From: Armatimonadota bacterium
GTDB lineage: Bacteria > Armatimonadota > UBA5829 > DSUL01
Reading direction: 5' to 3'
DNA: 64,000 nucleotides
NCBI GenBank assembly: GCA_025998755.1
Contig: AP024674.1
Span: 2,496,162-2,560,161 of the forward strand
Below, in pieces: positions 1 through 64,000 of this stretch. Position 1 is the first letter of the stretch. Each line of letters opens with the position of its first letter. A program made the position numbers and the translations under genes. The notes below the pieces were generated by a model that saw only the letters and a list, made by a program, of their open reading frames with translations, was not told the DNA's origin and searched no databases.

Positions 1-24
1 CGCGCGAAGGAGAGACCTGCATCC

Positions 25-1152
25 ATGAACCGTTTTCTGCCTGCGACGGTGCTTCTGGCGGCCCTGCTCTGCACTGCAGCAGGCCCCGCCACCTGCGATC
101 GGGGGAGGGCAAAGCCCCCCTGGCTGGATCTTGCAGACTATCCCCGGCCGCCCGCGCCGGACACGGGATGGGGAATCCATGACCGGACGGACTGCTCGTC
201 CATCGTGGCGCCGGAGGATCTGGACGGCTTCTTCCGGGAGCTGAAAGGCCGCTACGGTTTTAGCTGGTTCAAAGTGCTGGCGTGCGGGAGCGGCAAGGAA
301 GAGATGGTGCGCGCGGCGCGGCGTCAGGGGGTGGAGCCCGTTGTGCGCCTCTACGCACCCGAACCGCATCCGTTCTTCCCCCGCCCCGGCCGGGAGGAAG
401 AAGAGTTCCGGCGGCACGTGCGCCAGTATGTCGAAGCCGGCGCCCACTACTTTGAGGCCGGCAACGAGCCCAATCTTGGCATCGAGTGGGTAAAAGAGGA
501 GTTCGAGAAACCTGACGCCCTGGAAGCGCTTTGCCGCCAGTGGCTTCGGGTCAAAAAGATCATCCAGGAAGAGGGCGGAATCCCTGTCTTCTATGCGATG
601 AGCCCCGGCTCGGCCGGGCAGTGGTGGCTGGATTGCTTCGAGACCTTCCGCCGGTGGGGGAAGATCGAGGAGGCGTTCGCCGGAGCGGCGTTCGGGGCGC
701 ACCTGGGTCCAATCAACCACCCTCTCGACTATCCGTTCAACCGCGAGAAGAACCTGCCCGGGTCCACTCCCGAGGAGCGGCTTCGGAGTCTGCTACAGGA
801 CAACACCTGCTACCGCGCCGGAGAACTGATCACGCTGCTGATGGACCGCTACCTGCCCTATCCCATTCCGATCCTCAGCACGGAGGGCGGGGCCTTTCTG
901 GGCAATCGGGACGACTCCACGTACCCGCCCGTGGGGTTCGTGCGACACGCCGTTCTGAACATGGGCATCTTCGAGTGTTTCAACCCGGACCATCCGGAAT
1001 ACTGGGGGGACGCGCTCTTCGCCCAGATGAGCTGGGAATACGACAGCTGGTTCAACGAGTGGACCCACGGCAAGATGCCTGTGCTGCGGCTGATGGAGAA
1101 GGCCGAGAAGTTCGACCGGGGGAAGGCGTTCCAACGCCGGTCTCATAGATAA
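25..1152 (+). CDS. Secreted glycosidase-like TIM-barrel protein
   Basis: 375-residue protein with an N-terminal signal peptide (residues 1-20, hydrophobic run LPATVLLAALLC). The body reads as a clan-A glycoside hydrolase barrel. The motif GNEPN puts a candidate acid/base Glu at residue 148, and LSTEGG puts a candidate nucleophile Glu at 287. Aromatic residues (W, Y, F) are frequent, as in sugar-binding clefts. GAAGGAG at 6-12 is the ribosome binding site. I cannot assign a GH family; the layout resembles GH5/GH39/GH53-type enzymes. It probably acts outside the cytoplasmic membrane on polysaccharide. The gene stands alone, upstream of a regulator with its own promoter region. Confidence 0.7.
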   Translation: MNRFLPATVLLAALLCTAAGPATCDRGRAKPPWLDLADYPRPPAPDTGWGIHDRTDCSSIVAPEDLDGFFRELKGRYGFSWFKVLACGSGKEEMVRAARRQGVEPVVRLYAPEPHPFFPRPGREEEEFRRHVRQYVEAGAHYFEAGNEPNLGIEWVKEEFEKPDALEALCRQWLRVKKIIQEEGGIPVFYAMSPGSAGQWWLDCFETFRRWGKIEEAFAGAAFGAHLGPINHPLDYPFNREKNLPGSTPEERLRSLLQDNTCYRAGELITLLMDRYLPYPIPILSTEGGAFLGNRDDSTYPPVGFVRHAVLNMGIFECFNPDHPEYWGDALFAQMSWEYDSWFNEWTHGKMPVLRLMEKAEKFDRGKAFQRRSHR

Positions 1153-1183
1153 CCCTTCGTGTCACAACCGTTTCGCGGCAACT

Positions 1184-1197
1184 TTGACCCCGGTCAA
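1184..1197. promoter_or_regulatory. FNR/CRP-family-type palindrome
   Basis: TTGAC-CCCG-GTCAA is a perfect inverted repeat of 5-4-5 bases lying 51-64 bases before the ATG of the hemerythrin/PAS gene. The TTGA-N6-TCAA layout is that of FNR/DNR/NnrR-type regulators. No such regulator is encoded in this window, so the assignment is inference. Confidence 0.4.
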
Positions 1198-1247
1198 GGC
1201 TCGCTTGTCCGCAGCAACCCATTATAGGATTGCAAGGAGGACGCGAG

Positions 1248-2483
1248 ATGAGCGAGCTGATCAATAATCGCCAGCACAGGATCGAGACACTCAAGCATAT
1301 CATCAAGCACATGCACTCCGGACAGGCCCCTGAGCAGGTGCGAAGCCAGCTGGCCGAGCTGGTGCGCCAGACCGACGCCACAGAGATCGCGGCGATGGAG
1401 CAGGAGCTCATCGCCGAGGGGATGAGCGTGCAGGAAGTGCAGTCCATGTGCGACCTGCACGCCTCTGTTCTACGAGACTTCATCGCGCCGCCGGCCGGCC
1501 TGGAGGTTCCGCCGGGGCATCCCGTGGATACGTTCCGGCGCGAGAATCAGGCGCTTGCCGCGTCCGTGACGGCGGCGCGCGAGGCGCTCCGCGATCTGGC
1601 ACACTCGGCGTCAGCTGACGAGGCCGAGCCACCCCTGCTGCGGCTGCGCGTGGCCCTGAACGAGTTGATGGACGTGGAGAAGCACTACTCGCGCAAGGAG
1701 CATCTGCTTTTCTCCTTCCTGGAGCGCCATGGCATCACCGGACCTTCCAAGGTGATGTGGGGCAAAGACGATGAGGCGCGAGCGCTGCTGAAGGCCGCCC
1801 ACGACGCGGCGGCGCGCTTCCAACCGGCATACGGCGTCAGGCCGGAGAGGCTGGCGGAGACCGTGGAGCCTGCGTTGCACGCGGTGGAGGAGATGATCTA
1901 CAAGGAGGAGAACATCCTGTTCCCGATGGCCCTCGAGACGCTCACCGAGGACGAATGGGCCGAAATCCATCAGCAGTCGCCGCAGTACGGCTGGTGTCTG
2001 GTGGAGCCTCGGGAGGGCTACCGGCCGCCGGAGCAGGCCGCGCCGGTGAATCCCTTGAAGCCACCGTCGAACGCCAGCGTAGTATTCCCGAACGGTTCTC
2101 TCACCTTCGATCAGCTGGAGGCCATCTTCCGCACGCTACCCGTAGACCTGACATTCGTGGATGCGGATGACACGGTGCGCTTCTTCAGTGAAGGACCCGA
2201 GCGGATCTTCTCCCGCAGCCGGGCGGTCATCGGGCGCAAGGTTCAGCACTGCCATCCTCCGAAGAGCGTGAATGTGGTGGATCAGATTCTGCGCGACTTC
2301 AAAGAGGGTCGACAGAATGTCGCAGAGTTCTGGATCAACTTCCACGGACGGTTCGTCCACATCCGCTACTTCGCGGTGCGGGATCCGCAGGGAGCGTATC
2401 TGGGTACGCTGGAGGTGACGCAGGACCTGACGCCGCTGCGCGCTCTGGAGGGAGAGCAGAGATTGCTGAGCTATTCCTCCTAG
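1248..2483 (+). CDS. DUF438-hemerythrin-PAS sensor protein
   Basis: 411-residue cytoplasmic protein in three parts. DUF438 covers about residues 1-75. A hemerythrin/HHE four-helix domain covers about 80-240, with His/Glu pairs such as EKHYSRKEHLLF and EEMIYKEENILFP suited to a di-iron site. A C-terminal PAS domain lies at about 280-400. Proteins of this build are thought to sense or bind O2 or NO; the ligand is not proven. The start is ATG 1248 because AAGGAGG (1234-1240) sits 7 bases before it; an in-frame TTG at 1230 has no such site. The FNR-type palindrome upstream agrees with control by oxygen or nitrogen oxides. Confidence 0.88.
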   Translation: MSELINNRQHRIETLKHIIKHMHSGQAPEQVRSQLAELVRQTDATEIAAMEQELIAEGMSVQEVQSMCDLHASVLRDFIAPPAGLEVPPGHPVDTFRRENQALAASVTAAREALRDLAHSASADEAEPPLLRLRVALNELMDVEKHYSRKEHLLFSFLERHGITGPSKVMWGKDDEARALLKAAHDAAARFQPAYGVRPERLAETVEPALHAVEEMIYKEENILFPMALETLTEDEWAEIHQQSPQYGWCLVEPREGYRPPEQAAPVNPLKPPSNASVVFPNGSLTFDQLEAIFRTLPVDLTFVDADDTVRFFSEGPERIFSRSRAVIGRKVQHCHPPKSVNVVDQILRDFKEGRQNVAEFWINFHGRFVHIRYFAVRDPQGAYLGTLEVTQDLTPLRALEGEQRLLSYSS

Positions 2484-2547
2484 AGTTTCCCCACGGCAGG
2501 AAGCAGACCGCCCGGCGGCGAAGGCCCGTGAAAGGAGGCCTGAGCAC

Positions 2548-3621
2548 GTGGGCGGCTATCTTATCAGACCGGACAACACACCTGCGCGCGCCCGGTTTCC
2601 CGTGGTGGACCTGCACAATCATCTGTGGGCCCGGTGGGAATCTCTGGACGGCGTGGTGCAGATCATGGACGAGACGGGGGTTGCGGCCTACTGCGACCTG
2701 ACCGCCAACCTGACGGTCGAGTGGGGAGGCGGAGGCTACATCCTGCGTCAGGGCGACATCGGGGAATTCTTCCGCAGCACGTCGCGCTTTCCGGGACGCT
2801 TCCTGGGTTTCACGGCCGCCACGTTCGGGCAGGCGCGCGAGGAGCCGCTTTTCCAGGACGCTTCCGAGTTCGTGGAGCGGACCATCCGGATTCTGCGGGA
2901 TCACGTGGAGCGAGGCGCGAGGGGGCTGAAGATCCTGAAGGAGCTCGGACTCATCTGGCGGGACGCATCCGGGCGGCTGGTCAGCCCGGACGACCCGCGC
3001 CTGTTTGAGATCTGGGAAGAAGCGGGACGTCTGGGTGTACCGGTGCTGATCCATCAGGCGGACCCGATCGGCTTTTTCGATCCTGTCACACCGGAGAACG
3101 AGCACTATGACTCCCTGCAGAAGTATCCGGACTGGAGCTTCTGCGACCGTCAGCGCTTCCCGTCGCACGCCGAGCTCCTGGAGCACCTGGAGAATCTGAT
3201 CGCCAGCCACCGCACCACCACGTTCCTTCTCCCCCACGGGGCGAACTGGCCGGAAAATCTGGAGTGGCTGGACGGACTACTTCAGCGGCATCCCAACGTC
3301 TACCTGGACTTCTCCGCCCGGCTGGACGAGCTGGGCCGCCAGCCCTACAGCGCCCGGGAGTTCCATATACGCCACCAGGACCGTATCTACTTCGGAACGG
3401 ATATGCCAGCGTCGCCGGAGCTGTACCGCTTCCACTGGCGCTTCTACGAGACTTTCGACGAGCACCTCACACCGCCCGATTACGATGGTACCTTCGGCCG
3501 CCACCGCTGGAAGGTCTGTGGCATTGGCCTGCCGGATGATGTGCTGAGGAAGCTGTATTACGGCAACGCGCTGAAGATCGTCCCAGGGCTGCGGGAGCAG
3601 CTCGAAGGTAAGGTGGGCTGA
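2548..3621 (+). CDS. Amidohydrolase-2 family metal-dependent hydrolase
   Basis: 357 residues starting at GTG with AAAGGAGG at 2531-2538. The protein opens its barrel with VVDLHNHLW (the metal-binding HxH of amidohydrolases), has LIHQAD and LLPHG in mid-barrel, and ends the barrel with YFGTDMPAS, the conserved late Asp. This is the ACMSD/amidohydrolase-2 pattern: hydrolysis or decarboxylation of small carboxylated or lactone substrates. It precedes an isomerase, an epimerase-like protein and an oxidoreductase on the same strand, so a sugar-acid lactone is a reasonable guess. There is no signal peptide. A second family member lies at 50838. Confidence 0.82.
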   Translation: MGGYLIRPDNTPARARFPVVDLHNHLWARWESLDGVVQIMDETGVAAYCDLTANLTVEWGGGGYILRQGDIGEFFRSTSRFPGRFLGFTAATFGQAREEPLFQDASEFVERTIRILRDHVERGARGLKILKELGLIWRDASGRLVSPDDPRLFEIWEEAGRLGVPVLIHQADPIGFFDPVTPENEHYDSLQKYPDWSFCDRQRFPSHAELLEHLENLIASHRTTTFLLPHGANWPENLEWLDGLLQRHPNVYLDFSARLDELGRQPYSAREFHIRHQDRIYFGTDMPASPELYRFHWRFYETFDEHLTPPDYDGTFGRHRWKVCGIGLPDDVLRKLYYGNALKIVPGLREQLEGKVG

Positions 3622-3628
3622 GAGGTCC

Positions 3629-3660
3629 GCTCCGGCTGGAGCTTTCCAGCCGGAGCTTTT
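3629..3660 (+). terminator. Hairpin with T-run after amidohydrolase gene
   Basis: An 11-bp perfect stem (3629-3639 with 3646-3656, loop AGCTTT) is followed by TTTT, starting 8 bases after the stop codon. It may terminate or attenuate transcription into the isomerase gene. Confidence 0.6.
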
Positions 3661-3685
3661 CACAGTCACGAAGGAGGACAGCAGT

Positions 3686-5068
3686 ATGATCACGCCGCGC
3701 GTCGGATTCATCGTCTACGGAGTCCACAAGGACGGCCTGCAGGACCCGATGGGGACGCCGTTCATCGATGATGCTCTGGTGGCCAGGGCTAAAGAGGCGT
3801 TGAGAAGCGCAGGGCTGGAGCTGGTGGAGCACGATCTCATCATCGCCAGCAAGCAGGAGGCGCGGGAGTGCTTCTCGCGCTTCAAGAAGATGGATGACGT
3901 GGACGCGTTGGTGCTGTTTTCCGGCACCTGGGTATGGGCGGCTCACCTGATCGCACCCATCCGGGATTACGCTCTGACCGGCAAGGGCATTGTGCTGTGG
4001 ACGAACCCTGGATCCCAGGGATGGCGGCCGGTGGGCGGGCTGGTGATGCACGGCGCTCTGAAGGAGGTGGGCATCCCGCACCGGTTCGTCTACGGCGACT
4101 GCGGGGATCCCGATGAGATCGGCAGGATCGTCAGTTACTGCCGCGCGGCGCATATGAAGAACCGCCTGAATATGAGCACCATCGGGGCGTTCGGCGGCCG
4201 CGGGATGGGGCAGACCTGCGGCGTGGCGGACCCGTCGCAGTGGATGGCCACGTTCGGCATAGACATAGACAGCCGTGACACCACGGAGCTCATCGAGACC
4301 GCCAGGTCCGTCACGGCGGAGGAGCTGGCCGCGGCCAGAGCCCGCATCCAGCCTCTGTTCAGTCAGCCCATCCCGGAAGGCGACGTGGCGGATCGCAGCA
4401 TCCGGCTTTACCTGGCCATCAAGAAGCTGGTGGAGAAAAACGGCTGGGATTTCTACACCATCCAGAGCTTCCCCGGACTGGGCGACGACTACAGCGCCAC
4501 CTGCTTCGCGCAGAGCATGATGCTGGAAGACGGCGTGGGAACCTCCACGCTGGGAGACTTCAACACCGCTCTGACCGTGAAGCTGTTGACCGACCTCAGC
4601 CGCGAACGCGTGTACTACGGGGATCTGCAGCACATTGACAAGAAGACCGGAGAGATCAAGATCATCGGCGACGGAGCGTGCCCGCCGTCTCTGGCCGGAA
4701 AGCTGGGCCCGGCCGGTTTCGCAGAGCACGGGATCCCCACGGAAGGCGAGGCAGGCGGGCTCTCCGTGGAGCTGGTGTGCAAGGTGGGAGAAGGCGTACT
4801 GGCACGCCTGGGACGAGACAACGGGGAGTTCGAGATGGTCGTCACGCGCTGCACCATATTCGAGCCTCCCGCGGAAACCATCCAGGACCGGCGCAACGAA
4901 TGCGGCATCCCCTTCTGGCCCCACGGGTTCGTGACCGCTCACTGCGACATGGATGCTCTGGTGGAAGCCTGGAACAACGAATACGCCTGTCTGGGCTACG
5001 GAGCGCACCTCTATGATGATCTGGTGGCGTTCTGCGAACTGACAGGGGTCCGGGCGATCGCGCTGTGA
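3686..5068 (+). CDS. L-fucose/L-arabinose isomerase-like protein
   Basis: 460 residues; AAGGAGGA lies 8-9 bases before the ATG. The N-terminal Rossmann-like part (VGFIVYGVHKDG, DALVLFSGTWVWAA) and the middle section FGGRGMGQTCG resemble the fucose isomerase-like superfamily. A conserved Glu/Asp/His metal set is expected in the C-terminal half (DFNTALTVKLL, FWPHGFVTAHCDMD). The likely role is an aldose-ketose isomerisation. It overlaps the next gene by 4 bases (GTGA), so the two are translationally coupled. The exact sugar cannot be read from sequence. Confidence 0.78.
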   Translation: MITPRVGFIVYGVHKDGLQDPMGTPFIDDALVARAKEALRSAGLELVEHDLIIASKQEARECFSRFKKMDDVDALVLFSGTWVWAAHLIAPIRDYALTGKGIVLWTNPGSQGWRPVGGLVMHGALKEVGIPHRFVYGDCGDPDEIGRIVSYCRAAHMKNRLNMSTIGAFGGRGMGQTCGVADPSQWMATFGIDIDSRDTTELIETARSVTAEELAAARARIQPLFSQPIPEGDVADRSIRLYLAIKKLVEKNGWDFYTIQSFPGLGDDYSATCFAQSMMLEDGVGTSTLGDFNTALTVKLLTDLSRERVYYGDLQHIDKKTGEIKIIGDGACPPSLAGKLGPAGFAEHGIPTEGEAGGLSVELVCKVGEGVLARLGRDNGEFEMVVTRCTIFEPPAETIQDRRNECGIPFWPHGFVTAHCDMDALVEAWNNEYACLGYGAHLYDDLVAFCELTGVRAIAL

Positions 5069-5937
5069 GAAGCATCCGGTTCGCTGCCGGTCCGTGGGAG
5101 GTGGAAGTCCTGCCCGAGGACGGCGCCCGGATTTCGATGCTGCGTTTCGAGGGAATGAGCCTCCTGACGGAGGCTCCTTCCTCGTTTCGGCCCCCTGCTT
5201 CGGACTTTGGCCGCTACGAGACGCGTCCGGTATACGGATACGACGACTGTCTCCCTTCAGTGGACGCCTGCCTTTATCCGGAGTTGCAGTGGGAAGTGCC
5301 GGATCACGGCGAGCTGTGCTGGCTGCCCTGGGAATGCGAAACAGCAGGCAATACCCTTACCTGCCGAGTCCGCAGCCGTGCGCTGCCGCTCTTCTTCGAG
5401 AGACAGATGGCCTTTTCGGAGTCCGCGCTGGAATGGCGCTTCCGGGTCCGCAACGAAGGTGGGGAGACCGTCCCGTTCCAGCACGTTATGCATCCCCTGA
5501 TGCCAGTCCGCAAGATCCGCTCGCTGGTTCTGCCCTCCTTCAGGGGATTGATCGCCGAGATGGGGGAGCCTCCACCAGAGATGACGGCCGGAGCGCTGGC
5601 CGGATGGCTTCTTGGAAGGCCGGAGGGGACCGCGGTCATGCTTTACCTTCAGAACGCGGCTCCCGGGGAATTCGCTGTCGAGTTCGCGGAGGGCATCCGG
5701 CTGTCGGCCTGGTATCCGGTCGGGACGTTCCCCACACTGGCCATCTGGTGGAACAACGGCGGATACCCGGACGAGGAGGGAATCAGGCGGTTCGAATGCG
5801 CACTGGAACCGGTGGCGGGAAGCATCAGCCGGCTCGATATGGCTTTCAAGGAGGGGACCTGCCAGACAGCCGAGCCCGGAGAGACCCTCTCGTGGAGCGT
5901 CATCTGGAAGGTGGAGCGGACGAGCGCGCCTATCTAA
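5065..5937 (+). CDS. Aldose 1-epimerase-like (mutarotase superfamily) protein
   Basis: 290 residues, beta-rich, opening VEVLPEDGARISMLRF as in galactose mutarotase folds, with LPSVD and VPFQHVMHPLMPV in the positions of carbohydrate-binding loops. GTG 5065 overlaps the isomerase stop (GTGA). It probably interconverts anomers or binds the sugar handled by the flanking enzymes. Catalytic His/Glu were not assigned with confidence. It belongs to the same transcript as the isomerase and the Gfo/Idh gene. Confidence 0.65.
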   Translation: MRSIRFAAGPWEVEVLPEDGARISMLRFEGMSLLTEAPSSFRPPASDFGRYETRPVYGYDDCLPSVDACLYPELQWEVPDHGELCWLPWECETAGNTLTCRVRSRALPLFFERQMAFSESALEWRFRVRNEGGETVPFQHVMHPLMPVRKIRSLVLPSFRGLIAEMGEPPPEMTAGALAGWLLGRPEGTAVMLYLQNAAPGEFAVEFAEGIRLSAWYPVGTFPTLAIWWNNGGYPDEEGIRRFECALEPVAGSISRLDMAFKEGTCQTAEPGETLSWSVIWKVERTSAPI

Positions 5938-5963
5938 AGCGTTCCTGAGGAGAAAAACACGCA

Positions 5964-7121
5964 TTGGACAAGATCGGCATCGCTGTGGTCGGCTGCGGGA
6001 TGATGGCGCAGGGGATGCACCTGCCCAACCTTTCGCGGCATCCGGATTTCCGGCTTCTGTGGTGCTGCGACCCGGACCCGCACGCCCTGCAGACAGCGGT
6101 GGAGCGCTTCGGACCGGAGCGCCAGACATCCGACGCGGCCGAGGTGGCCGGGGACCGGGAATGCGAGGCTGTGCTGATCGCGGCCAGCCACAGCGCGCGC
6201 CTGCCGCTCATCGAGCTGTTCGCCAGGGCGGGGAAGCACATCTACGTGGAAAAGCCGATGGCCGAGAGCTTCCCGGAGCTCCGGCGCGTGTTGCAGGTGG
6301 TGAGGGAGACGGGTATCCGCTTCACGGTGGGACACAACCGCCGCGCCGCTCCGGCCGTGCGGGAGGCAGTCCGCGTGCTGCAGAAGCACCGGGACAGGCC
6401 CATATCACCCCCCTGGCGATGGGACCGGGAAGGCCACGAGCGCCCCACACTGGAGGGAGAGCGCCGCACGATGGCGCTCATCCGGATCAACGACGACTAC
6501 TGGTCGTGGAAAAAATGGGCATTCCAGGCGGGAGCGCTGGTCAACGAGATGACGCATTTCCTGGATCTGGCGGGCTGCTTTGTCCCATCGCAGCCGTGCT
6601 GGGTGCAGGTGGCCGGGGAACGGATCGGCAACCACGTCATCACGGTGGGATACGAGGACGGATCGCTTGCCGTGATCTTCGAGAGCATCTTCGGCAGCTT
6701 CGGCTACCCGAAGGAGTTGGTGGAGATCTACCACAACGGCGCGGTCATCGTGCTGGACCATCTGTGCGAAATGCGGGTGGCCGGTGTTGTTGACGAGCCG
6801 TTCCGCACGACCTTCCCCTTCTGGAACGACCGCTACCCTGAGATCGCGGAGCAGGGGATCGAGGGGTACTACCGCCGGACCCAGGCCGCTCAGCGCGAGG
6901 CACAGGAGAAGGGGGACAACTCCATCCTTCCCGTGCAACCGGACAAAGGGCATTATGCCCTGCTGACGGATTTCGCCCGTTGCATCCGGACCGGCGAGGA
7001 GCCTCTGTGCGGGGCAGAGGTCGCGGCGGTGGCCACCGCCCTGATGCTGCGTTGCGTGGAATCCGAGCAATCCGGCGGCCAGCGGGTGGAGGTCCGCCCG
7101 GAAGATTTCCATCCAGTTTAG
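5964..7121 (+). CDS. Gfo/Idh/MocA family oxidoreductase
   Basis: 385 residues. The N-terminal Rossmann fold begins IGIAVVGCGMMAQGMH, and the family's conserved YVEKPMAE motif follows at about residue 95. The C-terminal alpha/beta domain contains ALVNEMTHFLDLAG, which carries the expected His. It oxidises or reduces a sugar or inositol derivative with NAD(P). The start is TTG 5964, preceded by GAGGAG 12 bases upstream; the N-terminal glycine motif requires a start this far upstream. It is the last gene of the catabolic group. A second paralogue is at 51941. Confidence 0.87.
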   Translation: MDKIGIAVVGCGMMAQGMHLPNLSRHPDFRLLWCCDPDPHALQTAVERFGPERQTSDAAEVAGDRECEAVLIAASHSARLPLIELFARAGKHIYVEKPMAESFPELRRVLQVVRETGIRFTVGHNRRAAPAVREAVRVLQKHRDRPISPPWRWDREGHERPTLEGERRTMALIRINDDYWSWKKWAFQAGALVNEMTHFLDLAGCFVPSQPCWVQVAGERIGNHVITVGYEDGSLAVIFESIFGSFGYPKELVEIYHNGAVIVLDHLCEMRVAGVVDEPFRTTFPFWNDRYPEIAEQGIEGYYRRTQAAQREAQEKGDNSILPVQPDKGHYALLTDFARCIRTGEEPLCGAEVAAVATALMLRCVESEQSGGQRVEVRPEDFHPV

Positions 7122-7135
7122 TCTTAGAATAAGGC

Positions 7136-7159
7136 CGGGGCGGCCGACTGGCCGCCCCG
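7136..7159. terminator. Bidirectional hairpin between convergent genes
   Basis: A perfect 10-bp GC stem (7136-7145 with 7150-7159, loop GACT) lies between the oxidoreductase and the redoxin gene. There is no T-run on the plus strand; the minus-strand side is followed by TTATT. Confidence 0.5.
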
Positions 7160-7198
7160 TGAAAGGGTCTGTATCCCCCGATGGATGAGGGCTACTCC

Positions 7199-7663
7199 TC
7201 AGGCTCCGGCCGGGGACGCAGCCTCCTCCATCACCTTTTCCAGGGTCTTCTCAATGACGGAAAGGCCGACGTCCCCCGCGCTGCGAGCCCGAAGCTTGCC
7301 TTCGGCGTCGAAAAGGAAGTAGGCCGGCCAGAACGCATTCTCGAAAGCTTCCGTCACCCCGTGCGTGTTGTCAATGCCGATGGGGTCCGGAATACCAAGC
7401 TCCTCGACGGCCTTCTTCACCGCCTCGACGTCCATGTCACTCTCCTGACGCGGCGTGTGGAAGCCCACCATCTGGAGGGCGTCGCCGTAGCGCTCTCTCC
7501 ACTCCTGGAGCTTGGGCAGATTGTTCTTGCAGATGTAGCAAGAGATGGCCCAGAAGTAGATGAGCGAAGGAGAACCTTCCAGATCCGCGGCGCCCACTTC
7601 GCCGTTGATCCACTCCGTGGCGGCGTCGAAAGAGGGAATGGGTGCTCCGTTCTTCAGCGGCAT
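7199..7663 (-). CDS. TlpA-like cytoplasmic redoxin
   Basis: 154 residues of thioredoxin fold with the redox pair C42-Y-I-C45 (AISCYICKNN) and the cis-Pro loop FWPAYFLF. It has no signal peptide, so unlike most TlpA proteins it should act in the cytoplasm as a thiol-disulfide reductant. It lies 39 bases behind the peroxiredoxin gene on the same strand, so a shared transcript and a partner role in recycling the peroxiredoxin are plausible. The -1 aromatic variant of CxxC and the long insert after it are unlike classical thioredoxin. Confidence 0.8.
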   Translation of the reverse strand: MPLKNGAPIPSFDAATEWINGEVGAADLEGSPSLIYFWAISCYICKNNLPKLQEWRERYGDALQMVGFHTPRQESDMDVEAVKKAVEELGIPDPIGIDNTHGVTEAFENAFWPAYFLFDAEGKLRARSAGDVGLSVIEKTLEKVMEEAASPAGA

Positions 7664-7702
7664 GGATTCGTCTTCCTTTCCAGTCCGTTCACCGTGACGC
7701 GC

Positions 7703-8260
7703 TCAGCCCAGGGTCGGTTTGCCGGGCTTCCAGTCGGACGGGCAGAGCCCGCCGGTCTGCAGCGCCTGCAGCACGCGCAGGGTCTCATCCACGCTGCGGC
7801 CCACATTGAGGTCCGTGATCACGGAGTAGCGCAGAATGCCCTCCGGGTCAATGATGAACAGACCACGCAGGGCGATTCCCTCCTCCTCCACCAGAACGCC
7901 GTACTTCCGGGAGACCTCCTTGGTGATGTCGGAGGCCAGCACATACTTGCAGCCCTGAATGCCGTTCTGGGAGCGAGGCGTGTTGAGCCAGGCGCGGTGG
8001 CTGAACACGGAATCTGTGGAGCAACCCAGGATCTCAGCGCCCAGCTCGACGAACTCCTCATAGCGGTCCGACAGAGCGGTGATCTCGGTCGGGCACACGA
8101 ACGTGAAGTCCAGCGGGTAGAAGAAGAAGATCAGCCACTTGCCCCTGTAGTCGCTGAGCGACACAGGCTCGTCCAGCTTCTCGATATTCTTCGTGCTTTT
8201 CATCGTGAAGTCGGGGGCCGGCTTGCCGACCATCGCGACTTCCTCACAACAATGCGTCAT
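7703..8260 (-). CDS. Typical 2-Cys peroxiredoxin (AhpC/Prx1 type)
   Basis: 185 residues. The peroxidatic Cys56 lies in FTFVCPTE and the resolving Cys173 in GGLCPSDW near the C terminus, the hallmarks of the Prx1/AhpC class. It reduces H2O2 and organic hydroperoxides in the cytoplasm. GGATGGAGG precedes the ATG. The leader carries a PerR/Fur-type palindrome next to a promoter-like sequence, so peroxide induction is likely. The redoxin gene directly downstream may supply electrons. Two extra Cys at residues 4-5 are unusual. Confidence 0.95.
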   Translation of the reverse strand: MTHCCEEVAMVGKPAPDFTMKSTKNIEKLDEPVSLSDYRGKWLIFFFYPLDFTFVCPTEITALSDRYEEFVELGAEILGCSTDSVFSHRAWLNTPRSQNGIQGCKYVLASDITKEVSRKYGVLVEEEGIALRGLFIIDPEGILRYSVITDLNVGRSVDETLRVLQALQTGGLCPSDWKPGKPTLG

Positions 8261-8334
8261 CGTCTGCTATCCTCCATCCACTTGCTTGCCGGAAGCCCCG
8301 GCAGGAGACCGGCTGCGCGTGCAGCCGCCAAAGT

Positions 8335-8364
8335 GTTATACCCGTAATCGGGCAGGCATAGCAA
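8335..8364 (-). promoter_or_regulatory. Candidate promoter of the peroxiredoxin operon
   Basis: On the minus strand, TTGCTA (8364-8359) and TATAAC (8340-8335) are separated by 18 bases. The -35 element touches the PerR-type box, which would let a repressor block RNA polymerase. Confidence 0.45.
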
Positions 8365-8380
8365 TAGTAATCATTCTTAT
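8364..8380. promoter_or_regulatory. PerR/Fur-type operator
   Basis: ATAGTAATCATTCTTAT is an 8-1-8 imperfect inverted repeat with 6 of 8 symmetrical pairs, close to the TTATAATnATTATAA layout of PerR boxes. It sits upstream of the peroxiredoxin gene in otherwise GC-rich DNA. A PerR-like protein is encoded at 28156. Confidence 0.55.
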
Positions 8381-8399
8381 CTCTATGTTTTTCTCGGCG

Positions 8400-8786
8400 T
8401 CAGGTGCGGCCGTATGCGTCCTCCAGGCGGACGATGTCGTCCTCCGAGGAATCACCGAGCCACAGCTCCATGATCCGGGCCGGCCTGTCACCCACACCCC
8501 GCAGCCGGTGCTTTGCGCCCCGCGGAATGAACACCTCGTCCCCGGGCTCGGGTGTGATGACGCGGTCATCCACCTCGATCTGCAGCCCTTCGTCGAGCGC
8601 GATCCAGTACTCCGCCCGCCGGTTGTGGTACTGCAGCGAAAGCACCGCTCCGGGATTCACCGTGATGATCTTGACTGCCCCGACGCCCTCTATGGGATAC
8701 TCGCGGAACTTGCCCCACGGGCGATGGTCTTCCTTGATGGCGGCGCGGAAATCCGCCTCGTTGAACTCTTTTGCGGAAACGGCCAT
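8400..8786 (-). CDS. Cupin protein, mannose-6-phosphate isomerase type II-like
   Basis: 128 residues forming a single cupin barrel. It has HRPWGKFREY at the start, SLQYHNRRAEYW (metal-binding His/Glu set) and DEVFIPRGAKHRL, matching the C-terminal isomerase domain of type II phosphomannose isomerases (the ManC/AlgA tail) as a stand-alone protein. It would interconvert mannose-6-phosphate and fructose-6-phosphate or bind a related sugar. The ribosome binding site is weak. It lies 139 bases upstream of the peroxiredoxin gene on the same strand; the PerR box between them suggests separate transcription. Confidence 0.82.
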   Translation of the reverse strand: MAVSAKEFNEADFRAAIKEDHRPWGKFREYPIEGVGAVKIITVNPGAVLSLQYHNRRAEYWIALDEGLQIEVDDRVITPEPGDEVFIPRGAKHRLRGVGDRPARIMELWLGDSSEDDIVRLEDAYGRT

Positions 8787-8967
8787 ACTTGCCTGCCTGT
8801 CGTTTGGAGATGCTCCGCCGGAGCCGGCGGATCTGCCGCTCTCCGGCGGGGTTCACTAGCTATACCATGAAAAGAGTTATCCCGTCCCAGCGTCCGATTC
8901 AAACTTGGGAATGTACAGAGATCTGCCCCGGCGCTGATATCGGGAGGTGGGATGGAAAGGAGACGGC

Positions 8968-10014
8968 TTGAGGTCCATCTGGGTCGGTGAACTGAGAGAG
9001 AATGCTCACGTGGAGGGTGTCTTCCTGGTGAGCGACGTGGAGGTCAAGACGGCGCGCGACGGCAGCGCATACGTGCGGATGAAGCTGCAGGACCGCACGG
9101 GCAGCGTGGAGGCCATCCGTTGGCGGGCATCAGATGCGCAGCAGCAGGCGGCACGCACAAGCGACTACCTGCGGATCATCGGTAGGGTAGACACCTACCA
9201 GGGCCGGTTGCAGGTGACGCTGGATCACCTGTCGCCCGTGACGGAAGAGGTGGATCCCCGTGACTTTCTGCCCGTGGCGCCCCGGCCTGTAGAGGAGATG
9301 GCCAGGGAACTGCAGAGTCATATCCGGCGGGTGCGCAATGACAAAGTCCGGCAGCTTCTGGAGATGGCCACCGGGGACACTGAGGTCGGCCGAATGTTCC
9401 GGGAAGCTCCGGCAGCCGTACGCGTACACCACGCGTATCTGGGAGGCTTGCTGGAACACACTCTCTCCGTGGTGAAGATGGCAGAGGCGGTGGCGTCTCA
9501 CTATGGAGAGCTGAATCGCGACCTGCTGGTCGCGGGCGCCGTCTTGCACGACATCGGGAAGACGCGGGAATATGTCTGGTCCCGGCGCATCGCGCAAAGC
9601 GACGCCGGCCTGCTGATGGGCCACATTCCGCAGGGAGTGCTGATCGCAAACGAGTTGATGGATGCCATCCCCGGCTTCGAACAAGACTGGCGGATGTTGC
9701 TGACGCACATCATCGTCAGTCACCACGGGAGCCTGGAGTACGGCTCACCGCGCGTGCCGATGTTTCCAGAGGCGGTCGCCATCCACTATATCGAGGACCT
9801 GGACTCCAAAATGCACCTGATGCGCCGCGAAATGGCCGGTTCAGCAGCCCGCGGTGAGGCGGGTCGCTGGACAGCGCATGTAAAGTGGCTGGACCGGGCG
9901 CTGTTTCTCGGGGTGCCGCCGGAGGAGTGGGACGAGGACGGCGCCGACGGGACACTCCCGGCAGACGAACAGGCTCCCGGCACGCGAACCCTCTTTACCG
10001 GGGACGAAGAATAA
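8968..10014 (+). CDS. YhaM-like 3'-5' exoribonuclease, OB-fold plus HD domain
   Basis: 348 residues from TTG 8968. An OB-fold nucleic-acid-binding domain covers about residues 10-95 (VEGVFLVSDVEVKTARDG, LRIIGRVDTYQGRLQV). An HD phosphohydrolase domain covers about 150-275, with HHAYLGGLLEHT, LHDIGK and THIIVSHHG as metal ligands. This is the YhaM/CBF1 arrangement, a 3'-5' exonuclease for RNA and possibly single-stranded DNA. AAAGGAG (8956-8962) sits 5 bases before TTG 8968, better than the upstream GTG 8947. The tail after residue 315 is acidic and probably disordered. Confidence 0.87.
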   Translation: MRSIWVGELRENAHVEGVFLVSDVEVKTARDGSAYVRMKLQDRTGSVEAIRWRASDAQQQAARTSDYLRIIGRVDTYQGRLQVTLDHLSPVTEEVDPRDFLPVAPRPVEEMARELQSHIRRVRNDKVRQLLEMATGDTEVGRMFREAPAAVRVHHAYLGGLLEHTLSVVKMAEAVASHYGELNRDLLVAGAVLHDIGKTREYVWSRRIAQSDAGLLMGHIPQGVLIANELMDAIPGFEQDWRMLLTHIIVSHHGSLEYGSPRVPMFPEAVAIHYIEDLDSKMHLMRREMAGSAARGEAGRWTAHVKWLDRALFLGVPPEEWDEDGADGTLPADEQAPGTRTLFTGDEE

Positions 10015-10036
10015 CCTCTAGGTTGCCCTGCCTGGC

Positions 10037-10441
10037 TTAGCCGATGACCGTCACGTGCATCTGGCGGGAGCGGGGTCCGTCGAACTCCATCAGATAGATC
10101 CCCTGCCAGCGCCCGAGCGCAAGCTGCCCGTCCCGCACGGGCACGCAGAGGGAGGAGCCGACGATGGATGCCTTGATATGAGCCGGCGCGTTTCCCTCCG
10201 GATGACCATAAGAGGCATCCTCCGGCACCAGGCCAGCCAAGGTGGTGAGGATGTCGTGCGGTACGTTGGGATCGAAATGCTCGTTTGCCGAGACTCCGGC
10301 GGTAGTGTGCGGTACAAAGAGACTGCAAATGCCCTTTTTGATGCCCGATTCCGCAACAGCCCTGGCCACCAGGTCCGTCACATCCAGAGCTTCGAACTTC
10401 TTCGCCGTTCTCAGGTTCAGCAGCGTGTCATAGACCGCCAT
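10037..10441 (-). CDS. YjbQ family protein (UPF0047)
   Basis: 134 residues. The conserved LFVPHTTAGVSANEHFDP and HIKASIVGSSLCVPV segments, with their His residues, define the YjbQ/UPF0047 family. Some members show weak thiamine-phosphate synthase activity; the physiological role is unsettled. AAGGAG precedes the ATG. It is downstream of prs on the same strand (75-base gap containing an imperfect hairpin) and converges with the YhaM-like gene. Confidence 0.88.
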   Translation of the reverse strand: MAVYDTLLNLRTAKKFEALDVTDLVARAVAESGIKKGICSLFVPHTTAGVSANEHFDPNVPHDILTTLAGLVPEDASYGHPEGNAPAHIKASIVGSSLCVPVRDGQLALGRWQGIYLMEFDGPRSRQMHVTVIG

Positions 10442-10517
10442 CTATCGTATTTCTCCTTGCGCCTCTCCCGGCCGCCACTGGGCGACGGCTAACGGAGTGG
10501 CCGCTCCAGGGAAGTGG

Positions 10518-11462
10518 TCAGTCAAAAAGCGACGAGATGGACTCGTGATCCCGCAGCCTGCGGATCGCCTCCCCGAATAGCGGGGCGACATCCAGGCGCG
10601 TAACGTTGGCGGGACATCGTTCTGGTGGCACCGGCACGGTGTTGGCGCACACGATCTCCCGGATCTCGGGGCGCTCAAGGTTCGCCTTCGCGTTGCCCGT
10701 GAACAAACCGTGCGTGCAGGCCACATAGACCTCGGGGCGCGCTCCGTGTTGTAAAAGCATGTCCACACACTCTGTCACGCTGCCCCCGGTCGCGATCATG
10801 TCCTCGATAATGACGGGCACGCGCCCCTCGACATTTCCCGCAATGTGCGTCACTTCGGCAACATTCGGGGCCGGGTGGTACTTGTAACCCACCGCAAGCG
10901 GTGCTCCCAGCCGGTTGGTCAACTGCCGGGCCTTCTTCACCCGGCCCTCGTCCGGCGATACCACAACCACATCCTGCAGCCCCAGTTCCTGGATGTGGCG
11001 GGTCAGCAAAGGCAGGGCGGTCAGATGGTCCACCGGCACATCAAAAAACCCCTGGATCGCCTCCGCATGGAGGTCCATAGTGATGACCCGCCCCGCTCCG
11101 GCCGTGCGCAGCAGGTCCGCGATCAGCTTGGCCGTGATAGGCTCGCGGGGCCGATCCTTTTTCTCCTGACGCGCATAACCGTAGTACGGAATCACGGCGG
11201 TGATGCGCTCCGCGGAGGCACGTTTCAGGGCATCCAGCAGCACCAGTAGCTCCACCAGGTGCTGGTCCACCGGCGGACAGGTGGGCTGCACCACATAGAC
11301 ATCCTTTCCCCGCACGCTCTCCTCAAACTTGACGTATAACTCGCCGTCCGAGAATCGCTGCGAGAGCAGCTTGCCGGGTTCGCAACCAAGATAGGCGGCG
11401 ATGCCCTTCGCCAGCTCCGGGTTAGCGCTGCCGGAGAAGATCTTCAGGTCGGAGCAGTCCAT
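10518..11462 (-). CDS. prs: Ribose-phosphate pyrophosphokinase
   Basis: 314 residues making PRPP from ribose-5-phosphate and ATP for nucleotide, His and Trp synthesis. Visible landmarks are KIFSGSANPELA, the catalytic flexible-loop region YGYARQEKKDR, VVVSPDEG, and the PRPP-binding loop VIIEDMIATGGS. Start ATG 11462 overlaps the stop of the DUF4432 gene (TGATG), so translation is coupled; an in-frame ATG lies 9 bases further upstream. Pairing prs with an aldose-epimerase-like gene is unusual and may reflect sugar feeding into ribose-5-phosphate. Confidence 0.96.
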   Translation of the reverse strand: MDCSDLKIFSGSANPELAKGIAAYLGCEPGKLLSQRFSDGELYVKFEESVRGKDVYVVQPTCPPVDQHLVELLVLLDALKRASAERITAVIPYYGYARQEKKDRPREPITAKLIADLLRTAGAGRVITMDLHAEAIQGFFDVPVDHLTALPLLTRHIQELGLQDVVVVSPDEGRVKKARQLTNRLGAPLAVGYKYHPAPNVAEVTHIAGNVEGRVPVIIEDMIATGGSVTECVDMLLQHGARPEVYVACTHGLFTGNAKANLERPEIREIVCANTVPVPPERCPANVTRLDVAPLFGEAIRRLRDHESISSLFD

Positions 11463-12544
11463 CACAGGCATGCCTCGATGGCAGCCCGGACGCGCGAGAG
11501 TTCCGCCTCGGAGTCGATGACCCCGATCTCGACATCGTATTCGCGGGACTCCCAAGGCTCCAGGTGCACCAGTGTGCCTGCTTCGCGCTCCTTCGCACGT
11601 CCCAGAACGCTGCAGTTCGCCGGTTCCAGTCCGCAGGTGTAGACTCCGGCTCCGTTCATCTTCCACTCCGCGAAGCGGGGCAACGTGACCTGCCGGTAGC
11701 GCACCCAGACGCCGAACGGGCCTCCGGGCAGGTTCTCATTGACCAGCGCCACCGTCACATAACCCTCGGAATCCGCCTGCATGGAGTGGAAGTACACGCG
11801 CTCCTCAAAGCCGGGAATGGGAGGCAGCATCTCCATCCACTTTTCCTGCTCCACCTGTGCGCGTTCGTCCCTCGGCACCGAGGAGATAGAGGGCGCCAGA
11901 ATCCGGGATCCGGCATCCACAACGGGGAATCCGATGTTTATGTGATACAGCATCATGTGCGGCCGGGTCTCATAGCCCTCGTTGGTGACAGTGTCCCGGA
12001 TGCGCAGGCGGTTGGAGCCCAGCGCGGAGGAGATGGTGCGCTCCAGGCAAAGATTCTCGCCAAAGACAACGCTCTCGCGCATCCTGCCCCGCGCTTCCAG
12101 AATGAACTCATCCCCGTCCCAATACTGGCGCACGGAGACCTCTCGCGCAGGAGTGTGAGAGATCCGGCCGTGAAGTCCCAGCTGTTGCCCCTGGTCCTCG
12201 CACGGCGCCCCCGCCTGCGAAAGCCCGCACGTGAGCACCAGGCCGCCGTAAAAGGTGCGCAACCAGCCCAGCCCTTCCGGCTCGAAATGGGCCGGGTGCT
12301 GGTCGGACGTGGCCGACCTCCAGTTCAGCGCGCGCCCGTTGTGCGACGCATTGGAGATGTCGAACCCGCGATCCACAAGCACGTCGAACTGGAAGCCGGA
12401 GCCAGTCTTGAACTCAAGCGCGCGCACCGCGTCTTCGGGACCGTCCTGCAGCCGGACGCTGCGGATGGCCGCGATCTGGGAGATATCGCCGACGTGCTTC
12501 AGAAGCTCCTTCCTCGTATACTTCCGCCCGTAGATGACCGCCAC
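11462..12544 (-). CDS. DUF4432 aldose-1-epimerase-like protein
   Basis: 360 residues of galactose-mutarotase-like fold. FDVLVDRGFDIS, YGGLVLTCGLSQ, LHGRISHTPA and MLYHINIGFPV are the conserved blocks of the DUF4432 family, with His residues suited to sugar binding. The gene starts at GTG 12544 behind AGGAGG, with a good -35/-10 promoter about 60 bases upstream and a short GC hairpin (12565-12582) in the leader. It is co-transcribed and coupled with prs. Substrate unknown. Confidence 0.8.
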   Translation of the reverse strand: MAVIYGRKYTRKELLKHVGDISQIAAIRSVRLQDGPEDAVRALEFKTGSGFQFDVLVDRGFDISNASHNGRALNWRSATSDQHPAHFEPEGLGWLRTFYGGLVLTCGLSQAGAPCEDQGQQLGLHGRISHTPAREVSVRQYWDGDEFILEARGRMRESVVFGENLCLERTISSALGSNRLRIRDTVTNEGYETRPHMMLYHINIGFPVVDAGSRILAPSISSVPRDERAQVEQEKWMEMLPPIPGFEERVYFHSMQADSEGYVTVALVNENLPGGPFGVWVRYRQVTLPRFAEWKMNGAGVYTCGLEPANCSVLGRAKEREAGTLVHLEPWESREYDVEIGVIDSEAELSRVRAAIEACL

Positions 12545-12601
12545 TTTTGTCGAACCTCCTCTCCGCGCGCCGTCCGGCGCGCGTTTTCCCGAGCCGGTGA
12601 T

Positions 12602-14789
<2,188 letters not shown>

Positions 14790-14944
14790 GGCGTCATTGC
14801 CTGGCAGCGGGGGAATGAGATAATCTGATTCACGCGCCGGTGATCGTTTCGTTAGGCCGGTCCACTCAGGCGCAAGGAACGGGCCACAGGCGGGCCGAGT
14901 CCTGTCGCAGCACGGGTTTGCTCGAACGGAAGGAGTTCATTACG

Positions 14945-15400
14945 ATGCCGGATCAGGAGACAGAAGGCTTCCAGGTGGTTGACAAGCGGCGTCTGATAAC
15001 AGGTGAGGAGTCTCCCAGCAAAGCTCCCGCAGAGGAGGACTCACAGACCGGACAAGCGGAGGCTGCGAGCTTCAGCGGAGCGGGCGCGCAGCCAGCGCAA
15101 GATCAGACCGTCCGCGAGAGTGGCGAGCAGATGAGCGCCGAGGTGCCCGATCTGCTGGCTTATGTGCTCAGCCTTCTCGGCGCTGCGGCCTGGCAGTGGA
15201 TGGGACTGATTGCAGATCCTGTGACCCGCAAGGCCGAGGTGGATCTGAACCAGGCACGGCTGGCGATCGACACGTTTGAAGACGTCGCCCGACGCCTGTA
15301 TCCCTATCTGGACGAGGAGTCGAACCGCCAGATCCGCCAGACACTGACGGACCTGCGGGTCAACTTCCTGGAGCGCTCAAAGACCGGTGGGAAGAGCTGA
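14945..15400 (+). CDS. DUF1844 domain protein
   Basis: 151 residues. The first 65 are low-complexity (Ser/Ala/Glu/Gln-rich) and probably disordered. The C-terminal half, from VPDLLAYVLSLLGAAAWQWM through RLAIDTFEDVARRL, is the conserved DUF1844 block, a short helical domain of unknown function. GAAGGAG precedes the ATG. It is the first gene of a tight run with the HIT and uracil-DNA glycosylase genes. Confidence 0.82.
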   Translation: MPDQETEGFQVVDKRRLITGEESPSKAPAEEDSQTGQAEAASFSGAGAQPAQDQTVRESGEQMSAEVPDLLAYVLSLLGAAAWQWMGLIADPVTRKAEVDLNQARLAIDTFEDVARRLYPYLDEESNRQIRQTLTDLRVNFLERSKTGGKS

Positions 15401-15425
15401 CAGCATAAGCACAGGAGAAGCACGC

Positions 15426-15908
15426 TTGGAACGGCTATGGGCACCATGGAGGATGCAGTATATCAACACCCCGGAGACATCAGGGTGCATCTTCTGCGAC
15501 AAACCCAGACTGGATGACCGGGATGCGATGATTGTGCGCCGGCGGGAATTCGGGTTCCTGATGTTGAACGCCTTTCCCTACAACAACGGTCACCTGCTCG
15601 CTGCCCCCTATCAGCACACGGCAGAGATCTCCGAGCTACCCTCCGAAGCTCGGCTGCAGCTCATGGACCTGGTGGATGAAGCAATCACCCTGCTGCGGAA
15701 GATGGGAAATCCGGACGGGTTCAACGTGGGGATCAATCTGGGGAGGGTGGCCGGCGCAGGAATCCTGGACCACATCCACTTGCATATCGTTCCCCGGTGG
15801 AACGGCGACACGAACTTCATGCCCGTCCTGGCCGATACCAAGGTGCTTCCTGAGGCGCTGGAAGAGGTGTGGGGCAAGCTGCACGCTTTGGCGGAGGCTT
15901 CCGAGTGA
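15426..15908 (+). CDS. HIT family hydrolase (Ap4A phosphorylase-like)
   Basis: 160 residues. The histidine triad HIHLHIVPRW with upstream GINLGRVAGAGILDH marks a nucleotide hydrolase/transferase of the HIT superfamily. The N terminus LERLWAPWRMQYI plus GCIFC is the long HIT variant often annotated as AP-4-A phosphorylase or diadenosine hydrolase. I place the start at TTG 15426 because family members begin at this ERLWAPWR block and AGGAGA precedes it. The stop overlaps the next start (GTGA). Confidence 0.9.
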   Translation: MERLWAPWRMQYINTPETSGCIFCDKPRLDDRDAMIVRRREFGFLMLNAFPYNNGHLLAAPYQHTAEISELPSEARLQLMDLVDEAITLLRKMGNPDGFNVGINLGRVAGAGILDHIHLHIVPRWNGDTNFMPVLADTKVLPEALEEVWGKLHALAEASE

Positions 15909-16543
15909 TTGAGGTGCAGGACCCGGCCGTTCAGCTGGCTCAAATTGCTGCCCGGGCCGCCACATGCACGGCATGCGGACTCTCTCAAACCCGGACGACA
16001 GTAGTGTTCGGGGAAGGCAACCCTCAGGCGCCTCTGATGATCGTGGGGGAAGGACCGGGAGAACGGGAAGACCTGACGGGACGGCCTTTCGTGGGCAGGG
16101 CCGGTGCCCTGCTAGACGAGTGCCTGGCCGAGAACGGCATCACCCGCAGGCACGTGTATATTGCCAATGTCGTCAAGTGCAGGGCGTGCGTAGTGGAGAA
16201 CGGGCGCAAGCGCAACCGTGCTCCCACCCCTCAGGAGATCGCCGCCTGTAACCCCTGGTTGCAGCAGCAGTTGGAGATCGTGAAGCCCCTAGTAGTACTG
16301 TGCCTGGGAGCCCCTTCGGCCAACCTTCTGATCCACAAGAACTTCCGGATGATTCAAGAGCGAGGAAAGTTCTTCGAGGTTCCCTATGCGCGCTACGCAA
16401 TTGCCGCCCTCCATCCGGCCTACATTTTGCGCCAAGGGGGGCAGGCCTTCCTTGAGGCCCGCAAAACGCTTGTCCAGGACATCGAAGCCGCCCGGCTCAA
16501 GGTCATCGAGGTGCGCAGGGAAGCGAAGAAGACTCTCTTCTAG
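15905..16543 (+). CDS. Family-4 type uracil-DNA glycosylase
   Basis: 212 residues. GEGPGEREDLTGRPFVG is the uracil-binding/active-site motif of family 4 and HPAYIL is the second motif. Four Cys (CTAC near the N terminus, then KCRAC and AAC in the middle) suit the [4Fe-4S] cluster of this family. It removes uracil arising from cytosine deamination. GTG 15905 is coupled to the HIT gene by a 4-base overlap. It converges with parB, with a 17-base gap. Confidence 0.9.
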   Translation: MIEVQDPAVQLAQIAARAATCTACGLSQTRTTVVFGEGNPQAPLMIVGEGPGEREDLTGRPFVGRAGALLDECLAENGITRRHVYIANVVKCRACVVENGRKRNRAPTPQEIAACNPWLQQQLEIVKPLVVLCLGAPSANLLIHKNFRMIQERGKFFEVPYARYAIAALHPAYILRQGGQAFLEARKTLVQDIEAARLKVIEVRREAKKTLF

Positions 16544-16560
16544 ACAGGCGCTAGCCTCCC

Positions 16561-17430
16561 TTAAACGGGCCGCCGGTTCCAGATCCCTCCGATCAGCTCC
16601 AGAATCCGATTGAGATCGTCCTGTCCGTAGAACTCGATCTCGATCTTCCCGCGATCCTCTGCATAGAGCACACGCACCCGAGTCTTGAAAAGATCCCGCA
16701 ACTGTTCTTCCACAGCAGCCAACTCGGCACGCGCGGGATGGGGTGATGTTTCACGTGAAACAGTCCGGCCCTTCGCCGCGGAGTTCCACGAGCGCGCCAT
16801 CCGCTCCGCCTCCCGCACAGAAGCCCCTTTGCGGATGATCTCGTCCGCAACCAGAAGTTGTCCATTCGGATTCGGGATGGACAGCAAAGCGCGTGCGTGA
16901 CCCTCCGAGAGTTGACCCTTCTCCACCCTCTGCTGGATGGTCTCTGGAAGCTGCAGAAGGCGCAGGGTGTTGGCGATCGCAGGGCGGGACTTTCCAACCC
17001 GTGCGGCAAGCTCCTCCTGCGAAAGATCGAACTCGTCCATCAGCCGCCGGTAAGCCCGGGCTGCGTCCATTGGACTGATGTCCTCGCGCTGGATGTTCTC
17101 GATCAGCGCCACCTCCAGCGACTGCTGATCCTCCATCTCCCGCACCAGAGCCGGGATCCTGCGCAAGCCTGCCACGCGCGCCGCCCTTAGGCGCCGCTCC
17201 CCCGCCACCAGTTCGTAGCGACCCTCCCCCGCCGGGCGCACCACCACGGGCTGGATGATTCCATGCTCCCGGATAGACGCGGCCAGTTCCTGGATCGCCG
17301 ACTCGTCCACGGTTTTGCGGGGCTGACGCGGATTCAGCGCGATGCAATCCACATCCAGCTCCATCACACCGCCCGGATCCGCTGCGGGTATCAGCGCAGA
17401 GAGACCCTTACCCAGACCTTTCCTGTCCAA
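16561..17430 (-). CDS. parB: Chromosome partitioning protein ParB
   Basis: 289 residues. The N-terminal ParB/CTPase domain has NPRQPR and the CTP-binding box AGERRLRAA. The middle helix-turn-helix, LSQEELAARVGKSRPAIANT, binds parS, and the C-terminal dimerisation domain ends the protein. ParB loads at parS and spreads as a CTP-dependent clamp to organise the origin region. Start TTG 17430 lies inside the last codons of parA (23-base overlap), the usual coupled parAB layout. A perfect parS lies inside the gene. Confidence 0.96.
   Translation of the reverse strand: MDRKGLGKGLSALIPAADPGGVMELDVDCIALNPRQPRKTVDESAIQELAASIREHGIIQPVVVRPAGEGRYELVAGERRLRAARVAGLRRIPALVREMEDQQSLEVALIENIQREDISPMDAARAYRRLMDEFDLSQEELAARVGKSRPAIANTLRLLQLPETIQQRVEKGQLSEGHARALLSIPNPNGQLLVADEIIRKGASVREAERMARSWNSAAKGRTVSRETSPHPARAELAAVEEQLRDLFKTRVRVLYAEDRGKIEIEFYGQDDLNRILELIGGIWNRRPV
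16747..16762. promoter_or_regulatory. parS centromere site
   Basis: TGTTTCACGTGAAACA is a perfect 16-bp palindrome identical to the bacterial consensus parS. It lies within parB, where it encodes Thr-Val-Ser-Arg-Glu-Thr. It indicates proximity to the replication origin. Confidence 0.95.
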
Positions 17431-18184
17431 ACCTCATCACCTCCAGCGCCAGCCGCCGGTAACTCTCTGCCCCTTTGGAGCGAGGGTCATACTCGATCAC
17501 AGGAAGTCCGTGGCTCGGTGCTTCGGACAAGCGCACGTTACGCGGCACCACTGTGGGCGACACGAGCTCGCCGAAGCATTCACGCACCTCCCGAACAACA
17601 TCCTGACTCAGTTTGGTCCGGTAATCGAACATCGTCAGGATCACTCTGGCGATCTCCAGCCTCGGGTTCAACTCCCTGCGCACCAGCTCGAGCGTTCGGA
17701 GTAGCTGGCTGATCCCCTCCAGCGCGTAATACTCGCACTGGATCGGGATCAGAGCAAAATCAGCGGCGGTCAGAACGTTAATGGTCAGCAGTCCCAAGGC
17801 GGGAGGGCAGTCAATGAACACCCACTGATAACGCTCCTCCACGCCCGCCAAAGCGTTTTTCAGGCGGGACTCGCGCGAGATCATCGAGATGAGCTCGATA
17901 TCGGCGCCGGCAAGGTCAAGCGTGGATGGCACCACATCCAGATTGCGGAACGGAGTCGGTGTCACCGCATCTTCCATCGGCGCACCACCAATCAGGGCGT
18001 CGTAGATCGTCATCCGGACACCCTTGCGGTCCAGCCCGCAGCCCGTCGTGGCATTCGCCTGGGGGTCCATATCCACCAGGAGGACGCGCTCACCCTCAGC
18101 AGCCAGGCACGCGGCGATGTTCACCGCCGTGGTGGTCTTTCCCACCCCTCCCTTCTGGTTCACGACGGCAAACTTCAGCCCCAA
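17408..18184 (-). CDS. parA: Chromosome partitioning ATPase ParA (Soj)
   Basis: 258 residues. The deviant Walker A KGGVGKTTTAVN, Walker A' LLVDMDPQANAT and Walker B FIDCPP define a ParA/MinD-type ATPase without an N-terminal DNA-binding extension (Soj class). It binds DNA non-specifically as an ATP dimer and moves ParB-parS complexes. I place the start at TTG 18184, just before the GLKFAVVNQKGG core; the longer open frame upstream (to 18301) has no family-like sequence. GGAAGGG lies just upstream. Confidence 0.95.
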   Translation of the reverse strand: MGLKFAVVNQKGGVGKTTTAVNIAACLAAEGERVLLVDMDPQANATTGCGLDRKGVRMTIYDALIGGAPMEDAVTPTPFRNLDVVPSTLDLAGADIELISMISRESRLKNALAGVEERYQWVFIDCPPALGLLTINVLTAADFALIPIQCEYYALEGISQLLRTLELVRRELNPRLEIARVILTMFDYRTKLSQDVVREVRECFGELVSPTVVPRNVRLSEAPSHGLPVIEYDPRSKGAESYRRLALEVMRFGQERSG

Positions 18185-18308
18185 GACAACCCTTCCCCAA
18201 GCGTTCCCGGATACTTCCCGGCTGACCGGCCAGTTCCAGCCATGCTTTATAGCTTGGCGGCGTGGTTCCTGCACGGCAACGCCGGCGAGTTCTGCTCGCA
18301 ATATGCGC

Positions 18309-18340
18309 CGGAGCCCGCCACCAAACGGCGACGGGCTCCG
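18309..18340. terminator. Hairpin between flgM-like gene and parA
   Basis: A perfect 9-bp outer stem CGGAGCCCG/CGGGCTCCG (18309-18317 with 18332-18340) with partial inner pairing. It likely separates the anti-sigma transcript from parAB; there is no T-run. Confidence 0.45.
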
Positions 18341-18371
18341 ATAAGTGAAAAGGAATAGGTGTCTCGGACTT

Positions 18372-18674
18372 CTAGCGGATCCGGTCCGCCCGCATGCGGC
18401 GCAGCATCATCTCTCCCACCTCGCTCGGATCCACGCGATACTCTCCTCGCTCCAGCTGGGCCTTGATGTCGGCCACCAGATCCTCCCGCACGTCAGGAAC
18501 CTCTTCCAGGGCCTTCATTGCCACCTCGATGGCTTCTTCCCGTGAAGTCTTCGGACGGCCCTGACGCATCTCCCGATGAAGCGACGCCCGGAACTCCTCC
18601 GGAAGGATCTTCCCCTTTGCTGCCGCCTGCGCGTGCGTCCCTGCTTTTCCCGATTCGAACTCCGAAATCTTCAT
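18372..18674 (-). CDS. FlgM-like anti-sigma-28 factor, riboswitch-controlled
   Basis: 100 residues. The C-terminal section VREDLVADIKAQLERGEYRV followed by DPSEVGEMMLRRM is the sigma-28-binding signature of FlgM (charged helix, G-x-Y-x-V-D turn, second helix). The N-terminal half is hydrophilic and probably unfolded, as in FlgM. ATG 18674 follows GGAGG. It lies outside the flagellar cluster, which has its own flgM at 45409. Its leader carries a c-di-GMP-I riboswitch and a sigma-28-like promoter, so it should restrain late flagellar genes in response to c-di-GMP. A non-flagellar partner sigma factor cannot be excluded. Confidence 0.75.
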   Translation of the reverse strand: MKISEFESGKAGTHAQAAAKGKILPEEFRASLHREMRQGRPKTSREEAIEVAMKALEEVPDVREDLVADIKAQLERGEYRVDPSEVGEMMLRRMRADRIR

Positions 18675-18748
18675 CGTTTCCTGCCTCCAGTCCGCCTCCG
18701 CCCCGAAAACGAAAAACGGCAAACGTCTTCGATGGCTTTGGCGGGACC

Positions 18749-18838
18749 ACTTCGGCAACCGGGCTGTCTTGCCGCATTTTGCGGTTTAGACCCCTGGCTT
18801 TGCGTCCTCCCCTTTCGAAGAGTTTGCCCTTATCGAGA
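18749..18838 (-). promoter_or_regulatory. Cyclic di-GMP-I (GEMM-I) riboswitch aptamer
   Basis: Read on the minus strand, the leader has every landmark of the GEMM-I aptamer in order. AAGGGCAAAC gives the P1 5' strand. CUCUUC-GAAA-GGGGAG is a 6-bp hairpin with a GAAA tetraloop. GGACGCAAAGCC is the invariant joining segment. GUCUAAACCGC-AAAAU-GCGGCAAGAC is the second arm with its tetraloop-receptor side. CAGCCCGGUUGCCGAAG contains the P1 3' strand, where GGCAA pairs with UUGCC. It sits 75 bases before the FlgM-like start codon and begins about 20 bases after the predicted transcription start. A copy of the P1 strand, GUUUGCCG, followed by a T-run (18724-18705), may form the expression platform. 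Confidence 0.92.
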
Positions 18839-18863
18839 GTTCCTCTACAGCTTGTCCATCCGG

Positions 18864-18892
18864 TTATTCGGCTCTTCGGACCGGAATCTTTA
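18864..18892 (-). promoter_or_regulatory. Sigma-28-like promoter with phased A-tracts
   Basis: On the minus strand TAAA (18892-18889), 16-base spacer, GCCGAATAA (18872-18864), against the sigma-28 consensus TAAA-N15-GCCGATAA. Just upstream lies a tandem GAAAAAAGTT pair (18903-18922). The 10-bp-phased A6 tracts at about -49 and -59 would bend DNA or act as an UP element. The predicted start near 18857 fits the riboswitch 5' end. Confidence 0.6.
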
Positions 18893-19148
18893 GCCCCTCG
18901 GAGAAAAAAGTTGAAAAAAGTTCTCCTGATATGGAATGCCCTTCCTCGCCTGGATTCTACCATGCCTCCAATCGTACACGTGTTCGACTCAACAAGTCAC
19001 TCAGGGTCTGAGTCTGGGGCAAAACTGCGAACAGGTAGCAATGGCCATGTGAGAAGTCCCCATGCTATACTGCCGCCGTGCGCCTTTTTTCACAGGCCCG
19101 GAGATCCTGCGTGCAAGGCAAGCGCATCCGGAGGCCCGGCGCTCTTTT
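18893..19148. promoter_or_regulatory. Divergent intergenic region, flgM-like/atp operon
   Basis: No gene is seen here. It holds the tandem A-tract repeat (18903-18922), the palindrome ACTCAG-GGT-CTGAGT (18999-19013) and an extended -10 promoter TGC-TATACT (19063-19071) that probably drives the ATP synthase operon from about 19078. GGAGG at 19130-19134 precedes the first atp gene. Confidence 0.5.
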
Positions 19149-19367
19149 ATGGGTGACAGAAAGAACCGTCAGTGGCTCACTCAGCTAGGAATGGCCAGCA
19201 CAGTGGGCATTACGCTTGTCGTAGCGACTGGGATCGGATACTTCTTCGGGTCCTGGCTGGACGCGAAGCTGGGGACTGAGCCCTACCTGATGCTTCTGTT
19301 CACCCTGCTGGGGGTGGCCGCCGGCTTCTATGAGATGCTTAAGCTGGTCATCCGTCTGTCCCGATGA
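19149..19367 (+). CDS. AtpZ/AtpI-like membrane protein
   Basis: 72 residues with two predicted membrane helices (VGITLVVATGIGYFFGSWL and LMLLFTLLGVAAGFYEML) in the AtpZ (DUF3329/AtpI-related) pattern G-x-x-x-G-x-x-L-D. These small proteins lead many atp operons and help ring assembly or carry divalent cations. The gene overlaps the next by 4 bases (ATGA). Confidence 0.78.
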   Translation: MGDRKNRQWLTQLGMASTVGITLVVATGIGYFFGSWLDAKLGTEPYLMLLFTLLGVAAGFYEMLKLVIRLSR

Positions 19368-19783
19368 ACGCGACTGGCGGTGTGCAGGGGGACCTGTGGC
19401 GCAGGTTCTGGCGGATCTGGGCGGTGGCGACCGCTGCTGGCTGTCTGCTGGCGTTCGCGCTTGCAGGAGGTGCCGGTGCAACAAGTCTGTTGATGGGAGC
19501 GGGAATTAGCGCTGTGAGCCTGCTCCTCATCCGGAAAACCGCCAGAACCTTTATCCGGAGCGCTCTTGTCAGCAGTGATGCAGTATCGAGCCGCGGAGGG
19601 CGCGTCGGCCGGGCGCTCATCCTGGGCGGCAGGCTGATCCTGATCGCCCTGCTGTTGAAGCTTGCTTTGATGTGGAGCGGGCTGAGTCTGCCGGCTTTCG
19701 CCGTCGGCCTGGGATACACCCAGGCCGTTCTTGTGGTATATTCGCTGGCGGGCGGATTTCCCGAAAACAGTCCGGCGGATTGA
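19364..19783 (+). CDS. ATP synthase subunit I-like protein
   Basis: 139 residues with four hydrophobic segments and a central basic stretch (RKTARTFIRS), in the position and layout of AtpI (ATP synthase I chain), an assembly chaperone for the c-ring. Sequence is weakly conserved in this family, so position carries much of the call. ATG 19364 is coupled to the preceding gene. atpB follows after 6 bases. Confidence 0.7.
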   Translation: MNATGGVQGDLWRRFWRIWAVATAAGCLLAFALAGGAGATSLLMGAGISAVSLLLIRKTARTFIRSALVSSDAVSSRGGRVGRALILGGRLILIALLLKLALMWSGLSLPAFAVGLGYTQAVLVVYSLAGGFPENSPAD

Positions 19784-19789
19784 CAGGAA

Positions 19790-20701
19790 TTGAAGGAGAC
19801 ATCTAGCGACAAACTGGCACGTGTTGAGAGGCGATCCTTGAGCCGGGTTGCCCCTCTTCTCTTTTGCTTGACCTGTCTGGTCCTGCTGGCCGCCTTCGTC
19901 CATCCCGCGGCGCTCCTTGCGGCTGGACAGGGACATGGCGAGGCCCACGGTCATGACTCCCACGGCAGCGGACTGATGCACGGCAGTCCCTGGCTGTACG
20001 TGGGGATGTCCTCCCTGGCAATGGCTTTCCTGATCATTCTGGGGGCGCTCGGCACCCGCAACCTCCAGAAGGTGCCCGGCAAGCTCCAGAACCTGCTGGA
20101 GATGCTGATCGGGGGGCTTGAGTCGTTCTATGTCGGCATCCTGGGATCCGGAGGCGAGCGCCACGTCCCGTTCCTGGCCACCACGTTCCTGTTCATTCTG
20201 ACCATGAACCTGATGGGGCTCATCCCCGGGTTCAAGCCGGCCACCGCAACCCTCAACATGACAATCGCCCTGGCTCTGGTGGCCATCACATACGTTCAGA
20301 TCCAGGGGATACGCGAGCACGGACTGTGGGGCTACATCCGGCACTTCATGGGCGAGCCGCTCTGGCTAGCGCCTCTCATGCTCCCGCTGCATATCATCGG
20401 GGAGCTTGCCAAGCCGCTGTCACTGTCCATTCGTCTTTTTGGGAACATCTTCGGGGAGGAAACGGTCATCCTGCAGATTACGCTTCTTGGCCCCCTGGTG
20501 CTGTTCGGGTCCAAAGTTCTTCCCCTGCAATTCCCGATCGTGGTTTTCGGGGTATTCACATCCGTCGTGCAGGCGCTCGTTTTCACGGTTCTTACGTCGG
20601 CCTACATTCTGATGATTACTAGCGGCCACGAAGAGCATGAAGAAAATCACGCGGCACGCCACTCGCCAGGGCGTGCGGAGGAGGCTGCTTCGGCGGCATA
20701 A
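19790..20701 (+). CDS. atpB: F-type ATP synthase subunit a
   Basis: 303 residues, membrane stator of the Fo motor. KPLSLSIRLFGNIFGEE contains the essential Arg of helix 5 that faces the c-ring, and the protein ends with the typical long hydrophobic hairpin. Unusually the N terminus has a signal-like hydrophobic run (LLFCLTCLVLLAAFVHPAAL) followed by a His-rich stretch (HGEAHGHDSHGSG). The TTG at 19790 has only a weak ribosome binding site; a start slightly downstream (TTG 19838) is possible. Confidence 0.93.
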   Translation: MKETSSDKLARVERRSLSRVAPLLFCLTCLVLLAAFVHPAALLAAGQGHGEAHGHDSHGSGLMHGSPWLYVGMSSLAMAFLIILGALGTRNLQKVPGKLQNLLEMLIGGLESFYVGILGSGGERHVPFLATTFLFILTMNLMGLIPGFKPATATLNMTIALALVAITYVQIQGIREHGLWGYIRHFMGEPLWLAPLMLPLHIIGELAKPLSLSIRLFGNIFGEETVILQITLLGPLVLFGSKVLPLQFPIVVFGVFTSVVQALVFTVLTSAYILMITSGHEEHEENHAARHSPGRAEEAASAA

Positions 20702-20773
20702 TCCGACGATTCGACAAAGGTTTCCCGGCCGACGGCCGGTTTTCAGCACGTCGAACCATCTAGAGGAGACAAC

Positions 20774-21040
20774 ATGGGTTACCTAGTAGCACTCGCACTT
20801 GCTGCCGGATTCGCGCTTCCGGTCGCCGTGCTGTCGGCGGCCATCGCGCAGGGTATGGTCGGTGGGTCCGCCATGTCCGCAATCGCCCGACAGCCCGAGG
20901 CGGCCGGCAAGATCCAGCTCGCAATGATCATCGCTCTGGCGCTGATCGAGTCCCTGGCCATCTACGCGCTGCTGGTCTTCTTCCTGCTTTCCGGTAAGCT
21001 GCCGGATGCCACTCAGGTTATGCAGACGCTTGCCAAGTAA
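20774..21040 (+). CDS. atpE: ATP synthase subunit c with Na+-binding signature
   Basis: 88 residues, two membrane helices joined by the polar loop ARQPEA. The ion-binding carboxylate is Glu59 in ALIESLAIY. Gln26 on helix 1 and Ser60 and Tyr64 on helix 2 reproduce the full Na+-ligand set of the Ilyobacter tartaricus c-ring (Q32, E65, S66, Y70), with the same 33-residue spacing from Gln to Glu. Proton-type rings usually lack the Ser/Thr after the Glu. AGAGGAG precedes the ATG. Coupling ion Na+ is therefore likely but unproven. Confidence 0.96.
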   Translation: MGYLVALALAAGFALPVAVLSAAIAQGMVGGSAMSAIARQPEAAGKIQLAMIIALALIESLAIYALLVFFLLSGKLPDATQVMQTLAK

Positions 21041-21128
21041 CCTGAGGGAGACAGTACCGGCCGGCGCCGGACAACTGCCTCTCCGGGGGCAGCGCAAGTC
21101 CGGCGGTTGGTCCGCGAAGGGGTGCTGA

Positions 21129-21638
21129 GTGGAACAGCTGTTTCAAACACTGGGGATCGATACGCAGGTCATCCTGGCCAATATCATCTCCTTCCTCCTG
21201 CTCCTCTGGCTGCTCTCGAAGGTTCTGGTGCGGCCGATCAGCGGCATCCTTAAGGAGCGCCGAGAGGAGATAGAGAACTCTTTCCGGCGCATCGAGGAGG
21301 AGAACGCCCGCATCCAGGAGGAGCAAGCGCGGCTTCAGCAAAGGTTGGATCAGATCGAAGCCGAAGCGCGCGCCCGCATCGAGCAGGCTGGAGCAGAAGG
21401 TGCCCGTCTGAAAGATCAGATGCTGGCCGAGGCCCGCGAAGCCGTCGAACGAATGCGAAAGCGGGGGGTGCAGGAGATCGAACAGGAGCGCGACAAGGCG
21501 CTGGCTCAGATCCGCGAACACGTTGCAGATCTAGTGGCACAGGCCACCGAGCGCATCATCGGCCAGACTCTGGACGACGCCGGTCAGCGCGCGCTGATCC
21601 AGCGTACCCTGGAACAGCTGTCGGGCGGGAGGAATTGA
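21129..21638 (+). CDS. atpF: ATP synthase subunit b
   Basis: 169 residues. One N-terminal membrane helix (VILANIISFLLLLWLLSKVL) is followed by a long charged coiled coil, the peripheral stalk that holds F1 against rotation. Start GTG 21129 follows AAGGGG. Only one b subunit is present, as in homodimeric stalks. Confidence 0.95.
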   Translation: MEQLFQTLGIDTQVILANIISFLLLLWLLSKVLVRPISGILKERREEIENSFRRIEEENARIQEEQARLQQRLDQIEAEARARIEQAGAEGARLKDQMLAEAREAVERMRKRGVQEIEQERDKALAQIREHVADLVAQATERIIGQTLDDAGQRALIQRTLEQLSGGRN

Positions 21639-21684
21639 TGAAGCGTCCTGCCGGCCAGCAGACACGCCACGGAGAAGCGCTGGG

Positions 21685-22233
21685 ATGATCCACAACGCGG
21701 CGGCAGTGCGGCGATACGCCGCGGCACTCTATGCTGCGGCCTCTGCGGCCGGGAACGTAGACCGTGTGGCCGAGGACCTTCATCTGGTTGCAAGCGTACT
21801 CCAAGAGCACCCAAAGCTTCGAGATGCACTAATCCAGCGTGTCACACCGGACCGGGCCAAGCGCGCCGTTGTGCAGAAGCTTTTCGGAGAGCGCCTGGAC
21901 CCGCTCACTCTGCAGTTTCTGCTGCTGCTCATTCAGAAGCGTCGGGAGCGCATCGCACTGAACGCAGAGGCGGCCTTCCGCAAGATAGCCGACGAGCACC
22001 AGGGAGTCGTCCGGGCGCAGGTCGTCTCCGCCGTGGAGCTCTCCGGGGCGGAGCAGGAGCAGCTTCGGGATCTGCTGGCACGAAGAACGGGACGCCAGGT
22101 AATTATCGAGCCGCAGGTGGACCCGGCTATCCTGGGAGGGCTGGTCATCCGCATCGGAGACCGTCTCCTGGACGGATCCGTGAAGGGGGAGATCCGCAGG
22201 CTGCGGCAGGCGCTGGCAGGTCGGGAAGAATGA
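21685..22233 (+). CDS. atpH: ATP synthase subunit delta
   Basis: 182 residues. The N-terminal helical bundle starts AAAVRRYAAALYAAA, and the C-terminal LGGLVIRIGDRLLDGSVKGEIRRL block is the family signature that links F1 to the b stalk. GGAGAAG precedes the ATG. The order b-delta-alpha is canonical. Confidence 0.95.
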   Translation: MIHNAAAVRRYAAALYAAASAAGNVDRVAEDLHLVASVLQEHPKLRDALIQRVTPDRAKRAVVQKLFGERLDPLTLQFLLLLIQKRRERIALNAEAAFRKIADEHQGVVRAQVVSAVELSGAEQEQLRDLLARRTGRQVIIEPQVDPAILGGLVIRIGDRLLDGSVKGEIRRLRQALAGREE

Positions 22234-22278
22234 GCGACCGGTGAAACAGACTTTTTTGAGAGGCTGAGGACTGAGAGC

Positions 22279-23814
22279 ATGCCATCGAGCATACGTCCGG
22301 AGGAAGTTACCTCCATTCTGGCGCAGGAGATCGCCAGCTACGAAAAGGGGCTGGAGGAGATCGGTGTCGGCACGGTTTTGCAGGTCGGCGACGGCATTGC
22401 GCGCATCTACGGCCTGGCCGATGCAATGGCCAGCGAGCTGGTGGAGTTCCCGGGCGGGGTCATGGGGATGGTCCTGAACCTGGAGGAGGACAACGTCGGG
22501 TGCGTCATCCTTGGCCCGGACACCGAGATCAAAGAAGGCGACCAGGTCCGTCGCACGGGGCGCATCATTGACGTGCCTGTGGGTGAGGCCGTCATCGGTC
22601 GCGTGGTGAATGCGCTGGGCGATCCGCTGGATGGTAAAGGCCCCATCGTTACCGAACACCGGCGGCCCATCGAGACGGTGGCGCCCGGCGTTGTAGACCG
22701 CCAGTCAGTCTGTGAACCTCTGCAGACAGGGCTCAAGGCCATAGACTCGATGATCCCCATCGGCAGGGGGCAGCGCGAGCTGATCATCGGTGACCGGCAG
22801 ACCGGAAAGACGGCCATCGCGGTGGACACCATCATCAACCAGAAGGGAAAGGACGTATTCTGCTTCTATGTGGCCATCGGCCAAAAGCTCTCCACCGTGG
22901 CCAAGCTCGTGAACGTGCTGGAGCAGGCGGGCGCCATGGAATACACCACGGTCATCTCCGCCGCCGCCAGCGACCCGGCTCCGCTGCAATACATCGCTCC
23001 CTACGCCGGGTGCTCCATGGGCGAGTATTTCCGCGACAGTGGCCGCCACGCGCTGGTCATCTACGATGACCTTTCCAAGCATGCTCAGGCTTACAGGCAG
23101 GTGTCGCTGCTGCTGCGGCGTCCTCCGGGCCGCGAAGCATATCCCGGAGATGTCTTCTATCTGCACAGCCGCCTACTGGAGCGCGCTGCCAAGCTCTCAG
23201 ACGCGAAGGGGGCGGGATCGCTGACAGCCCTGCCGGTCATCGAGACTCAGGCGGGTGACGTTTCCGCCTACATCCCGACGAATGTCATCTCGATCACGGA
23301 CGGACAGATCTACCTTGAGGGCGATCTGTTCTACGCCGGCGTCCGCCCGGCCGTCAACGTCGGAATCTCCGTCTCCAGGGTGGGCTCCAAGGCTCAGATC
23401 CCGGCGATGAAGAAGGTGGCCGGCCGTCTGAAGCTGGACCTGGCGCGCTACTGGGAGCTGCAGGCGTTCGCGCAGTTTGCAAGCGACCTGGACCGTGTCA
23501 CGCAGCAGCAGCTCAACCGCGGAAACCGCATCGTGGAGATCCTGAAACAGCCTCAGTACCACCCGATGCCCGAGGCCCGGCAGGTCATTATCATTTATGC
23601 GGCCACCAGCGGTTACCTGGACGACATCCCGGTGTCCGAATGCCAGCGGTTCGAGTCCGAGCTGTATACTTTCCTGGATGCCAAGTATCCGGATGTGGTT
23701 CAGGAGATCCAGAGTACCGGCAAGTTCACCGACGAAGCGGAGCAGAAGGTGCAGACAGCCCTGGAAGAGTTCCGCAGGAGCTTCAAGGCGGCACACGGAG
23801 GGGCATTCAGCTAA
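22279..23814 (+). CDS. atpA: ATP synthase subunit alpha
   Basis: 511 residues, non-catalytic nucleotide-binding subunit of F1. Walker [10 protein letters not shown] is near residue 170, [19 protein letters not shown] marks the fold, and [17 protein letters not shown] and GYLDDIPV are family blocks near the C-terminal domain. Full length. ATG 22279 follows GAGGCTGAGGA. Confidence 0.97.
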
Positions 23815-23820
23815 CGTCCT

Positions 23821-24687
23821 ATGGCCAGCGCCCGCGACATCCGGCGACGCATCAAGTCGGTCAAGAACATCCAGCAAATCACCCAGGCGATGAAGCTGGT
23901 GGCGTCCGCGCGGCTGCAGAAGGCCCAGACGCGGGTGCAGGCGGCTCGGCCGTACGCCGCCAAGATCCAGCAGATCATCTCGGATCTGGCTGCGTCAGGC
24001 ACAGCGCTGGCTCACCCTTTGCTGGAAGTGCGCGAGGAAGAGAAACTTGCGGCCATCGTCGTTGGTGCGGACCGCGGACTGGCGGGCAGCTATCACGCCA
24101 ACATCGTCCGCTTGACGCAGCGATTCCTGAACGAGCACAGCGATCAGTCCGTCACCCTGCATGTGATGGGCAAGAAGGCCATCGGCTCCATCCGCAAGCT
24201 GGGAGCGCCGCTGGCGGGAACCTACGAGCTTCCTGGCACGGATGTGGACTTCGCCACGGTGCGCCCCCTCTCACGGACGGTGCAGGCCATGTTCGAGAAC
24301 CGCGAAGTGGACGCGGTCTATCTCATCTTCACCGAGTTCCGCAGCGCCATGTCCCAGCGCGCGGTCGTCCATAGGCTTCTGCCCGTGGAGCCGCCTTCCG
24401 GTGAGGAAACCGGCTTTGCGGAAACGTATGCGGACTTCCTCTTCGAGCCGGCTCCGGAAGAGCTGCTCGCGCACCTGCTGTCGCGTTATGTGGATACGCT
24501 GCTGTTCCGGGCAGTACTGGAGGCGGTTGCCAGTGAACAGGGGGCGCGCATGACCGCGATGTCCACCGCCACCACAAACGCCGGAGAGATGATCGAGCGC
24601 CTGACGCTCTCACTCAACCGGGCCAGGCAGGCGGCCATCACGGCGGAGATCGCGGAGATCGTCGGCGCCGCCGACGCCATAAGCTGA
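23821..24687 (+). CDS. atpG: ATP synthase subunit gamma
   Basis: 288 residues, the rotating central shaft. It opens with DIRRRIKSVKNIQQITQAMK, the conserved N-terminal helix, and closes with the coiled-coil partner from MTAMSTATTNAGEMIERLTL to the end. ADRGLAGSYHANI is the typical middle block. Only 6 bases separate it from atpA. Confidence 0.97.
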   Translation: MASARDIRRRIKSVKNIQQITQAMKLVASARLQKAQTRVQAARPYAAKIQQIISDLAASGTALAHPLLEVREEEKLAAIVVGADRGLAGSYHANIVRLTQRFLNEHSDQSVTLHVMGKKAIGSIRKLGAPLAGTYELPGTDVDFATVRPLSRTVQAMFENREVDAVYLIFTEFRSAMSQRAVVHRLLPVEPPSGEETGFAETYADFLFEPAPEELLAHLLSRYVDTLLFRAVLEAVASEQGARMTAMSTATTNAGEMIERLTLSLNRARQAAITAEIAEIVGAADAIS

Positions 24688-24743
24688 AGAATCTTGCGCC
24701 GCCCGCGGCGCAGAGGGGCCGCGGGCACACAGGGAAAGCATAA

Positions 24744-26150
<1,407 letters not shown>

Positions 26151-26153
26151 TCC

Positions 26154-26573
26154 TTGTCAGGCAGAGCCTTCAGCTTGGATATCGTGACCCCGGACCGGCA
26201 GCTGGCCAGCATGCCCGGAGTGGTGTCTCTCGTCGTCCCGGCCGAAGAGGGCTATCTCGGTGTGATGGCCGGTCATGCCCCTCTTCTGGCCCGGCTTGTT
26301 CCGGGACAGGTCACAGTGAAGCTGGCCAGCGGTGCGGAGGAAGTCTTCGCGGTCTCAGGAGGCTTCGTGGAAGTGGGTCCGGATCACGTCACCATCCTCG
26401 CGGATACGGCGGAACGTCCCGAAGATATTGATGTCGCCAGGGCGGAGGCAGCCCTCCAGCGGGCCCGGCAGCGACTGGAGCACCCCTCCGAAGGAGTGGA
26501 CATAGACCGCGCCAGGCTGGCGCTTCTGCGGGCGGAGGCGCGGCTCAGGACAGCCGGCCGCATTCCCGGCTGA
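26154..26573 (+). CDS. atpC: ATP synthase subunit epsilon
   Basis: 139 residues. The N-terminal beta sandwich (FSLDIVTPDRQLASMPGVVS, GHAPLLARLVPG, FAVSGGFVEV) and the C-terminal helical hairpin (residues 90-135) are both present, so the inhibitory form is possible. TTG 26154, 3 bases after atpD. Last gene of the operon. Confidence 0.94.
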   Translation: MSGRAFSLDIVTPDRQLASMPGVVSLVVPAEEGYLGVMAGHAPLLARLVPGQVTVKLASGAEEVFAVSGGFVEVGPDHVTILADTAERPEDIDVARAEAALQRARQRLEHPSEGVDIDRARLALLRAEARLRTAGRIPG

Positions 26574-26662
26574 TCCCTGCGAACGGCCTGCTTTATCGCC
26601 GTCCAGCGCGTCAAGGCGTCCGCGTCCAGCTCCATCCGCACGCGACGGAAGGAGTCACCGGA

Positions 26663-28138
26663 ATGATGCTCCATGCACGCCCATTGCTCTGTCTCCTGCT
26701 GACGGCGCTCCTTTTGCACAGCCCTGCAAGGAGCCTTGCCGCAGAGACAGCCCAGCCGCTGGATCTGTGGCTGGGGATGTACCTCGGGAAGCTGAAGATC
26801 GGCTATACCAATATCCGCCAGAGCCGAGAGGAGTTCCGTGGCGCTCCGGCCATCCGGACGGAAAGCAGCTCGCGCACGGAGCTTACCGTCCTCGGCCAGG
26901 CCATGGTCCAGCAGATCCGCACAGTGGTCTACTCCGATCTGACAACCCGCCCGGTCTACGAGGAGTTCGAAATGTCCAGTGGCGGCAAGACCACCCGGGT
27001 CATCGCCGACATCGGTCGGGACAGCATCCAGTGCACGTTGGTAACGGCCTCGGGGGAAAGCCGCCGCACCATTCCCATCCCTGCGGGCACCGAACTGGCG
27101 GGAGATGCCTACATGACCGCCCTGGATAGAGGCCTGAAGGTGGGCGATGTCTTCCAGCGCAAGTCCTTCAACCCCCTGACCCTGGCGCTGGACGACATCA
27201 CCGTCCGCGTTGACCGTAAAGAGACCATCGAATTCGATGGCAAACCGGTGGAAACTCTGGTCATCCTCACGAAGACTCCCATGGCCGATTTGACCACCTA
27301 CCAGTCTCTGGAGGATGGCCAGGCACTGCGGATTGACGCCGCGATGGGCATCACCATGCTTCGGGAGCCGCGAGACAAGGCCATGGGCATTCAGCCCGCC
27401 GAATACCGTCCCCCGCAGGACTTCGCCATCCTCACGAGCGTCCGCTCCAATGTGGACCTTCCCTCGACAGGGAAGCTCAGCACGCTGCACATCCGGCTCA
27501 TCGGGCTGCCGGACGACGTGTTCGTGCTGGAAGACAACCGCCAGCGAGTGCTGGAGCGAGGGGAGATGGACGGCGCGAAAACGGCGACACTCCTCATCCG
27601 GGCAGAAGCCTTCAATCCGGCGCGGTCAGCGGAGCTGCCGGTGGAAAACGAGTCCGTGTCACGCTGGATGAGAGCGGCCCCCTATGTGGACTCCGACGCC
27701 ATCGCCATCCGTCGCAAGGCGCGAGATATCGTCCGAGACGAAAAGAACATCTTCCGGGCCGCCTTGGCAATCCGCGACTGGGTCCACCGCGCCATGGCTC
27801 CCCGCGGCGAGATGGGCATCCTGCGCCCCGCAACGGACGTTCTGAAAGATCCTGAGGGAGTCTGCCGGGACTACTCGGTGCTTTTCGCGGCGCTTGCCCG
27901 CGCCTCCGGCATCCCCTGCCGGATTGTGGGCGGACTTGTGCTAAACCGGGGGGATTTTTACTATCATGCCTGGAACGAGGTCTGGACGGGCGAGCAGTGG
28001 GTAGCCATCGACTGCACCACACCCGATGCGTTCGTGGACGCCACGCACATCAAGCTGACCGAGGGTGATGCCACAGAGATGTTCCGGATGGGACGCATCA
28101 TTGGCCAGCTGAAAGCCGAGGTCCTGGCTTTCGAGTAG
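26663..28138 (+). CDS. Exported transglutaminase-like protein
   Basis: 491 residues. A signal peptide (about 1-27, ending SLAAE) is followed by a beta-rich N-terminal region (to about 330) and a C-terminal transglutaminase-like domain. The catalytic triad is visible as Cys401 (PEGVCRDYSVLF), His435 (YYHAWNEVW) and Asp450 (VAIDCT). Bacterial members act as cysteine peptidases or amidases in the envelope; the substrate is unknown. GGAAGGAG precedes the ATG. It follows the atp operon on the same strand after 89 bases and converges with the PerR-like gene. Confidence 0.85.
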   Translation: MMLHARPLLCLLLTALLLHSPARSLAAETAQPLDLWLGMYLGKLKIGYTNIRQSREEFRGAPAIRTESSSRTELTVLGQAMVQQIRTVVYSDLTTRPVYEEFEMSSGGKTTRVIADIGRDSIQCTLVTASGESRRTIPIPAGTELAGDAYMTALDRGLKVGDVFQRKSFNPLTLALDDITVRVDRKETIEFDGKPVETLVILTKTPMADLTTYQSLEDGQALRIDAAMGITMLREPRDKAMGIQPAEYRPPQDFAILTSVRSNVDLPSTGKLSTLHIRLIGLPDDVFVLEDNRQRVLERGEMDGAKTATLLIRAEAFNPARSAELPVENESVSRWMRAAPYVDSDAIAIRRKARDIVRDEKNIFRAALAIRDWVHRAMAPRGEMGILRPATDVLKDPEGVCRDYSVLFAALARASGIPCRIVGGLVLNRGDFYYHAWNEVWTGEQWVAIDCTTPDAFVDATHIKLTEGDATEMFRMGRIIGQLKAEVLAFE

Positions 28139-28155
28139 CCCCTATGGCCTGACTT

Positions 28156-28584
28156 TCAGGCGCAGTCGCTGCAGATGCCGTGGAAATCCACGCGGCTGTG
28201 CTCCACTTCAGCGAAGCCGCTGCGCCGCGCCGCATCGTTTAGCGCCTCGGGAGGGATCTGAACATCCAGGTCCGCCACCCGGCCGCACCGGCGGCAGACA
28301 ATATGCTGATGGGGCGTCAGGTTGCCGTCATACAGGGCCGGACCGGAGCTGTTTTCTATCTGATGCACCAGACCGGCCTCCGCAAGAGCCCCCAGAGAGC
28401 GGTATACCGTGCCCAGACTGATGCGAGGCAGCCGCTGGCGCACCATCTGGAACACCTCGGCCGCATCCACATGTCGACGCGCCTCGCGCACCGCTTCCAG
28501 TACGGCCGCTCTCTGTGGAGTGAGTTGTATCTCAGCCTGTCTCATTGTGGAACCCCCGGAGGCAGTCGGGGCCTCCACTCCCAT
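28156..28584 (-). CDS. PerR-like Fur-family peroxide regulator
   Basis: 142 residues. The winged helix covers about 1-85 (LTPQRAAVLEAV, ISLGTVYRSLGALAEAGLV). The metal-sensing ligands match Bacillus PerR with a one-residue offset: H38, D86, H92, H94, D105. Asp, not Glu, at the last site is the PerR rather than Fur pattern. Four Cys (C97, C100, C138, C141) form the structural zinc site. The matching numbering supports the start at 28584 over the in-frame ATG 28545. A PerR-type box lies upstream of the peroxiredoxin gene at 8260. Confidence 0.88.
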   Translation of the reverse strand: MGVEAPTASGGSTMRQAEIQLTPQRAAVLEAVREARRHVDAAEVFQMVRQRLPRISLGTVYRSLGALAEAGLVHQIENSSGPALYDGNLTPHQHIVCRRCGRVADLDVQIPPEALNDAARRSGFAEVEHSRVDFHGICSDCA

Positions 28585-28648
28585 TATTCCCCCAAAAGAC
28601 TCTGAATGGCAATTCCGGAGAGGCGCGCGGACCGCTTTCAGGCCCCGA

Positions 28649-29527
28649 TCACTCCCCGATCACTCCTCGGAGATGATCCGCATCGCGAACCAGCACTTCG
28701 TCCCACTGATTACGCGGGAAGCGGCCCAGACTCTCATCCTCCAGGCAAAGGTCTCCCGAATATCCGGCGGCCTTCAGGATGCGTGCCACCTTGAAGTGGT
28801 CAATATCGCCGTCGGGTAGAGGGCTGACGTATTCGCCGTACTTCCAACCCAGCTCGCGCCTCGTCCGCTGAAGCTCCTCGGGATACGCAATGTTTTTGCA
28901 GTGCGTGTGCTTGACGCGCGGGGCGAAATGCTCAATGATCTCGTACACTCGGTCCAGCGGGTGCCCCGCCCAGTAGAAGTTTCCCGTGTCCAGAGTTAGA
29001 CCCAGCCGCGGTGAGTCCACACTGTCCAAGACCAGGTCCAGGAAGTCCGGATCGTTCCCCTGTCGTCCGTGGTTTTCGATGCCCAGATCCACGATGTGAT
29101 AGTCCGTGTTCTCCAGCACGCGCTTCATGCAGTCCGCGAAACGGTTGACGCGGGCTTCCAGGCTCATTTCCGCCTCGCCGGACATGGCGGCGTCTATGCG
29201 CACGGCGGGAACAGCCAGCTGCCCAGCCGCTTTCACCACATCCGTCACCCAAGCCACCTCGCGGTCAAGGTCGTCCCGGTTGAAATCATTCATCAAGAGG
29301 AAAGCGCTCGCTCGCACGCCGTGCCGGGCAAGGTGCTCCGCCCACTGCCGGATGCTATCCTCGCTGTCCAGCGTGGAGAACTCCCGGCCGTCTTCAGGCT
29401 GCACATGGCGCACACGCATCTCGCGCGTCACCTCGAACTCCACGGCGTCCAGCCGGAGCGCCTCCAGACCGGAAGCCAGCGTGGGCCAGACCTGCAGCAC
29501 GATGTGATCACGAACTGAAGCGTACAT
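28649..29527 (-). CDS. Sugar phosphate isomerase/epimerase (xylose isomerase-like barrel)
   Basis: 292 residues of TIM-barrel type. VPAVRIDAAMSG, IVDLGIENHGRQGND, LGLTLDTGNFYW and VKHTHCKNI supply the metal-binding Glu/Asp/His of the AP-endonuclease-2/xylose-isomerase-like superfamily, and LCLEDES closes the barrel. It isomerises or epimerises an unknown sugar or cyclitol. ATG 29527 follows AGAAAGG. The 3' end carries an 11-bp tandem duplication (GGAGTGATCGG twice) that includes the stop codon. Confidence 0.8.
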   Translation of the reverse strand: MYASVRDHIVLQVWPTLASGLEALRLDAVEFEVTREMRVRHVQPEDGREFSTLDSEDSIRQWAEHLARHGVRASAFLLMNDFNRDDLDREVAWVTDVVKAAGQLAVPAVRIDAAMSGEAEMSLEARVNRFADCMKRVLENTDYHIVDLGIENHGRQGNDPDFLDLVLDSVDSPRLGLTLDTGNFYWAGHPLDRVYEIIEHFAPRVKHTHCKNIAYPEELQRTRRELGWKYGEYVSPLPDGDIDHFKVARILKAAGYSGDLCLEDESLGRFPRNQWDEVLVRDADHLRGVIGE

Positions 29528-30086
29528 GGAATCCGAACCTTTCTGAGCGCACAGCGGCGGGAAGCTCGGACGGAACCCGGCCTGCGCCAGTGGAAGGTTC
29601 GGCAGCATAGCTGTAGCCTCCTCCCGTCAACGAAGGATTGGCTCAAAGGACAGCCGGGAGCGCAGTACAGGACAGAAGGGACGGCCGCAGCCGCCCCTTC
29701 CTGTTCCAGGAGAGCAGCCTAACCAGCCGCTTGATCTCTGGTTAGACCGCCGCCCCGACGGCGCGCCTTTGCGCAGGCCGGCCCGGACCACTGAAGGGCT
29801 CCGGGCACCAACCGGCAGGAAACCGGCCTACCGGGTGCATCTGCAACGGCGCGTATGTCAACCCCGTCCCGGCCATCGTCGGCGACGACGGAGGCAGGGA
29901 GGAGGATACATCTGGTTCTTCCACCCGCCTGTGCCAGCCAACCCCGACAAAAATACCGGGATTCCCTGTCCCCTCACTATCGCCGGATCCTGAATTCCGC
30001 CGGTCAAACGGGTATAAGCTGTAACGGCATCCACAAGATACCGGACGCGATCCGGCTCCGGAGCAAGGGAGGGAACCCTGACCGAA
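29528..30086. other. Intergenic region without recognisable gene
   Basis: 559 bases between divergent genes. Small GC-rich palindromes are present, for example CTAACCA and TGGTTAG near 29720-29745. TTGACG lies near 29625 on the minus strand. GGGAGGGAA before 30087 is the ribosome binding site of the large hydrolase. No open frame here has family-like sequence. Confidence 0.4.
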
Positions 30087-33000
30087 ATGGACATACCAGC
30101 CCGCGAAGTGGGTCTTGTCGCCGCGACAACCTTCTGGCTATGCCTGGCACTTCTGGCACTGCTACCGGCCGCCGGACGCGCTCAGGATGCCATACAGCCG
30201 AATCTTGCCATCCCGGTCGAGGAGTGGGCGCCCCACGCCGACGGTGGGAATCCGCCGACGATTGTGGGGGACTCCTCCAACCAGGCAGGCACATCCCCGG
30301 CCCTGCGCCTGATCTATCGTGATGCCGAGCCTCACTGGGGAAGCGTGAGTCGTCAGCTCGCGCTTACTCCGGACACGCGCGCCATCCGGCTGCGGTTTCT
30401 CAAACATTCGTCCGGGCCGGGCGCCACGCTCCATCTCTGGTTATTGGAGCCGGATGGAGACCGCTGGGTCCAGCAGGTGACGGTGGATGGGCAATCCTTC
30501 GGCGACTTGCGGCAGGGCTGGCACGAGACCGAGGTCCCTGCCGGTCTGTTCCGCTTTGAGCCATCGGGCGATGGCAAGCGAAGCATGCTGAGCGCCGGCC
30601 GCTTGCTGATCGGCTGCAACTTCGCGGACCTGGACGTCACTTTTGCTGAGATGCGGCTGGTCCTCGCCGGAGAGACACCTGCGGAATCGCCCGCGAGGCT
30701 GCCTCCCCCCGCGCCAGTGCAGGGTGAAAAGGGCCGCATCGCGATCTTGGCGGAGAACTTCGTCATCCGCCGCCCGGAGACGGAAGGGCTCTTCGGCGTC
30801 ACACGCCCTCTGACGGAAGCGGAGAAGCGGGGCTCTCCTTCGGCAGCGGACCCTGAGTTTCTTGCGGAGCTAGCCACGCGCGCCGGATACGGCGCCACGC
30901 TTCTGTCGGCCTCCGCCCTGGAGAGCCCGGGCTACCTCTCTCCGTCCAACTTCGATGTGCTGGTCATCCCGTGCGCCCCGTACTATCCTCTGAACGCAGG
31001 CGAGGCCATCCGCTCCTATCTGGCTGCAGGAGGGAGCCTGTTCACCACCGGAGGATACGCCTTCGACCAGCCCTGCGTGCGGGCAGGAGACGGATGGCAG
31101 ACCGTCGAGCAGGCCCTCACCGTCGAACGGGTGGACAGGGAGGAGCCGCCTGTCCGTCTGAACCATCGCTACGCCATCCCTGCCGACGGACAGGGACCGC
31201 CCGCGGGGACGGTGGGACTGTTCGACCCCTCCTATCCGCTGAAGCGGGCGGCTTACGCTGAATCGCTGGTGGACTTCATTCCGCGCGTGCGGATGGACGG
31301 CCCGTTCCAGGGATGGGCGGCGTGCGCGCTCCTGGGCTCCAATAACCCTGTCTTTCCGGCGCCCTATGCCCGGCGCATCCCCCTGCTGATGTCATTCGAC
31401 GCCATCGGCCGGGAGACGGGGGCGCTGGGACAGATCGTCCATCATCACGCCGGACCGTTCCGCGGGTCGAGCTGGGCAGCCTTCGGTGTGACCAACCGCG
31501 ATCTTTTCGCCCGCTCCGGGCCGCTGGCACCGGAGTTCACGGCCATTCTGGACCGGCTGGTGCGCAAAGTGTACCTCCATACGCTGCGCACGGACCTGGC
31601 GCTGTACCGCCCCGGCGAGACGGTCACGCTCAGCGTCAGCGTCGCCAACTTCCAGCGTCAAGCGGCCAGAGTATGGGTTCAGTTCGAGCTGTTCACAGAG
31701 GAAGGAATCTCCGTCCAGAAACTTCCCCCGGAGGAGAAAGAGGTTCCGCCGGGATTCGAGGAGCGCTTCACGGGCCTGTGGACAGTGCCGGTGGCGCCGG
31801 GAGACGACTTCTACGAAGTGGTCTGCCGGATGAGCTCCGAATCTCTCTCCGACGAGATGCGCACTGGCTTCTGCGTGGAGGACCGTCAGGCCTGGCAGTC
31901 CGGCCTTCCCGTTGTGCTGAAGGACAACTACTTCCAGCGCGATGGCCAGCCAACATTTCTGCTGGGCTCCAATCAGACGGGGGCCGTGTTCTGCTCGGCC
32001 TTCGAGGATCCTTTGGTCTGGAAGCGGGATCTGGACGCGATGAGCGGGGCGGGTCTTTCCATCATGCGGGTGCTCCATTTCAGCCCGTTCATCGTTTCCC
32101 AGACAGGGGAGCCGCGCGCCCGGCCGCTGGACCTGAACGTGGAGTCCCTCCCGCGCTGGCTCGAGCGCAGACTGGATGCCCTTGTGCAGTTGACGGCCCG
32201 CTACGGCGTCGCGTTGATGCTGACCCTGCACGACTGGATGGGGCTGAACCTGACCGACGAAGAGCTTGAGGCGCAGCGCCGTTTCGCCTCGCTGGTGGCT
32301 GGCCGCTATCGGGACTGCCCGCACGTGTTCTTCGACATCCAGAACGAGCCGGAGGTGGCGCTGGACCGGCCCGAGACGGACTTCGCGCTGTGGAACCGCT
32401 TCCTGCTGGAGCGATACGGCTCGCGGGAAGCGCTGCAGGATGCCTGGGGATCGCTTGCGGGAGATGATCGTCCCGGGGCAATCGAGATTCCGCAGGACGG
32501 AAAGGGCTGGGCCGATGCGCGGCGGGTGGACCTGGACCTGTTCCGCGCGTGGCTGCTGGACCGCTGGGCAAAAGCCAATGTGGATGGCGTCCGCCAGGTC
32601 TCGAAGGCGCCCGTTACCATCGGGTTCATCCAGCACATACAGTTTGCGGACCAGCTCCTGGGAATGGCCTGGCTGGACTTCGCGAACAAGCACTACTACG
32701 GCGATAAGCGCCGCTTCGCTGCAGAGATCAAAGTGGTGGACCGCCGATTTGAGGGCAAGTCCCTGACGGTGGGCGAGTTCGGCAGCATGGTGGACCACGA
32801 TGCCCGGATCCGGGGGATCTCCAGAGAGAGCGCCGACTGGCAATGGTATCTGGAGGCCGCCGGCACCACGCTGGGGCTGGGAGGCGCGTTCATCCTGAAC
32901 TGGTGCTGGAAAGAGATGCCGGACAATGTCTTCCCCTGGGGCATCAACTCTCCGAACGACAATCTGCCGCGGGAGACACTGCTCGCCTTCCGGGCCTTCG

Positions 33001-34175
33001 CGCTGGCGACGCGTGATTTCCGGCCACAACACGTCCCCCCAACGGTCTATCTGATCACTCCGGACCTGAACCGAATGGGCTCCCTGGGGGAAAAAGTGAA
33101 CGGGGCCGTCCTGAGGGCCATAGACGGGCTGCTGCACTTGCAGGTGGAGTTCGGCGTGGTGAACGAACGCGCGCTCGATCGCCTACCCTCAGACGCCAGA
33201 GCGCTCATCCTTCCCGTCCCTTACACCCTGCAGGACGCGGCTTTCGAGAAACTGGACGAGTTCGTGCGCGGAGGAGGAGTGCTGCTGGTGACGGGCGACA
33301 TCACTTTCGACGCACACCGCAGGCGCACCCGCTCCGATCGGCTCTTGCGCCTCTTCGGACTGCAGTTCGTGCGCGAGCTTGTTGCTCCGCTGGAGACAAA
33401 GCGCGATGAGAAAGGCGAACTTCTTCCCGCCATCGAAGTGCGGCCCGCCGGAGCGGAACAGGATGAGAGGGAGCCATTCTGGATATGCCGGGCCGGGAAC
33501 GGACTTGCCCTGTTCGACCCGGTCCCCCGTGAGCTGGACTCGGCCCCATCGGCAGTATACGCACGGGCGCTGGAGATTGCCGGAATCCCGGTCCGGATGC
33601 TGGTTCCCGACGCAGAAGAAGTTACCGCGCTTCGTTGCCCCGGCGCGAGGGAGGGCGAAGACGCGCTCTTTGTGGTGAGCCGCTCCGCTCAGGCCCACAA
33701 AGTGCGGCTCCCTGGAGATGTGGAGCTGGATGTGCAGCCCGGCTCTTCTTGCCTGCTGGTGCGGTGGGCCGGGCGGCCTGTCAGCTTGATCGCGTCTGGT
33801 TCCGTCATCCTCAACGGAAGAGAATGGGCTCGGCTGGACGCGCCTGCGGCCCTGGTGGCACTGGATGGACGCCCTCTGAACGAAAGCTCCATGATCGCCG
33901 TCCATCTCTTGGGGCAGGGGCAGGTGCGGATCAACGGCTTCCCAGCGGCTCAGGCTCGCATTCGCGCCGGACGGATCCGCAACGGACGCTGGCAGACGCT
34001 CGCCACCCGCCAGCCTCAGCAGACGGAGCAGCTGTTGATCATTCCCGCGGAAGAGGCTCTGGCATTCGCGTTGATGATTATCGCTCCGGAAGAGAACCTG
34101 GACGAGGCGGGCCGGCAGGTGGAGCAGCGGCTCCTTCCGCAGGCGAAGGCGCCCGCTCAGCCCGCCAGGCGGTAG
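30087..34175 (+). CDS. Large secreted multidomain glycoside hydrolase
   Basis: 1,362 residues with a signal peptide (about 1-33). Order: a carbohydrate-binding-like beta sandwich (about 40-205), a glutamine-amidotransferase-like domain (about 230-370, FDVLVIPCAPYYPL, LAAGGSLFTTGGYA) as found beside beta-galactosidase barrels, a beta-sandwich linker (about 500-600), then a GH5/GH42-like TIM barrel (about 610-980). The barrel's candidate acid/base is Glu754 (DIQNEPE) and its nucleophile Glu897 (VGEFGS). A second amidotransferase-like domain (about 1030-1130) and C-terminal beta strands follow. No single GH family was identified with confidence. It converges with, and overlaps by 19 bases, the PAS/GGDEF-like gene. 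Confidence 0.75.
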   Translation: MDIPAREVGLVAATTFWLCLALLALLPAAGRAQDAIQPNLAIPVEEWAPHADGGNPPTIVGDSSNQAGTSPALRLIYRDAEPHWGSVSRQLALTPDTRAIRLRFLKHSSGPGATLHLWLLEPDGDRWVQQVTVDGQSFGDLRQGWHETEVPAGLFRFEPSGDGKRSMLSAGRLLIGCNFADLDVTFAEMRLVLAGETPAESPARLPPPAPVQGEKGRIAILAENFVIRRPETEGLFGVTRPLTEAEKRGSPSAADPEFLAELATRAGYGATLLSASALESPGYLSPSNFDVLVIPCAPYYPLNAGEAIRSYLAAGGSLFTTGGYAFDQPCVRAGDGWQTVEQALTVERVDREEPPVRLNHRYAIPADGQGPPAGTVGLFDPSYPLKRAAYAESLVDFIPRVRMDGPFQGWAACALLGSNNPVFPAPYARRIPLLMSFDAIGRETGALGQIVHHHAGPFRGSSWAAFGVTNRDLFARSGPLAPEFTAILDRLVRKVYLHTLRTDLALYRPGETVTLSVSVANFQRQAARVWVQFELFTEEGISVQKLPPEEKEVPPGFEERFTGLWTVPVAPGDDFYEVVCRMSSESLSDEMRTGFCVEDRQAWQSGLPVVLKDNYFQRDGQPTFLLGSNQTGAVFCSAFEDPLVWKRDLDAMSGAGLSIMRVLHFSPFIVSQTGEPRARPLDLNVESLPRWLERRLDALVQLTARYGVALMLTLHDWMGLNLTDEELEAQRRFASLVAGRYRDCPHVFFDIQNEPEVALDRPETDFALWNRFLLERYGSREALQDAWGSLAGDDRPGAIEIPQDGKGWADARRVDLDLFRAWLLDRWAKANVDGVRQVSKAPVTIGFIQHIQFADQLLGMAWLDFANKHYYGDKRRFAAEIKVVDRRFEGKSLTVGEFGSMVDHDARIRGISRESADWQWYLEAAGTTLGLGGAFILNWCWKEMPDNVFPWGINSPNDNLPRETLLAFRAFALATRDFRPQHVPPTVYLITPDLNRMGSLGEKVNGAVLRAIDGLLHLQVEFGVVNERALDRLPSDARALILPVPYTLQDAAFEKLDEFVRGGGVLLVTGDITFDAHRRRTRSDRLLRLFGLQFVRELVAPLETKRDEKGELLPAIEVRPAGAEQDEREPFWICRAGNGLALFDPVPRELDSAPSAVYARALEIAGIPVRMLVPDAEEVTALRCPGAREGEDALFVVSRSAQAHKVRLPGDVELDVQPGSSCLLVRWAGRPVSLIASGSVILNGREWARLDAPAALVALDGRPLNESSMIAVHLLGQGQVRINGFPAAQARIRAGRIRNGRWQTLATRQPQQTEQLLIIPAEEALAFALMIIAPEENLDEAGRQVEQRLLPQAKAPAQPARR

Positions 34176-35029
34176 GCCACGCTCGGGGCAGCCTCGATAC
34201 CGCCCGGCCCGCCCCGGCGGGCGAGGGACAGCACCCAGTCGGCTGCCTCCAGTAGGGTCTGCGGAGTGCTCTCTCCCGTATCCGATGCGGCCACCACGCC
34301 GAAGCATGCCGTCGGGTGCAGATGGCCGAGCGCCGTCTCCACGCTGACGTCCCGGACGGTCTGGGACAACTTCTCCGCCGCCACGTAGGCCCCGATCAGG
34401 TCGGTCTCCGGCAACAGCAAGGCGAACTGGGAGTAGCTCATCCGCGCCACGACGTCGGTACGGCGCGTATGCTTGCGAAGCGCCCACCCGATCATCGCCA
34501 GAAGCCTGCCGGTCACCTCATCCCCGTACTGAGCGCGCAGATCTTCCACCCCGTCCACCTCGCACTTGACGACCGCCAGCGAGCGATGGTAACGCGCGGC
34601 GCGGTAGAGCTCCAGGCTGAGCTGACGGTGGAAGGCCTCGGGAGTCTCGGCGCCGGTGACAGCCTGCTCCTCGTCCGTCTCGCATTCCTCCTCAAGGAGC
34701 ACCAGCAACCTGTTCTCACCGGGCCATATCTGCACAGCGCAGGGACGCAGCAGGCCGTCCAAAGAGAGGACACTCAAGCGGATCTCCACCCGGCCACCCA
34801 GACAGGCCTCCTGGATCGCCTCCAGGAACGGCTCCCGGAAGGAAGGAGCCACGATGTCCTCCAGCCGCCGGCCTGCAAAAGAGTCGCCCGGCACGCCCGC
34901 CAGAGCGGCAAGTGCGGGGTTTGCGCCTGTCACAGCACCCTCGCGGTCAAGCACCGCCACCGCCGTGCGAGTGCGTCCCAGTAAGTAGGCCAGAAGCTCC
35001 TGACAGTATTCTGAAAGCTGTTCGGTCAT
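34157..35029 (-). CDS. PAS protein with degenerate GGDEF domain
   Basis: 290 residues. A PAS domain covers about 10-110 (TAVAVLDREGAVTGANPALAALAG). The C-terminal half has the diguanylate cyclase fold: YHRSLAVVKCEVDGVEDL, RLLAMIGWALRKHTRRTDVVAR and ALLLPETD. The active-site GGDEF is replaced by MSYSQF, so it should not make c-di-GMP and may act as a sensor or adaptor. No EAL domain and no membrane segment. It lies downstream of the M14 peptidase and flagellar cluster on the same strand. Confidence 0.78.
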   Translation of the reverse strand: MTEQLSEYCQELLAYLLGRTRTAVAVLDREGAVTGANPALAALAGVPGDSFAGRRLEDIVAPSFREPFLEAIQEACLGGRVEIRLSVLSLDGLLRPCAVQIWPGENRLLVLLEEECETDEEQAVTGAETPEAFHRQLSLELYRAARYHRSLAVVKCEVDGVEDLRAQYGDEVTGRLLAMIGWALRKHTRRTDVVARMSYSQFALLLPETDLIGAYVAAEKLSQTVRDVSVETALGHLHPTACFGVVAASDTGESTPQTLLEAADWVLSLARRGGPGGIEAAPSVAYRLAG

Positions 35030-35121
35030 CCGTTGCCCGTCCCCGCCATGGATGCGATCGGCCTGAACGAGGCAGGCCAGCTTCGCACCCTATACGGCAT
35101 GTTTTCGGCACGCGAACCGGG

Positions 35122-36402
35122 TCAGCGGAGGGCGTTTTTCAGCAGCGATGCACGTACCCGCGCCCTTTGATACCCGGGAAACCGCCTCGCCATGGACGAA
35201 CTGACAGCGAAGCCCCACGGTCTGCGGCGCACCGGGGAGACGTGCGCGCCGGCGGTCCTTTCTGTTTGCGGATGCGAATCGTTCGGACGGATCCGCATCA
35301 CCACTAGGCAGAGGACCATAGCCGCCGCGGCCCACAGGCGCGGGTCCGAAAGGGGATGCTGCGGCACTCCGGGATCCCCACCGCTGCGGGAGGCCACCCA
35401 CTCACGGTATTCGGCAGGATAACGGAAGGTTGCGGCTGCGGCCCCTGCGGCTGTTCCTTGAAGAGCCTGCTCCAATGCCGGAGCGCCAGTCCTGCCCGCC
35501 GCATCGGATAGAAGGAGGACCAGATCCTTCAGCATCCGGCGGCGCTCATCTGGCGCGCTGCGCGCGGCCGTCTCGATGAGGAACGAGACCGCACCTGCAG
35601 ATGCGAAGTAGCGGTGAGCGAGAGTGGGATCCGCCCCCGGCCGAGATGAGATCAGAGACACGCTCCGTCCGGTGGCGCGGACAGCGGGGAGGGTCCCTCC
35701 GGCCAAGGCACGCTCCATTCTGTTGGTCCGCCCAGGCGCGGCTGCCATCTCCAGTCCGTTGTCCGCCGGCGGCGGATCATCAGGGCTCCACTGGTGGAGG
35801 TCCAGCACCATGTGAGGCGCCCACCGCGAAAATGCCTGCTTCACCGCCCTGGTCTCGGGCTGGATCCGCGCGCGCCAGTCACGGTTGATGTCGGCGCCAG
35901 CGCTGTTGGACCGCCGGCCCTCCTGCAGGCCGTCGGGATTGGCCACGGGAACAATGACCCACAGCACATCCTCCAGCCCGACGAGGCCGCCGTAGCCCTT
36001 CCGCAGAGAGGGTGTCAGGAGTTCAGAAGGATCCCTGCCGGACGCGCAGTGGCGGATGATGTCCGAGATGGCCTCCACGCTGGCGGGCTCATCCCCGTGC
36101 TGGGCGCAGATGATCAGCACCCGGACCGGTGGAAGTGAAGGACGGCCTGTGGGGCTCAGGACCACCAGCGGGATGTTCCGTCCCTCAAGGCTGCGGCCTG
36201 CGCTGTAGACCCGCACGGAGCCGCTCGCGCGCGCTTCCCGTAGGGACTGTTGCAGCTTGAGAAGCGGAGCGGAAGGAGGCGCGGAAAGCTCTTCCACGCG
36301 CACCTGGACGGCCTGGGCGGGCAGGGACAGAGCCAGAGCTGACGCCGCGCTAAGTGCTCTGATCCAGAAACCGGGCACCGGCCGCCTCCTCACGACCTCC
36401 AC
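35122..36402 (-). CDS. Secreted M14-family zinc carboxypeptidase-like protein
   Basis: 426 residues with a signal peptide (about 1-32). Zinc ligands His102 and Glu105 (AQHGDEP) and a later His (VLDLHQW) are present, as is the catalytic Glu in FLIETAA. PVANPDGLQEGRR and INRDWRA are typical M14 substrate loops. A membrane helix near residue 365 (LWAAAAMVLCLVVM) and a basic tail would anchor it, perhaps with a murein peptide or cell-wall role. It overlaps the fliT-like gene by 53 bases, so it is the tail of the flagellar transcript or initiates inside it. Confidence 0.8.
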   Translation of the reverse strand: MEVVRRRPVPGFWIRALSAASALALSLPAQAVQVRVEELSAPPSAPLLKLQQSLREARASGSVRVYSAGRSLEGRNIPLVVLSPTGRPSLPPVRVLIICAQHGDEPASVEAISDIIRHCASGRDPSELLTPSLRKGYGGLVGLEDVLWVIVPVANPDGLQEGRRSNSAGADINRDWRARIQPETRAVKQAFSRWAPHMVLDLHQWSPDDPPPADNGLEMAAAPGRTNRMERALAGGTLPAVRATGRSVSLISSRPGADPTLAHRYFASAGAVSFLIETAARSAPDERRRMLKDLVLLLSDAAGRTGAPALEQALQGTAAGAAAATFRYPAEYREWVASRSGGDPGVPQHPLSDPRLWAAAAMVLCLVVMRIRPNDSHPQTERTAGAHVSPVRRRPWGFAVSSSMARRFPGYQRARVRASLLKNALR

Positions 36403-36775
36403 AGGCCCGCCCCAGCCGACGCGCGGTCCGGGCCCGGCTCAGCTCCGCCCCCAGAGCCTCCAGCCGCTCCGCCATCATCGCCGCCCACCGACTGTCCAGG
36501 TCGGCCGCCTGACCGCTGAGCTCCAGGCACCGCTGCCGCTCTCGTTGGAAAGCCCCGTCCGGATCCGGAGTTGTCTGAGCTCCCTGCACGACCGAGGCCA
36601 ACTCTCCGATGAGCGGCATCAGCTGCTCGCGGCGGTCCAGGATGGAACTGATGGCGCTCGCATCGTCAGGGGACAAAGTGAGAGCCGTGCGCGTGAGCCT
36701 GACCCATTCATCCAGCAGCGCATTCAGGCGCTCCAGCGAGCCGGCTACATCCGGTGGCGGGCCGGAGAGGGCCAT
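36350..36775 (-). CDS. FliT-like flagellar chaperone
   Basis: 141 residues, all helical, with a leucine-rich heptad pattern (SLERLNALLDEWVRLTRTAL, ISSILDRREQLMPLIGELA), in the size and position of FliT, the FliD chaperone, directly after fliS. Start ATG 36775 overlaps the fliS stop (TGATG). Sequence identity to FliT is not obvious; FlgN-type chaperones look similar, so position carries the call. Confidence 0.6.
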   Translation of the reverse strand: MALSGPPPDVAGSLERLNALLDEWVRLTRTALTLSPDDASAISSILDRREQLMPLIGELASVVQGAQTTPDPDGAFQRERQRCLELSGQAADLDSRWAAMMAERLEALGAELSRARTARRLGRACGGREEAAGARFLDQST

Positions 36776-37197
36776 CAGGCCGCCTCCTGAAGCTCCACCG
36801 GAGACAGCGCAAGCCTTTCCGCGCGGCTGCGCCGCTCCGCCTCCTGCCATGCGTCGCGAAGTCCCTCGATTTCGGCGCGGACCTCTCGCAGTATCTCCAG
36901 ATCACCCTTGATGTTCGCCTCCGCCAGGCGCAGGTAGTACCAGTCGTAGAGCGCGGAGAGGTTCCGCGCGATCCCTCTATCCACCGAAGGATCCAGACTG
37001 GCCGCCAGGACGGAGAGGATGTTCTGTACGCGCTGGATGGAGGAGTTCTGACGATCGTGGTCAGTGCTCTGGACGGCATCCTCCGCATCGCGCAGGAACC
37101 GTACCATCCCATCATAGGCCATCACTACCAAGTGCTCGGGGCCGGCCGTGGCCCCCTCGTTCACCGCATACTGCTGATAACCCCGCACTCCGCTCAC
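36775..37197 (-). CDS. fliS: Flagellin export chaperone FliS
   Basis: 140 residues. GYQQYAVNEGATAGPEHLVVMAYDGMVRFL is shown in part by its core YQQYAV and LVVMAYDG, the FliS signature; ALYDWYYLRLAEANIKGD is the second conserved block. It binds the flagellin C terminus before export. GTG 37197 is preceded by GGGGGG. It follows fliD by 20 bases. Confidence 0.93.
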   Translation of the reverse strand: MSGVRGYQQYAVNEGATAGPEHLVVMAYDGMVRFLRDAEDAVQSTDHDRQNSSIQRVQNILSVLAASLDPSVDRGIARNLSALYDWYYLRLAEANIKGDLEILREVRAEIEGLRDAWQEAERRSRAERLALSPVELQEAA

Positions 37198-37217
37198 CAG
37201 CGCGCCCCCCTGCTATG

Positions 37218-39212
37218 CTACCTGTTGTTCCGGGACGCTGTCAGGCCGGACATCGCCTGCATCAGATACTGCGACTGGCTCTGCAAGCGACTGAGGCTGG
37301 CCTCCATTGCGGCAAACTGCGCCCGAAGACGTTCTTCCATAGTGGCCAGCCGGTCCACCATACGGTTCATCTCTTCATTCAGAGCGTCTATGCGCGTCTG
37401 GACACCCTGCTGGAGACCGGTTAGCACTCCGGTGCTGGGGTCCGTCAGGCGCTCCAGAGTATCCGTCAGAGCGGCAGCCACACCTCGCGAGTACGTCACA
37501 AAGCCTTTGTCACCCGTGGTTAACGAGTTGACCAAAATGGAAAGCCCATCGGTGGTGGCATTACCCGCGTTGCCGGTCAAAATCTTGCCGTTACCGGTTG
37601 CAGGCTCGCCGTTGATGGTGCCTTCCACGTCCAGGCCCTGCGCGCCCGTCCCGGAGCCGGTCTCCCCTTCTGGATTCGTTCCTGTGACGTTCACCGTTCC
37701 CAGCCCTGTGGAGCCGGAGGTATACGCGCTGACGCTGCTGTAAGCGCTCACTACCGAACGCGATCCGAATCCCACGCTTTTTAGCGTCAGATAGTTGCCC
37801 GTGCCGGTACCGTCCGACTGCGTGGCGGAGGCCAGCACTCCCGTCGAGTCCTTCGAGGCGTTGATAGCAGCCACCACCTGCTCCAGAGTCATTCCGGCGG
37901 TCAGATTGATGGCCACGCCATTGATGGTGATCGTTTCCGCTTGCTGAAGCGGACCGGACATCTCAGCACCGGCGGTCACACGGGTCTGGGTGGCCAGACG
38001 GGTGATCTCCACGGCCCAACCCGAGCCAGTGGACTCTTTCGTGGCTCCTGTGGCCGACAGAAACTGGATCGAAGGGTCGGTCGAGCTTCCCGAGCGGGTA
38101 AACAGCGCGCTCACGGCGGAAGGGTCTGATTCCAGCTTCGCCCGCAGTTCCGCTTCGTTCACGCTCAGCTTACCGTTGCTGGCCAGACGCACGCCCACAC
38201 TGCTCAGTGCGGATACAGCCGGCTGGAGGCCGCTGACGCTGCGGACCAGAATACTGGCGAGATCCGACGTGATGCTCTGCAGACCGAACTCGCCCAGCAG
38301 CGGACCGCCCTGCTTCTGCTCCACGTCGTAGCTGGCGACCTCTTTGACGTAGTCCACGAAATCGTTGTAGGCCTTGACCAGATCCTGGACCTTCTGCACG
38401 ATGGCGTTGTTGTCCCGGGCGACGGTCAACGTGAACTCGGAGGCTGAGACACCCTTCACATTGAGGGTGATGCCGGGAAGCGCAGTGCTGATGGTGTTCG
38501 TGGAGCTCTCCACCACGATCGGGGTGCCGCCTGCGCCTATCTGCACTCTTGCGTTGGACGCCGCGGTCACCACGCTGTCCGGGCCGGTGAAGGAAAGCCC
38601 CGTCCCGCCCGTAAGACTGGTATCAATCTCGATCGCCCCCGCGGTCCCGGTCGTCTTGCTGGTGATGAGCAGCCGGTAAGGAGTTGAGCCGGAGCCGTCA
38701 TTGACGATGCTCGCGAAGACGTCCGCTCCGGACGCGTTGATGGCGTCCCGGACGGCCTCCAGGTGCCCCGCTCCCTCCGGGATGTAGACATACGTGGCGG
38801 TGCCGGTGGCTGTGTTCGTGATGGTGATGGAACCTGTCCCGACGCTCGTCGTCGTGGTGTCTGCGAAACGCTGGTCGGAGCCCAGCTGGTGAGCCCGCGC
38901 CACGCTCAAGACCTTCAGGGTATACGTGCCGGCCGGAGCTCCCGCCGAGGCGGTGGCGGTCAGGGCGTCGGGGTTGGAGGAGGTGGCGGAAAGGGTCTGG
39001 AACGCGGACGCCGAGGACAGCTGCGAGGCGCTCAACCGCACGGCCAGCAGCCTGGCGTTCACGTTCTGCCACGCCTTCAGCTTCTCCGAAAGCGCGTCCC
39101 GCTGCCCTTTCAACAGCTCCACGGGGCGCTGGCGGTATGCGATGATCTTGGCGATGATCTCGTCGGTCGGAATGCCGGAGGCAAGTCCGCTAACACTACC
39201 GAGTCCGGGCAT
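37218..39212 (-). CDS. fliD: Flagellar filament cap protein FliD
   Basis: 664 residues. The N terminus SGLASGIPTDEIIAKIIAYR is the FliD_N signature and the C-terminal FliD_C domain ends with the coiled coil RIDALNEEMNRMVDRLATME. The middle has two repeats resembling flagellin_IN motifs (TITINGVAINLTAGMTLEQV, and one near 240). It caps the filament and inserts flagellin. Start ATG 39212 behind GGGAGG; the frame stays open to 39248 without an alternative ribosome site. Confidence 0.95.
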   Translation of the reverse strand: MPGLGSVSGLASGIPTDEIIAKIIAYRQRPVELLKGQRDALSEKLKAWQNVNARLLAVRLSASQLSSASAFQTLSATSSNPDALTATASAGAPAGTYTLKVLSVARAHQLGSDQRFADTTTTSVGTGSITITNTATGTATYVYIPEGAGHLEAVRDAINASGADVFASIVNDGSGSTPYRLLITSKTTGTAGAIEIDTSLTGGTGLSFTGPDSVVTAASNARVQIGAGGTPIVVESSTNTISTALPGITLNVKGVSASEFTLTVARDNNAIVQKVQDLVKAYNDFVDYVKEVASYDVEQKQGGPLLGEFGLQSITSDLASILVRSVSGLQPAVSALSSVGVRLASNGKLSVNEAELRAKLESDPSAVSALFTRSGSSTDPSIQFLSATGATKESTGSGWAVEITRLATQTRVTAGAEMSGPLQQAETITINGVAINLTAGMTLEQVVAAINASKDSTGVLASATQSDGTGTGNYLTLKSVGFGSRSVVSAYSSVSAYTSGSTGLGTVNVTGTNPEGETGSGTGAQGLDVEGTINGEPATGNGKILTGNAGNATTDGLSILVNSLTTGDKGFVTYSRGVAAALTDTLERLTDPSTGVLTGLQQGVQTRIDALNEEMNRMVDRLATMEERLRAQFAAMEASLSRLQSQSQYLMQAMSGLTASRNNR

Positions 39213-39656
39213 GGTTATGTCAAATCCTCCCCTTGGCGACTCGCGCATCAGCCGAGGCCGCCATCAACTCTTGAAAATCGTCCATGCGCGGCAAAGGCCT
39301 TAGCCGCCGTCTCGGACATTCCTTTCACGCCGCCATCCCCAGTTCGTCAACGGGGGTTGCGTGGTCGTGAAGCTCGTGCAGATGATCGTGATGCATCAGG
39401 TCGTGCATTCTGACAAGAGCCTGACAGTCCACGATCACCAACGCCGTCTGATGATGGCCCGGCGCCTCTTGATCGCGGTTCCGGTTCGGGGTGGTGGTTT
39501 TCGTCCGCTCCAACGGTCCTCTCTTCTACACTGAGCCGCAAGCCCCGCCGGCGGGCTTCTCAGCGATCACCGGACAGGGCCAGGTGTTATCACATTCGGG
39601 GGAAGGCGGCCCCGCCTCTCGCGGCGGGGCCGCTCTCGATTCCAGTCAGTCCCGGC
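39213..39656. other. Gap between fliC and fliD, with terminator
   Basis: 444 bases. A perfect 11-bp hairpin (39606-39616 with 39623-39633, loop TCTCGC) begins 24 bases after the fliC stop and probably ends the flagellin transcript. A minus-strand open frame at 39325-39513 (TTG start, GAGAGGA upstream, 62 residues, His-rich HDLMHHDHLHELHDH) is a weak gene candidate. A 21-codon open frame ends just before fliD. No clear promoter was seen for fliD. Confidence 0.5.
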
Positions 39657-41063
39657 TTACCGGAGCAGCTGCAGGAGCGCCTGCGGCGCCTGGTTCGCCT
39701 GGGCCAGCATCGCGATGCTGGAGTTCATCAGGATCTGGGCCTTTGTGAACTCGGAGATCTCCGCGGCGATGTCGGTGTCACGGATCGCGCTCTCCGACGC
39801 CGAGATGTTCTCCACAGCGATCGACAGGGAGTTGATGGCGCTCTCGAAAACGTTCTTCTGCACCGCTCCCAGATCGCCCCGCAGATTGGAAACCTGCGAG
39901 ATGGCCTTGTCAAGCAGCCTTACGGCGTCGCGCGCGCCGGCCGTGGTGGTGACGTTAATATCGGCCACGCTGGCGGCGCTGGTCTCAAGACCTGTTGCGC
40001 CGATACCCAGCTTGTTCGCCGCCGTCCCGCTGACGTTGACGGCCGCGGTCTGGCCCACCTCAGAACCCACCTGGAACTGCAGGGAGCCCTGTGTGACCAC
40101 CACGTTCAGGGTGCTGCTTGCCGCGCCGTTCAGGTAGAACACCGCGCCGGCCAGGTCGGAGTTCGCGGGACCGGTCCACGTTCTGCCGGATCCCGTGATG
40201 TTGGTGGCGTTGACCGTGCCACCCGTGAAGGAGGCCACAACATCCACGCCGGCGGTCACCGTCGGCGAGCCACCGAAGAAGTTGGACTGCGTCACACTAC
40301 CGCTATAGCTGATGTCAATCGCGGCATTCGAGCCGTAGGCTACACTTGTCAGGGTGATGACACCGGATGACTGTGAGGCTGTCACGCCAGTCTGGCCCGA
40401 CACCGCGTTGATCTTGGCCACCGCCGTCGCCGCCGTGTCGCTCGCCGTAAGGGCCACGGAAACGTTGTTGATGACGATCGCGCCGTTAGCGGCGGTGTAG
40501 GCCGCGGCACCGACCACGGTCCGCTGGGTGGCGGCGGTGTTGATCGTGATCGTGTATGTTCCGGCCTTGGTCGCCGTGGAGCCTGAGATGAACTGGCCGT
40601 TGGTGAGGCCCGAGGTTACCTGCGCCTGAACGCCCGCAGTGCCGTCCAGCAACTTGCGTCCGCCGAACGCCGTCGTGTCGGCGATGCGGTTGAGAGCCTC
40701 AATGGCCGAACGGATCTGCGCCTGGTCGGCGGCCAGCTGTGTGGCATCCACCGCACCGGTGTTCAACGCGTGCACGGCCAGGTCTCTCATCGAGCGCAGC
40801 AGTGAGTGCACCTCAGCGAGAGCACCCTCCGCGGTCTTCACCATGTTGACGGCGTCCTGAGTGTTGGAGATAGCCTGCTTCAGGCCGCCGATCTGCGCGC
40901 GCAACGCTTCGGAGATTGCCAGTCCGGCCGGATTGTCCGCGGCACGGTTAATCTTGTACCCGGACGACAGCCGCTCGATGGAGCGGGTCACCATGTCGTC
41001 ATTCGAGCGCAGGACCCGACTGCTCTGGAGCGCGGCGCTGTTCAGGTTGATGCGAAGCGACAT
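39657..41063 (-). CDS. fliC: Flagellin
   Basis: 468 residues. Conserved flagellin N-terminal D0/D1 (RINLNSAALQSSRVL, RLSSGYKINRAADNPAGLAI) and C-terminal D1/D0 (SAINSLSIAVENISASESAI, IAMLAQANQAPQALLQLLR) flank a variable Thr/Ala/Val-rich middle with flagellin_IN-like repeats. AAGGAGG precedes the ATG. It forms the filament after export with FliS. csrA and fliW directly upstream point to translational control of this mRNA. Confidence 0.97.
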   Translation of the reverse strand: MSLRINLNSAALQSSRVLRSNDDMVTRSIERLSSGYKINRAADNPAGLAISEALRAQIGGLKQAISNTQDAVNMVKTAEGALAEVHSLLRSMRDLAVHALNTGAVDATQLAADQAQIRSAIEALNRIADTTAFGGRKLLDGTAGVQAQVTSGLTNGQFISGSTATKAGTYTITINTAATQRTVVGAAAYTAANGAIVINNVSVALTASDTAATAVAKINAVSGQTGVTASQSSGVITLTSVAYGSNAAIDISYSGSVTQSNFFGGSPTVTAGVDVVASFTGGTVNATNITGSGRTWTGPANSDLAGAVFYLNGAASSTLNVVVTQGSLQFQVGSEVGQTAAVNVSGTAANKLGIGATGLETSAASVADINVTTTAGARDAVRLLDKAISQVSNLRGDLGAVQKNVFESAINSLSIAVENISASESAIRDTDIAAEISEFTKAQILMNSSIAMLAQANQAPQALLQLLR

Positions 41064-41508
41064 TTGAGATCCTCCTTGAATGTCTGCCCCTTCAGGATTT
41101 CCCGTCCGGCCTCATGCCGGACGCTTGCATTCGAATGAGCCATTTCGCCAGACCGATTCGGCTCCCGCTACGGTTTCGGGTGACCTCAAGCGTGACACTC
41201 TGACTGTCCACGCCACCTTTCGGGAAACAGGTCTGACCCGTGCCTTTCAGCAAACCACCGAGGGCCGGGTTCGGCCATTCATCTGGTTTGTTCCACGGCA
41301 AATCGCGGGATCTAACAAAGTGATTGCGGGGTTTATCACACTTTTGCACAGCTTGCGCAAAAGGAAGCTCAAGGCGATCGATGCTTTTCAAATTGCGCCG
41401 GCTTAGCAAGAGGCTCCCGAGCCCCTTCAGCGCTTGAGAGGATATCGTCCTGCGGGATAGGAGCGTAAGCGGCGTCTGTGCGCGGGACTGTGAGGCCGAT
41501 GGAGGGGA
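41064..41508 (-). promoter_or_regulatory. Long flagellin leader and upstream region
   Basis: 445 bases without a convincing gene. Next to fliC the leader has a perfect 8-bp hairpin (41103-41110 with 41116-41123, loop CTCAT on the plus strand) and several GGA triplets, including the ribosome site AAGGAGGA. These are the kind of sites bound by CsrA, whose gene is adjacent. GCCGAATC near 41160 is a weak sigma-28 -10 match but lacks a -35 at the right distance. Confidence 0.4.
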
Positions 41509-41769
41509 TTACTTGGTCCGGGCGGAGTCGTCCCCTTTTTCCGGTTCTTCCACGGACTCGGCAGCGGCGTTCAGCGACTCTCGGTCCACACCCGCCGCGC
41601 GCACGTTCTCCTCCGCCACCTGTTCAAGCAGCTCCTTGCGATGCACGGCGATGGAGCGGGGAGCGTTGATGCCCAGCCTCACCTGCTCGCCGCGCACCTC
41701 CAGCACAGTGACTTCGATCTGATCCCCGATAACGATCTGTTGTCCGACCTTCCTGGCCAGCACCAGCAT
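41509..41769 (-). CDS. csrA: Carbon storage regulator CsrA
   Basis: 86 residues. MLVLARKVGQQIVIG, EVRGEQVRLGINAPRSIAVHR and KELLEQV are the canonical CsrA strands and RNA-binding Arg residues. The tail of about 25 residues is longer than in the 61-residue E. coli protein and acidic. It binds GGA sites in mRNA, probably blocking flagellin translation. It lies 29 bases after fliW. Confidence 0.96.
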   Translation of the reverse strand: MLVLARKVGQQIVIGDQIEVTVLEVRGEQVRLGINAPRSIAVHRKELLEQVAEENVRAAGVDRESLNAAAESVEEPEKGDDSARTK

Positions 41770-41798
41770 CCTGCTTCACCCTTTTCTACCCGGCTAAG

Positions 41799-42266
41799 CT
41801 ACGCCGCCCGCGACCCGGCCTCCTTCGCCGCGTCTTCCGGCTGCCGCTTCAGTTGAAACAGCAGATGCCTGGGCGAGTAGTTCTCGCTGGACAACACCAC
41901 CTGTTTCGCTGCCAGAGTCCTGCGGTTCACCACGATGGGCCCCAGCAAGTTGGTCGTCACGCGGCGCTCCTCGTCCACCGTGACAGTGGTCAGCACCACC
42001 GCATCCTCCGCGCTGGTCAGCTCCAGGGCCTCCACATCCGCGTCCTGCAGATCGAATTCGTAGTCGTTGAAGAAGTCCATCGGATTGATGACCGCCAACG
42101 ACAGCGCCGGCTCATCAAGACATTGTAGCCAAAGGAACGGAGAATCCTCCCGGTGCGACAACAGGCAGAATCTTTTCGCCTGTGGAATCCCCACCAGACC
42201 GTCCTTCAGATGGATGCAGGACTTCTCCTCGATCTCGATCTCACCGAAACGCGTGACCACGTTCAT
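41799..42266 (-). CDS. fliW: Flagellar assembly factor FliW
   Basis: 155 residues. TRFGEIEIEEKSCIHLKDGL, LWLQCLDEPALSLAVINP and NLLGPIVVNRRTLAAKQVV are FliW landmarks. FliW binds CsrA or flagellin alternately, releasing flagellin translation when flagellin is being exported. ATG 42266 follows GGGAGG; an in-frame GTG lies 3 bases upstream. It lies between flgL and csrA on the same strand. Confidence 0.95.
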   Translation of the reverse strand: MNVVTRFGEIEIEEKSCIHLKDGLVGIPQAKRFCLLSHREDSPFLWLQCLDEPALSLAVINPMDFFNDYEFDLQDADVEALELTSAEDAVVLTTVTVDEERRVTTNLLGPIVVNRRTLAAKQVVLSSENYSPRHLLFQLKRQPEDAAKEAGSRAA

Positions 42267-42301
42267 CACAAACAGCCCTCCCAGGAGACGGCCCACGCCG
42301 C

Positions 42302-43489
42302 CTACCTCAGATAATCCATCAGTGTCAGTCGGAACACGGAAGAGGCAGAAAACAGCGCGGCCTGATAGACCTGCTCCTGGGTTTTCAGGTCCACCACGGC
42401 CTGTGCCACGTCTGCATCTTCGGTCCTGGAGCGCAATTCCTTGAGATTGTCCCGTGTCTGTTCCAGATGCCCCACCATCCCCTCCAAGTTCTGGATGCGC
42501 CCTCCAAACTCAACCCGCATAGCCAGAATGCGCTTGGCCGACGACTCCAAGCGCGTGATTGCCAGCTCCGTCGCCGGAGTGTCGGCGCTCAGGATGGCCT
42601 GCTTCAAGTCCTGAATGACCCGGAACAGATCCGGCTCGGCCGGTGCGGCCGAGGAGTCCAGGTTGAAGACCGTCGCCGCATTGGTGCTGACGGACACTAC
42701 CGTGGATGGGCTCACCTGGATTCGCACGGATCCATCCCCCCCGCCGTACGTGAACCCTGTGCCCACGGTCTCCGACGGGGCCATCCCGAAAATCTGGTCC
42801 AGCGTATACCCACCGGATACCGAGACCTGAATGACGTTGCCTGTGTCAGGATGCGCCATCCGCAGCTCCACCCCGCCCGACCCGTTGTCCCGGGCGGTCA
42901 CGCGGTGTAGCCCGCTCCTTGCATTGATACGTGCAATTAACGCGGCCGCAGTGTCACCCGGCTCCACGGAGATGGCCACGCCATTGATGGTCAGGGTGCC
43001 GCCGGTGGGCTGGGGCGCGAACGCACCCGTGCCCGTGAAACGGTGCTCCCGTGCCACCGGGGCTGAATCTGTCCTGTGGCCAGAAAAGATGTAACGCCCC
43101 AGATGCCGTGTGTCCGCCACATCGCGGAGGCGTTCCAGAAGCGCGTCCATCTTGGCTGCCAGCCCCTCCCGCGCGGCCGGGGACATGGTGGCGTTGATGG
43201 AACTCTGCGCATCGGTGATGGCGGACCGGATCTGGTTGTACACCTCGTCCAGTGCGGCGGAGGTGCGGGCCATGAAATCCTTCGCGATGCCGGCGTTGCG
43301 CAGATACTGCTCGATATCGGCGATCTGCTGGGTGTAGTACAGGCTCTGATTCGCCGCGACGGGATCATGCGAAGGTTTGCTGACCTTCTTGCCGGAAGCC
43401 ACCAGCTCCTGCAGGCGCACCAGGCGCGCATAACCGGTAGCCATGTTCGCCTTGGCGTAATCCGTCTGAGATCCGAGGGTGATGCGCAT
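42302..43489 (-). CDS. flgL: Hook-filament junction protein FlgL
   Basis: 395 residues. MRITLGSQTDYAKANMATGY and KKVSKPSHDPVAAN mirror flagellin D0/D1, and the C-terminal helix VYQAALFSASSVFRLTLMDYL closes the bundle. The middle has a flagellin_IN-like repeat (LTINGVAISVEPGDTAAALI). It joins FlgK to the filament. It directly follows flgK, 14 bases apart. Confidence 0.93.
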   Translation of the reverse strand: MRITLGSQTDYAKANMATGYARLVRLQELVASGKKVSKPSHDPVAANQSLYYTQQIADIEQYLRNAGIAKDFMARTSAALDEVYNQIRSAITDAQSSINATMSPAAREGLAAKMDALLERLRDVADTRHLGRYIFSGHRTDSAPVAREHRFTGTGAFAPQPTGGTLTINGVAISVEPGDTAAALIARINARSGLHRVTARDNGSGGVELRMAHPDTGNVIQVSVSGGYTLDQIFGMAPSETVGTGFTYGGGDGSVRIQVSPSTVVSVSTNAATVFNLDSSAAPAEPDLFRVIQDLKQAILSADTPATELAITRLESSAKRILAMRVEFGGRIQNLEGMVGHLEQTRDNLKELRSRTEDADVAQAVVDLKTQEQVYQAALFSASSVFRLTLMDYLR

Positions 43490-43503
43490 TCAGGATCCCT
43501 CCC

Positions 43504-44892
43504 TTACCTCACACCCACCTGCTCCAGCAGGACCTGCAGAATGTAGTTCGTGGCCTCGAAGATACGAGCCGAGGCCGCAAAGGATTGCTGGTAGCGCACC
43601 ATATCGGCCAGCTCCTCGTCCAGCGAGACCCCGGACACGGACTCGCGCTGGCGGACAAGCTGCTGAAGTGTGAACTCCCGCGTCAGCGCACTGCGTTCGG
43701 CCAGAGCCAGATCCCCCCCAATGCCGGTCACCAGCGAGCGATAACGCTGGCTTATGGTCTCGCCGCCAATCAGCGCCGCCTCCGAGAGGTCGGCGATGGC
43801 CTGTGCAATGGCCGTGTTGCCGGGCTCTCCCGTCGCAGATGCCGCCACCAGCGACGGATTATCCAGAAGCTGCTGGTTCACGCGCAGAGTCGCCGCTCCG
43901 GTCCCCGGCGCAAAGAAATCCACTCCGGTCGTGCCGGACATGCCATAACCCTGCCGGTGCAGGGCGTTGACCTGCTGGATCAGCGTGTTGGCGATGGTGT
44001 CCAACTGGCCCAGATACCGCGGAATGGCCGAATCCCGGATATCCAGAAGCCCCCGCAGCTCTCCGGAAGTGATGGTCACCCGGCCCATCCCGTCCGCCCA
44101 GACGGGCTGCCAGGCGCCGGTTAGATCCTGCTCCACGGTAATCTCCCGGCGGAACGTGCCCTGCACCAGCGCGTGCCCGCCGATGTTCAGGATGAAATCG
44201 CTCCCCGAGTTGCCGTGCGCCGACACATTGACCAAGGTCGAGAGCTCCTCCAGAAGCTGGTCGCGCCGGTTCAGCAGGTCGTTTGGGCCAAACCCGCCAT
44301 GCTCCAGAGCCACGATCTTCTCGTTGACCTCGGCGATGTCCCGGGCGATACGGTTGATCTGGTCCACCCGCGTGGCCACCCCGGAGTTCATCTGTATCTG
44401 CTGCGCCCTGATGTTTGCGTAGATCTCCCGGATCCGGTTGGCCAGGATGTCCGCACTGGCCACCACCGCAGAGCGCGGCGGCAGACCTTCAGGATTGGCG
44501 GCCAGCTCGCGCCACTGGTTCCAGAACTTGTCTAGCAGAGTGGCCAGGCCGTTGTCGCCCAGCTCGTTGAACTGGCTCTCCACGGCGGTCAGCAGATCCC
44601 GTGCGATGCTCCACTGCGCCTTGGACTGGGTGGCCGAGTTGATCCGCATGTCCAGAAAAGCATCCTGAACGCGGCGGATGCCCTTCAACTGGACACCCGT
44701 CCCTGTGAAAGATCCCGCTGTGGCGGAGTTGATGGAGGTGCCAGTGGGCGGGTTGCCCTCCGCAAAGATGGGCGCCTGCCGCTTGAATCCCGGAGTGTTC
44801 GCGTTCGCGATATTGTTCGCGATGATCTCCATCGCCGCCCGCGCGGCGTGCATTCCGGATGCGGCTGTCGTCAGCGAGGTGAACGTGCCCAT
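43504..44892 (-). CDS. flgK: Hook-associated protein FlgK
   Basis: 462 residues. The N terminus SLTTAASGMHAARAAMEIIA followed by NNIANANTPGFKRQ is the rod/hook signature; GVQLKGIRRVQDAFLDMRIN and the C-terminal QQSFAASARIFEATNYILQV are FlgK blocks. It is the first junction protein on the hook. 16 bases after flgN. Confidence 0.95.
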   Translation of the reverse strand: MGTFTSLTTAASGMHAARAAMEIIANNIANANTPGFKRQAPIFAEGNPPTGTSINSATAGSFTGTGVQLKGIRRVQDAFLDMRINSATQSKAQWSIARDLLTAVESQFNELGDNGLATLLDKFWNQWRELAANPEGLPPRSAVVASADILANRIREIYANIRAQQIQMNSGVATRVDQINRIARDIAEVNEKIVALEHGGFGPNDLLNRRDQLLEELSTLVNVSAHGNSGSDFILNIGGHALVQGTFRREITVEQDLTGAWQPVWADGMGRVTITSGELRGLLDIRDSAIPRYLGQLDTIANTLIQQVNALHRQGYGMSGTTGVDFFAPGTGAATLRVNQQLLDNPSLVAASATGEPGNTAIAQAIADLSEAALIGGETISQRYRSLVTGIGGDLALAERSALTREFTLQQLVRQRESVSGVSLDEELADMVRYQQSFAASARIFEATNYILQVLLEQVGVR

Positions 44893-44908
44893 CCCGCAGC
44901 CCCCCTGT

Positions 44909-45400
44909 TCAGACCTGCGCGTCCAGCACCAGACTGCCCGGAGCGGCCGGAACCGGCTGTCCCACCTCTTCCTGCTGAGCCTGGCTCACGGCGTTCAGCG
45001 TCAGCCGGATGAACTCAAGCGCGTTCGCTGAAAGGGTGGCGTTGATCTCTGAGGCTGTGGCCAGCCGGGAGGCCTCTTCCGTCAGCCTGCCGGAGAGCTC
45101 CTCCAGACGCTCCCGCTGCCGATCCGGCAGCAAGGGGGCCACCACCGAGAGGCTGACGCCCTCGCCGTCCACACCCAGAGCAGCGGCCAGACGCTCCAGC
45201 ATCTTCGCGGACGCCCGCTGCACCCGGTCCAGCCGCGAGAGTTCGTCCGTCTGCTTCTGATTGATCTCGATGATGGCATCCACATCGTGAGTGATCAGCG
45301 CCTGCCGGTTGGCTTCAGCCAGCGCCACCAGCCGTTCGAGACCCTCCAGCTTCTGAACCAGCGACCCTTCCAGAGCCGCAAACGCTTCAGGGGACATCAT
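44909..45400 (-). CDS. flgN: FlgN-like flagellar export chaperone
   Basis: 163 residues, fully helical with long heptads (LVQKLEGLERLVALAEANRQ, IIEINQKQTDELSRLDRVQR) as in FlgN, chaperone for FlgK and FlgL. Position directly before flgK supports it. ATG 45400 with GGAGTGAGGG upstream; a second ATG follows immediately. It starts 8 bases after the flgM stop. Confidence 0.82.
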   Translation of the reverse strand: MMSPEAFAALEGSLVQKLEGLERLVALAEANRQALITHDVDAIIEINQKQTDELSRLDRVQRASAKMLERLAAALGVDGEGVSLSVVAPLLPDRQRERLEELSGRLTEEASRLATASEINATLSANALEFIRLTLNAVSQAQQEEVGQPVPAAPGSLVLDAQV

Positions 45401-45408
45401 TAAAGCCC

Positions 45409-45693
45409 TCACTCCTTGCAGCAAAGCGACGAAAGCAGACGATCGGCCAACCTGCCGGGATCCCGTTCCAGGGAGCCTTCCCGGAGCTTGCGCGCCGCCT
45501 CGGCCACCCGGTCTTCACGCACCTCGGGAGCAGCCTTCGCCGCTCGAACGCCCGCCGCCACCTCGCTGGCCTTGCGGCTGACATCCACCGTGTCCGCGCC
45601 GTGGACCTCCGGCTCATCAGCCGGAGCCACCGGCTGCACTTTCGGCAGCCCGATCCCGACGATCTTGTTGATCGAAGCGTTGGATATGTTCAT
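45409..45693 (-). CDS. flgM: Anti-sigma-28 factor FlgM (cluster copy)
   Basis: 94 residues. The N-terminal MNISNASINKIVGIG and DTVDVSRKASEV match the FlgM start, and VREDRVAEAARKLREGSLER followed by DPGRLADRLLSSL matches the sigma-28-binding C terminus, though the G-x-Y-x-V-D turn is changed to G-S-L-E-R-D. It sits between flgJ and flgN, the usual place. ATGA overlap with flgJ. A second FlgM-like protein at 18372 has the better-conserved turn. Confidence 0.85.
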   Translation of the reverse strand: MNISNASINKIVGIGLPKVQPVAPADEPEVHGADTVDVSRKASEVAAGVRAAKAAPEVREDRVAEAARKLREGSLERDPGRLADRLLSSLCCKE

Positions 45694-46034
45694 TTCTCTG
45701 AATCACCCTCTCCACCGGAGGAAGCAGTCGGCGCAGGGCCATTGCTCTCCTTCCGGATGGACGGCTCCAGCTGGCGGTACAGCATCTCCGCCAGGCCGAA
45801 CGAACCTCGCCGGCTTATGCTTTCTGCAAGCGCTCCGTCCAGCATCTCCTCATAGGTCTTCCGGGCGCTGGAGCGCTCCACAAGGCCGTCGTCCGGAATG
45901 GATTCCCGCATCTTGTGCAGCAGGTACCGCAGGAAGGTGGCCTCCATATCCTGACAGGCTTTGCGCAGTTCCTCCTGCTCCCGGGTCATCTGCCCGGAGG
46001 CCCCTGCCGATGGACGAATGTTCGAGATCTGCAT
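45690..46034 (-). CDS. flgJ: Rod-binding protein, FlgJ N-terminal type
   Basis: 114 residues. LRKACQDMEATFLRYLLHKMRE and YEEMLDGALAESISRRGSFG-like blocks are the rod-binding domain of FlgJ. The muramidase domain of enterobacterial FlgJ is absent, as in many non-proteobacteria. ATG 46034 follows GGAGG. It lies between flgI and flgM. Confidence 0.88.
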   Translation of the reverse strand: MQISNIRPSAGASGQMTREQEELRKACQDMEATFLRYLLHKMRESIPDDGLVERSSARKTYEEMLDGALAESISRRGSFGLAEMLYRQLEPSIRKESNGPAPTASSGGEGDSEK

Positions 46035-46062
46035 TCCAGCCTCCAATGCCCGGCACAACAGG

Positions 46063-47169
46063 TCAGATGATCACCAGCTCCGCCCCGAGCGCCCCCGCCT
46101 GCTTGATGGCCTGCAGGATGGCGATGATATCCCGCGGCGTGACTTTCATGGCGTTCAGTGCGCGGATCAGTTCATCCAGAGTGGATCCCTCTTCTATTAT
46201 CTGGAAGACGGACTGGGTTTCGGTAGCCCGGACCGATGTTTCGGGCACCACCACCGTCTCGCCCGTGCGGCTGAACGGCTGGGGCTGGGAGACGTTGTAG
46301 GTGGTGGAGATCTCCACCGCCAGGTTCCCGTGAGACACAGCCACGCTGCCCACGGTCACATTGCCGCTGATGACCACCGTGCCGGTCTTCTCGTTGACGA
46401 TCACCTTGGCCACATCGTCCTGGCGCACATCCAGCATCCCGATCTGAGCGATCAGTGAGACCGCCTCGTCCGGCGAGGTCAGGGCGGTGTTCACGCGCAC
46501 CGTGGCCGCGTCTATGGCCGAGGCCGCTCCGGCCCCCAACCGCTCATTGATGGCGTCGGCCGCCCGCCGGGCAGTGGTGAAATCGGGTGTGTTCAGCAGA
46601 ATGGAGAGTCCCTGTGAGTCCGCGAACTGCATGGGAACGGCGCGTTCCACAATGGCGCCTTCCGGGATGCGCGCGGCGGTCACGTGGTTCTTGGTGACGC
46701 TTGTCCCGCCCCCTCCGGCGGTGAAGCCACCCACGGACACAGGCCCTTGCGCCACGGCATAAACCTGACCATCCGCGCCGTAAAGGGGGGTCTGCAGCAG
46801 CGTGCCGCCCTGCAGGCTCTTGGCGTCTCCCAGGCTGGAGATGGTGACGTCCAGCCGGACTCCCTCCGAGACGAACGCCGGCAGATCCGCGGTTACCATG
46901 ACCGACGCGACGTTGCGCATCTTGACCTTCGCCGGATCCACCTGCAGCCCGAACCGCTCCAGCATGTTCGCCACGCTCTGCACCGTGAAGATGGCCTGCT
47001 GGGAATCGCCCGTCCCGTCCAGGCCCACCACGATTCCGTAGCCGACGAGCTGGTTGGAACGGACTCCCTGGATCTTGGCGATGTCCTTAAGCCGTGCCGC
47101 TTCGACCGCGCCGGGCGCGGCCAAGGTCATCAGAGCGGCCCAAAGCATCAACAATCGAGAGTGTCTCAC
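46063..47169 (-). CDS. flgI: Flagellar P-ring protein FlgI
   Basis: 368 residues with a signal peptide (1-24, ending AVEAA). ARLKDIAKIQGVRSNQLVGY and GIVVGLDGTGDSQQA are hallmark FlgI sequence and the C terminus has VTPRDIIAILQAIKQAGAL. It builds the periplasmic ring around the rod and therefore implies a peptidoglycan layer below an outer membrane. GTG 47169 follows AGGGAG. Confidence 0.96.
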   Translation of the reverse strand: MRHSRLLMLWAALMTLAAPGAVEAARLKDIAKIQGVRSNQLVGYGIVVGLDGTGDSQQAIFTVQSVANMLERFGLQVDPAKVKMRNVASVMVTADLPAFVSEGVRLDVTISSLGDAKSLQGGTLLQTPLYGADGQVYAVAQGPVSVGGFTAGGGGTSVTKNHVTAARIPEGAIVERAVPMQFADSQGLSILLNTPDFTTARRAADAINERLGAGAASAIDAATVRVNTALTSPDEAVSLIAQIGMLDVRQDDVAKVIVNEKTGTVVISGNVTVGSVAVSHGNLAVEISTTYNVSQPQPFSRTGETVVVPETSVRATETQSVFQIIEEGSTLDELIRALNAMKVTPRDIIAILQAIKQAGALGAELVII

Positions 47170-47207
47170 TGCCGTGATCTCCCTGTCCTTTCCTCTGCCA
47201 CTACCTA

Positions 47208-47235
47208 AAAACGGCGCGCCGTCCGCCGGACTTTA
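47208..47235 (-). promoter_or_regulatory. Weak sigma-28-like promoter before flgI
   Basis: TAAA (47235-47232), 16-base spacer, GCCGTTTT (47215-47208) on the minus strand, about 40 bases before flgI. The -10 half matches only its first part. Confidence 0.35.
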
Positions 47236-47278
47236 GCCCCCCCAGTTCTAAGAGCTTATCAGGAGGACGAAAGAGACA

Positions 47279-47312
47279 GGGCCCCAGGGGAGCGGACATC
47301 AGCCCGGGGCCC
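47279..47312 (-). terminator. Hairpin between flgH and flgI
   Basis: GGGCCCC (47279-47285) pairs with GGGGCCC (47306-47312). On the minus strand it is followed by TGTCTCTTTC. It may partly end the flgG-flgA-flgH message. Confidence 0.45.
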
Positions 47313-47349
47313 TTCTGGCCGGGAAACACCGGATGGAGAATCCGGTTCC

Positions 47350-47943
47350 CTAGAACAGCAGCCGGATAAGCTGGGTCAGAATCCCTTCGCGCTGGCGCTG
47401 CGCGATCGGCCCCTTGCCCGTGAGCTCGATCTTCGCGTCAGCGATGAGGGTGGAAGAGACTGTGTTGTCGGGAGAAACATCCGAAGGGCGTATGACGCCG
47501 GAGAGGCGGATGATCTGGTTCTCCTCATTAGTCCGGATCTCCCGCTCCCCCTGTATGACCAGGTTGCCGTTCGGTAATACGTCCGTTACGGTGGCGGTCA
47601 GGCGTGTGATCAGGTTGCTGCTTCGCGACGTGCTGCCCTCTCCCTTCGATGTGGAGGAGCCGCCGTAGGACATCTCGCCGATGTTCTTGAACAGGAACCC
47701 GCCTCCCGGCCCCACCTTGAAGTTGGAATCCCGCTTCAGGTCCGTGGACGCTTTCTGAGAGGCGATGGCAGACTCCATCACCAGCACAGTGACGGTATCT
47801 CCTGCCTTCATCGCCCGCAGGTCCGTGAAAAGCGACCCCCTCTCGTCGCGCCAGAGAGAACCGCTTCTCTGCGCCAGCCCGGTATTGGCGGCGGCGCAGA
47901 CGAGCACCGCTATGCCCAGCAACGGCAAAATCCGTCGTCTCAT
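47350..47943 (-). CDS. flgH: Flagellar L-ring protein FlgH
   Basis: 197 residues. SLFTDLRAMKAGDTVTVLV and LVIQGEREIRTNEENQIIRL followed by SGVIRPSDV are FlgH signatures. The signal region LPLLGIAVLVCAAA has a Cys but not a clean lipobox, so lipidation is uncertain. It builds the outer-membrane ring, direct evidence for a diderm envelope. ATG 47943 follows CAGGAG; an in-frame GTG at 47964 overlaps the flgA stop. Confidence 0.94.
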   Translation of the reverse strand: MRRRILPLLGIAVLVCAAANTGLAQRSGSLWRDERGSLFTDLRAMKAGDTVTVLVMESAIASQKASTDLKRDSNFKVGPGGGFLFKNIGEMSYGGSSTSKGEGSTSRSSNLITRLTATVTDVLPNGNLVIQGEREIRTNEENQIIRLSGVIRPSDVSPDNTVSSTLIADAKIELTGKGPIAQRQREGILTQLIRLLF

Positions 47944-47960
47944 CGTTATCACTCCTGCCG

Positions 47961-48914
47961 TCACAGAGAGATCTCCACCCGACCCTCACCGCTCACGCGG
48001 GCCGAAATGGGCTCGCGGGAGTGCTCCGGCCGGACTTTGATCACCTGTCCGAAAACGCCGTCCTCCAGCGCCTGCCCGCTGGACCGCACCGTCACCCGTC
48101 CGCGGGACGCCAAGATGGTCACAGTGGATGATCGGTGCACCAGCGGAACCACCTGGAGATCGGATTGGCGCAGCACGGCCCCGGCCGGGAGCGGCCGCGT
48201 GGTCCTCTGACCCACGGCTGAACTGACGTCGGTGACCACGGACAAGCTGCTCCCCGCCAGGTCACGCTCCTCCACTGTCAGGTCCGCCGCCTCCAGCACC
48301 TGTCCGCGCGCCACAGCCCGCACAAGCGTGACCACTGGCGAGAAGAGCTTCACCCGCACCGACACCGAAGTCTGGCGCTCGCGCTTCCCATCCACCAGGA
48401 TATCCATCGTCACCGGCACCACGCCGGCACGGGGCCGGAGCCCCGGCGTGGGAACGATCTCCACGTCCCCTTCGCTCACCTTGACGGGTGCCGGGGGCCG
48501 AAGCACCTCGCATTCGATGCGCTCTGCCCCGTCCCAAGCGGCTTCCACGGCGGCACGCGCGGCCTCTGCAAGCTCCTCGCCGGGCACGACGCGGGCCGCC
48601 CGGCTGACCCTTACAGAGGGGCTGCCCGTAAGCGCGATCTGCGCAATGTTCAGACCGGCCGCCCTCAGCATCAGGGCCACTTGTCCGGCGCTGATATTGG
48701 AAGAATTTCCCGGCCAGGGCGACTGCCCCAGCCGGACCGCCCTCAAACGCGCCGCCAGAGAAGCATCACTGGTCTGGATGGAGGCCACATCCCCCAGAAG
48801 GACCTCCGCCGAGCGCACCTGCGCTTCAGGCCGAAGCGTAATCGTCGCCCCGTTGACCGCGGCGGCGCAGAGTGCCGCCAGCATAAGCGCAAGACTCAGA
48901 ACGCGGCGGACCAT
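47961..48914 (-). CDS. flgA: Flagella basal body P-ring formation protein FlgA
   Basis: 317 residues with a signal peptide (1-22). The C-terminal SAF/FlgA domain is seen in RAVARGQVLEAADLTVEERD, VGQRTTRPLPAGAVLRQSDL and GVFGQVIKVRP. The N-terminal extension is longer than in E. coli FlgA (about 219 residues). It chaperones FlgI in the periplasm. It lies 7 bases after flgG. Confidence 0.92.
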   Translation of the reverse strand: MVRRVLSLALMLAALCAAAVNGATITLRPEAQVRSAEVLLGDVASIQTSDASLAARLRAVRLGQSPWPGNSSNISAGQVALMLRAAGLNIAQIALTGSPSVRVSRAARVVPGEELAEAARAAVEAAWDGAERIECEVLRPPAPVKVSEGDVEIVPTPGLRPRAGVVPVTMDILVDGKRERQTSVSVRVKLFSPVVTLVRAVARGQVLEAADLTVEERDLAGSSLSVVTDVSSAVGQRTTRPLPAGAVLRQSDLQVVPLVHRSSTVTILASRGRVTVRSSGQALEDGVFGQVIKVRPEHSREPISARVSGEGRVEISL

Positions 48915-48921
48915 TTCAGAC

Positions 48922-49710
48922 CTACCTTCTCAGGTTGTTTGCGATGTTCAACATCTCGTCTGCGCTCTGAACAGCCTTGGAATTGATCTCGTAGGCGCGC
49001 TGGGCGACGATCATGTTGACCATCTCCTCCACCACCTGGACGTTGGACATCTCCAGGATGCCCGACGCAATCGCTCCCAGGCCGTCCTGTCCGGGGATTC
49101 CAGTAATGGGCTCGCCCGAGGAACCGGTCCTCTGGAACAGGTTATGTCCCAGGTTAGCCAGTCCTGCGGGGTTCGGAAAACGCACAAGCTGGATCTGCCC
49201 GAGCTGTTGCGCCTCGATCTGCCCCGGGAACACCACGGACACTGTGCCGTCCACCCCGACCACGATGTCGCCACTCTCGGGAGGCAGTGTGATCTCAGGC
49301 TGGAGCAGGTAGCCGTCGGATGTGACTAGCCGGCCCTGGCTATCGGTCTTGAAGGAGCCGTCCCTCGTGTAGGCGATCTCCCCGGAAGGCGTCAGGATCT
49401 GAAAGAACCCCTGCCCCTCAATGGCCATGTCCAGGGGGTTGCCCGTGTGCTTGAATTCGCCGGTGTTGAACAGCTTCTGCACGGCGACCGCGCGGGTTCC
49501 CAGTCCGATCTGCTCTCCCAGCGGAAGCTGAACGCCCTGTGCCTGCGGCGTTCCGGACGGGCGCAGGGTCTGATAAATCAGGTCCTGAAAATCCACCCGG
49601 CCCTTTTTGAAGCCGTTGGTGTTTACGTTGGCCAGGTTGTTGGAGATGACGTCCAGCTGAAGCTGCTGGGCCGCCATTCCCGTGCTTGCGCTCCAAAGAC
49701 TCCGGATCAT
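48922..49710 (-). CDS. flgG: Flagellar distal rod protein FlgG
   Basis: 262 residues. [20 protein letters not shown] and [13 protein letters not shown] at the N terminus, [12 protein letters not shown] in the middle and [20 protein letters not shown] at the C terminus are the FlgG pattern. Full length. It is the first structural gene of the cluster, with a weak sigma-28-like promoter 80 bases upstream. No separate flgF was seen. Confidence 0.95.
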
Positions 49711-49789
49711 TCCCGTACTCTCCTGTCGCAGCGGCGGCCTCTGCCCACTGATACGTGCGAGCTGGCCGCGGCTGATGCCTCAACAGAAG

Positions 49790-49817
49790 CAATCGTCTCT
49801 GGAGCGCCAGAGCTTTA
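49790..49817 (-). promoter_or_regulatory. Weak sigma-28-like promoter before flgG
   Basis: TAAA (49817-49814, overlapping the stop codon of the upstream gene), 16-base spacer, GACGATTG (49797-49790). Same spacing as the stronger candidate at 18864-18892. Confidence 0.35.
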
Positions 49818-50615
49818 GCGGGGCTGCAGGCGAACGTCCGTGTAGCGCAGCTTCATCCCCGGGGAGTCTATGCCCACCGAAAGGCCGGAGTAGCCAGGAT
49901 AGAACCTGGGGTTCCGCCACACCGGCTGGACGGGCGTGTAGACAAAAGTCTTGTATGGCATGACCCAGACTCCGCCGTATCCGTACGGCGGCACTGGGAT
50001 GACAGGATAGCCGTAATAATAGACCGGTGGAACCAGAGGCGGCCCCACCTTGACGGTGGCCGGAGGCTGGTACGGCGGCAGGTCAGCTGCGTGGTAGTCG
50101 ACCCTGCTGGCCCGGCCGAGGAATTCCATCGCCCTGGCTGGATCCACGGGCCGCTGGCTTGCAGGCTGCTCCTGCGGCTGGGAGGCGCTGGCGGGCGCTT
50201 CCTTTTCGCGGCTGCGCGCGGCCTGAGGAGGGCGTGGGGTGGAGGCGCGGGGGCGATCCCCGTCGCGCGGAGGTTCCGCAGCACGGACGCGCACCAGGTA
50301 GACCTTCCGGCCCTCACCGGCTGCCATCTCCTCCCACTTCAGGCCGCTGGCGCGGCAGATGGCGTTCAGCGCCGTCTCGAAGGGAACGTCCTGTAGGGAA
50401 AGATCGATCGCTCCTTTGACGGCTGGCTCCACAAGTATCTCCACGCCGGCGTCTCTGGCCAGTCGGTCGAGAACCTCTGTAATGCTTTTGCCGGCGGCAA
50501 AAACAGAGACCAGCGGCCCGGACTGCGATGCCGTCAAGCCGGACGCCCCGGCAGCCACAAAGGCGCTCACCGCTAGCGCGAGGATGGTCATTCTGAAACC
50601 CGATGCGCAGGTCAT
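49815..50615 (-). CDS. Exported STN-domain protein with Pro/Tyr-rich tail
   Basis: 266 residues. A signal peptide (about 1-29) is followed by an STN-like domain (about 33-110: ITEVLDRLARDAGVEILVEP, IDLSLQDVPFETALNAICRA) as in secretins and TonB receptors, here without a barrel. A Pro/Gln/Ser linker (115-165) leads to a tail rich in Pro, Tyr and Gly (VPPVYYYGYPVIPVPPYGYG). It may bind a ring or outer-membrane component. Position directly before flgG suggests a flagellar or envelope role; this is inference. Confidence 0.65.
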   Translation of the reverse strand: MTCASGFRMTILALAVSAFVAAGASGLTASQSGPLVSVFAAGKSITEVLDRLARDAGVEILVEPAVKGAIDLSLQDVPFETALNAICRASGLKWEEMAAGEGRKVYLVRVRAAEPPRDGDRPRASTPRPPQAARSREKEAPASASQPQEQPASQRPVDPARAMEFLGRASRVDYHAADLPPYQPPATVKVGPPLVPPVYYYGYPVIPVPPYGYGGVWVMPYKTFVYTPVQPVWRNPRFYPGYSGLSVGIDSPGMKLRYTDVRLQPR

Positions 50616-50837
50616 TTCCGCTCTTCCTCCTCTCCTGAGACGACGGTCCCCTACATTTCCACTATCATTGTATTAGACGCAGGAAACGGAGGGTGGCTTC
50701 AATGTTTTACATCGCAGCCCGTGCGGGATCCGGGGACGGGGACGGCGGGTCATAATCGTGAGGGAAACTGCGTTTTTGCGCGTGTTTCCTGACGTCAACT
50801 CGCTTTGCCAGCCAAGGCAGACAGAAAGGGAGACTCC
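50616..50837. other. Divergent region before the second amidohydrolase
   Basis: 222 bases between divergent genes. AATACAATG-type AT-rich sequence near 50670 may hold the minus-strand promoter, and CATAAT near 50753 a plus-strand -10. AAAGGGAG precedes GTG 50838. No gene or strong promoter was recognised. Confidence 0.3.
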
Positions 50838-51857
50838 GTGACGGACCAGCCGGACCTGCACAGCCGCATCTTTCACCAGCAGATCAGGCCGTGGCTCCCC
50901 CCGCGGATGGTGGACATCCATTGCCACCTCAGCCTGAAGGAGAACTGTGGCCCCATCTCCCCGGAGCGGATGAAGGAGATGTGGGCCATCGAGGTGGGAG
51001 CGCACCAGACGTGGGAGGAGCTGCAGGAGACCTGTGAACTGTTGTTGCCGGGAATCGAGATTCAGTTCCTGGCCTTCGGCGCGCCCTTCCGGGAGATGGA
51101 TATCCCCGCCGAAAACCGCTACGTTCTTGAGGTGATAAGTCGAGCGAAAGGCAGCGTCCACGGCCTGTATGTTGTGCGTCCGGATGAAACTCCACAGGCC
51201 GTCGAAAAGGCTCTGGAAGACGGTTTCGTGGGTCTAAAGCCCTATCCCGATCTGGCTGAGACTGTGGATGGAAAGGAGGCCGGGGTCTTTGAGATGATCC
51301 CCCGGCCCCTTCTACGCGTGCTGGATGGCCACGCGGGGATCCTAATGCTGCACCTGCCACGCAAAGGCCGTCTGGCGGATGAGGACAACATCCGGGAAGT
51401 GTGCGAGCTGGTGGAGGAATTCCCCAATGTCCGCACCGTGGTCGCGCACATCGGACGCGCCTATTGCCTCCCCAACGCCGAGAAGGGCCTGCCCCGCTAC
51501 CCCCAATCGCCGAACCTATTCTTCGACATCTCCGCCAACGTCAATGCCGATGTGTTCGCGCTGGCGCTGGAAGTGGTGGGGACACAGCGTCTTCTCTACG
51601 GCTCGGATCTGCCCATCACGCGGATGCGGCTGAAGCGCGAGTGCGTAGGAGACGACTACATCAACTACACGGACGGAGACTACTCCTGGAACACGCGCCG
51701 CAAAAGTCCCGAGGAAGAGGCCCGCTACACCTATTTCCTTTATGAACAGCTTCTGGCTCTCATCGAGGCCGCGCGCCGGAGAGCTCTCTCGCCAGCAGAC
51801 CTGGAAGTGGTTATGTTCTCGAACGGCCGGAGGCTTCTCGACGAAATGCGCCGCTGA
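50838..51857 (+). CDS. Amidohydrolase-2 family protein
   Basis: 339 residues. MVDIHCHLSL gives the HxH metal site, VGLKPYPDLAE and LMLHLPRKG the barrel middle, VVAHIGRAY a further His, and LLYGSDLPITRM the final Asp. It is a distant paralogue of the protein at 2548. Substrate unknown; it is followed by a Gfo/Idh gene, the same pairing as at 2.5-7.1 kb. GTG 50838 follows AAAGGGAG. The tail contains a long helix (YFLYEQLLALIEAARRRA). Confidence 0.82.
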   Translation: MTDQPDLHSRIFHQQIRPWLPPRMVDIHCHLSLKENCGPISPERMKEMWAIEVGAHQTWEELQETCELLLPGIEIQFLAFGAPFREMDIPAENRYVLEVISRAKGSVHGLYVVRPDETPQAVEKALEDGFVGLKPYPDLAETVDGKEAGVFEMIPRPLLRVLDGHAGILMLHLPRKGRLADEDNIREVCELVEEFPNVRTVVAHIGRAYCLPNAEKGLPRYPQSPNLFFDISANVNADVFALALEVVGTQRLLYGSDLPITRMRLKRECVGDDYINYTDGDYSWNTRRKSPEEEARYTYFLYEQLLALIEAARRRALSPADLEVVMFSNGRRLLDEMRR

Positions 51858-51940
51858 TCATCGATGCCTGCTCGCTTCCGGCAGGAGTGAGGTGAATATT
51901 TGCGGAAGACTCCCGCTGGTACGCACGGGAAGCTGAGAGG

Positions 51941-52993
51941 ATGACGGAACCAATGGCTCAGGAGAGGGTGTTCGGCTTCGGACTGATCGGCGCGGGCGCC
52001 ATCAGCACCATGCACGCCACCGTGATCGATTGCCTGCCGGATGCAAGGCTGGTGGGGGTGACCGCCCTGCCTTACGAGGCAGCCTTGGAATTCGCGCAGG
52101 CGCGCGGGGCGCGCGCCTACCGGAGCGTGGACGAGCTTCTGGCGGATCCCGAGATCGAGGTAATCGCCATTGGGACGCCTTCCGGTCTTCATCCGGATCA
52201 GGCCGTGGCCTGCGCACGGGCGGGAAAGCACGTGCTCTGCGAGAAACCCCTGGCCGTTACGCTGGAAGGAGCAGACCGGGCCATCACGGCAGCAGAGGAA
52301 GCGGGCGTGAAGCTTGCGGTCGTGTCACAGCGGCGGTTCGATCCTCCGTGCGTGGCGGTCCACAAAGCCATCGAGGAGGGAGTGTTCGGACGCATCGTGC
52401 TGGTGAACGGCATTGTCCGTTACTTCCGCGAACCGTCCTACTACACCAACAGCAACTGGCGGGGAACCTGGGCGCTGGACGGCGGGGGAGCGCTCATCAA
52501 TCAGGGCATCCACATGGTGGATATGGTGCGGTGGTTCGGGGGAGACATCTCCACTGTGAGCGGCTTTGCCCGGACGCTGTCCCACTCCATCGAGGTGGAG
52601 GACACGGCGTCCGCCGCGCTGGAGTTCGCAAGCGGCGCGCTGGGAGTCATCCAGTCCACAACAGCGGCCGCGCCGGGACTGTATCTGACGGTGGAAGTGC
52701 TGGGGGACCGGGGGTCCGCAGTCATTCAGGATTCGGAGATCGTCTACTGGAACACTCTGGACGGAGGCGGCCCGCCGGAGCTGGAGGGGCCTAAGACGGG
52801 AAGCGGCACGCGGGATCCCATGGCCTTCTCGCACACGGGACACCTGAGCCAGTTCCGGGACCTGCTGGACGCCATCATCGAGGACCGCGCCCCGCGCGTG
52901 GACGGATGGGAAGGGCGCAAGACTCTTGAGGTGGTGCTGGCAGTATATGAGTCGAGCCGCACCGGCGCTCCTGTCCGGATTCCTCTGAGCTGA
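51941..52993 (+). CDS. Gfo/Idh/MocA family oxidoreductase
   Basis: 350 residues. FGFGLIGAGAISTMHATVI is the NAD(P)-binding Rossmann start, HVLCEKPLAVT the EKP motif, and GGALINQGIHMVDMVRWFGG the substrate-domain helix with its His. It oxidises or reduces a sugar derivative. Two ATGs (51941, 51953) are possible starts; both follow a GAGAGG-like site. It lies 83 bases downstream of the amidohydrolase and probably shares its transcript. Confidence 0.88.
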   Translation: MTEPMAQERVFGFGLIGAGAISTMHATVIDCLPDARLVGVTALPYEAALEFAQARGARAYRSVDELLADPEIEVIAIGTPSGLHPDQAVACARAGKHVLCEKPLAVTLEGADRAITAAEEAGVKLAVVSQRRFDPPCVAVHKAIEEGVFGRIVLVNGIVRYFREPSYYTNSNWRGTWALDGGGALINQGIHMVDMVRWFGGDISTVSGFARTLSHSIEVEDTASAALEFASGALGVIQSTTAAAPGLYLTVEVLGDRGSAVIQDSEIVYWNTLDGGGPPELEGPKTGSGTRDPMAFSHTGHLSQFRDLLDAIIEDRAPRVDGWEGRKTLEVVLAVYESSRTGAPVRIPLS

Positions 52994-53053
52994 GCCCTGT
53001 TTCCGTTGAGCCTGGTGGAAGCATGGTATTAGGAGATTGAGGCTTGTAATCAG

Positions 53054-53406
53054 ATGGTCCGGACACAGATCCGGTCGACCTCATCCCAGTCTGCGCGACT
53101 GAAGAAACTGACCAGCCAGCGGGAAAAGTCGGTCGCGGAGATCATCCGCGCCGCCGCATTGGAATGGAGGCGGTCCGCGATTTTCACACCCGGATCTTGC
53201 CCGTCGTCTCTGTTATGTGGCCAGATGCCGAGGTATACGAGAAGGCGCTCCTTCCTTACGTTGCCAGCGGCCGCACGGGGCCCAGCCTGGTGGATTTCTC
53301 AAGCTTTGCCCTGATGCGGACACGAGGCATCACGCACGCTCTCACACTGGACCGTCTCTTTGCTGATCGAGGATTCGACTGTCTGCCGAATTTCCGCGCA
53401 GAATAA
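53054..53406 (+). pseudogene. Deletion remnant of a vapBC toxin-antitoxin pair
   Basis: Two out-of-frame pieces. 53054-53170 encodes MVRTQIRSTSSQSARLKKLT and EKSVAEIIRAAALEWRR, the N-terminal DNA-binding half of a VapB like the intact one at 55018. From 53164, in another frame, follows the C-terminal half of a PIN-domain VapC (AEVYEKALLPYVASGRTGPS, LVDFSSFALMR, HALTLDRLFADRGFD). The antitoxin C-terminal half and the toxin N-terminal half, with its first acidic residues, are missing. One internal deletion fusing the two genes explains this. No active toxin is expected. Confidence 0.8.
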
Positions 53407-53509
53407 TCAGGCGGAAGTTGCAGCAAGGTAAGCGGAGTGCAACCACGGTCCACCCTACCATAACACTAGACGGCGGCTCGCCCGCGTGTTGCCGCAGTTG
53501 AGGAGAACC

Positions 53510-54613
53510 ATGACATCCCGGGAACGAATGTTGATCGCGCTGGAAAATGGAAAGCCTGACCGCCTGCCCGGCCAGGTGCACAGCTGGATGCGCTACTATC
53601 TCGACAACTTCCTGGGCGGCTGCGATCAGTTCGAGGCGTATGAGCGGTTCGGGTTGGATATGGCCATCTACTGGGGACCATCCTGGACCTACGATGAAAA
53701 AGACCTGGCGAACTGGCAGGAGACTGAGACCTTCCTGGGAACCGACGAGACGGGAGCCTCCAGCAAGCGCTGCGTCGTCACCACCCCCGGCGGGGAACTG
53801 ACCTATGCCGTCGGATGGAATGCCATGACATCCTGGATAACGGAGCCCATTATCAAGTCTCCGGCCGACTTCGAGCTCTGGGATCGCTACTATCCCGTCC
53901 CCACCGGCGTGGACTGCACCCATTTGCGGGCAGCCTACGACCGGCTGGGAGACCGGGGTATCCTGCGGGCAAGCCCGTGGGGCTACGGGCAGGCGGGCGC
54001 CTGGCAGAGTTTCTGCTATATGGCAGGAACGCAGGAGGCCATTCTGTTCGCCATTGACGACCCCGAATGGGTGCACCACGTGCTGGATCGCTACACGGAG
54101 AAGACCGTGCGGTGCATCGAGTTGATGGGCGAGGCGAAGGCTCCGCTGGATCTGGTGGAGATCGGCGGCGGCGCGGGTTCGAACACGGTCATCAGTCCGG
54201 CGATGCACCGGGAGTTCTGCCTTCCGTACGACCGGCGGCAGGTGGATGCGCTCCACGCGGCGGGCTACAAGGTGGTCTACCACCTGTGCGGAGGCCTGAT
54301 GCAGATGCTGGATATGGTGGTGGAGAACGGCTCGGATGGTCTGGAGACGATGACTCCGCCCTCCATGGGGGCCGACTGCGACCTGGCTGAGGCGAACCGG
54401 CGCGTGGGTGACCGGCTATTCTTTGTGGGTGGATTCGACCAGAACCAGGGCTTCGAGAACGGCACTCCGGAGAGCGTCCGGGAGCAGGTGTTCCGGCTTC
54501 ACGCCAGCTGCCCGGACGGGGGCTACATCTGCAGCCCCAGCGACCACTTCTTCACCGGCGACCCGGCAAACATCCAGGCCTTCGCCGATGCCCTGAAGGA
54601 GTGCGTCTACTAG
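53510..54613 (+). CDS. Uroporphyrinogen decarboxylase-like family protein
   Basis: 367 residues of the URO-D/MtaA superfamily barrel. SRERMLIALENGKPDRLPGQ is the typical opening, and KVVYHLCGGLMQMLDMVVE and FFVGGFDQNQ are conserved C-terminal blocks. Members often act as corrinoid-linked methyltransferases; a His/Cys zinc site is possible around HLCGG. A haem role is unlikely because the opening lacks the usual arginine-rich substrate motif. ATG 53510 follows TTGAGGAG. It is flanked by the vapBC remnant and the intact vapBC. Confidence 0.8.
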   Translation: MTSRERMLIALENGKPDRLPGQVHSWMRYYLDNFLGGCDQFEAYERFGLDMAIYWGPSWTYDEKDLANWQETETFLGTDETGASSKRCVVTTPGGELTYAVGWNAMTSWITEPIIKSPADFELWDRYYPVPTGVDCTHLRAAYDRLGDRGILRASPWGYGQAGAWQSFCYMAGTQEAILFAIDDPEWVHHVLDRYTEKTVRCIELMGEAKAPLDLVEIGGGAGSNTVISPAMHREFCLPYDRRQVDALHAAGYKVVYHLCGGLMQMLDMVVENGSDGLETMTPPSMGADCDLAEANRRVGDRLFFVGGFDQNQGFENGTPESVREQVFRLHASCPDGGYICSPSDHFFTGDPANIQAFADALKECVY

Positions 54614-54619
54614 CAGATC

Positions 54620-55021
54620 TCAGCGAACCATTGCATATCCGCGCTCGCGGAAATGCGAATCAAACGCGAACACCCTGGCAACTGATCTGTCCCGGATGAT
54701 TTCGAACGCCGCGCAGTCCACCAGTCCCGGGCCGCGCCTACCCCGTCCGGCCAGGACGGCGGAAAGGGCACGCTCCTGCAGACCCGGATCCACGAACACT
54801 ACGGTCATCGCAGGAAGCATCTCCTCCACGAAACGGCGCAGCACCTTCAACCCGAACCTTCGCTGCAACAGAGAGGCTACCTCGACAACGGCGTAGTTGG
54901 ACGTGAGCACCTCTTCCGGACTTTCCATCAGGGCGAGCCAAGCCTCTGCCGCCTGAGTATGCCAGCGGTCATCAGCGTCAATGATGGCGAGGATAGCGGA
55001 GGTGTCTACGTAAACGCTCAC
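54620..55021 (-). CDS. vapC: VapC-family PIN-domain toxin
   Basis: 133 residues. The PIN nuclease acidic residues are all present: Asp6 (VYVDTSAIL), Glu47 (YAVVEVAS), Asp102 (GLVDCAAFE) and Asp121 (AFDSHF). It should cleave RNA, commonly tRNA, when free of antitoxin. GTG 55021 overlaps the vapB stop (GTGA), the standard coupled layout. It converges with the URO-D-like gene, 6 bases apart. Confidence 0.9.
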   Translation of the reverse strand: MSVYVDTSAILAIIDADDRWHTQAAEAWLALMESPEEVLTSNYAVVEVASLLQRRFGLKVLRRFVEEMLPAMTVVFVDPGLQERALSAVLAGRGRRGPGLVDCAAFEIIRDRSVARVFAFDSHFRERGYAMVR

Positions 55022-55260
55022 TCCCCCAGATCCTCGGTCAGGTAGGCGTCGTGGTTGGTGGAAAGGTCTCCCAACCCCGATCGGACGCAACCGATGATGG
55101 CTGTGGCCCGCCGCCGTACTTCATCTGTCCTCTCCAACTCCCGCGTGGCGGCGTCAAGAGCTTGACGGATCACCTCGGCCATAGAGACCCCTTTCCTGCG
55201 GGCGAGCGCTTTTGCCCTGTGGATCTGCTCCTCGGTAAGCTGAATCTGCGTCCGGACCAT
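55018..55260 (-). CDS. vapB: VapB-family ribbon-helix-helix antitoxin
   Basis: 80 residues. MVRTQIQLTEEQIHRAKALA and KGVSMAEVIRQALDAATREL form a ribbon-helix-helix DNA-binding domain; the C-terminal 30 residues would wrap the toxin. It neutralises VapC and represses its own operon. No Shine-Dalgarno sequence precedes the ATG; TATAAT ends 9 bases before it, so the mRNA may be leaderless. Confidence 0.88.
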   Translation of the reverse strand: MVRTQIQLTEEQIHRAKALARRKGVSMAEVIRQALDAATRELERTDEVRRRATAIIGCVRSGLGDLSTNHDAYLTEDLGE

Positions 55261-55269
55261 GGTGATTAC

Positions 55270-55275
55270 ATTATA
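55270..55275 (-). promoter_or_regulatory. -10 element of vapBC
   Basis: A perfect TATAAT ends 9 bases before the vapB ATG, which places the transcript start within about 3 bases of the start codon. No -35 with normal spacing was found (TTGACG is 23 bases upstream). Confidence 0.5.
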
Positions 55276-55377
55276 CCGCCTTCTTACATCACAACCATCG
55301 TCAACATCCAGGTTATGATGTCGCCTTGAGCCGCCAGCGTGATATCCGCCGCGTTCCTTAATAGCGGCTCGGACTCT

Positions 55378-56178
55378 CTAGAACGCCGAGTCCACTTCCC
55401 TGGCCGTTGCGTGGAACGACTTGGGAAAAGGAATCCCGTGAGCCTCCAGCCGGACAAAGCGGATTTCGCCGGGTTTGAGATTGCGGAAGACCTCACGCTC
55501 GCTCCCCACAAATTTCCCGGAAGCGTCGTGCCAGTCACACCGGACCTCCACATACGGCACCGTCGTGGGCCTGTAATTTTTCAACTTGGCGACAAACACA
55601 GCTGTTCCGAACGCCGGCGTCTTGCCCGTCCTCGTCTTGTAATACTCCGTCCACCCGTTCTTGTCTGAGAGGACAAGCCCGAAACCGGGCGAGTGCCGCG
55701 CGCCATGTCTTTTCAACGACTCGACTGCTGCCGTGTTATTCATGCGCACAGCCCAATCCAGTGGAGTGTTGCCCAGACGGCACAACCGATTGACATTGGC
55801 ACCGTGTGAAATAAGCAGGTCTACGATCCGGGGATCGCTCGCGAAGAACAAAGGGGTGATTCCGAGCACATTTTCTTCATCAGCAGGGTAGCCTGCATCC
55901 AGTAGCGCTTCCACGACCTCCGGAGTGCTAGAAAAAGCCGCACAAAATAGAGGAAGCCTGACTTGACCTTTCGGTAGCTCGGTGATCGGCCCAGGCAGCC
56001 GGGCCAGGGCGCTGCGTACCTTTTGTAAGTCGTTGCTCCGGATCGCTGCATAGAGGTCCTCTGCCGGTCCCGCCCAGCAGGCTGCAGCCAGATACGCAAG
56101 CGCGGCCGCCGCGATGCCCAGCCCGATGAGAACCCTCTTTGCCCTGAATCGGAAAGCTTTATTCTGACCAGTCATCAT
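55378..56178 (-). CDS. Membrane-anchored or secreted ankyrin-repeat protein
   Basis: 266 residues. A basic start and hydrophobic segment (about 15-36, VLIGLGIAAAALAYLAAACW) is followed by three to four ankyrin repeats (about 40-150: EDLYAAIRSNDLQKVRSALA, VVEALLDAGYPADEENVLGI, RIVDLLISHGANVNRL, NTPLDWAVRMNNTAAVESLK). A beta-rich C-terminal domain (about 165-266) has no family I recognise. The ankyrin part probably binds a protein. It stands alone. Confidence 0.8.
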   Translation of the reverse strand: MMTGQNKAFRFRAKRVLIGLGIAAAALAYLAAACWAGPAEDLYAAIRSNDLQKVRSALARLPGPITELPKGQVRLPLFCAAFSSTPEVVEALLDAGYPADEENVLGITPLFFASDPRIVDLLISHGANVNRLCRLGNTPLDWAVRMNNTAAVESLKRHGARHSPGFGLVLSDKNGWTEYYKTRTGKTPAFGTAVFVAKLKNYRPTTVPYVEVRCDWHDASGKFVGSEREVFRNLKPGEIRFVRLEAHGIPFPKSFHATAREVDSAF

Positions 56179-56367
56179 TCTGCATCCCCCTTTTCTGGAA
56201 TCTGACCGCAGTCATAATAGGGCACCGCCCTGTCAGTTCCTGTCAGGGCGAACTGCACGATCCAAAAGAGATGGGAGGCAGGGGAGGAACAGGGAGGATA
56301 TTCGTCCAATGATACCATCAATCGCGCTCCACTCCGCCGGACCAGCGTGATTGAGGAGGACATCCCG
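56179..56367. other. Divergent region with direct repeats
   Basis: 189 bases. CCTGTCAG-TT-CCTGTCAG (about 56230-56247) is a direct repeat that also lies within a hairpin-forming CGCCCTG/CAGGGCG pair. GAGGAGG at 56353-56359 is the ribosome site of the downstream lipoprotein gene. Confidence 0.4.
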
Positions 56368-58383
56368 ATGCTCAATAGAGTGCTCGCTGCCGTAATCTGC
56401 GCTCCGCTCGCCTTTCTGGCCGCGGGGTGCGCCGCCCAGTCCATCAGCGTCCCTCAGGATGAAGCTCGCCTCTGGATCTGCCACACCGTGCCACTCCCGA
56501 AGGAGATCATCATCCGGGAGAAGGTATCCGTTCCTGTGGACGCAGTGGCTGTGCACGTCCCGGCAGGCGCGGGCGATGTGGTCCTGACGGCAGTCGAAAG
56601 CCTGAAACAGACCCTTGGAACAGCCGGGAAGCCGGACCCTGCGAACCCGGCCTTCACCATCAACCTGCAGCTGGGAGGGCCGTCAGCCGAACCGCTCAAG
56701 AGCCTGAAAAACGCGGGACAGGCCTGCCGGATCACTCCCGCCCCGTCAAAGGATGCTCTCATCATCACGGCGCTCCAGCCAATCGGTCTGCGCTACGGGC
56801 TCGTCACCCTCAATCAGCTTCTGCGGCCGCGCGTCCGCGGCTCCCTGGTGGAGATCCCGCTCGTCGAGATGACAGACTGGCCGGACATGGCCGACCGCGG
56901 ACTCTGGGGAACGGACAGCTTCCGGCAGATCCCCTGGATGGCCGAGCGGAAGATGAACATCGTGGAGCAGATCTCCAACATCGGAGTGCGCCCGGACGGC
57001 TCCACGTTCGGGAAGTACAAGGAGGGGCAGGATGCTCTTGTTGAGGTGGCTCCGAAGCTGGGAGTGAACTACGTGCCGGTGGTGCTGCACCTGGAGCAGG
57101 TCATCGGCAAGGGCGTGTCCGACGCCTATCCCCAGCTGGTGGCCAAGAACGGTGGCTCTCCCCGCAGTATGTGCTACTCGGAGCCCGCCGTGGCCGACGT
57201 CATCGGAGGCTGGATCGCTGATCTGGCCAGCCAGCCGGGCGTCCGCGAAGTGGACGTCTGGATGACCGAAAACATGGCGGGGGAGAAGGGCTGCCTGTGT
57301 CCGGGGTGCGCCGGTCAGGATCGCAACGTCCTTGAAATCCGCGCCATACTGGCCGGATGGGAGAAGGCGAAAAAGCGCGTCCCGGGTGTGGGACTGCGCA
57401 TCCTCACCAGCGAAGAGACGGAGGACAGCAACAGGAAGATCTTCGACGAGCTGCCCCTCGACGTCTTCATCTGGTACTATCACAGCCTCCTGACCTATAC
57501 CGCCAACAGCAGGCCCATGCTTCGCCCGTATCTTGCGGAATACGCGAAGAAAGGGCATCCCATCGGCGTCTGCCCCAACCTGGTCTACTCCATCCATTTC
57601 GCCCAACCGTGCACCGGCCCGCAGTTCGTCCATGCCCGCATGAGCGAGTTCCTTCAGAAGGGGATGAGCGGACTGCTGGGCTATGCCACCCCGCGCGTCA
57701 ACTACGGCCGATTCAACGTGGAGGCGGCGGCGGAGTGGGGATGGAACCTCAACGGACGCTCGCCGCGGGAGTTCGCATACTCTTGGGCGGTGCGCCAGGG
57801 ACTGCGGGATCCGGAGAAGTTCGCGGACTGGTGCGAGGTGGAGGGGCCGGTCAGCTGGGCGGTCAGCGGTTCCCACTGGGCTTCCGGCGAGAACCGCAAC
57901 GTGCCGGGCAAAGTGGCCAAGCGCCTGAAGGAGGGCACGCTGCCGGAGCTAGGCTTCGTGCTCTGGGACGCCTTCGCAAGCCCGTGGGGGGACATCAAAG
58001 GAGAGGCGCATTTGCAGAAGCTGCTGGCGGACTCCGCGAAGGCGGTCCAGATGTCGCGGGAGATGGGCATCCCCGAGTTCTACTATGAAAGCCTGGTATA
58101 CCGGGGGCATATGGAGGCCATCCAGGCTCTCTGGGAGCTGAGGAAGCTGGTCCGCAACGGCTCCATCCGCGAGCAGGACCGCGAGGCTGCAACCCGCTGG
58201 TTCCGCGCCTATATCAGGGGGCTGCAGCAGGTCGTGGACGTGCTGCCGCGCTGGGAGCGGCTGGTGCCGGGCCGCCCTGAGGAAGAGAAGGACTGGATGT
58301 TCACGGACCGGCCCGTCGAGACCGCGCGGCGGATGATCGAGGAGATGCGGGAGGTAGCCCGGGAGATGGGCATCCGGCTCTGA
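56368..58383 (+). CDS. Family-20-like glycoside hydrolase lipoprotein
   Basis: 671 residues. A lipoprotein signal peptide has the lipobox LAAGC (Cys near residue 21). The N-terminal alpha/beta domain (about 40-150: VLTAVESLKQTLGTAGKPD, ALIITALQPIGLRYGLVTLN) resembles the helper domain of GH20/GH84/GH67 enzymes. A barrel follows from about 160 (DWPDMADRGLWG, KMNIVEQIS). VDVWMTENMAG may supply catalytic acids; the Cys cluster CLCPGC behind it is unusual. It is probably an outer-membrane or periplasmic glycosidase. Family assignment is tentative. Confidence 0.68.
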   Translation: MLNRVLAAVICAPLAFLAAGCAAQSISVPQDEARLWICHTVPLPKEIIIREKVSVPVDAVAVHVPAGAGDVVLTAVESLKQTLGTAGKPDPANPAFTINLQLGGPSAEPLKSLKNAGQACRITPAPSKDALIITALQPIGLRYGLVTLNQLLRPRVRGSLVEIPLVEMTDWPDMADRGLWGTDSFRQIPWMAERKMNIVEQISNIGVRPDGSTFGKYKEGQDALVEVAPKLGVNYVPVVLHLEQVIGKGVSDAYPQLVAKNGGSPRSMCYSEPAVADVIGGWIADLASQPGVREVDVWMTENMAGEKGCLCPGCAGQDRNVLEIRAILAGWEKAKKRVPGVGLRILTSEETEDSNRKIFDELPLDVFIWYYHSLLTYTANSRPMLRPYLAEYAKKGHPIGVCPNLVYSIHFAQPCTGPQFVHARMSEFLQKGMSGLLGYATPRVNYGRFNVEAAAEWGWNLNGRSPREFAYSWAVRQGLRDPEKFADWCEVEGPVSWAVSGSHWASGENRNVPGKVAKRLKEGTLPELGFVLWDAFASPWGDIKGEAHLQKLLADSAKAVQMSREMGIPEFYYESLVYRGHMEAIQALWELRKLVRNGSIREQDREAATRWFRAYIRGLQQVVDVLPRWERLVPGRPEEEKDWMFTDRPVETARRMIEEMREVAREMGIRL

Positions 58384-58475
58384 GGCAGAGAGTTCTGCAG
58401 GAAAAGAAGCTCCGGATGAATCCGGAGCGGGGCGCCGCGCATCCAAGTCTGTGCAAGGAGGTCAACACAGACACG

Positions 58476-58897
58476 ATGTACGGCACTGCAAAAGAGTTTT
58501 TCGAAGCGCGACGGGACAACGCCCGCAAGACCCGGGATAACGCCCCGCAGGTGGCCAAAGCGTTCGCTCAGATGGAGCTCGCCCTGATGGCTGACGGGGC
58601 GCTCAGCGCGAAGACCAAGGAGCTGGTGGCTCTGGGCATCGCGGTCGCCGAACACTGCGTCCCTTGCATCCGGGCGCACATCGCCGCTGCGCTGGAGGCC
58701 GTCCGGATTCTGCCCGGGCTCGGAGCCGGAAAACAACTTGCATCCGGGCGCACATCGCCGCTGCGCTGGAGGAGGGCGCAAGCCGGGAGGAGATCCTGGA
58801 AGCGGCAGGCGTGGCGGTCGTCATGGCCGGAGGGCCGGCCTACATCCACATCCCTCTTGTGGTGGAAACGCTGGACGAGCTCAAGAAGGAGGAGTAG
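58476..58897 (+). pseudogene. AhpD/carboxymuconolactone decarboxylase-like gene broken by duplication
   Basis: The reading frame starting MYGTAKEFFEARRDNA runs through KTKELVALGIAVAEHCVPCI with the redox pair Cys-Val-Pro-Cys of AhpD-like proteins. A 74-base duplication with spacer then shifts the frame. Removing it would give an intact protein of about 115 residues ending EEILEAAGVAVVMAGGPAYI then HIPLVVETLDELKKEE. As it stands the protein loses its C-terminal half. It may be a genuine mutation, a reversible slippage state or an assembly error. AAGGAGG at 58455-58461 is 14 bases before the ATG. Confidence 0.78.
58663..58772 (+). repeat. 36-bp direct repeat with 38-bp spacer inside the AhpD-like gene
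   Basis: 58663-58698 and 58737-58772 are identical (start CTTGCATCCGGG, end CGCTGGAGG). The 38-base spacer is foreign to the gene and contains an inverted TCCGG/CCGGA pair. The 74-base offset shifts the frame by two. Confidence 0.93.
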
Positions 58898-58956
58898 CCC
58901 GCACGGAAGGCTGTTTTCTACCCTGGAAACAGATTTTTCGCCGGGAAGGGGAACTC

Positions 58957-58972
58957 TGGCACGATTCTTGCA
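58957..58972 (+). promoter_or_regulatory. Sigma-54 promoter
   Basis: TGGCACGATTCTTGCA matches the -24/-12 consensus YTGGCACG-N4-TTGCW at every defined base. An inverted repeat CTGTTT/AAACAG (58911-58916, 58927-58932) about 25 bases upstream could bind an activator. The predicted start is near 58983. Confidence 0.85.
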
Positions 58973-58982
58973 GTCATTAAAA

Positions 58983-59058
58983 GCGGAAACCCTATCATCT
59001 TTTCTCCTTCTGTCACCATAGTTTGACTTACCCGCCGCCCAAGCGGCGGGTCTTTTTT
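58983..59058 (+). ncRNA. Candidate sigma-54-dependent small RNA
   Basis: From the predicted start to the terminator T-run is about 76 nucleotides. No start codon or frame is seen. The 5' half is pyrimidine-rich and looks unpaired; UUUUCUCCUUCU is complementary to Shine-Dalgarno sequences such as AGAAGGAG. The 3' end is a strong intrinsic terminator. This is the build of a trans-acting small RNA that blocks ribosome binding. It lies between the broken AhpD-like gene and the polymerase gene. Confidence 0.7.
59030..59058 (+). terminator. Strong intrinsic terminator of the small RNA
   Basis: ACCCGCCGC-CCAA-GCGGCGGGT is a 9-bp perfect stem (59030-59038 with 59043-59051) followed by CTTTTTTC. Confidence 0.92.
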
Positions 59059-59123
59059 CTTCCGGCCGGTCTCACCACCAGGCCGGGTTAGCCACCGCCT
59101 CTCCGGAGCTCCATCTCTCCCTA

Positions 59124-59166
59124 CGTTGGTCGAGTAGCGCGGCGTCAGCCGCGCGTATCGAGACCA
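59124..59166. repeat. REP-like palindrome, unit 1
   Basis: A core stem GCGCGGC-GTCA-GCCGCGC is flanked by partly paired TGGTCGAGTA and TATCGAGACCA. It lies between convergent genes, the usual site of REP elements. Confidence 0.6.
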
Positions 59167-59180
59167 CTCCGCCTGCCCTT

Positions 59181-59223
59181 GGTGGTTTCGACTCGTCCGG
59201 CTGCGCCGGACGGCTCAACCACC
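59181..59223. repeat. REP-like palindrome, unit 2
   Basis: Outer arms GGTGGTT and AACCACC enclose an inner 8-bp stem CGTCCGGC-TGC-GCCGGACG. It resembles palindromes scattered in GC-rich genomes. Together with unit 1 it forms a two-unit element. Confidence 0.65.
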
Positions 59224-59251
59224 GTAGAAGGGCATTCGGGAAAAGGAGACT

Positions 59252-61510
59252 CTAGGAAGACCCGGCTCCAGGGAAGCACTCCTGTTCCGGTCCGCCGTCC
59301 GGGCCGAAGAGATCCAGAGATTGCTGACCGCGGGCGGCAGAACGGGAAGATCGCGGTGGAGGGCAGAGGCGGTCCAGATCTTCCCCCAGGGCAGGCTCAA
59401 GCCGGCAGGCGAAGCGATACAGTTTCTCCTTCAGATACTCCCGGTCCTCGTCGCCGGCATAGTCTTCGATGCGCGCAAGCGTCCCGTCCACGCGGCGGTA
59501 AAGCAGCAGGTAGTCCCCCTGGGAGGCTCCCTCCAGGGCGTCTGCAGCCCTCTGGAGAGAACGGCCCTGCAGGGCCTTGGCCGTGACACGCTCCCGCCTG
59601 CAGAACTCCCGGGACTGCAGCCGTCCCTCCTCGATACGCCGCATATAGTCCCGGTAGAGCTCTCCCACCTCTTCTTTGCGCCCCTCCGCGATCAGGTCCA
59701 CAGACCGCGCCAAAAACTCCTGCCCGAAGCGCTCGTCTGCGCGTGACCGGAGGGCAGCTCCCTTGAAGACCTTCGCGCCGTCGTATCCGAACAGGACATA
59801 GTTCTTGACCTTCAGGGAGATCATCGCCCGCCAGCGCCCGTCGTGCGCCAGATGGATGCCTTCAGGCAGCCGCTCAGAGACGCGCCGGATGAGATCCTCT
59901 TCCTCCTCCAGGGTCTCAACGCCCGGCGGCGGCTGAAAATAGACCCCGTCCGTGTCCACCTCGACGACGTTTCCGCCCAGCTGCTCGATCTCCCGAACCA
60001 CCTGCTGCACGAGCTCCTGGCCTCCCCGCGTCACACGCTCCGCCGCGTCTGGATCATTGAAGAAAAACGCAGCGCCCAGATACCCGTAGAACGAGTTGAT
60101 GAGGATCTTGTAGGACGCCTGAAGCGAATCCCAGTAGGCGCGCTCCACGCCGCCAGTGGACGCTTTGCGGGCCTTCGCGTCCAGCCGGCGCGCGGTCAGC
60201 TCCCGCAGCATCGGCAGGAAGGCTCCCAGCCGGTCCGATGACGGCGCTATCTCCCGGGCCAGCATCAGACTGGGATACAGACTCTCCACATCCGCTTTCA
60301 CCACCCGCTCCACCAGGCCGGCTCGGCCCAGCTCGGTGTAGCCTCCCGGAACCGGACGGCCGGGCAAGGGCCGGGGTATGGCGTGCCCCCGGCGGAGATA
60401 TGCGCGAACCATCAGCAGATTAATCTTCTCGCCGGTGCCGCCTGTCGCAGAGGATTGGAACGAATCCGGCACCATCTGAGCCACGTAGAAATCCGGGGGA
60501 GTGACGATGGCGGACAGGCTGGCGGTCTCCTGCGCGTCCTGAAGGGCATAGCGCGCAACCGTCTCCGGATCCTCCTGCCAGAGGCGAGCCATGTCCCGCC
60601 GGTCCAGAACAAGGCGTCCCGGCTCCCGGACGCCCAGGTGAGCCGCGGCCTCCTTCAGCCCGTAGCTCGACATCTCGGAACGTCCAACGTCATAGCGCTG
60701 GACGGCAAGCAGAGTGTCCACGATGCTGCGCCCGAACACATACGCTGGTGTGAACGGACGGCTAATGCCTCCCATCGGGACGCTGCGCGACGAGGCAAAG
60801 CGCACCTCGGATCCGTCCCTGCCCCATGCCAGCGGCACACTCAGGGCTTCCGCGCGCCTTGCCAGATACGGCAGATCGAACCCGAAGATGTTGTGCCCCT
60901 CGATGATGTCCGGGTCTAGCTCCTTCACGAGCGCGTTCAGACGCTGCAGGATCTCCGCCTCGCTGCCGCGCACCGCCTCGTTGAAACCCCGGCTTCCGGT
61001 CACCGCGGCCATCAGAACGCGGGCATCCGGATCGTGAGGAGACAGGGAGGCCGTCTCGATGTCCACCTGCATCCGGACGGCGTCCTCGAAACGCATCCCC
61101 TTGAAGAAGGTCACACCGCTCCTGAGGAGGAACTGCCGCACAGGCGAGGGATAGGCGACAGCGTCGGTCCCGTGACGCACACCCTCGCGCTCCAGCGCGG
61201 ATCTGGCCTGCCGGAAGGACTCCAGATCCGGGAACTCGTGAAGCCAGAACAGGCCTTCTCCTTCCAGACGGCTTGAGCCGGTGGCTCCGGCGAGCGACGG
61301 CCGGTCCGTGACGATCCACGGACGGAAGGGGCGCTCCTCGCAGACGACCTGATCGCCGCGGCGCACATAAAGGATCGCACGGCATACTCCTCCCTGCGGC
61401 GCGTCGGCGACCTCGCACCCCACCACGCCTTCCAGGGGATCGGCTCCGTAGAGCAGCGCCTGAAGCTCTTCTGAATCAAGGTGGGATGAGTCTGACATTT
61501 CAGCACGCAT
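59252..61510 (-). CDS. Family B DNA polymerase
   Basis: 752 residues. 3'-5' exonuclease motifs: MQVDIETA (Exo I, about residue 150), HNIFGFDLPYL (Exo II), YALQDAQET (Exo III). Polymerase motifs: KADVESLYPSLM (A), LINSFYGYLG (B), EVDTDGVYF (C, about residue 518, with Gly replacing the usual Ser). It is a replicative-type or repair polymerase related to Pol II and archaeal PolB. Start is ATG 61510 or ATG 61498; neither has a ribosome binding site. The C terminus is low-complexity. No helicase or clamp gene is adjacent. Confidence 0.93.
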   Translation of the reverse strand: MRAEMSDSSHLDSEELQALLYGADPLEGVVGCEVADAPQGGVCRAILYVRRGDQVVCEERPFRPWIVTDRPSLAGATGSSRLEGEGLFWLHEFPDLESFRQARSALEREGVRHGTDAVAYPSPVRQFLLRSGVTFFKGMRFEDAVRMQVDIETASLSPHDPDARVLMAAVTGSRGFNEAVRGSEAEILQRLNALVKELDPDIIEGHNIFGFDLPYLARRAEALSVPLAWGRDGSEVRFASSRSVPMGGISRPFTPAYVFGRSIVDTLLAVQRYDVGRSEMSSYGLKEAAAHLGVREPGRLVLDRRDMARLWQEDPETVARYALQDAQETASLSAIVTPPDFYVAQMVPDSFQSSATGGTGEKINLLMVRAYLRRGHAIPRPLPGRPVPGGYTELGRAGLVERVVKADVESLYPSLMLAREIAPSSDRLGAFLPMLRELTARRLDAKARKASTGGVERAYWDSLQASYKILINSFYGYLGAAFFFNDPDAAERVTRGGQELVQQVVREIEQLGGNVVEVDTDGVYFQPPPGVETLEEEEDLIRRVSERLPEGIHLAHDGRWRAMISLKVKNYVLFGYDGAKVFKGAALRSRADERFGQEFLARSVDLIAEGRKEEVGELYRDYMRRIEEGRLQSREFCRRERVTAKALQGRSLQRAADALEGASQGDYLLLYRRVDGTLARIEDYAGDEDREYLKEKLYRFACRLEPALGEDLDRLCPPPRSSRSAARGQQSLDLFGPDGGPEQECFPGAGSS

Positions 61511-61839
61511 TATGCGGCAGAGAAAGATATAGCGCCCGGGCGTCTTGCAACAATGTCGCGACGCAATGGAACACGCCGGAAGGCTGAGTCGTTTTACTAA
61601 TGAGGACGGAAAGGCAACCGGAGGAGGACCGCTCTGGCAGCATCTCCCGGACAGGGAGCCGTTCTTCGGATAAGGACGGTGGGAAAGGAGAAGGGCCCCT
61701 TCTATGGGAAGGGGCTGCGGACGAAGAGCTACGGGCATCCGGGGCGCGAATAGCTATTATTTGTGGTCATCCTCAGGCATCCAGCACCCCTGCCCGAAGT
61801 CCGGAAGTCCGCCTTCAGTTCCGGCTGGAGGCGAGTGGA
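61511..61839 (+). promoter_or_regulatory. Structured leader upstream of the sigma factor gene
   Basis: 329 bases between divergent genes. It holds three hairpins: CTCCC-GGACA-GGGAG (61644-61658), CCGTTCTT-CGGAT-AAGGACGG (61659-61679, one G-U pair) and GCCCCTTC-TATGG-GAAGGGGC (61695-61715). The first two abut and could stack. TATTAT near 61755 is a possible -10. The frame is open through the region, but no family-like protein sequence is seen. GGAGG (61826-61830) precedes ATG 61840. Confidence 0.45.
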
Positions 61840-62724
61840 ATGGGAGCAAAAGCGCAGGCGGCCGACAGCCGGTGGAACCGCAAAGGTTTGCCGGCGCCGC
61901 ACGAAGCCGAATCCGTTGACGCGTATCTGGAGTCGGTGGGAAGGACGAGATTGCTCACGCGCGAGGAGGAGGTTCAACTCGCCCGGCGTGTGAGCCTTGG
62001 GGACGAGACGGCACGCCAGAGGCTGGTGGAAGCCAACCTCAGGCTTGTGGTCAGCGTCGCCCGCCACTACGCCCGATGCGGAATCCCTTTCAGCGACCTG
62101 ATCCAGGAAGGCAACATCGGCCTGATGCGGGCCGTGGAGGCTTATGACTGGAAGCGGGGCTTCCGCTTCAGCACTTACGCGGTCTCCTGGATCCGGCAGT
62201 CCATCGCGCGCGCGGTGGAGAAGCAGGCTCGCGCCATCCGGCTCCCGGCCTATGTCCTGCAGACGCTCAGGCGGCTGGCGCGTCTGCGGGAGGAGCTTGC
62301 CCAGGAGCTGGGACGTGAACCCTCCAACGACGAGCTCGCGGAGCGCAGCGGTTTCGCTCCGGAGCAGATCGCCCGGCTGATGAGCGCCCAGGAGCTGGTG
62401 CTCTCACTCGACGACTCCCCCGCCGACGGCGACGACCATCTCCCCATTGCAGAGACTATCCAGGGAGGCGAAGACCCGGCAGCCATCGCGCTTCAGACGG
62501 AATCGCTGGATGTGCTGGGGCGTCTTCTGGATGTGTTGAACGAAAAGGAGAGATCCGTCATCGAGCGTCGTTACGGGCTGGCGGGCAACCGCCGCATGAC
62601 TTTGCGCGAAGTGGGGGAGGTTCTGGAGCTCACGCGAGAGCGGGTGCGCCAGATCGAGATCAGGGCGCTGAACAAACTGCGCGCGGCGGCGGAACGGCAA
62701 CCGTTCCAGCCATATTATCATTGA
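61840..62724 (+). CDS. Group 2 sigma-70 family RNA polymerase sigma factor
   Basis: 294 residues. Region 1.2 ([20 protein letters not shown]), region 2 ([58 protein letters not shown]), region 3 and region 4 ([20 protein letters not shown]) are all present. Region 1.1 and the non-conserved insert of the primary sigma factor are missing, so it is a group 2 (RpoS/HrdB-like) alternative sigma. It recognises -10/-35 promoters. It is followed after 47 bases by a LuxR-type regulator. Confidence 0.9.
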
Positions 62725-62771
62725 TCTCTTTCCAGTCTTTGCTTTTTCGGATCTGAACGGGCAAGGAAAAA

Positions 62772-63053
62772 ATGTCTAGCGAAGCTGAGGGAACCAAGAG
62801 CAGACCCGCCACGGAGGCTGCGGGCAAGAGGCAGGAAGCCCGGGAGCAGGGACCGGAGGCGTTGACCTCCCGGGAGATCGAGATTCTCAACCTGATCTTT
62901 TCCGGCCGCGCATCCAGCGAAGTGGCCGAGCTTCTGTGCGTTTCGAAGCGCACCATAGACTTCCATCTGGGAAAGGCCTATGCCAAGCTTGGCGTGCGCA
63001 ACAGGGTGCAGGCCTTCAAGAAGGCATCAGAACTTGGGATCATCCAGTCCTGA
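62772..63053 (+). CDS. Stand-alone LuxR-type helix-turn-helix protein
   Basis: 93 residues. A charged, likely unfolded N terminus (1-30) is followed by the GerE/LuxR HTH: LTSREIEILNLIFSGRASSE, VAELLCVSKRTIDFHLGKAY and AKLGVRNRVQAFKKA. It has no receiver domain, so activity would be set by abundance or a partner, as in GerE-like regulators. AAGGA precedes the ATG. It probably forms an operon with the sigma factor. Confidence 0.87.
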   Translation: MSSEAEGTKSRPATEAAGKRQEAREQGPEALTSREIEILNLIFSGRASSEVAELLCVSKRTIDFHLGKAYAKLGVRNRVQAFKKASELGIIQS

Positions 63054-63122
63054 CGTGTGAGGGGACTCACCTTTGCCAGGACGGAAGACGTGGTTCAATC
63101 TTGACGGACCGGTACGGGAAAA

Positions 63123-63153
63123 GGCCGGGGCTCTCAAGGAGCTCCGGCCATTC
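63123..63153 (+). terminator. Intrinsic terminator after the LuxR-type gene
   Basis: GGCCGGGGCTC (63123-63133) pairs with GAGCTCCGGCC (63139-63149) with one G-U pair, loop TCAAG, followed by ATTCCTTTT. Confidence 0.75.
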
Positions 63154-63180
63154 CTTTTGCGGAAGAAGACTGGTGTCGCG

Positions 63181-63220
63181 GGTCCGCCGGGCTGCCCTTC
63201 CAGAGAGCGTCCGGCGGACC
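63181..63220. terminator. Second hairpin between convergent genes
   Basis: GGTCCGCCGG (63181-63190) pairs perfectly with CCGGCGGACC (63211-63220) around a 20-base loop, 19 bases after the stop of the PEP-CTERM gene. It may serve that gene from the opposite side. Confidence 0.55.
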
Positions 63221-63239
63221 TTTGAGACCAAGGAAGGAA

Positions 63240-63662
63240 CTAACGCTTCCTCTTGAAAACCAGCGTGCCGGCGCCGGCGGCCAGCACAAGCAGTGAGGCC
63301 GGTTCCGGGACCATCGGAGCGATCGAAGGGGACACTCCTCCCGCCGGAAGTGAGGAGAAGCCGGCAAACGTGGGCGGCGCGGGGGGCAGTCCCGCACCCT
63401 GCCCGAAGCTGCTGAGCGACAGCGACGCCGGAGCTGTTCCGCCACCGCTACCGGAAGAGCCCGTCGGGAAGAGCACGGTGAAACCGTTGCCGGAGTTGTA
63501 GGTGGCCAGGACGACAGCGTCCATCTGATCCATTGTCATGCCCTCCGCGCCCTCCACGGGGAACGGCAGAGTGGAAGGATCCAGGACGCTGGCGTGGGCG
63601 GAGGCGGTGGCCAGAGCGGCGAGAGCCATAATTGCGAAAATGAGGGTGGATTTGCGGATCAT
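63240..63662 (-). CDS. PEP-CTERM surface protein
   Basis: 140 residues. A signal peptide (1-24, ending SAHAS), a short Gly/Ser/Pro-rich body and a C-terminal sorting signal (VPEPASLLVLAAGAGTLVF then KRKR) define the PEP-CTERM class. The PEP-CTERM tail would be cut by an exosortase and the protein delivered to the surface or biofilm matrix. No exosortase is in the window. AAGGAG lies about 14 bases before the ATG. Confidence 0.87.
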   Translation of the reverse strand: MIRKSTLIFAIMALAALATASAHASVLDPSTLPFPVEGAEGMTMDQMDAVVLATYNSGNGFTVLFPTGSSGSGGGTAPASLSLSSFGQGAGLPPAPPTFAGFSSLPAGGVSPSIAPMVPEPASLLVLAAGAGTLVFKRKR

Positions 63663-63880
63663 CGGTTTTATGATTATCTCCTTGGAGGACTGCCTGCGGA
63701 CCGGAAAGCCCGCATTCGGCCCCGTCGGTCCGGGATAAGAAAGTCTGTTTCTGTGCAGTTCGGCTCCCTCCCAGGGAGCCCCGGGGCGGCTTCTGTCTTC
63801 AGTGCGCCGTCACCCTTCATGGGTGCAAGGCGTGTGCCACAGGGGACTGTGCGTTTTGCGGGTTTTGGACGCCCAGAGTC

Positions 63881-64000
63881 TCAGACAGGCTCGATGGCGA
63901 CGCGCAGACCGATTTCCTCCAGGACTGAGGCCACCCGGTTGCAGTCCTCCAGATCTCCGCAGTAGACCACAGCCTGCCCGCGCGTGTGGGCTTCCCACAT
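63881..64000 (-). CDS. clpS: ClpS, C-terminal part (gene runs off the window)
   Basis: The last 39 residues of a protein: MWEAHTRGQAVVYCGDLEDC and NRVASVLEEIGLRVAIEPV. Met-x-x-x-His-x-x-Gly-x-Ala-Val-Val and the closing Ala-x-I-E-P match ClpS, the adaptor that delivers N-degron substrates to ClpAP. The start lies beyond base 64000. The 218 bases down to the PEP-CTERM gene hold a 7-bp hairpin (GGCTCCC/GGGAGCC near 63770) and no gene. Confidence 0.78.
   Translation of the reverse strand: MWEAHTRGQAVVYCGDLEDCNRVASVLEEIGLRVAIEPV

Follow-up and report, generated by a model that had tools for sequence, protein, structure and literature searches.

Which programme would c-di-GMP control by acting on a gene for an anti-sigma factor, and in which direction? 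The question is raised by a locus in the 64-kb stretch of DNA analysed here (the window), which belongs to the genome G000, a single 3.29 Mb contig with three c-di-GMP-I aptamers and two FlgM genes. In this locus, a c-di-GMP-I riboswitch aptamer stands between a sigma-28/WhiG-type promoter and a gene of the FlgM family, termed flgM-r.

The riboswitch-flgM unit and its conservation

The features of the unit, in the direction of transcription, and the second FlgM gene of the window are as follows.

18901..18920, minus strand: A/T tracts CTTTTTTCAACTTTTTTCTC, 5' of the promoter (sequence; A/T-rich here in many relatives)
18864..18892, minus strand: sigma-28/WhiG-type promoter (TAAA at 18892-18889, N16, GCCGAATAA at 18872-18864)
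18751..18838, minus strand: c-di-GMP-I (GEMM-I) riboswitch aptamer, full length (RF01051, 90.4 bits)
18811..18828, minus strand: aptamer 5' strand GGCAAACTCTTCGAAAGG, also the 5' arm of the predicted alternative terminator stem (MFE folds, duplex energies)
18718..18735, minus strand: 3' arm of that stem, CCATCGAAGACGTTTGCC (folds, duplex energies, arm/T-run pattern)
18712..18717, minus strand: T-run GTTTTT directly after the 3' arm; predicted intrinsic terminator in the leader (sequence)
18684..18688, minus strand: Shine-Dalgarno sequence GGAGG of flgM-r (sequence)
18372..18674, minus strand: flgM-r, the FlgM-family anti-sigma paralogue behind the riboswitch, with 100 codons and a stop codon (Pfam FlgM, 44.8 bits; tree clade 96/96, 33 rows)
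18308..18340, minus strand: hairpin-like repeat CGGAGCCCGTCGCCGTTTGGTGGCGGGCTCCGG after flgM-r (sequence)
45409..45693, minus strand: canonical FlgM paralogue within flgI-flgJ-flgM-flgN-flgK, outside the riboswitch unit

The complete GEMM-I aptamer claimed in the earlier note was recovered with Infernal: cmscan of the 64 kb gave RF01051 at 18751-18838(-) with 90.4 bits against a gathering score of 35 (E 1.2e-16), taking in all 87 model positions (1-87), and this is the sole Rfam match within the window. The gap between the aptamer and the flgM-r gene measures 77 nt. The specificity base is a G (GGCAAAC), which we take to be the equivalent of G20 of Vc2; a G at this position selects c-di-GMP over cGAMP. 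Because of this base, cGAMP was rejected as the ligand, and the aptamer sequence points to c-di-GMP instead. GGCAAAC is found in nearly all flgM leaders, with GGCACGA in G038 and G051.

The product of the 100-aa reading frame 18375-18674(-) matches Pfam FlgM (PF04316) with 44.8 bits (cut-off 25), as had been proposed from its sequence, and no other Pfam family passes its cut-off with this protein. The cut-off of the NCBIfam FlgM equivalog TIGR03824 is missed (36.1 versus 40.75). Judged by these profiles, FlgM-r is a member of the FlgM family, though it is not called a flagellar FlgM equivalog. A phmmer search against the PDB gave no usable FlgM match, and a search of the genome contigs with the single FlgM-r protein gave no match. 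It is indeed a second FlgM: the canonical one is found at 45409-45693(-) in the flagellar run flgI-flgJ-flgM-flgN-flgK, of which FlgM and FlgK were confirmed by Pfam. The transcript of flgM-r would carry this one gene and probably ends at the hairpin-like repeat CGGAGCCCGTCGCCGTTTGGTGGCGGGCTCCGG. Downstream of the gene, in the same orientation, are parA-parB-like genes, and the atp operon is divergent from it (all named by eye); the synteny of the unit with parAB seems to be old. A parA-like gene also adjoins the riboswitch-flgM unit in G024 (L186), which belongs to another family.

The promoter is a more qualified matter. TAAA and GCCGAATAA are present, as the earlier note had it, but the window copy is degraded: compared with the phylum consensus CCCTAAAG-N15-GCCGATAAT, it has one extra -10 base and altered spacing, and a matrix derived from the flgM promoters of 28 relatives scores it 7.9, rank 3 on both strands of the 64 kb. 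The copy of G001 is also weaker than the consensus of the relatives. These show a near-perfect CCCTAAAG-N15-GCCGATAAT at the same position (in summary form TAAAG-N15-CCGATAAT); with G000-G003 left out, 28 leaders have at least 12 of the 17 consensus bases, the spacer being 15 in 23 of them and 14 in 5, and about 28 of 32 leaders have CCCTAAAG-N14/15-(G)CCRATAAT shortly 5' of their aptamer. The promoters of the relatives thereby have the consensus of flagellar/WhiG promoters, TAAA / GCCGATAA (PMC8325347). Set against TAAA-N15-GCCGATAA, the window promoter deviates in its -10 element and spacing, whereas the orthologous promoters match closely. The A/T tracts upstream, likewise pointed out before, are real in the sequence and form a possible UP element. 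The best sigma-28-type site of the window is located at 47238(-), GGCTAAAG-N15-GCCGTTTTT, approximately 30 nt before flgI-flgJ-flgM-flgN-flgK. In G043 (L072) and G056 (L242), FlgM-like genes follow a sigma-28-type promoter with no aptamer in between, an order that suggests promoter autoregulation without a riboswitch.

By the coordinates of RF01051 and PF04316 matches, the unit from aptamer to flgM occurs in 33 of 61 Armatimonadota genomes. In 32 of them, the aptamer lies directly before the FlgM gene on the same strand; in the 33rd, G015, the unit is split by a contig end and is visible in L025. Since the unit recurs in this manner, its arrangement in the window is not due to chance, and the comparison of related genomes shows it conserved together with promoter, order, and spacing. 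G003 has kept the FlgM-r gene and lost the aptamer. When 84,980 species were scanned for a sigma-28-type -10 element before a c-di-GMP-I aptamer, 17 of the 55 matches had FlgM closely downstream, and those of the 17 with a named phylum are all Armatimonadota. Desulfobacterota (L079 and others), Bacillota, and further groups likewise have c-di-GMP-I aptamers preceded by a sigma-28-type -10 element, the gene downstream being mostly one other than flgM.

The probable partner sigma factor

The earlier note had c-di-GMP setting the dose of FlgM and, thereby, tying the choice between sessile and motile life directly to late flagellar genes. Its first half stands insofar as the riboswitch precedes a FlgM-family gene and presumably sets the dose; the direct flagellar link is unsupported in the class of G000, where FlgM-r tracks a standalone sigma, persists without FlhA in three genomes, and coexists with a separate FlgM in the flagellar operon. 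G000 contains two sigmas above the FliA/WhiG cut-off. One is the flagellar sigma, in the flagellar cluster beside an flhF-like gene and flhA, and the other stands alone (C1:2955513-2956184), adjoining rlmN-like and peptidyl-prolyl isomerase-like genes. The flagellar sigma, at C1:3071082-3071747, is the predicted partner of the canonical FlgM. In a tree of 70 FliA/WhiG-type sigmas, the flagellum-linked group b (beside FlhA) is set apart from the standalone clade a, which also takes in the sigmas of those other classes that have the riboswitch unit. The FlgM tree, of only 100 columns, places the riboswitch FlgMs in one clade (96/96) and the flagellar-operon FlgMs outside.

Because the genomes compared are related and not independent, the p-values of the co-occurrence counts overstate the association: FlgM-r and sigma-a are both present in 32 genomes, FlgM-r only in 2, sigma-a only in 7, and neither in 20 (p 2e-8); the counts for FlgM-r and FlhA are 29/5/8/19 (p 1e-5); and among the genomes of G000's class without FlhA, FlgM-r and sigma-a are both found in 4 and neither in 5 (p 0.008). 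Of the two FlgM-r genomes without sigma-a, one is 69% complete and one has a broken sigma frame. The flagella-less G004, G020, and G024 (no FlhA) have kept the riboswitch, FlgM-r, the promoter, and one sigma. As FlgM-r is kept with a lone standalone sigma in these genomes, the standalone sigma is the likely partner in G000's class. On the basis of this co-inheritance, the partner would most likely be a WhiG-like sigma, and the programme shut by c-di-GMP via FlgM-r in this class is probably not the flagellum.

Two other assignments have to be weighed. FlgM-r might inhibit both sigmas, so that c-di-GMP damps flagellar and non-flagellar programmes together, a view that overlaps with the preferred one and retains some plausibility without being favoured. 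Both sigmas belong to one family, whose promoter consensus is probably common to them, as for WhiG and flagellar sigmas in general (PMC8325347), and the flagellar and standalone sigmas probably read the same promoter; however, the two FlgM clades parallel the two sigma clades, which suggests specialisation. Somewhat less likely still is an inhibition of the flagellar FliA, by which c-di-GMP would directly shut late flagellar genes. This would fit the FlgM family membership and the sigma-28-type promoter, the flagellated nature of G000 (with FlhA, and with flgH to flgK inside the window), its sigma-28-type promoters before cheW and an MCP-like gene, and the lack of any FlgM besides the riboswitch one in several other classes with one sigma and a flagellum. 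Yet flagellar operons hold the separate FlgM clade, and FlgM-r is retained where the standalone sigma is the only one and the flagellum is missing. A flagellar role of the riboswitch FlgM is possible in flagellated genomes of other classes with a single sigma and a single FlgM, namely G030, G044, G057, G060, G052, G038, and G051. For G000's class, the standalone sigma is the partner considered in the following.

The expression platform and the predicted direction of the switch

In 22 of 22 flgM leaders (G000's class and G046), a GTTTGCC-like arm and then a T-run come downstream of the aptamer, a combination seen in 0 of 15 c-di-GMP-I leaders that belong to other genes of the phylum. The pairing partner of this arm is, in all 22, the 5' strand GGCAAACTCTTCGAAAG of the aptamer itself. 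Unconstrained MFE folds of the leaders, cut at the T-run, contain the terminator stem in 22 of 22 cases, and 69-95% of the 17-nt strand is then base-paired with the arm. In most leaders, the duplex energy is better than for the majority of dinucleotide-shuffled versions of the downstream region, the shuffle p-values being weak for the single leaders G006, G002, and G005. At the decision point, the terminator fold lies by a median of 13 kcal/mol below the imposed aptamer fold, a rough figure because the imposed fold is imperfect for several leaders. Swapping arms between leaders revealed no extra co-evolution (p 0.30), a test without power since the 5' arm is nearly invariant. Because aptamer and terminator are mutually exclusive, the folds predict an ON switch for these leaders—more c-di-GMP would give more FlgM. 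A c-di-GMP-I platform with a terminator built from the aptamer's own 5' strand appears to be new. Several c-di-GMP-I leaders of genes other than flgM (L003, L010, L014) contain a downstream complement of the aptamer 3' strand (CAGCCTGGC-like), in some before T-runs, and may represent a different platform.

In an OFF switch, c-di-GMP would lower FlgM-r and sigma activity would rise with c-di-GMP. Such c-di-GMP-I switches exist, as exemplified by Cd1 of C. difficile (PMC9262584), but this direction is improbable for leaders in which, in all 22 cases, the terminator is built from the 5' strand of the aptamer and cannot form alongside the folded aptamer. A relic aptamer, or one that acts on some other gene downstream, with an accidental link to FlgM, is barely tenable: G003 does keep the gene without an aptamer, but the unit is common to over half of the genomes compared (33/61) and its order, spacing, and platform are conserved.

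The preferred reading has its basis in the sequence, that is, in the aptamer, the FlgM family, the promoter conservation, the terminator complementarity, and the co-inheritance with the standalone sigma; from these, we infer ligand binding, switch direction, partner, regulon, and cellular outcome. Herein, the riboswitch would be a transcriptional ON switch of FlgM-r, which would sequester a FliA/WhiG-family sigma, in G000's class most likely the standalone one, and this is held with fairly good confidence. Without c-di-GMP, the aptamer 5' strand would pair with the arm ending in GTTTGCC just before the T-run, and this stem and the T-run would act as an intrinsic terminator that leaves flgM-r untranscribed. 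With c-di-GMP bound, the aptamer would hold its 5' strand, the terminator would be blocked, and FlgM-r would be made. Its target in G000's class would be the WhiG-like sigma rather than the FliA beside flhF/flhA, and high c-di-GMP would shut the sigma regulon. Since the same promoter type precedes flgM-r, the sigma would feed its own inhibitor, gated by c-di-GMP. The feedback loop proposed earlier is, thus, supported, as a sigma-28-type promoter before an anti-sigma gene implies negative feedback.

Related systems and candidate target genes

In the FlgM-FliA checkpoint of E. coli and Salmonella, the block by FlgM is lifted when the protein is exported through the flagellum, and flgM is also read from a sigma-28 promoter. 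The Armatimonadota unit resembles it in having an anti-sigma-28 of the FlgM family whose gene stands behind a sigma-28-type promoter; it differs in that the synthesis of FlgM-r is predicted to be gated by c-di-GMP and that the gene persists without a flagellum. In RsiG-(c-di-GMP)2-WhiG of Streptomyces and Rubrobacter, c-di-GMP arms an anti-sigma against a FliA/WhiG-family sigma, and the pair was described in 2021 as unique among sigma/anti-sigma pairs in being a target of c-di-GMP (PMC8325347). Common to both systems would be the restraint of such a sigma by c-di-GMP through an anti-sigma, the promoter TAAA/GCCGATAA, and predicted targets that include c-di-GMP turnover genes and surface structures (PMC8325347). 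However, RsiG itself binds c-di-GMP, through the E(X)3S(X)2R(X)3Q(X)3D motifs of its coiled coil (PMC8325347), whereas the Armatimonadota unit is predicted to sense it by the mRNA leader and its anti-sigma belongs to the FlgM family. If true, the unit would be a phylum-wide RNA-level counterpart of RsiG-WhiG, and the same second messenger would be tied twice to the same sigma family, at the protein and the RNA level.

Cd1 of C. difficile is likewise a c-di-GMP-I riboswitch, and there, too, high c-di-GMP lowers a sigma-28-type programme (PMC9262584). It is, however, an OFF switch on the flagellar (flgB) operon itself (PMC5386303) as opposed to a predicted ON switch on an anti-sigma gene. The nearest described platform is the GEMM-I riboswitch of Geobacter pilM, a transcriptional ON switch with cGAMP as its ligand and mutually exclusive aptamer and terminator (PMC9262584). 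Its terminator uses the aptamer 3' strand (A with T and H; PMC9262584), whereas in the 22 flgM leaders the 5' strand would be used; if true, the c-di-GMP-I expression platforms gain one of this latter kind. A literature search for a c-di-GMP riboswitch with flgM, an anti-sigma, or Armatimonadetes, with subscription papers mostly outside its scope, gave no described case, and the aptamer-flgM arrangement is probably novel. Aptamer and protein belong to known families; their combination and the likely target appear new. The unit offers a direct test of the role of the sigma-28 family in bacteria without flagella.

Candidate targets were collected with a strict promoter pattern (at most two mismatches) and its reversed form as the control; the list is exploratory, and any single site may have arisen by chance. 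The search was confined to strict patterns because the loose pattern TAAAG-N-GCCGA was no commoner in G000 than its reversed control (17 versus 29). The three flagella-less sigma-a genomes show 24 sites versus 6 of the reversed pattern (a count that includes the rsbW-like sites dismissed below), and four sigma-less relatives show 4 versus 6 (p 0.04 for the comparison). In the former, the promoter stands before flgM-r and elsewhere. Sites in front of rsbW-like genes (G017, G018, G020, and G024) fall within the coding frame of the gene before and were dismissed as coincidences of coding sequence.

Glycosyltransferases follow intergenic sites in G004 and G010 and are 40% identical over their full length (Pfam). 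GGDEF proteins of similar architecture follow sites in G011 and G024, with 42% identity over 446 aa (G011 by Pfam). Further genes behind sites encode an RR/HD-GYP-like protein in G020 and sugar-nucleotide transferase-like and csrA-like proteins in G024 (all named by eye), an ABC ATPase in G020 and G019 (Pfam), and a pilin-like protein in G006 (pilin motif by Pfam). In G000, sites precede cheW and a UDP-glucose/GDP-mannose dehydrogenase gene (both Pfam); the flagellar FliA may be the sigma that reads the sites of cheW and the MCP-like gene. The dehydrogenase promoter, TAAAG-N-GCCGATAAT, lies just before its gene (L131, C1:876243+) and possibly links a sigma-28-family factor to polysaccharide.

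GGDEF/HD-GYP-like relatives stand behind sigma-28-type promoters in one flagellated and one flagella-less genome (L273 in G011 and L306 in G024). Together with the riboswitch, such genes under such promoters would form a closed feedback loop. The whole reading, in which the sigma drives the gene of its own inhibitor and, in some relatives, genes for enzymes of c-di-GMP synthesis or breakdown, would amount to a double feedback loop and is slightly favoured. Sigma-28-type promoters were also seen before formate-tetrahydrofolate ligase-like genes (L015, L267 in G006, and L296 in G004). In G006, a c-di-GMP-I-GGC aptamer (RF03167) with a sigma-28-type promoter of its own is located approximately 450 bases upstream of such a gene.
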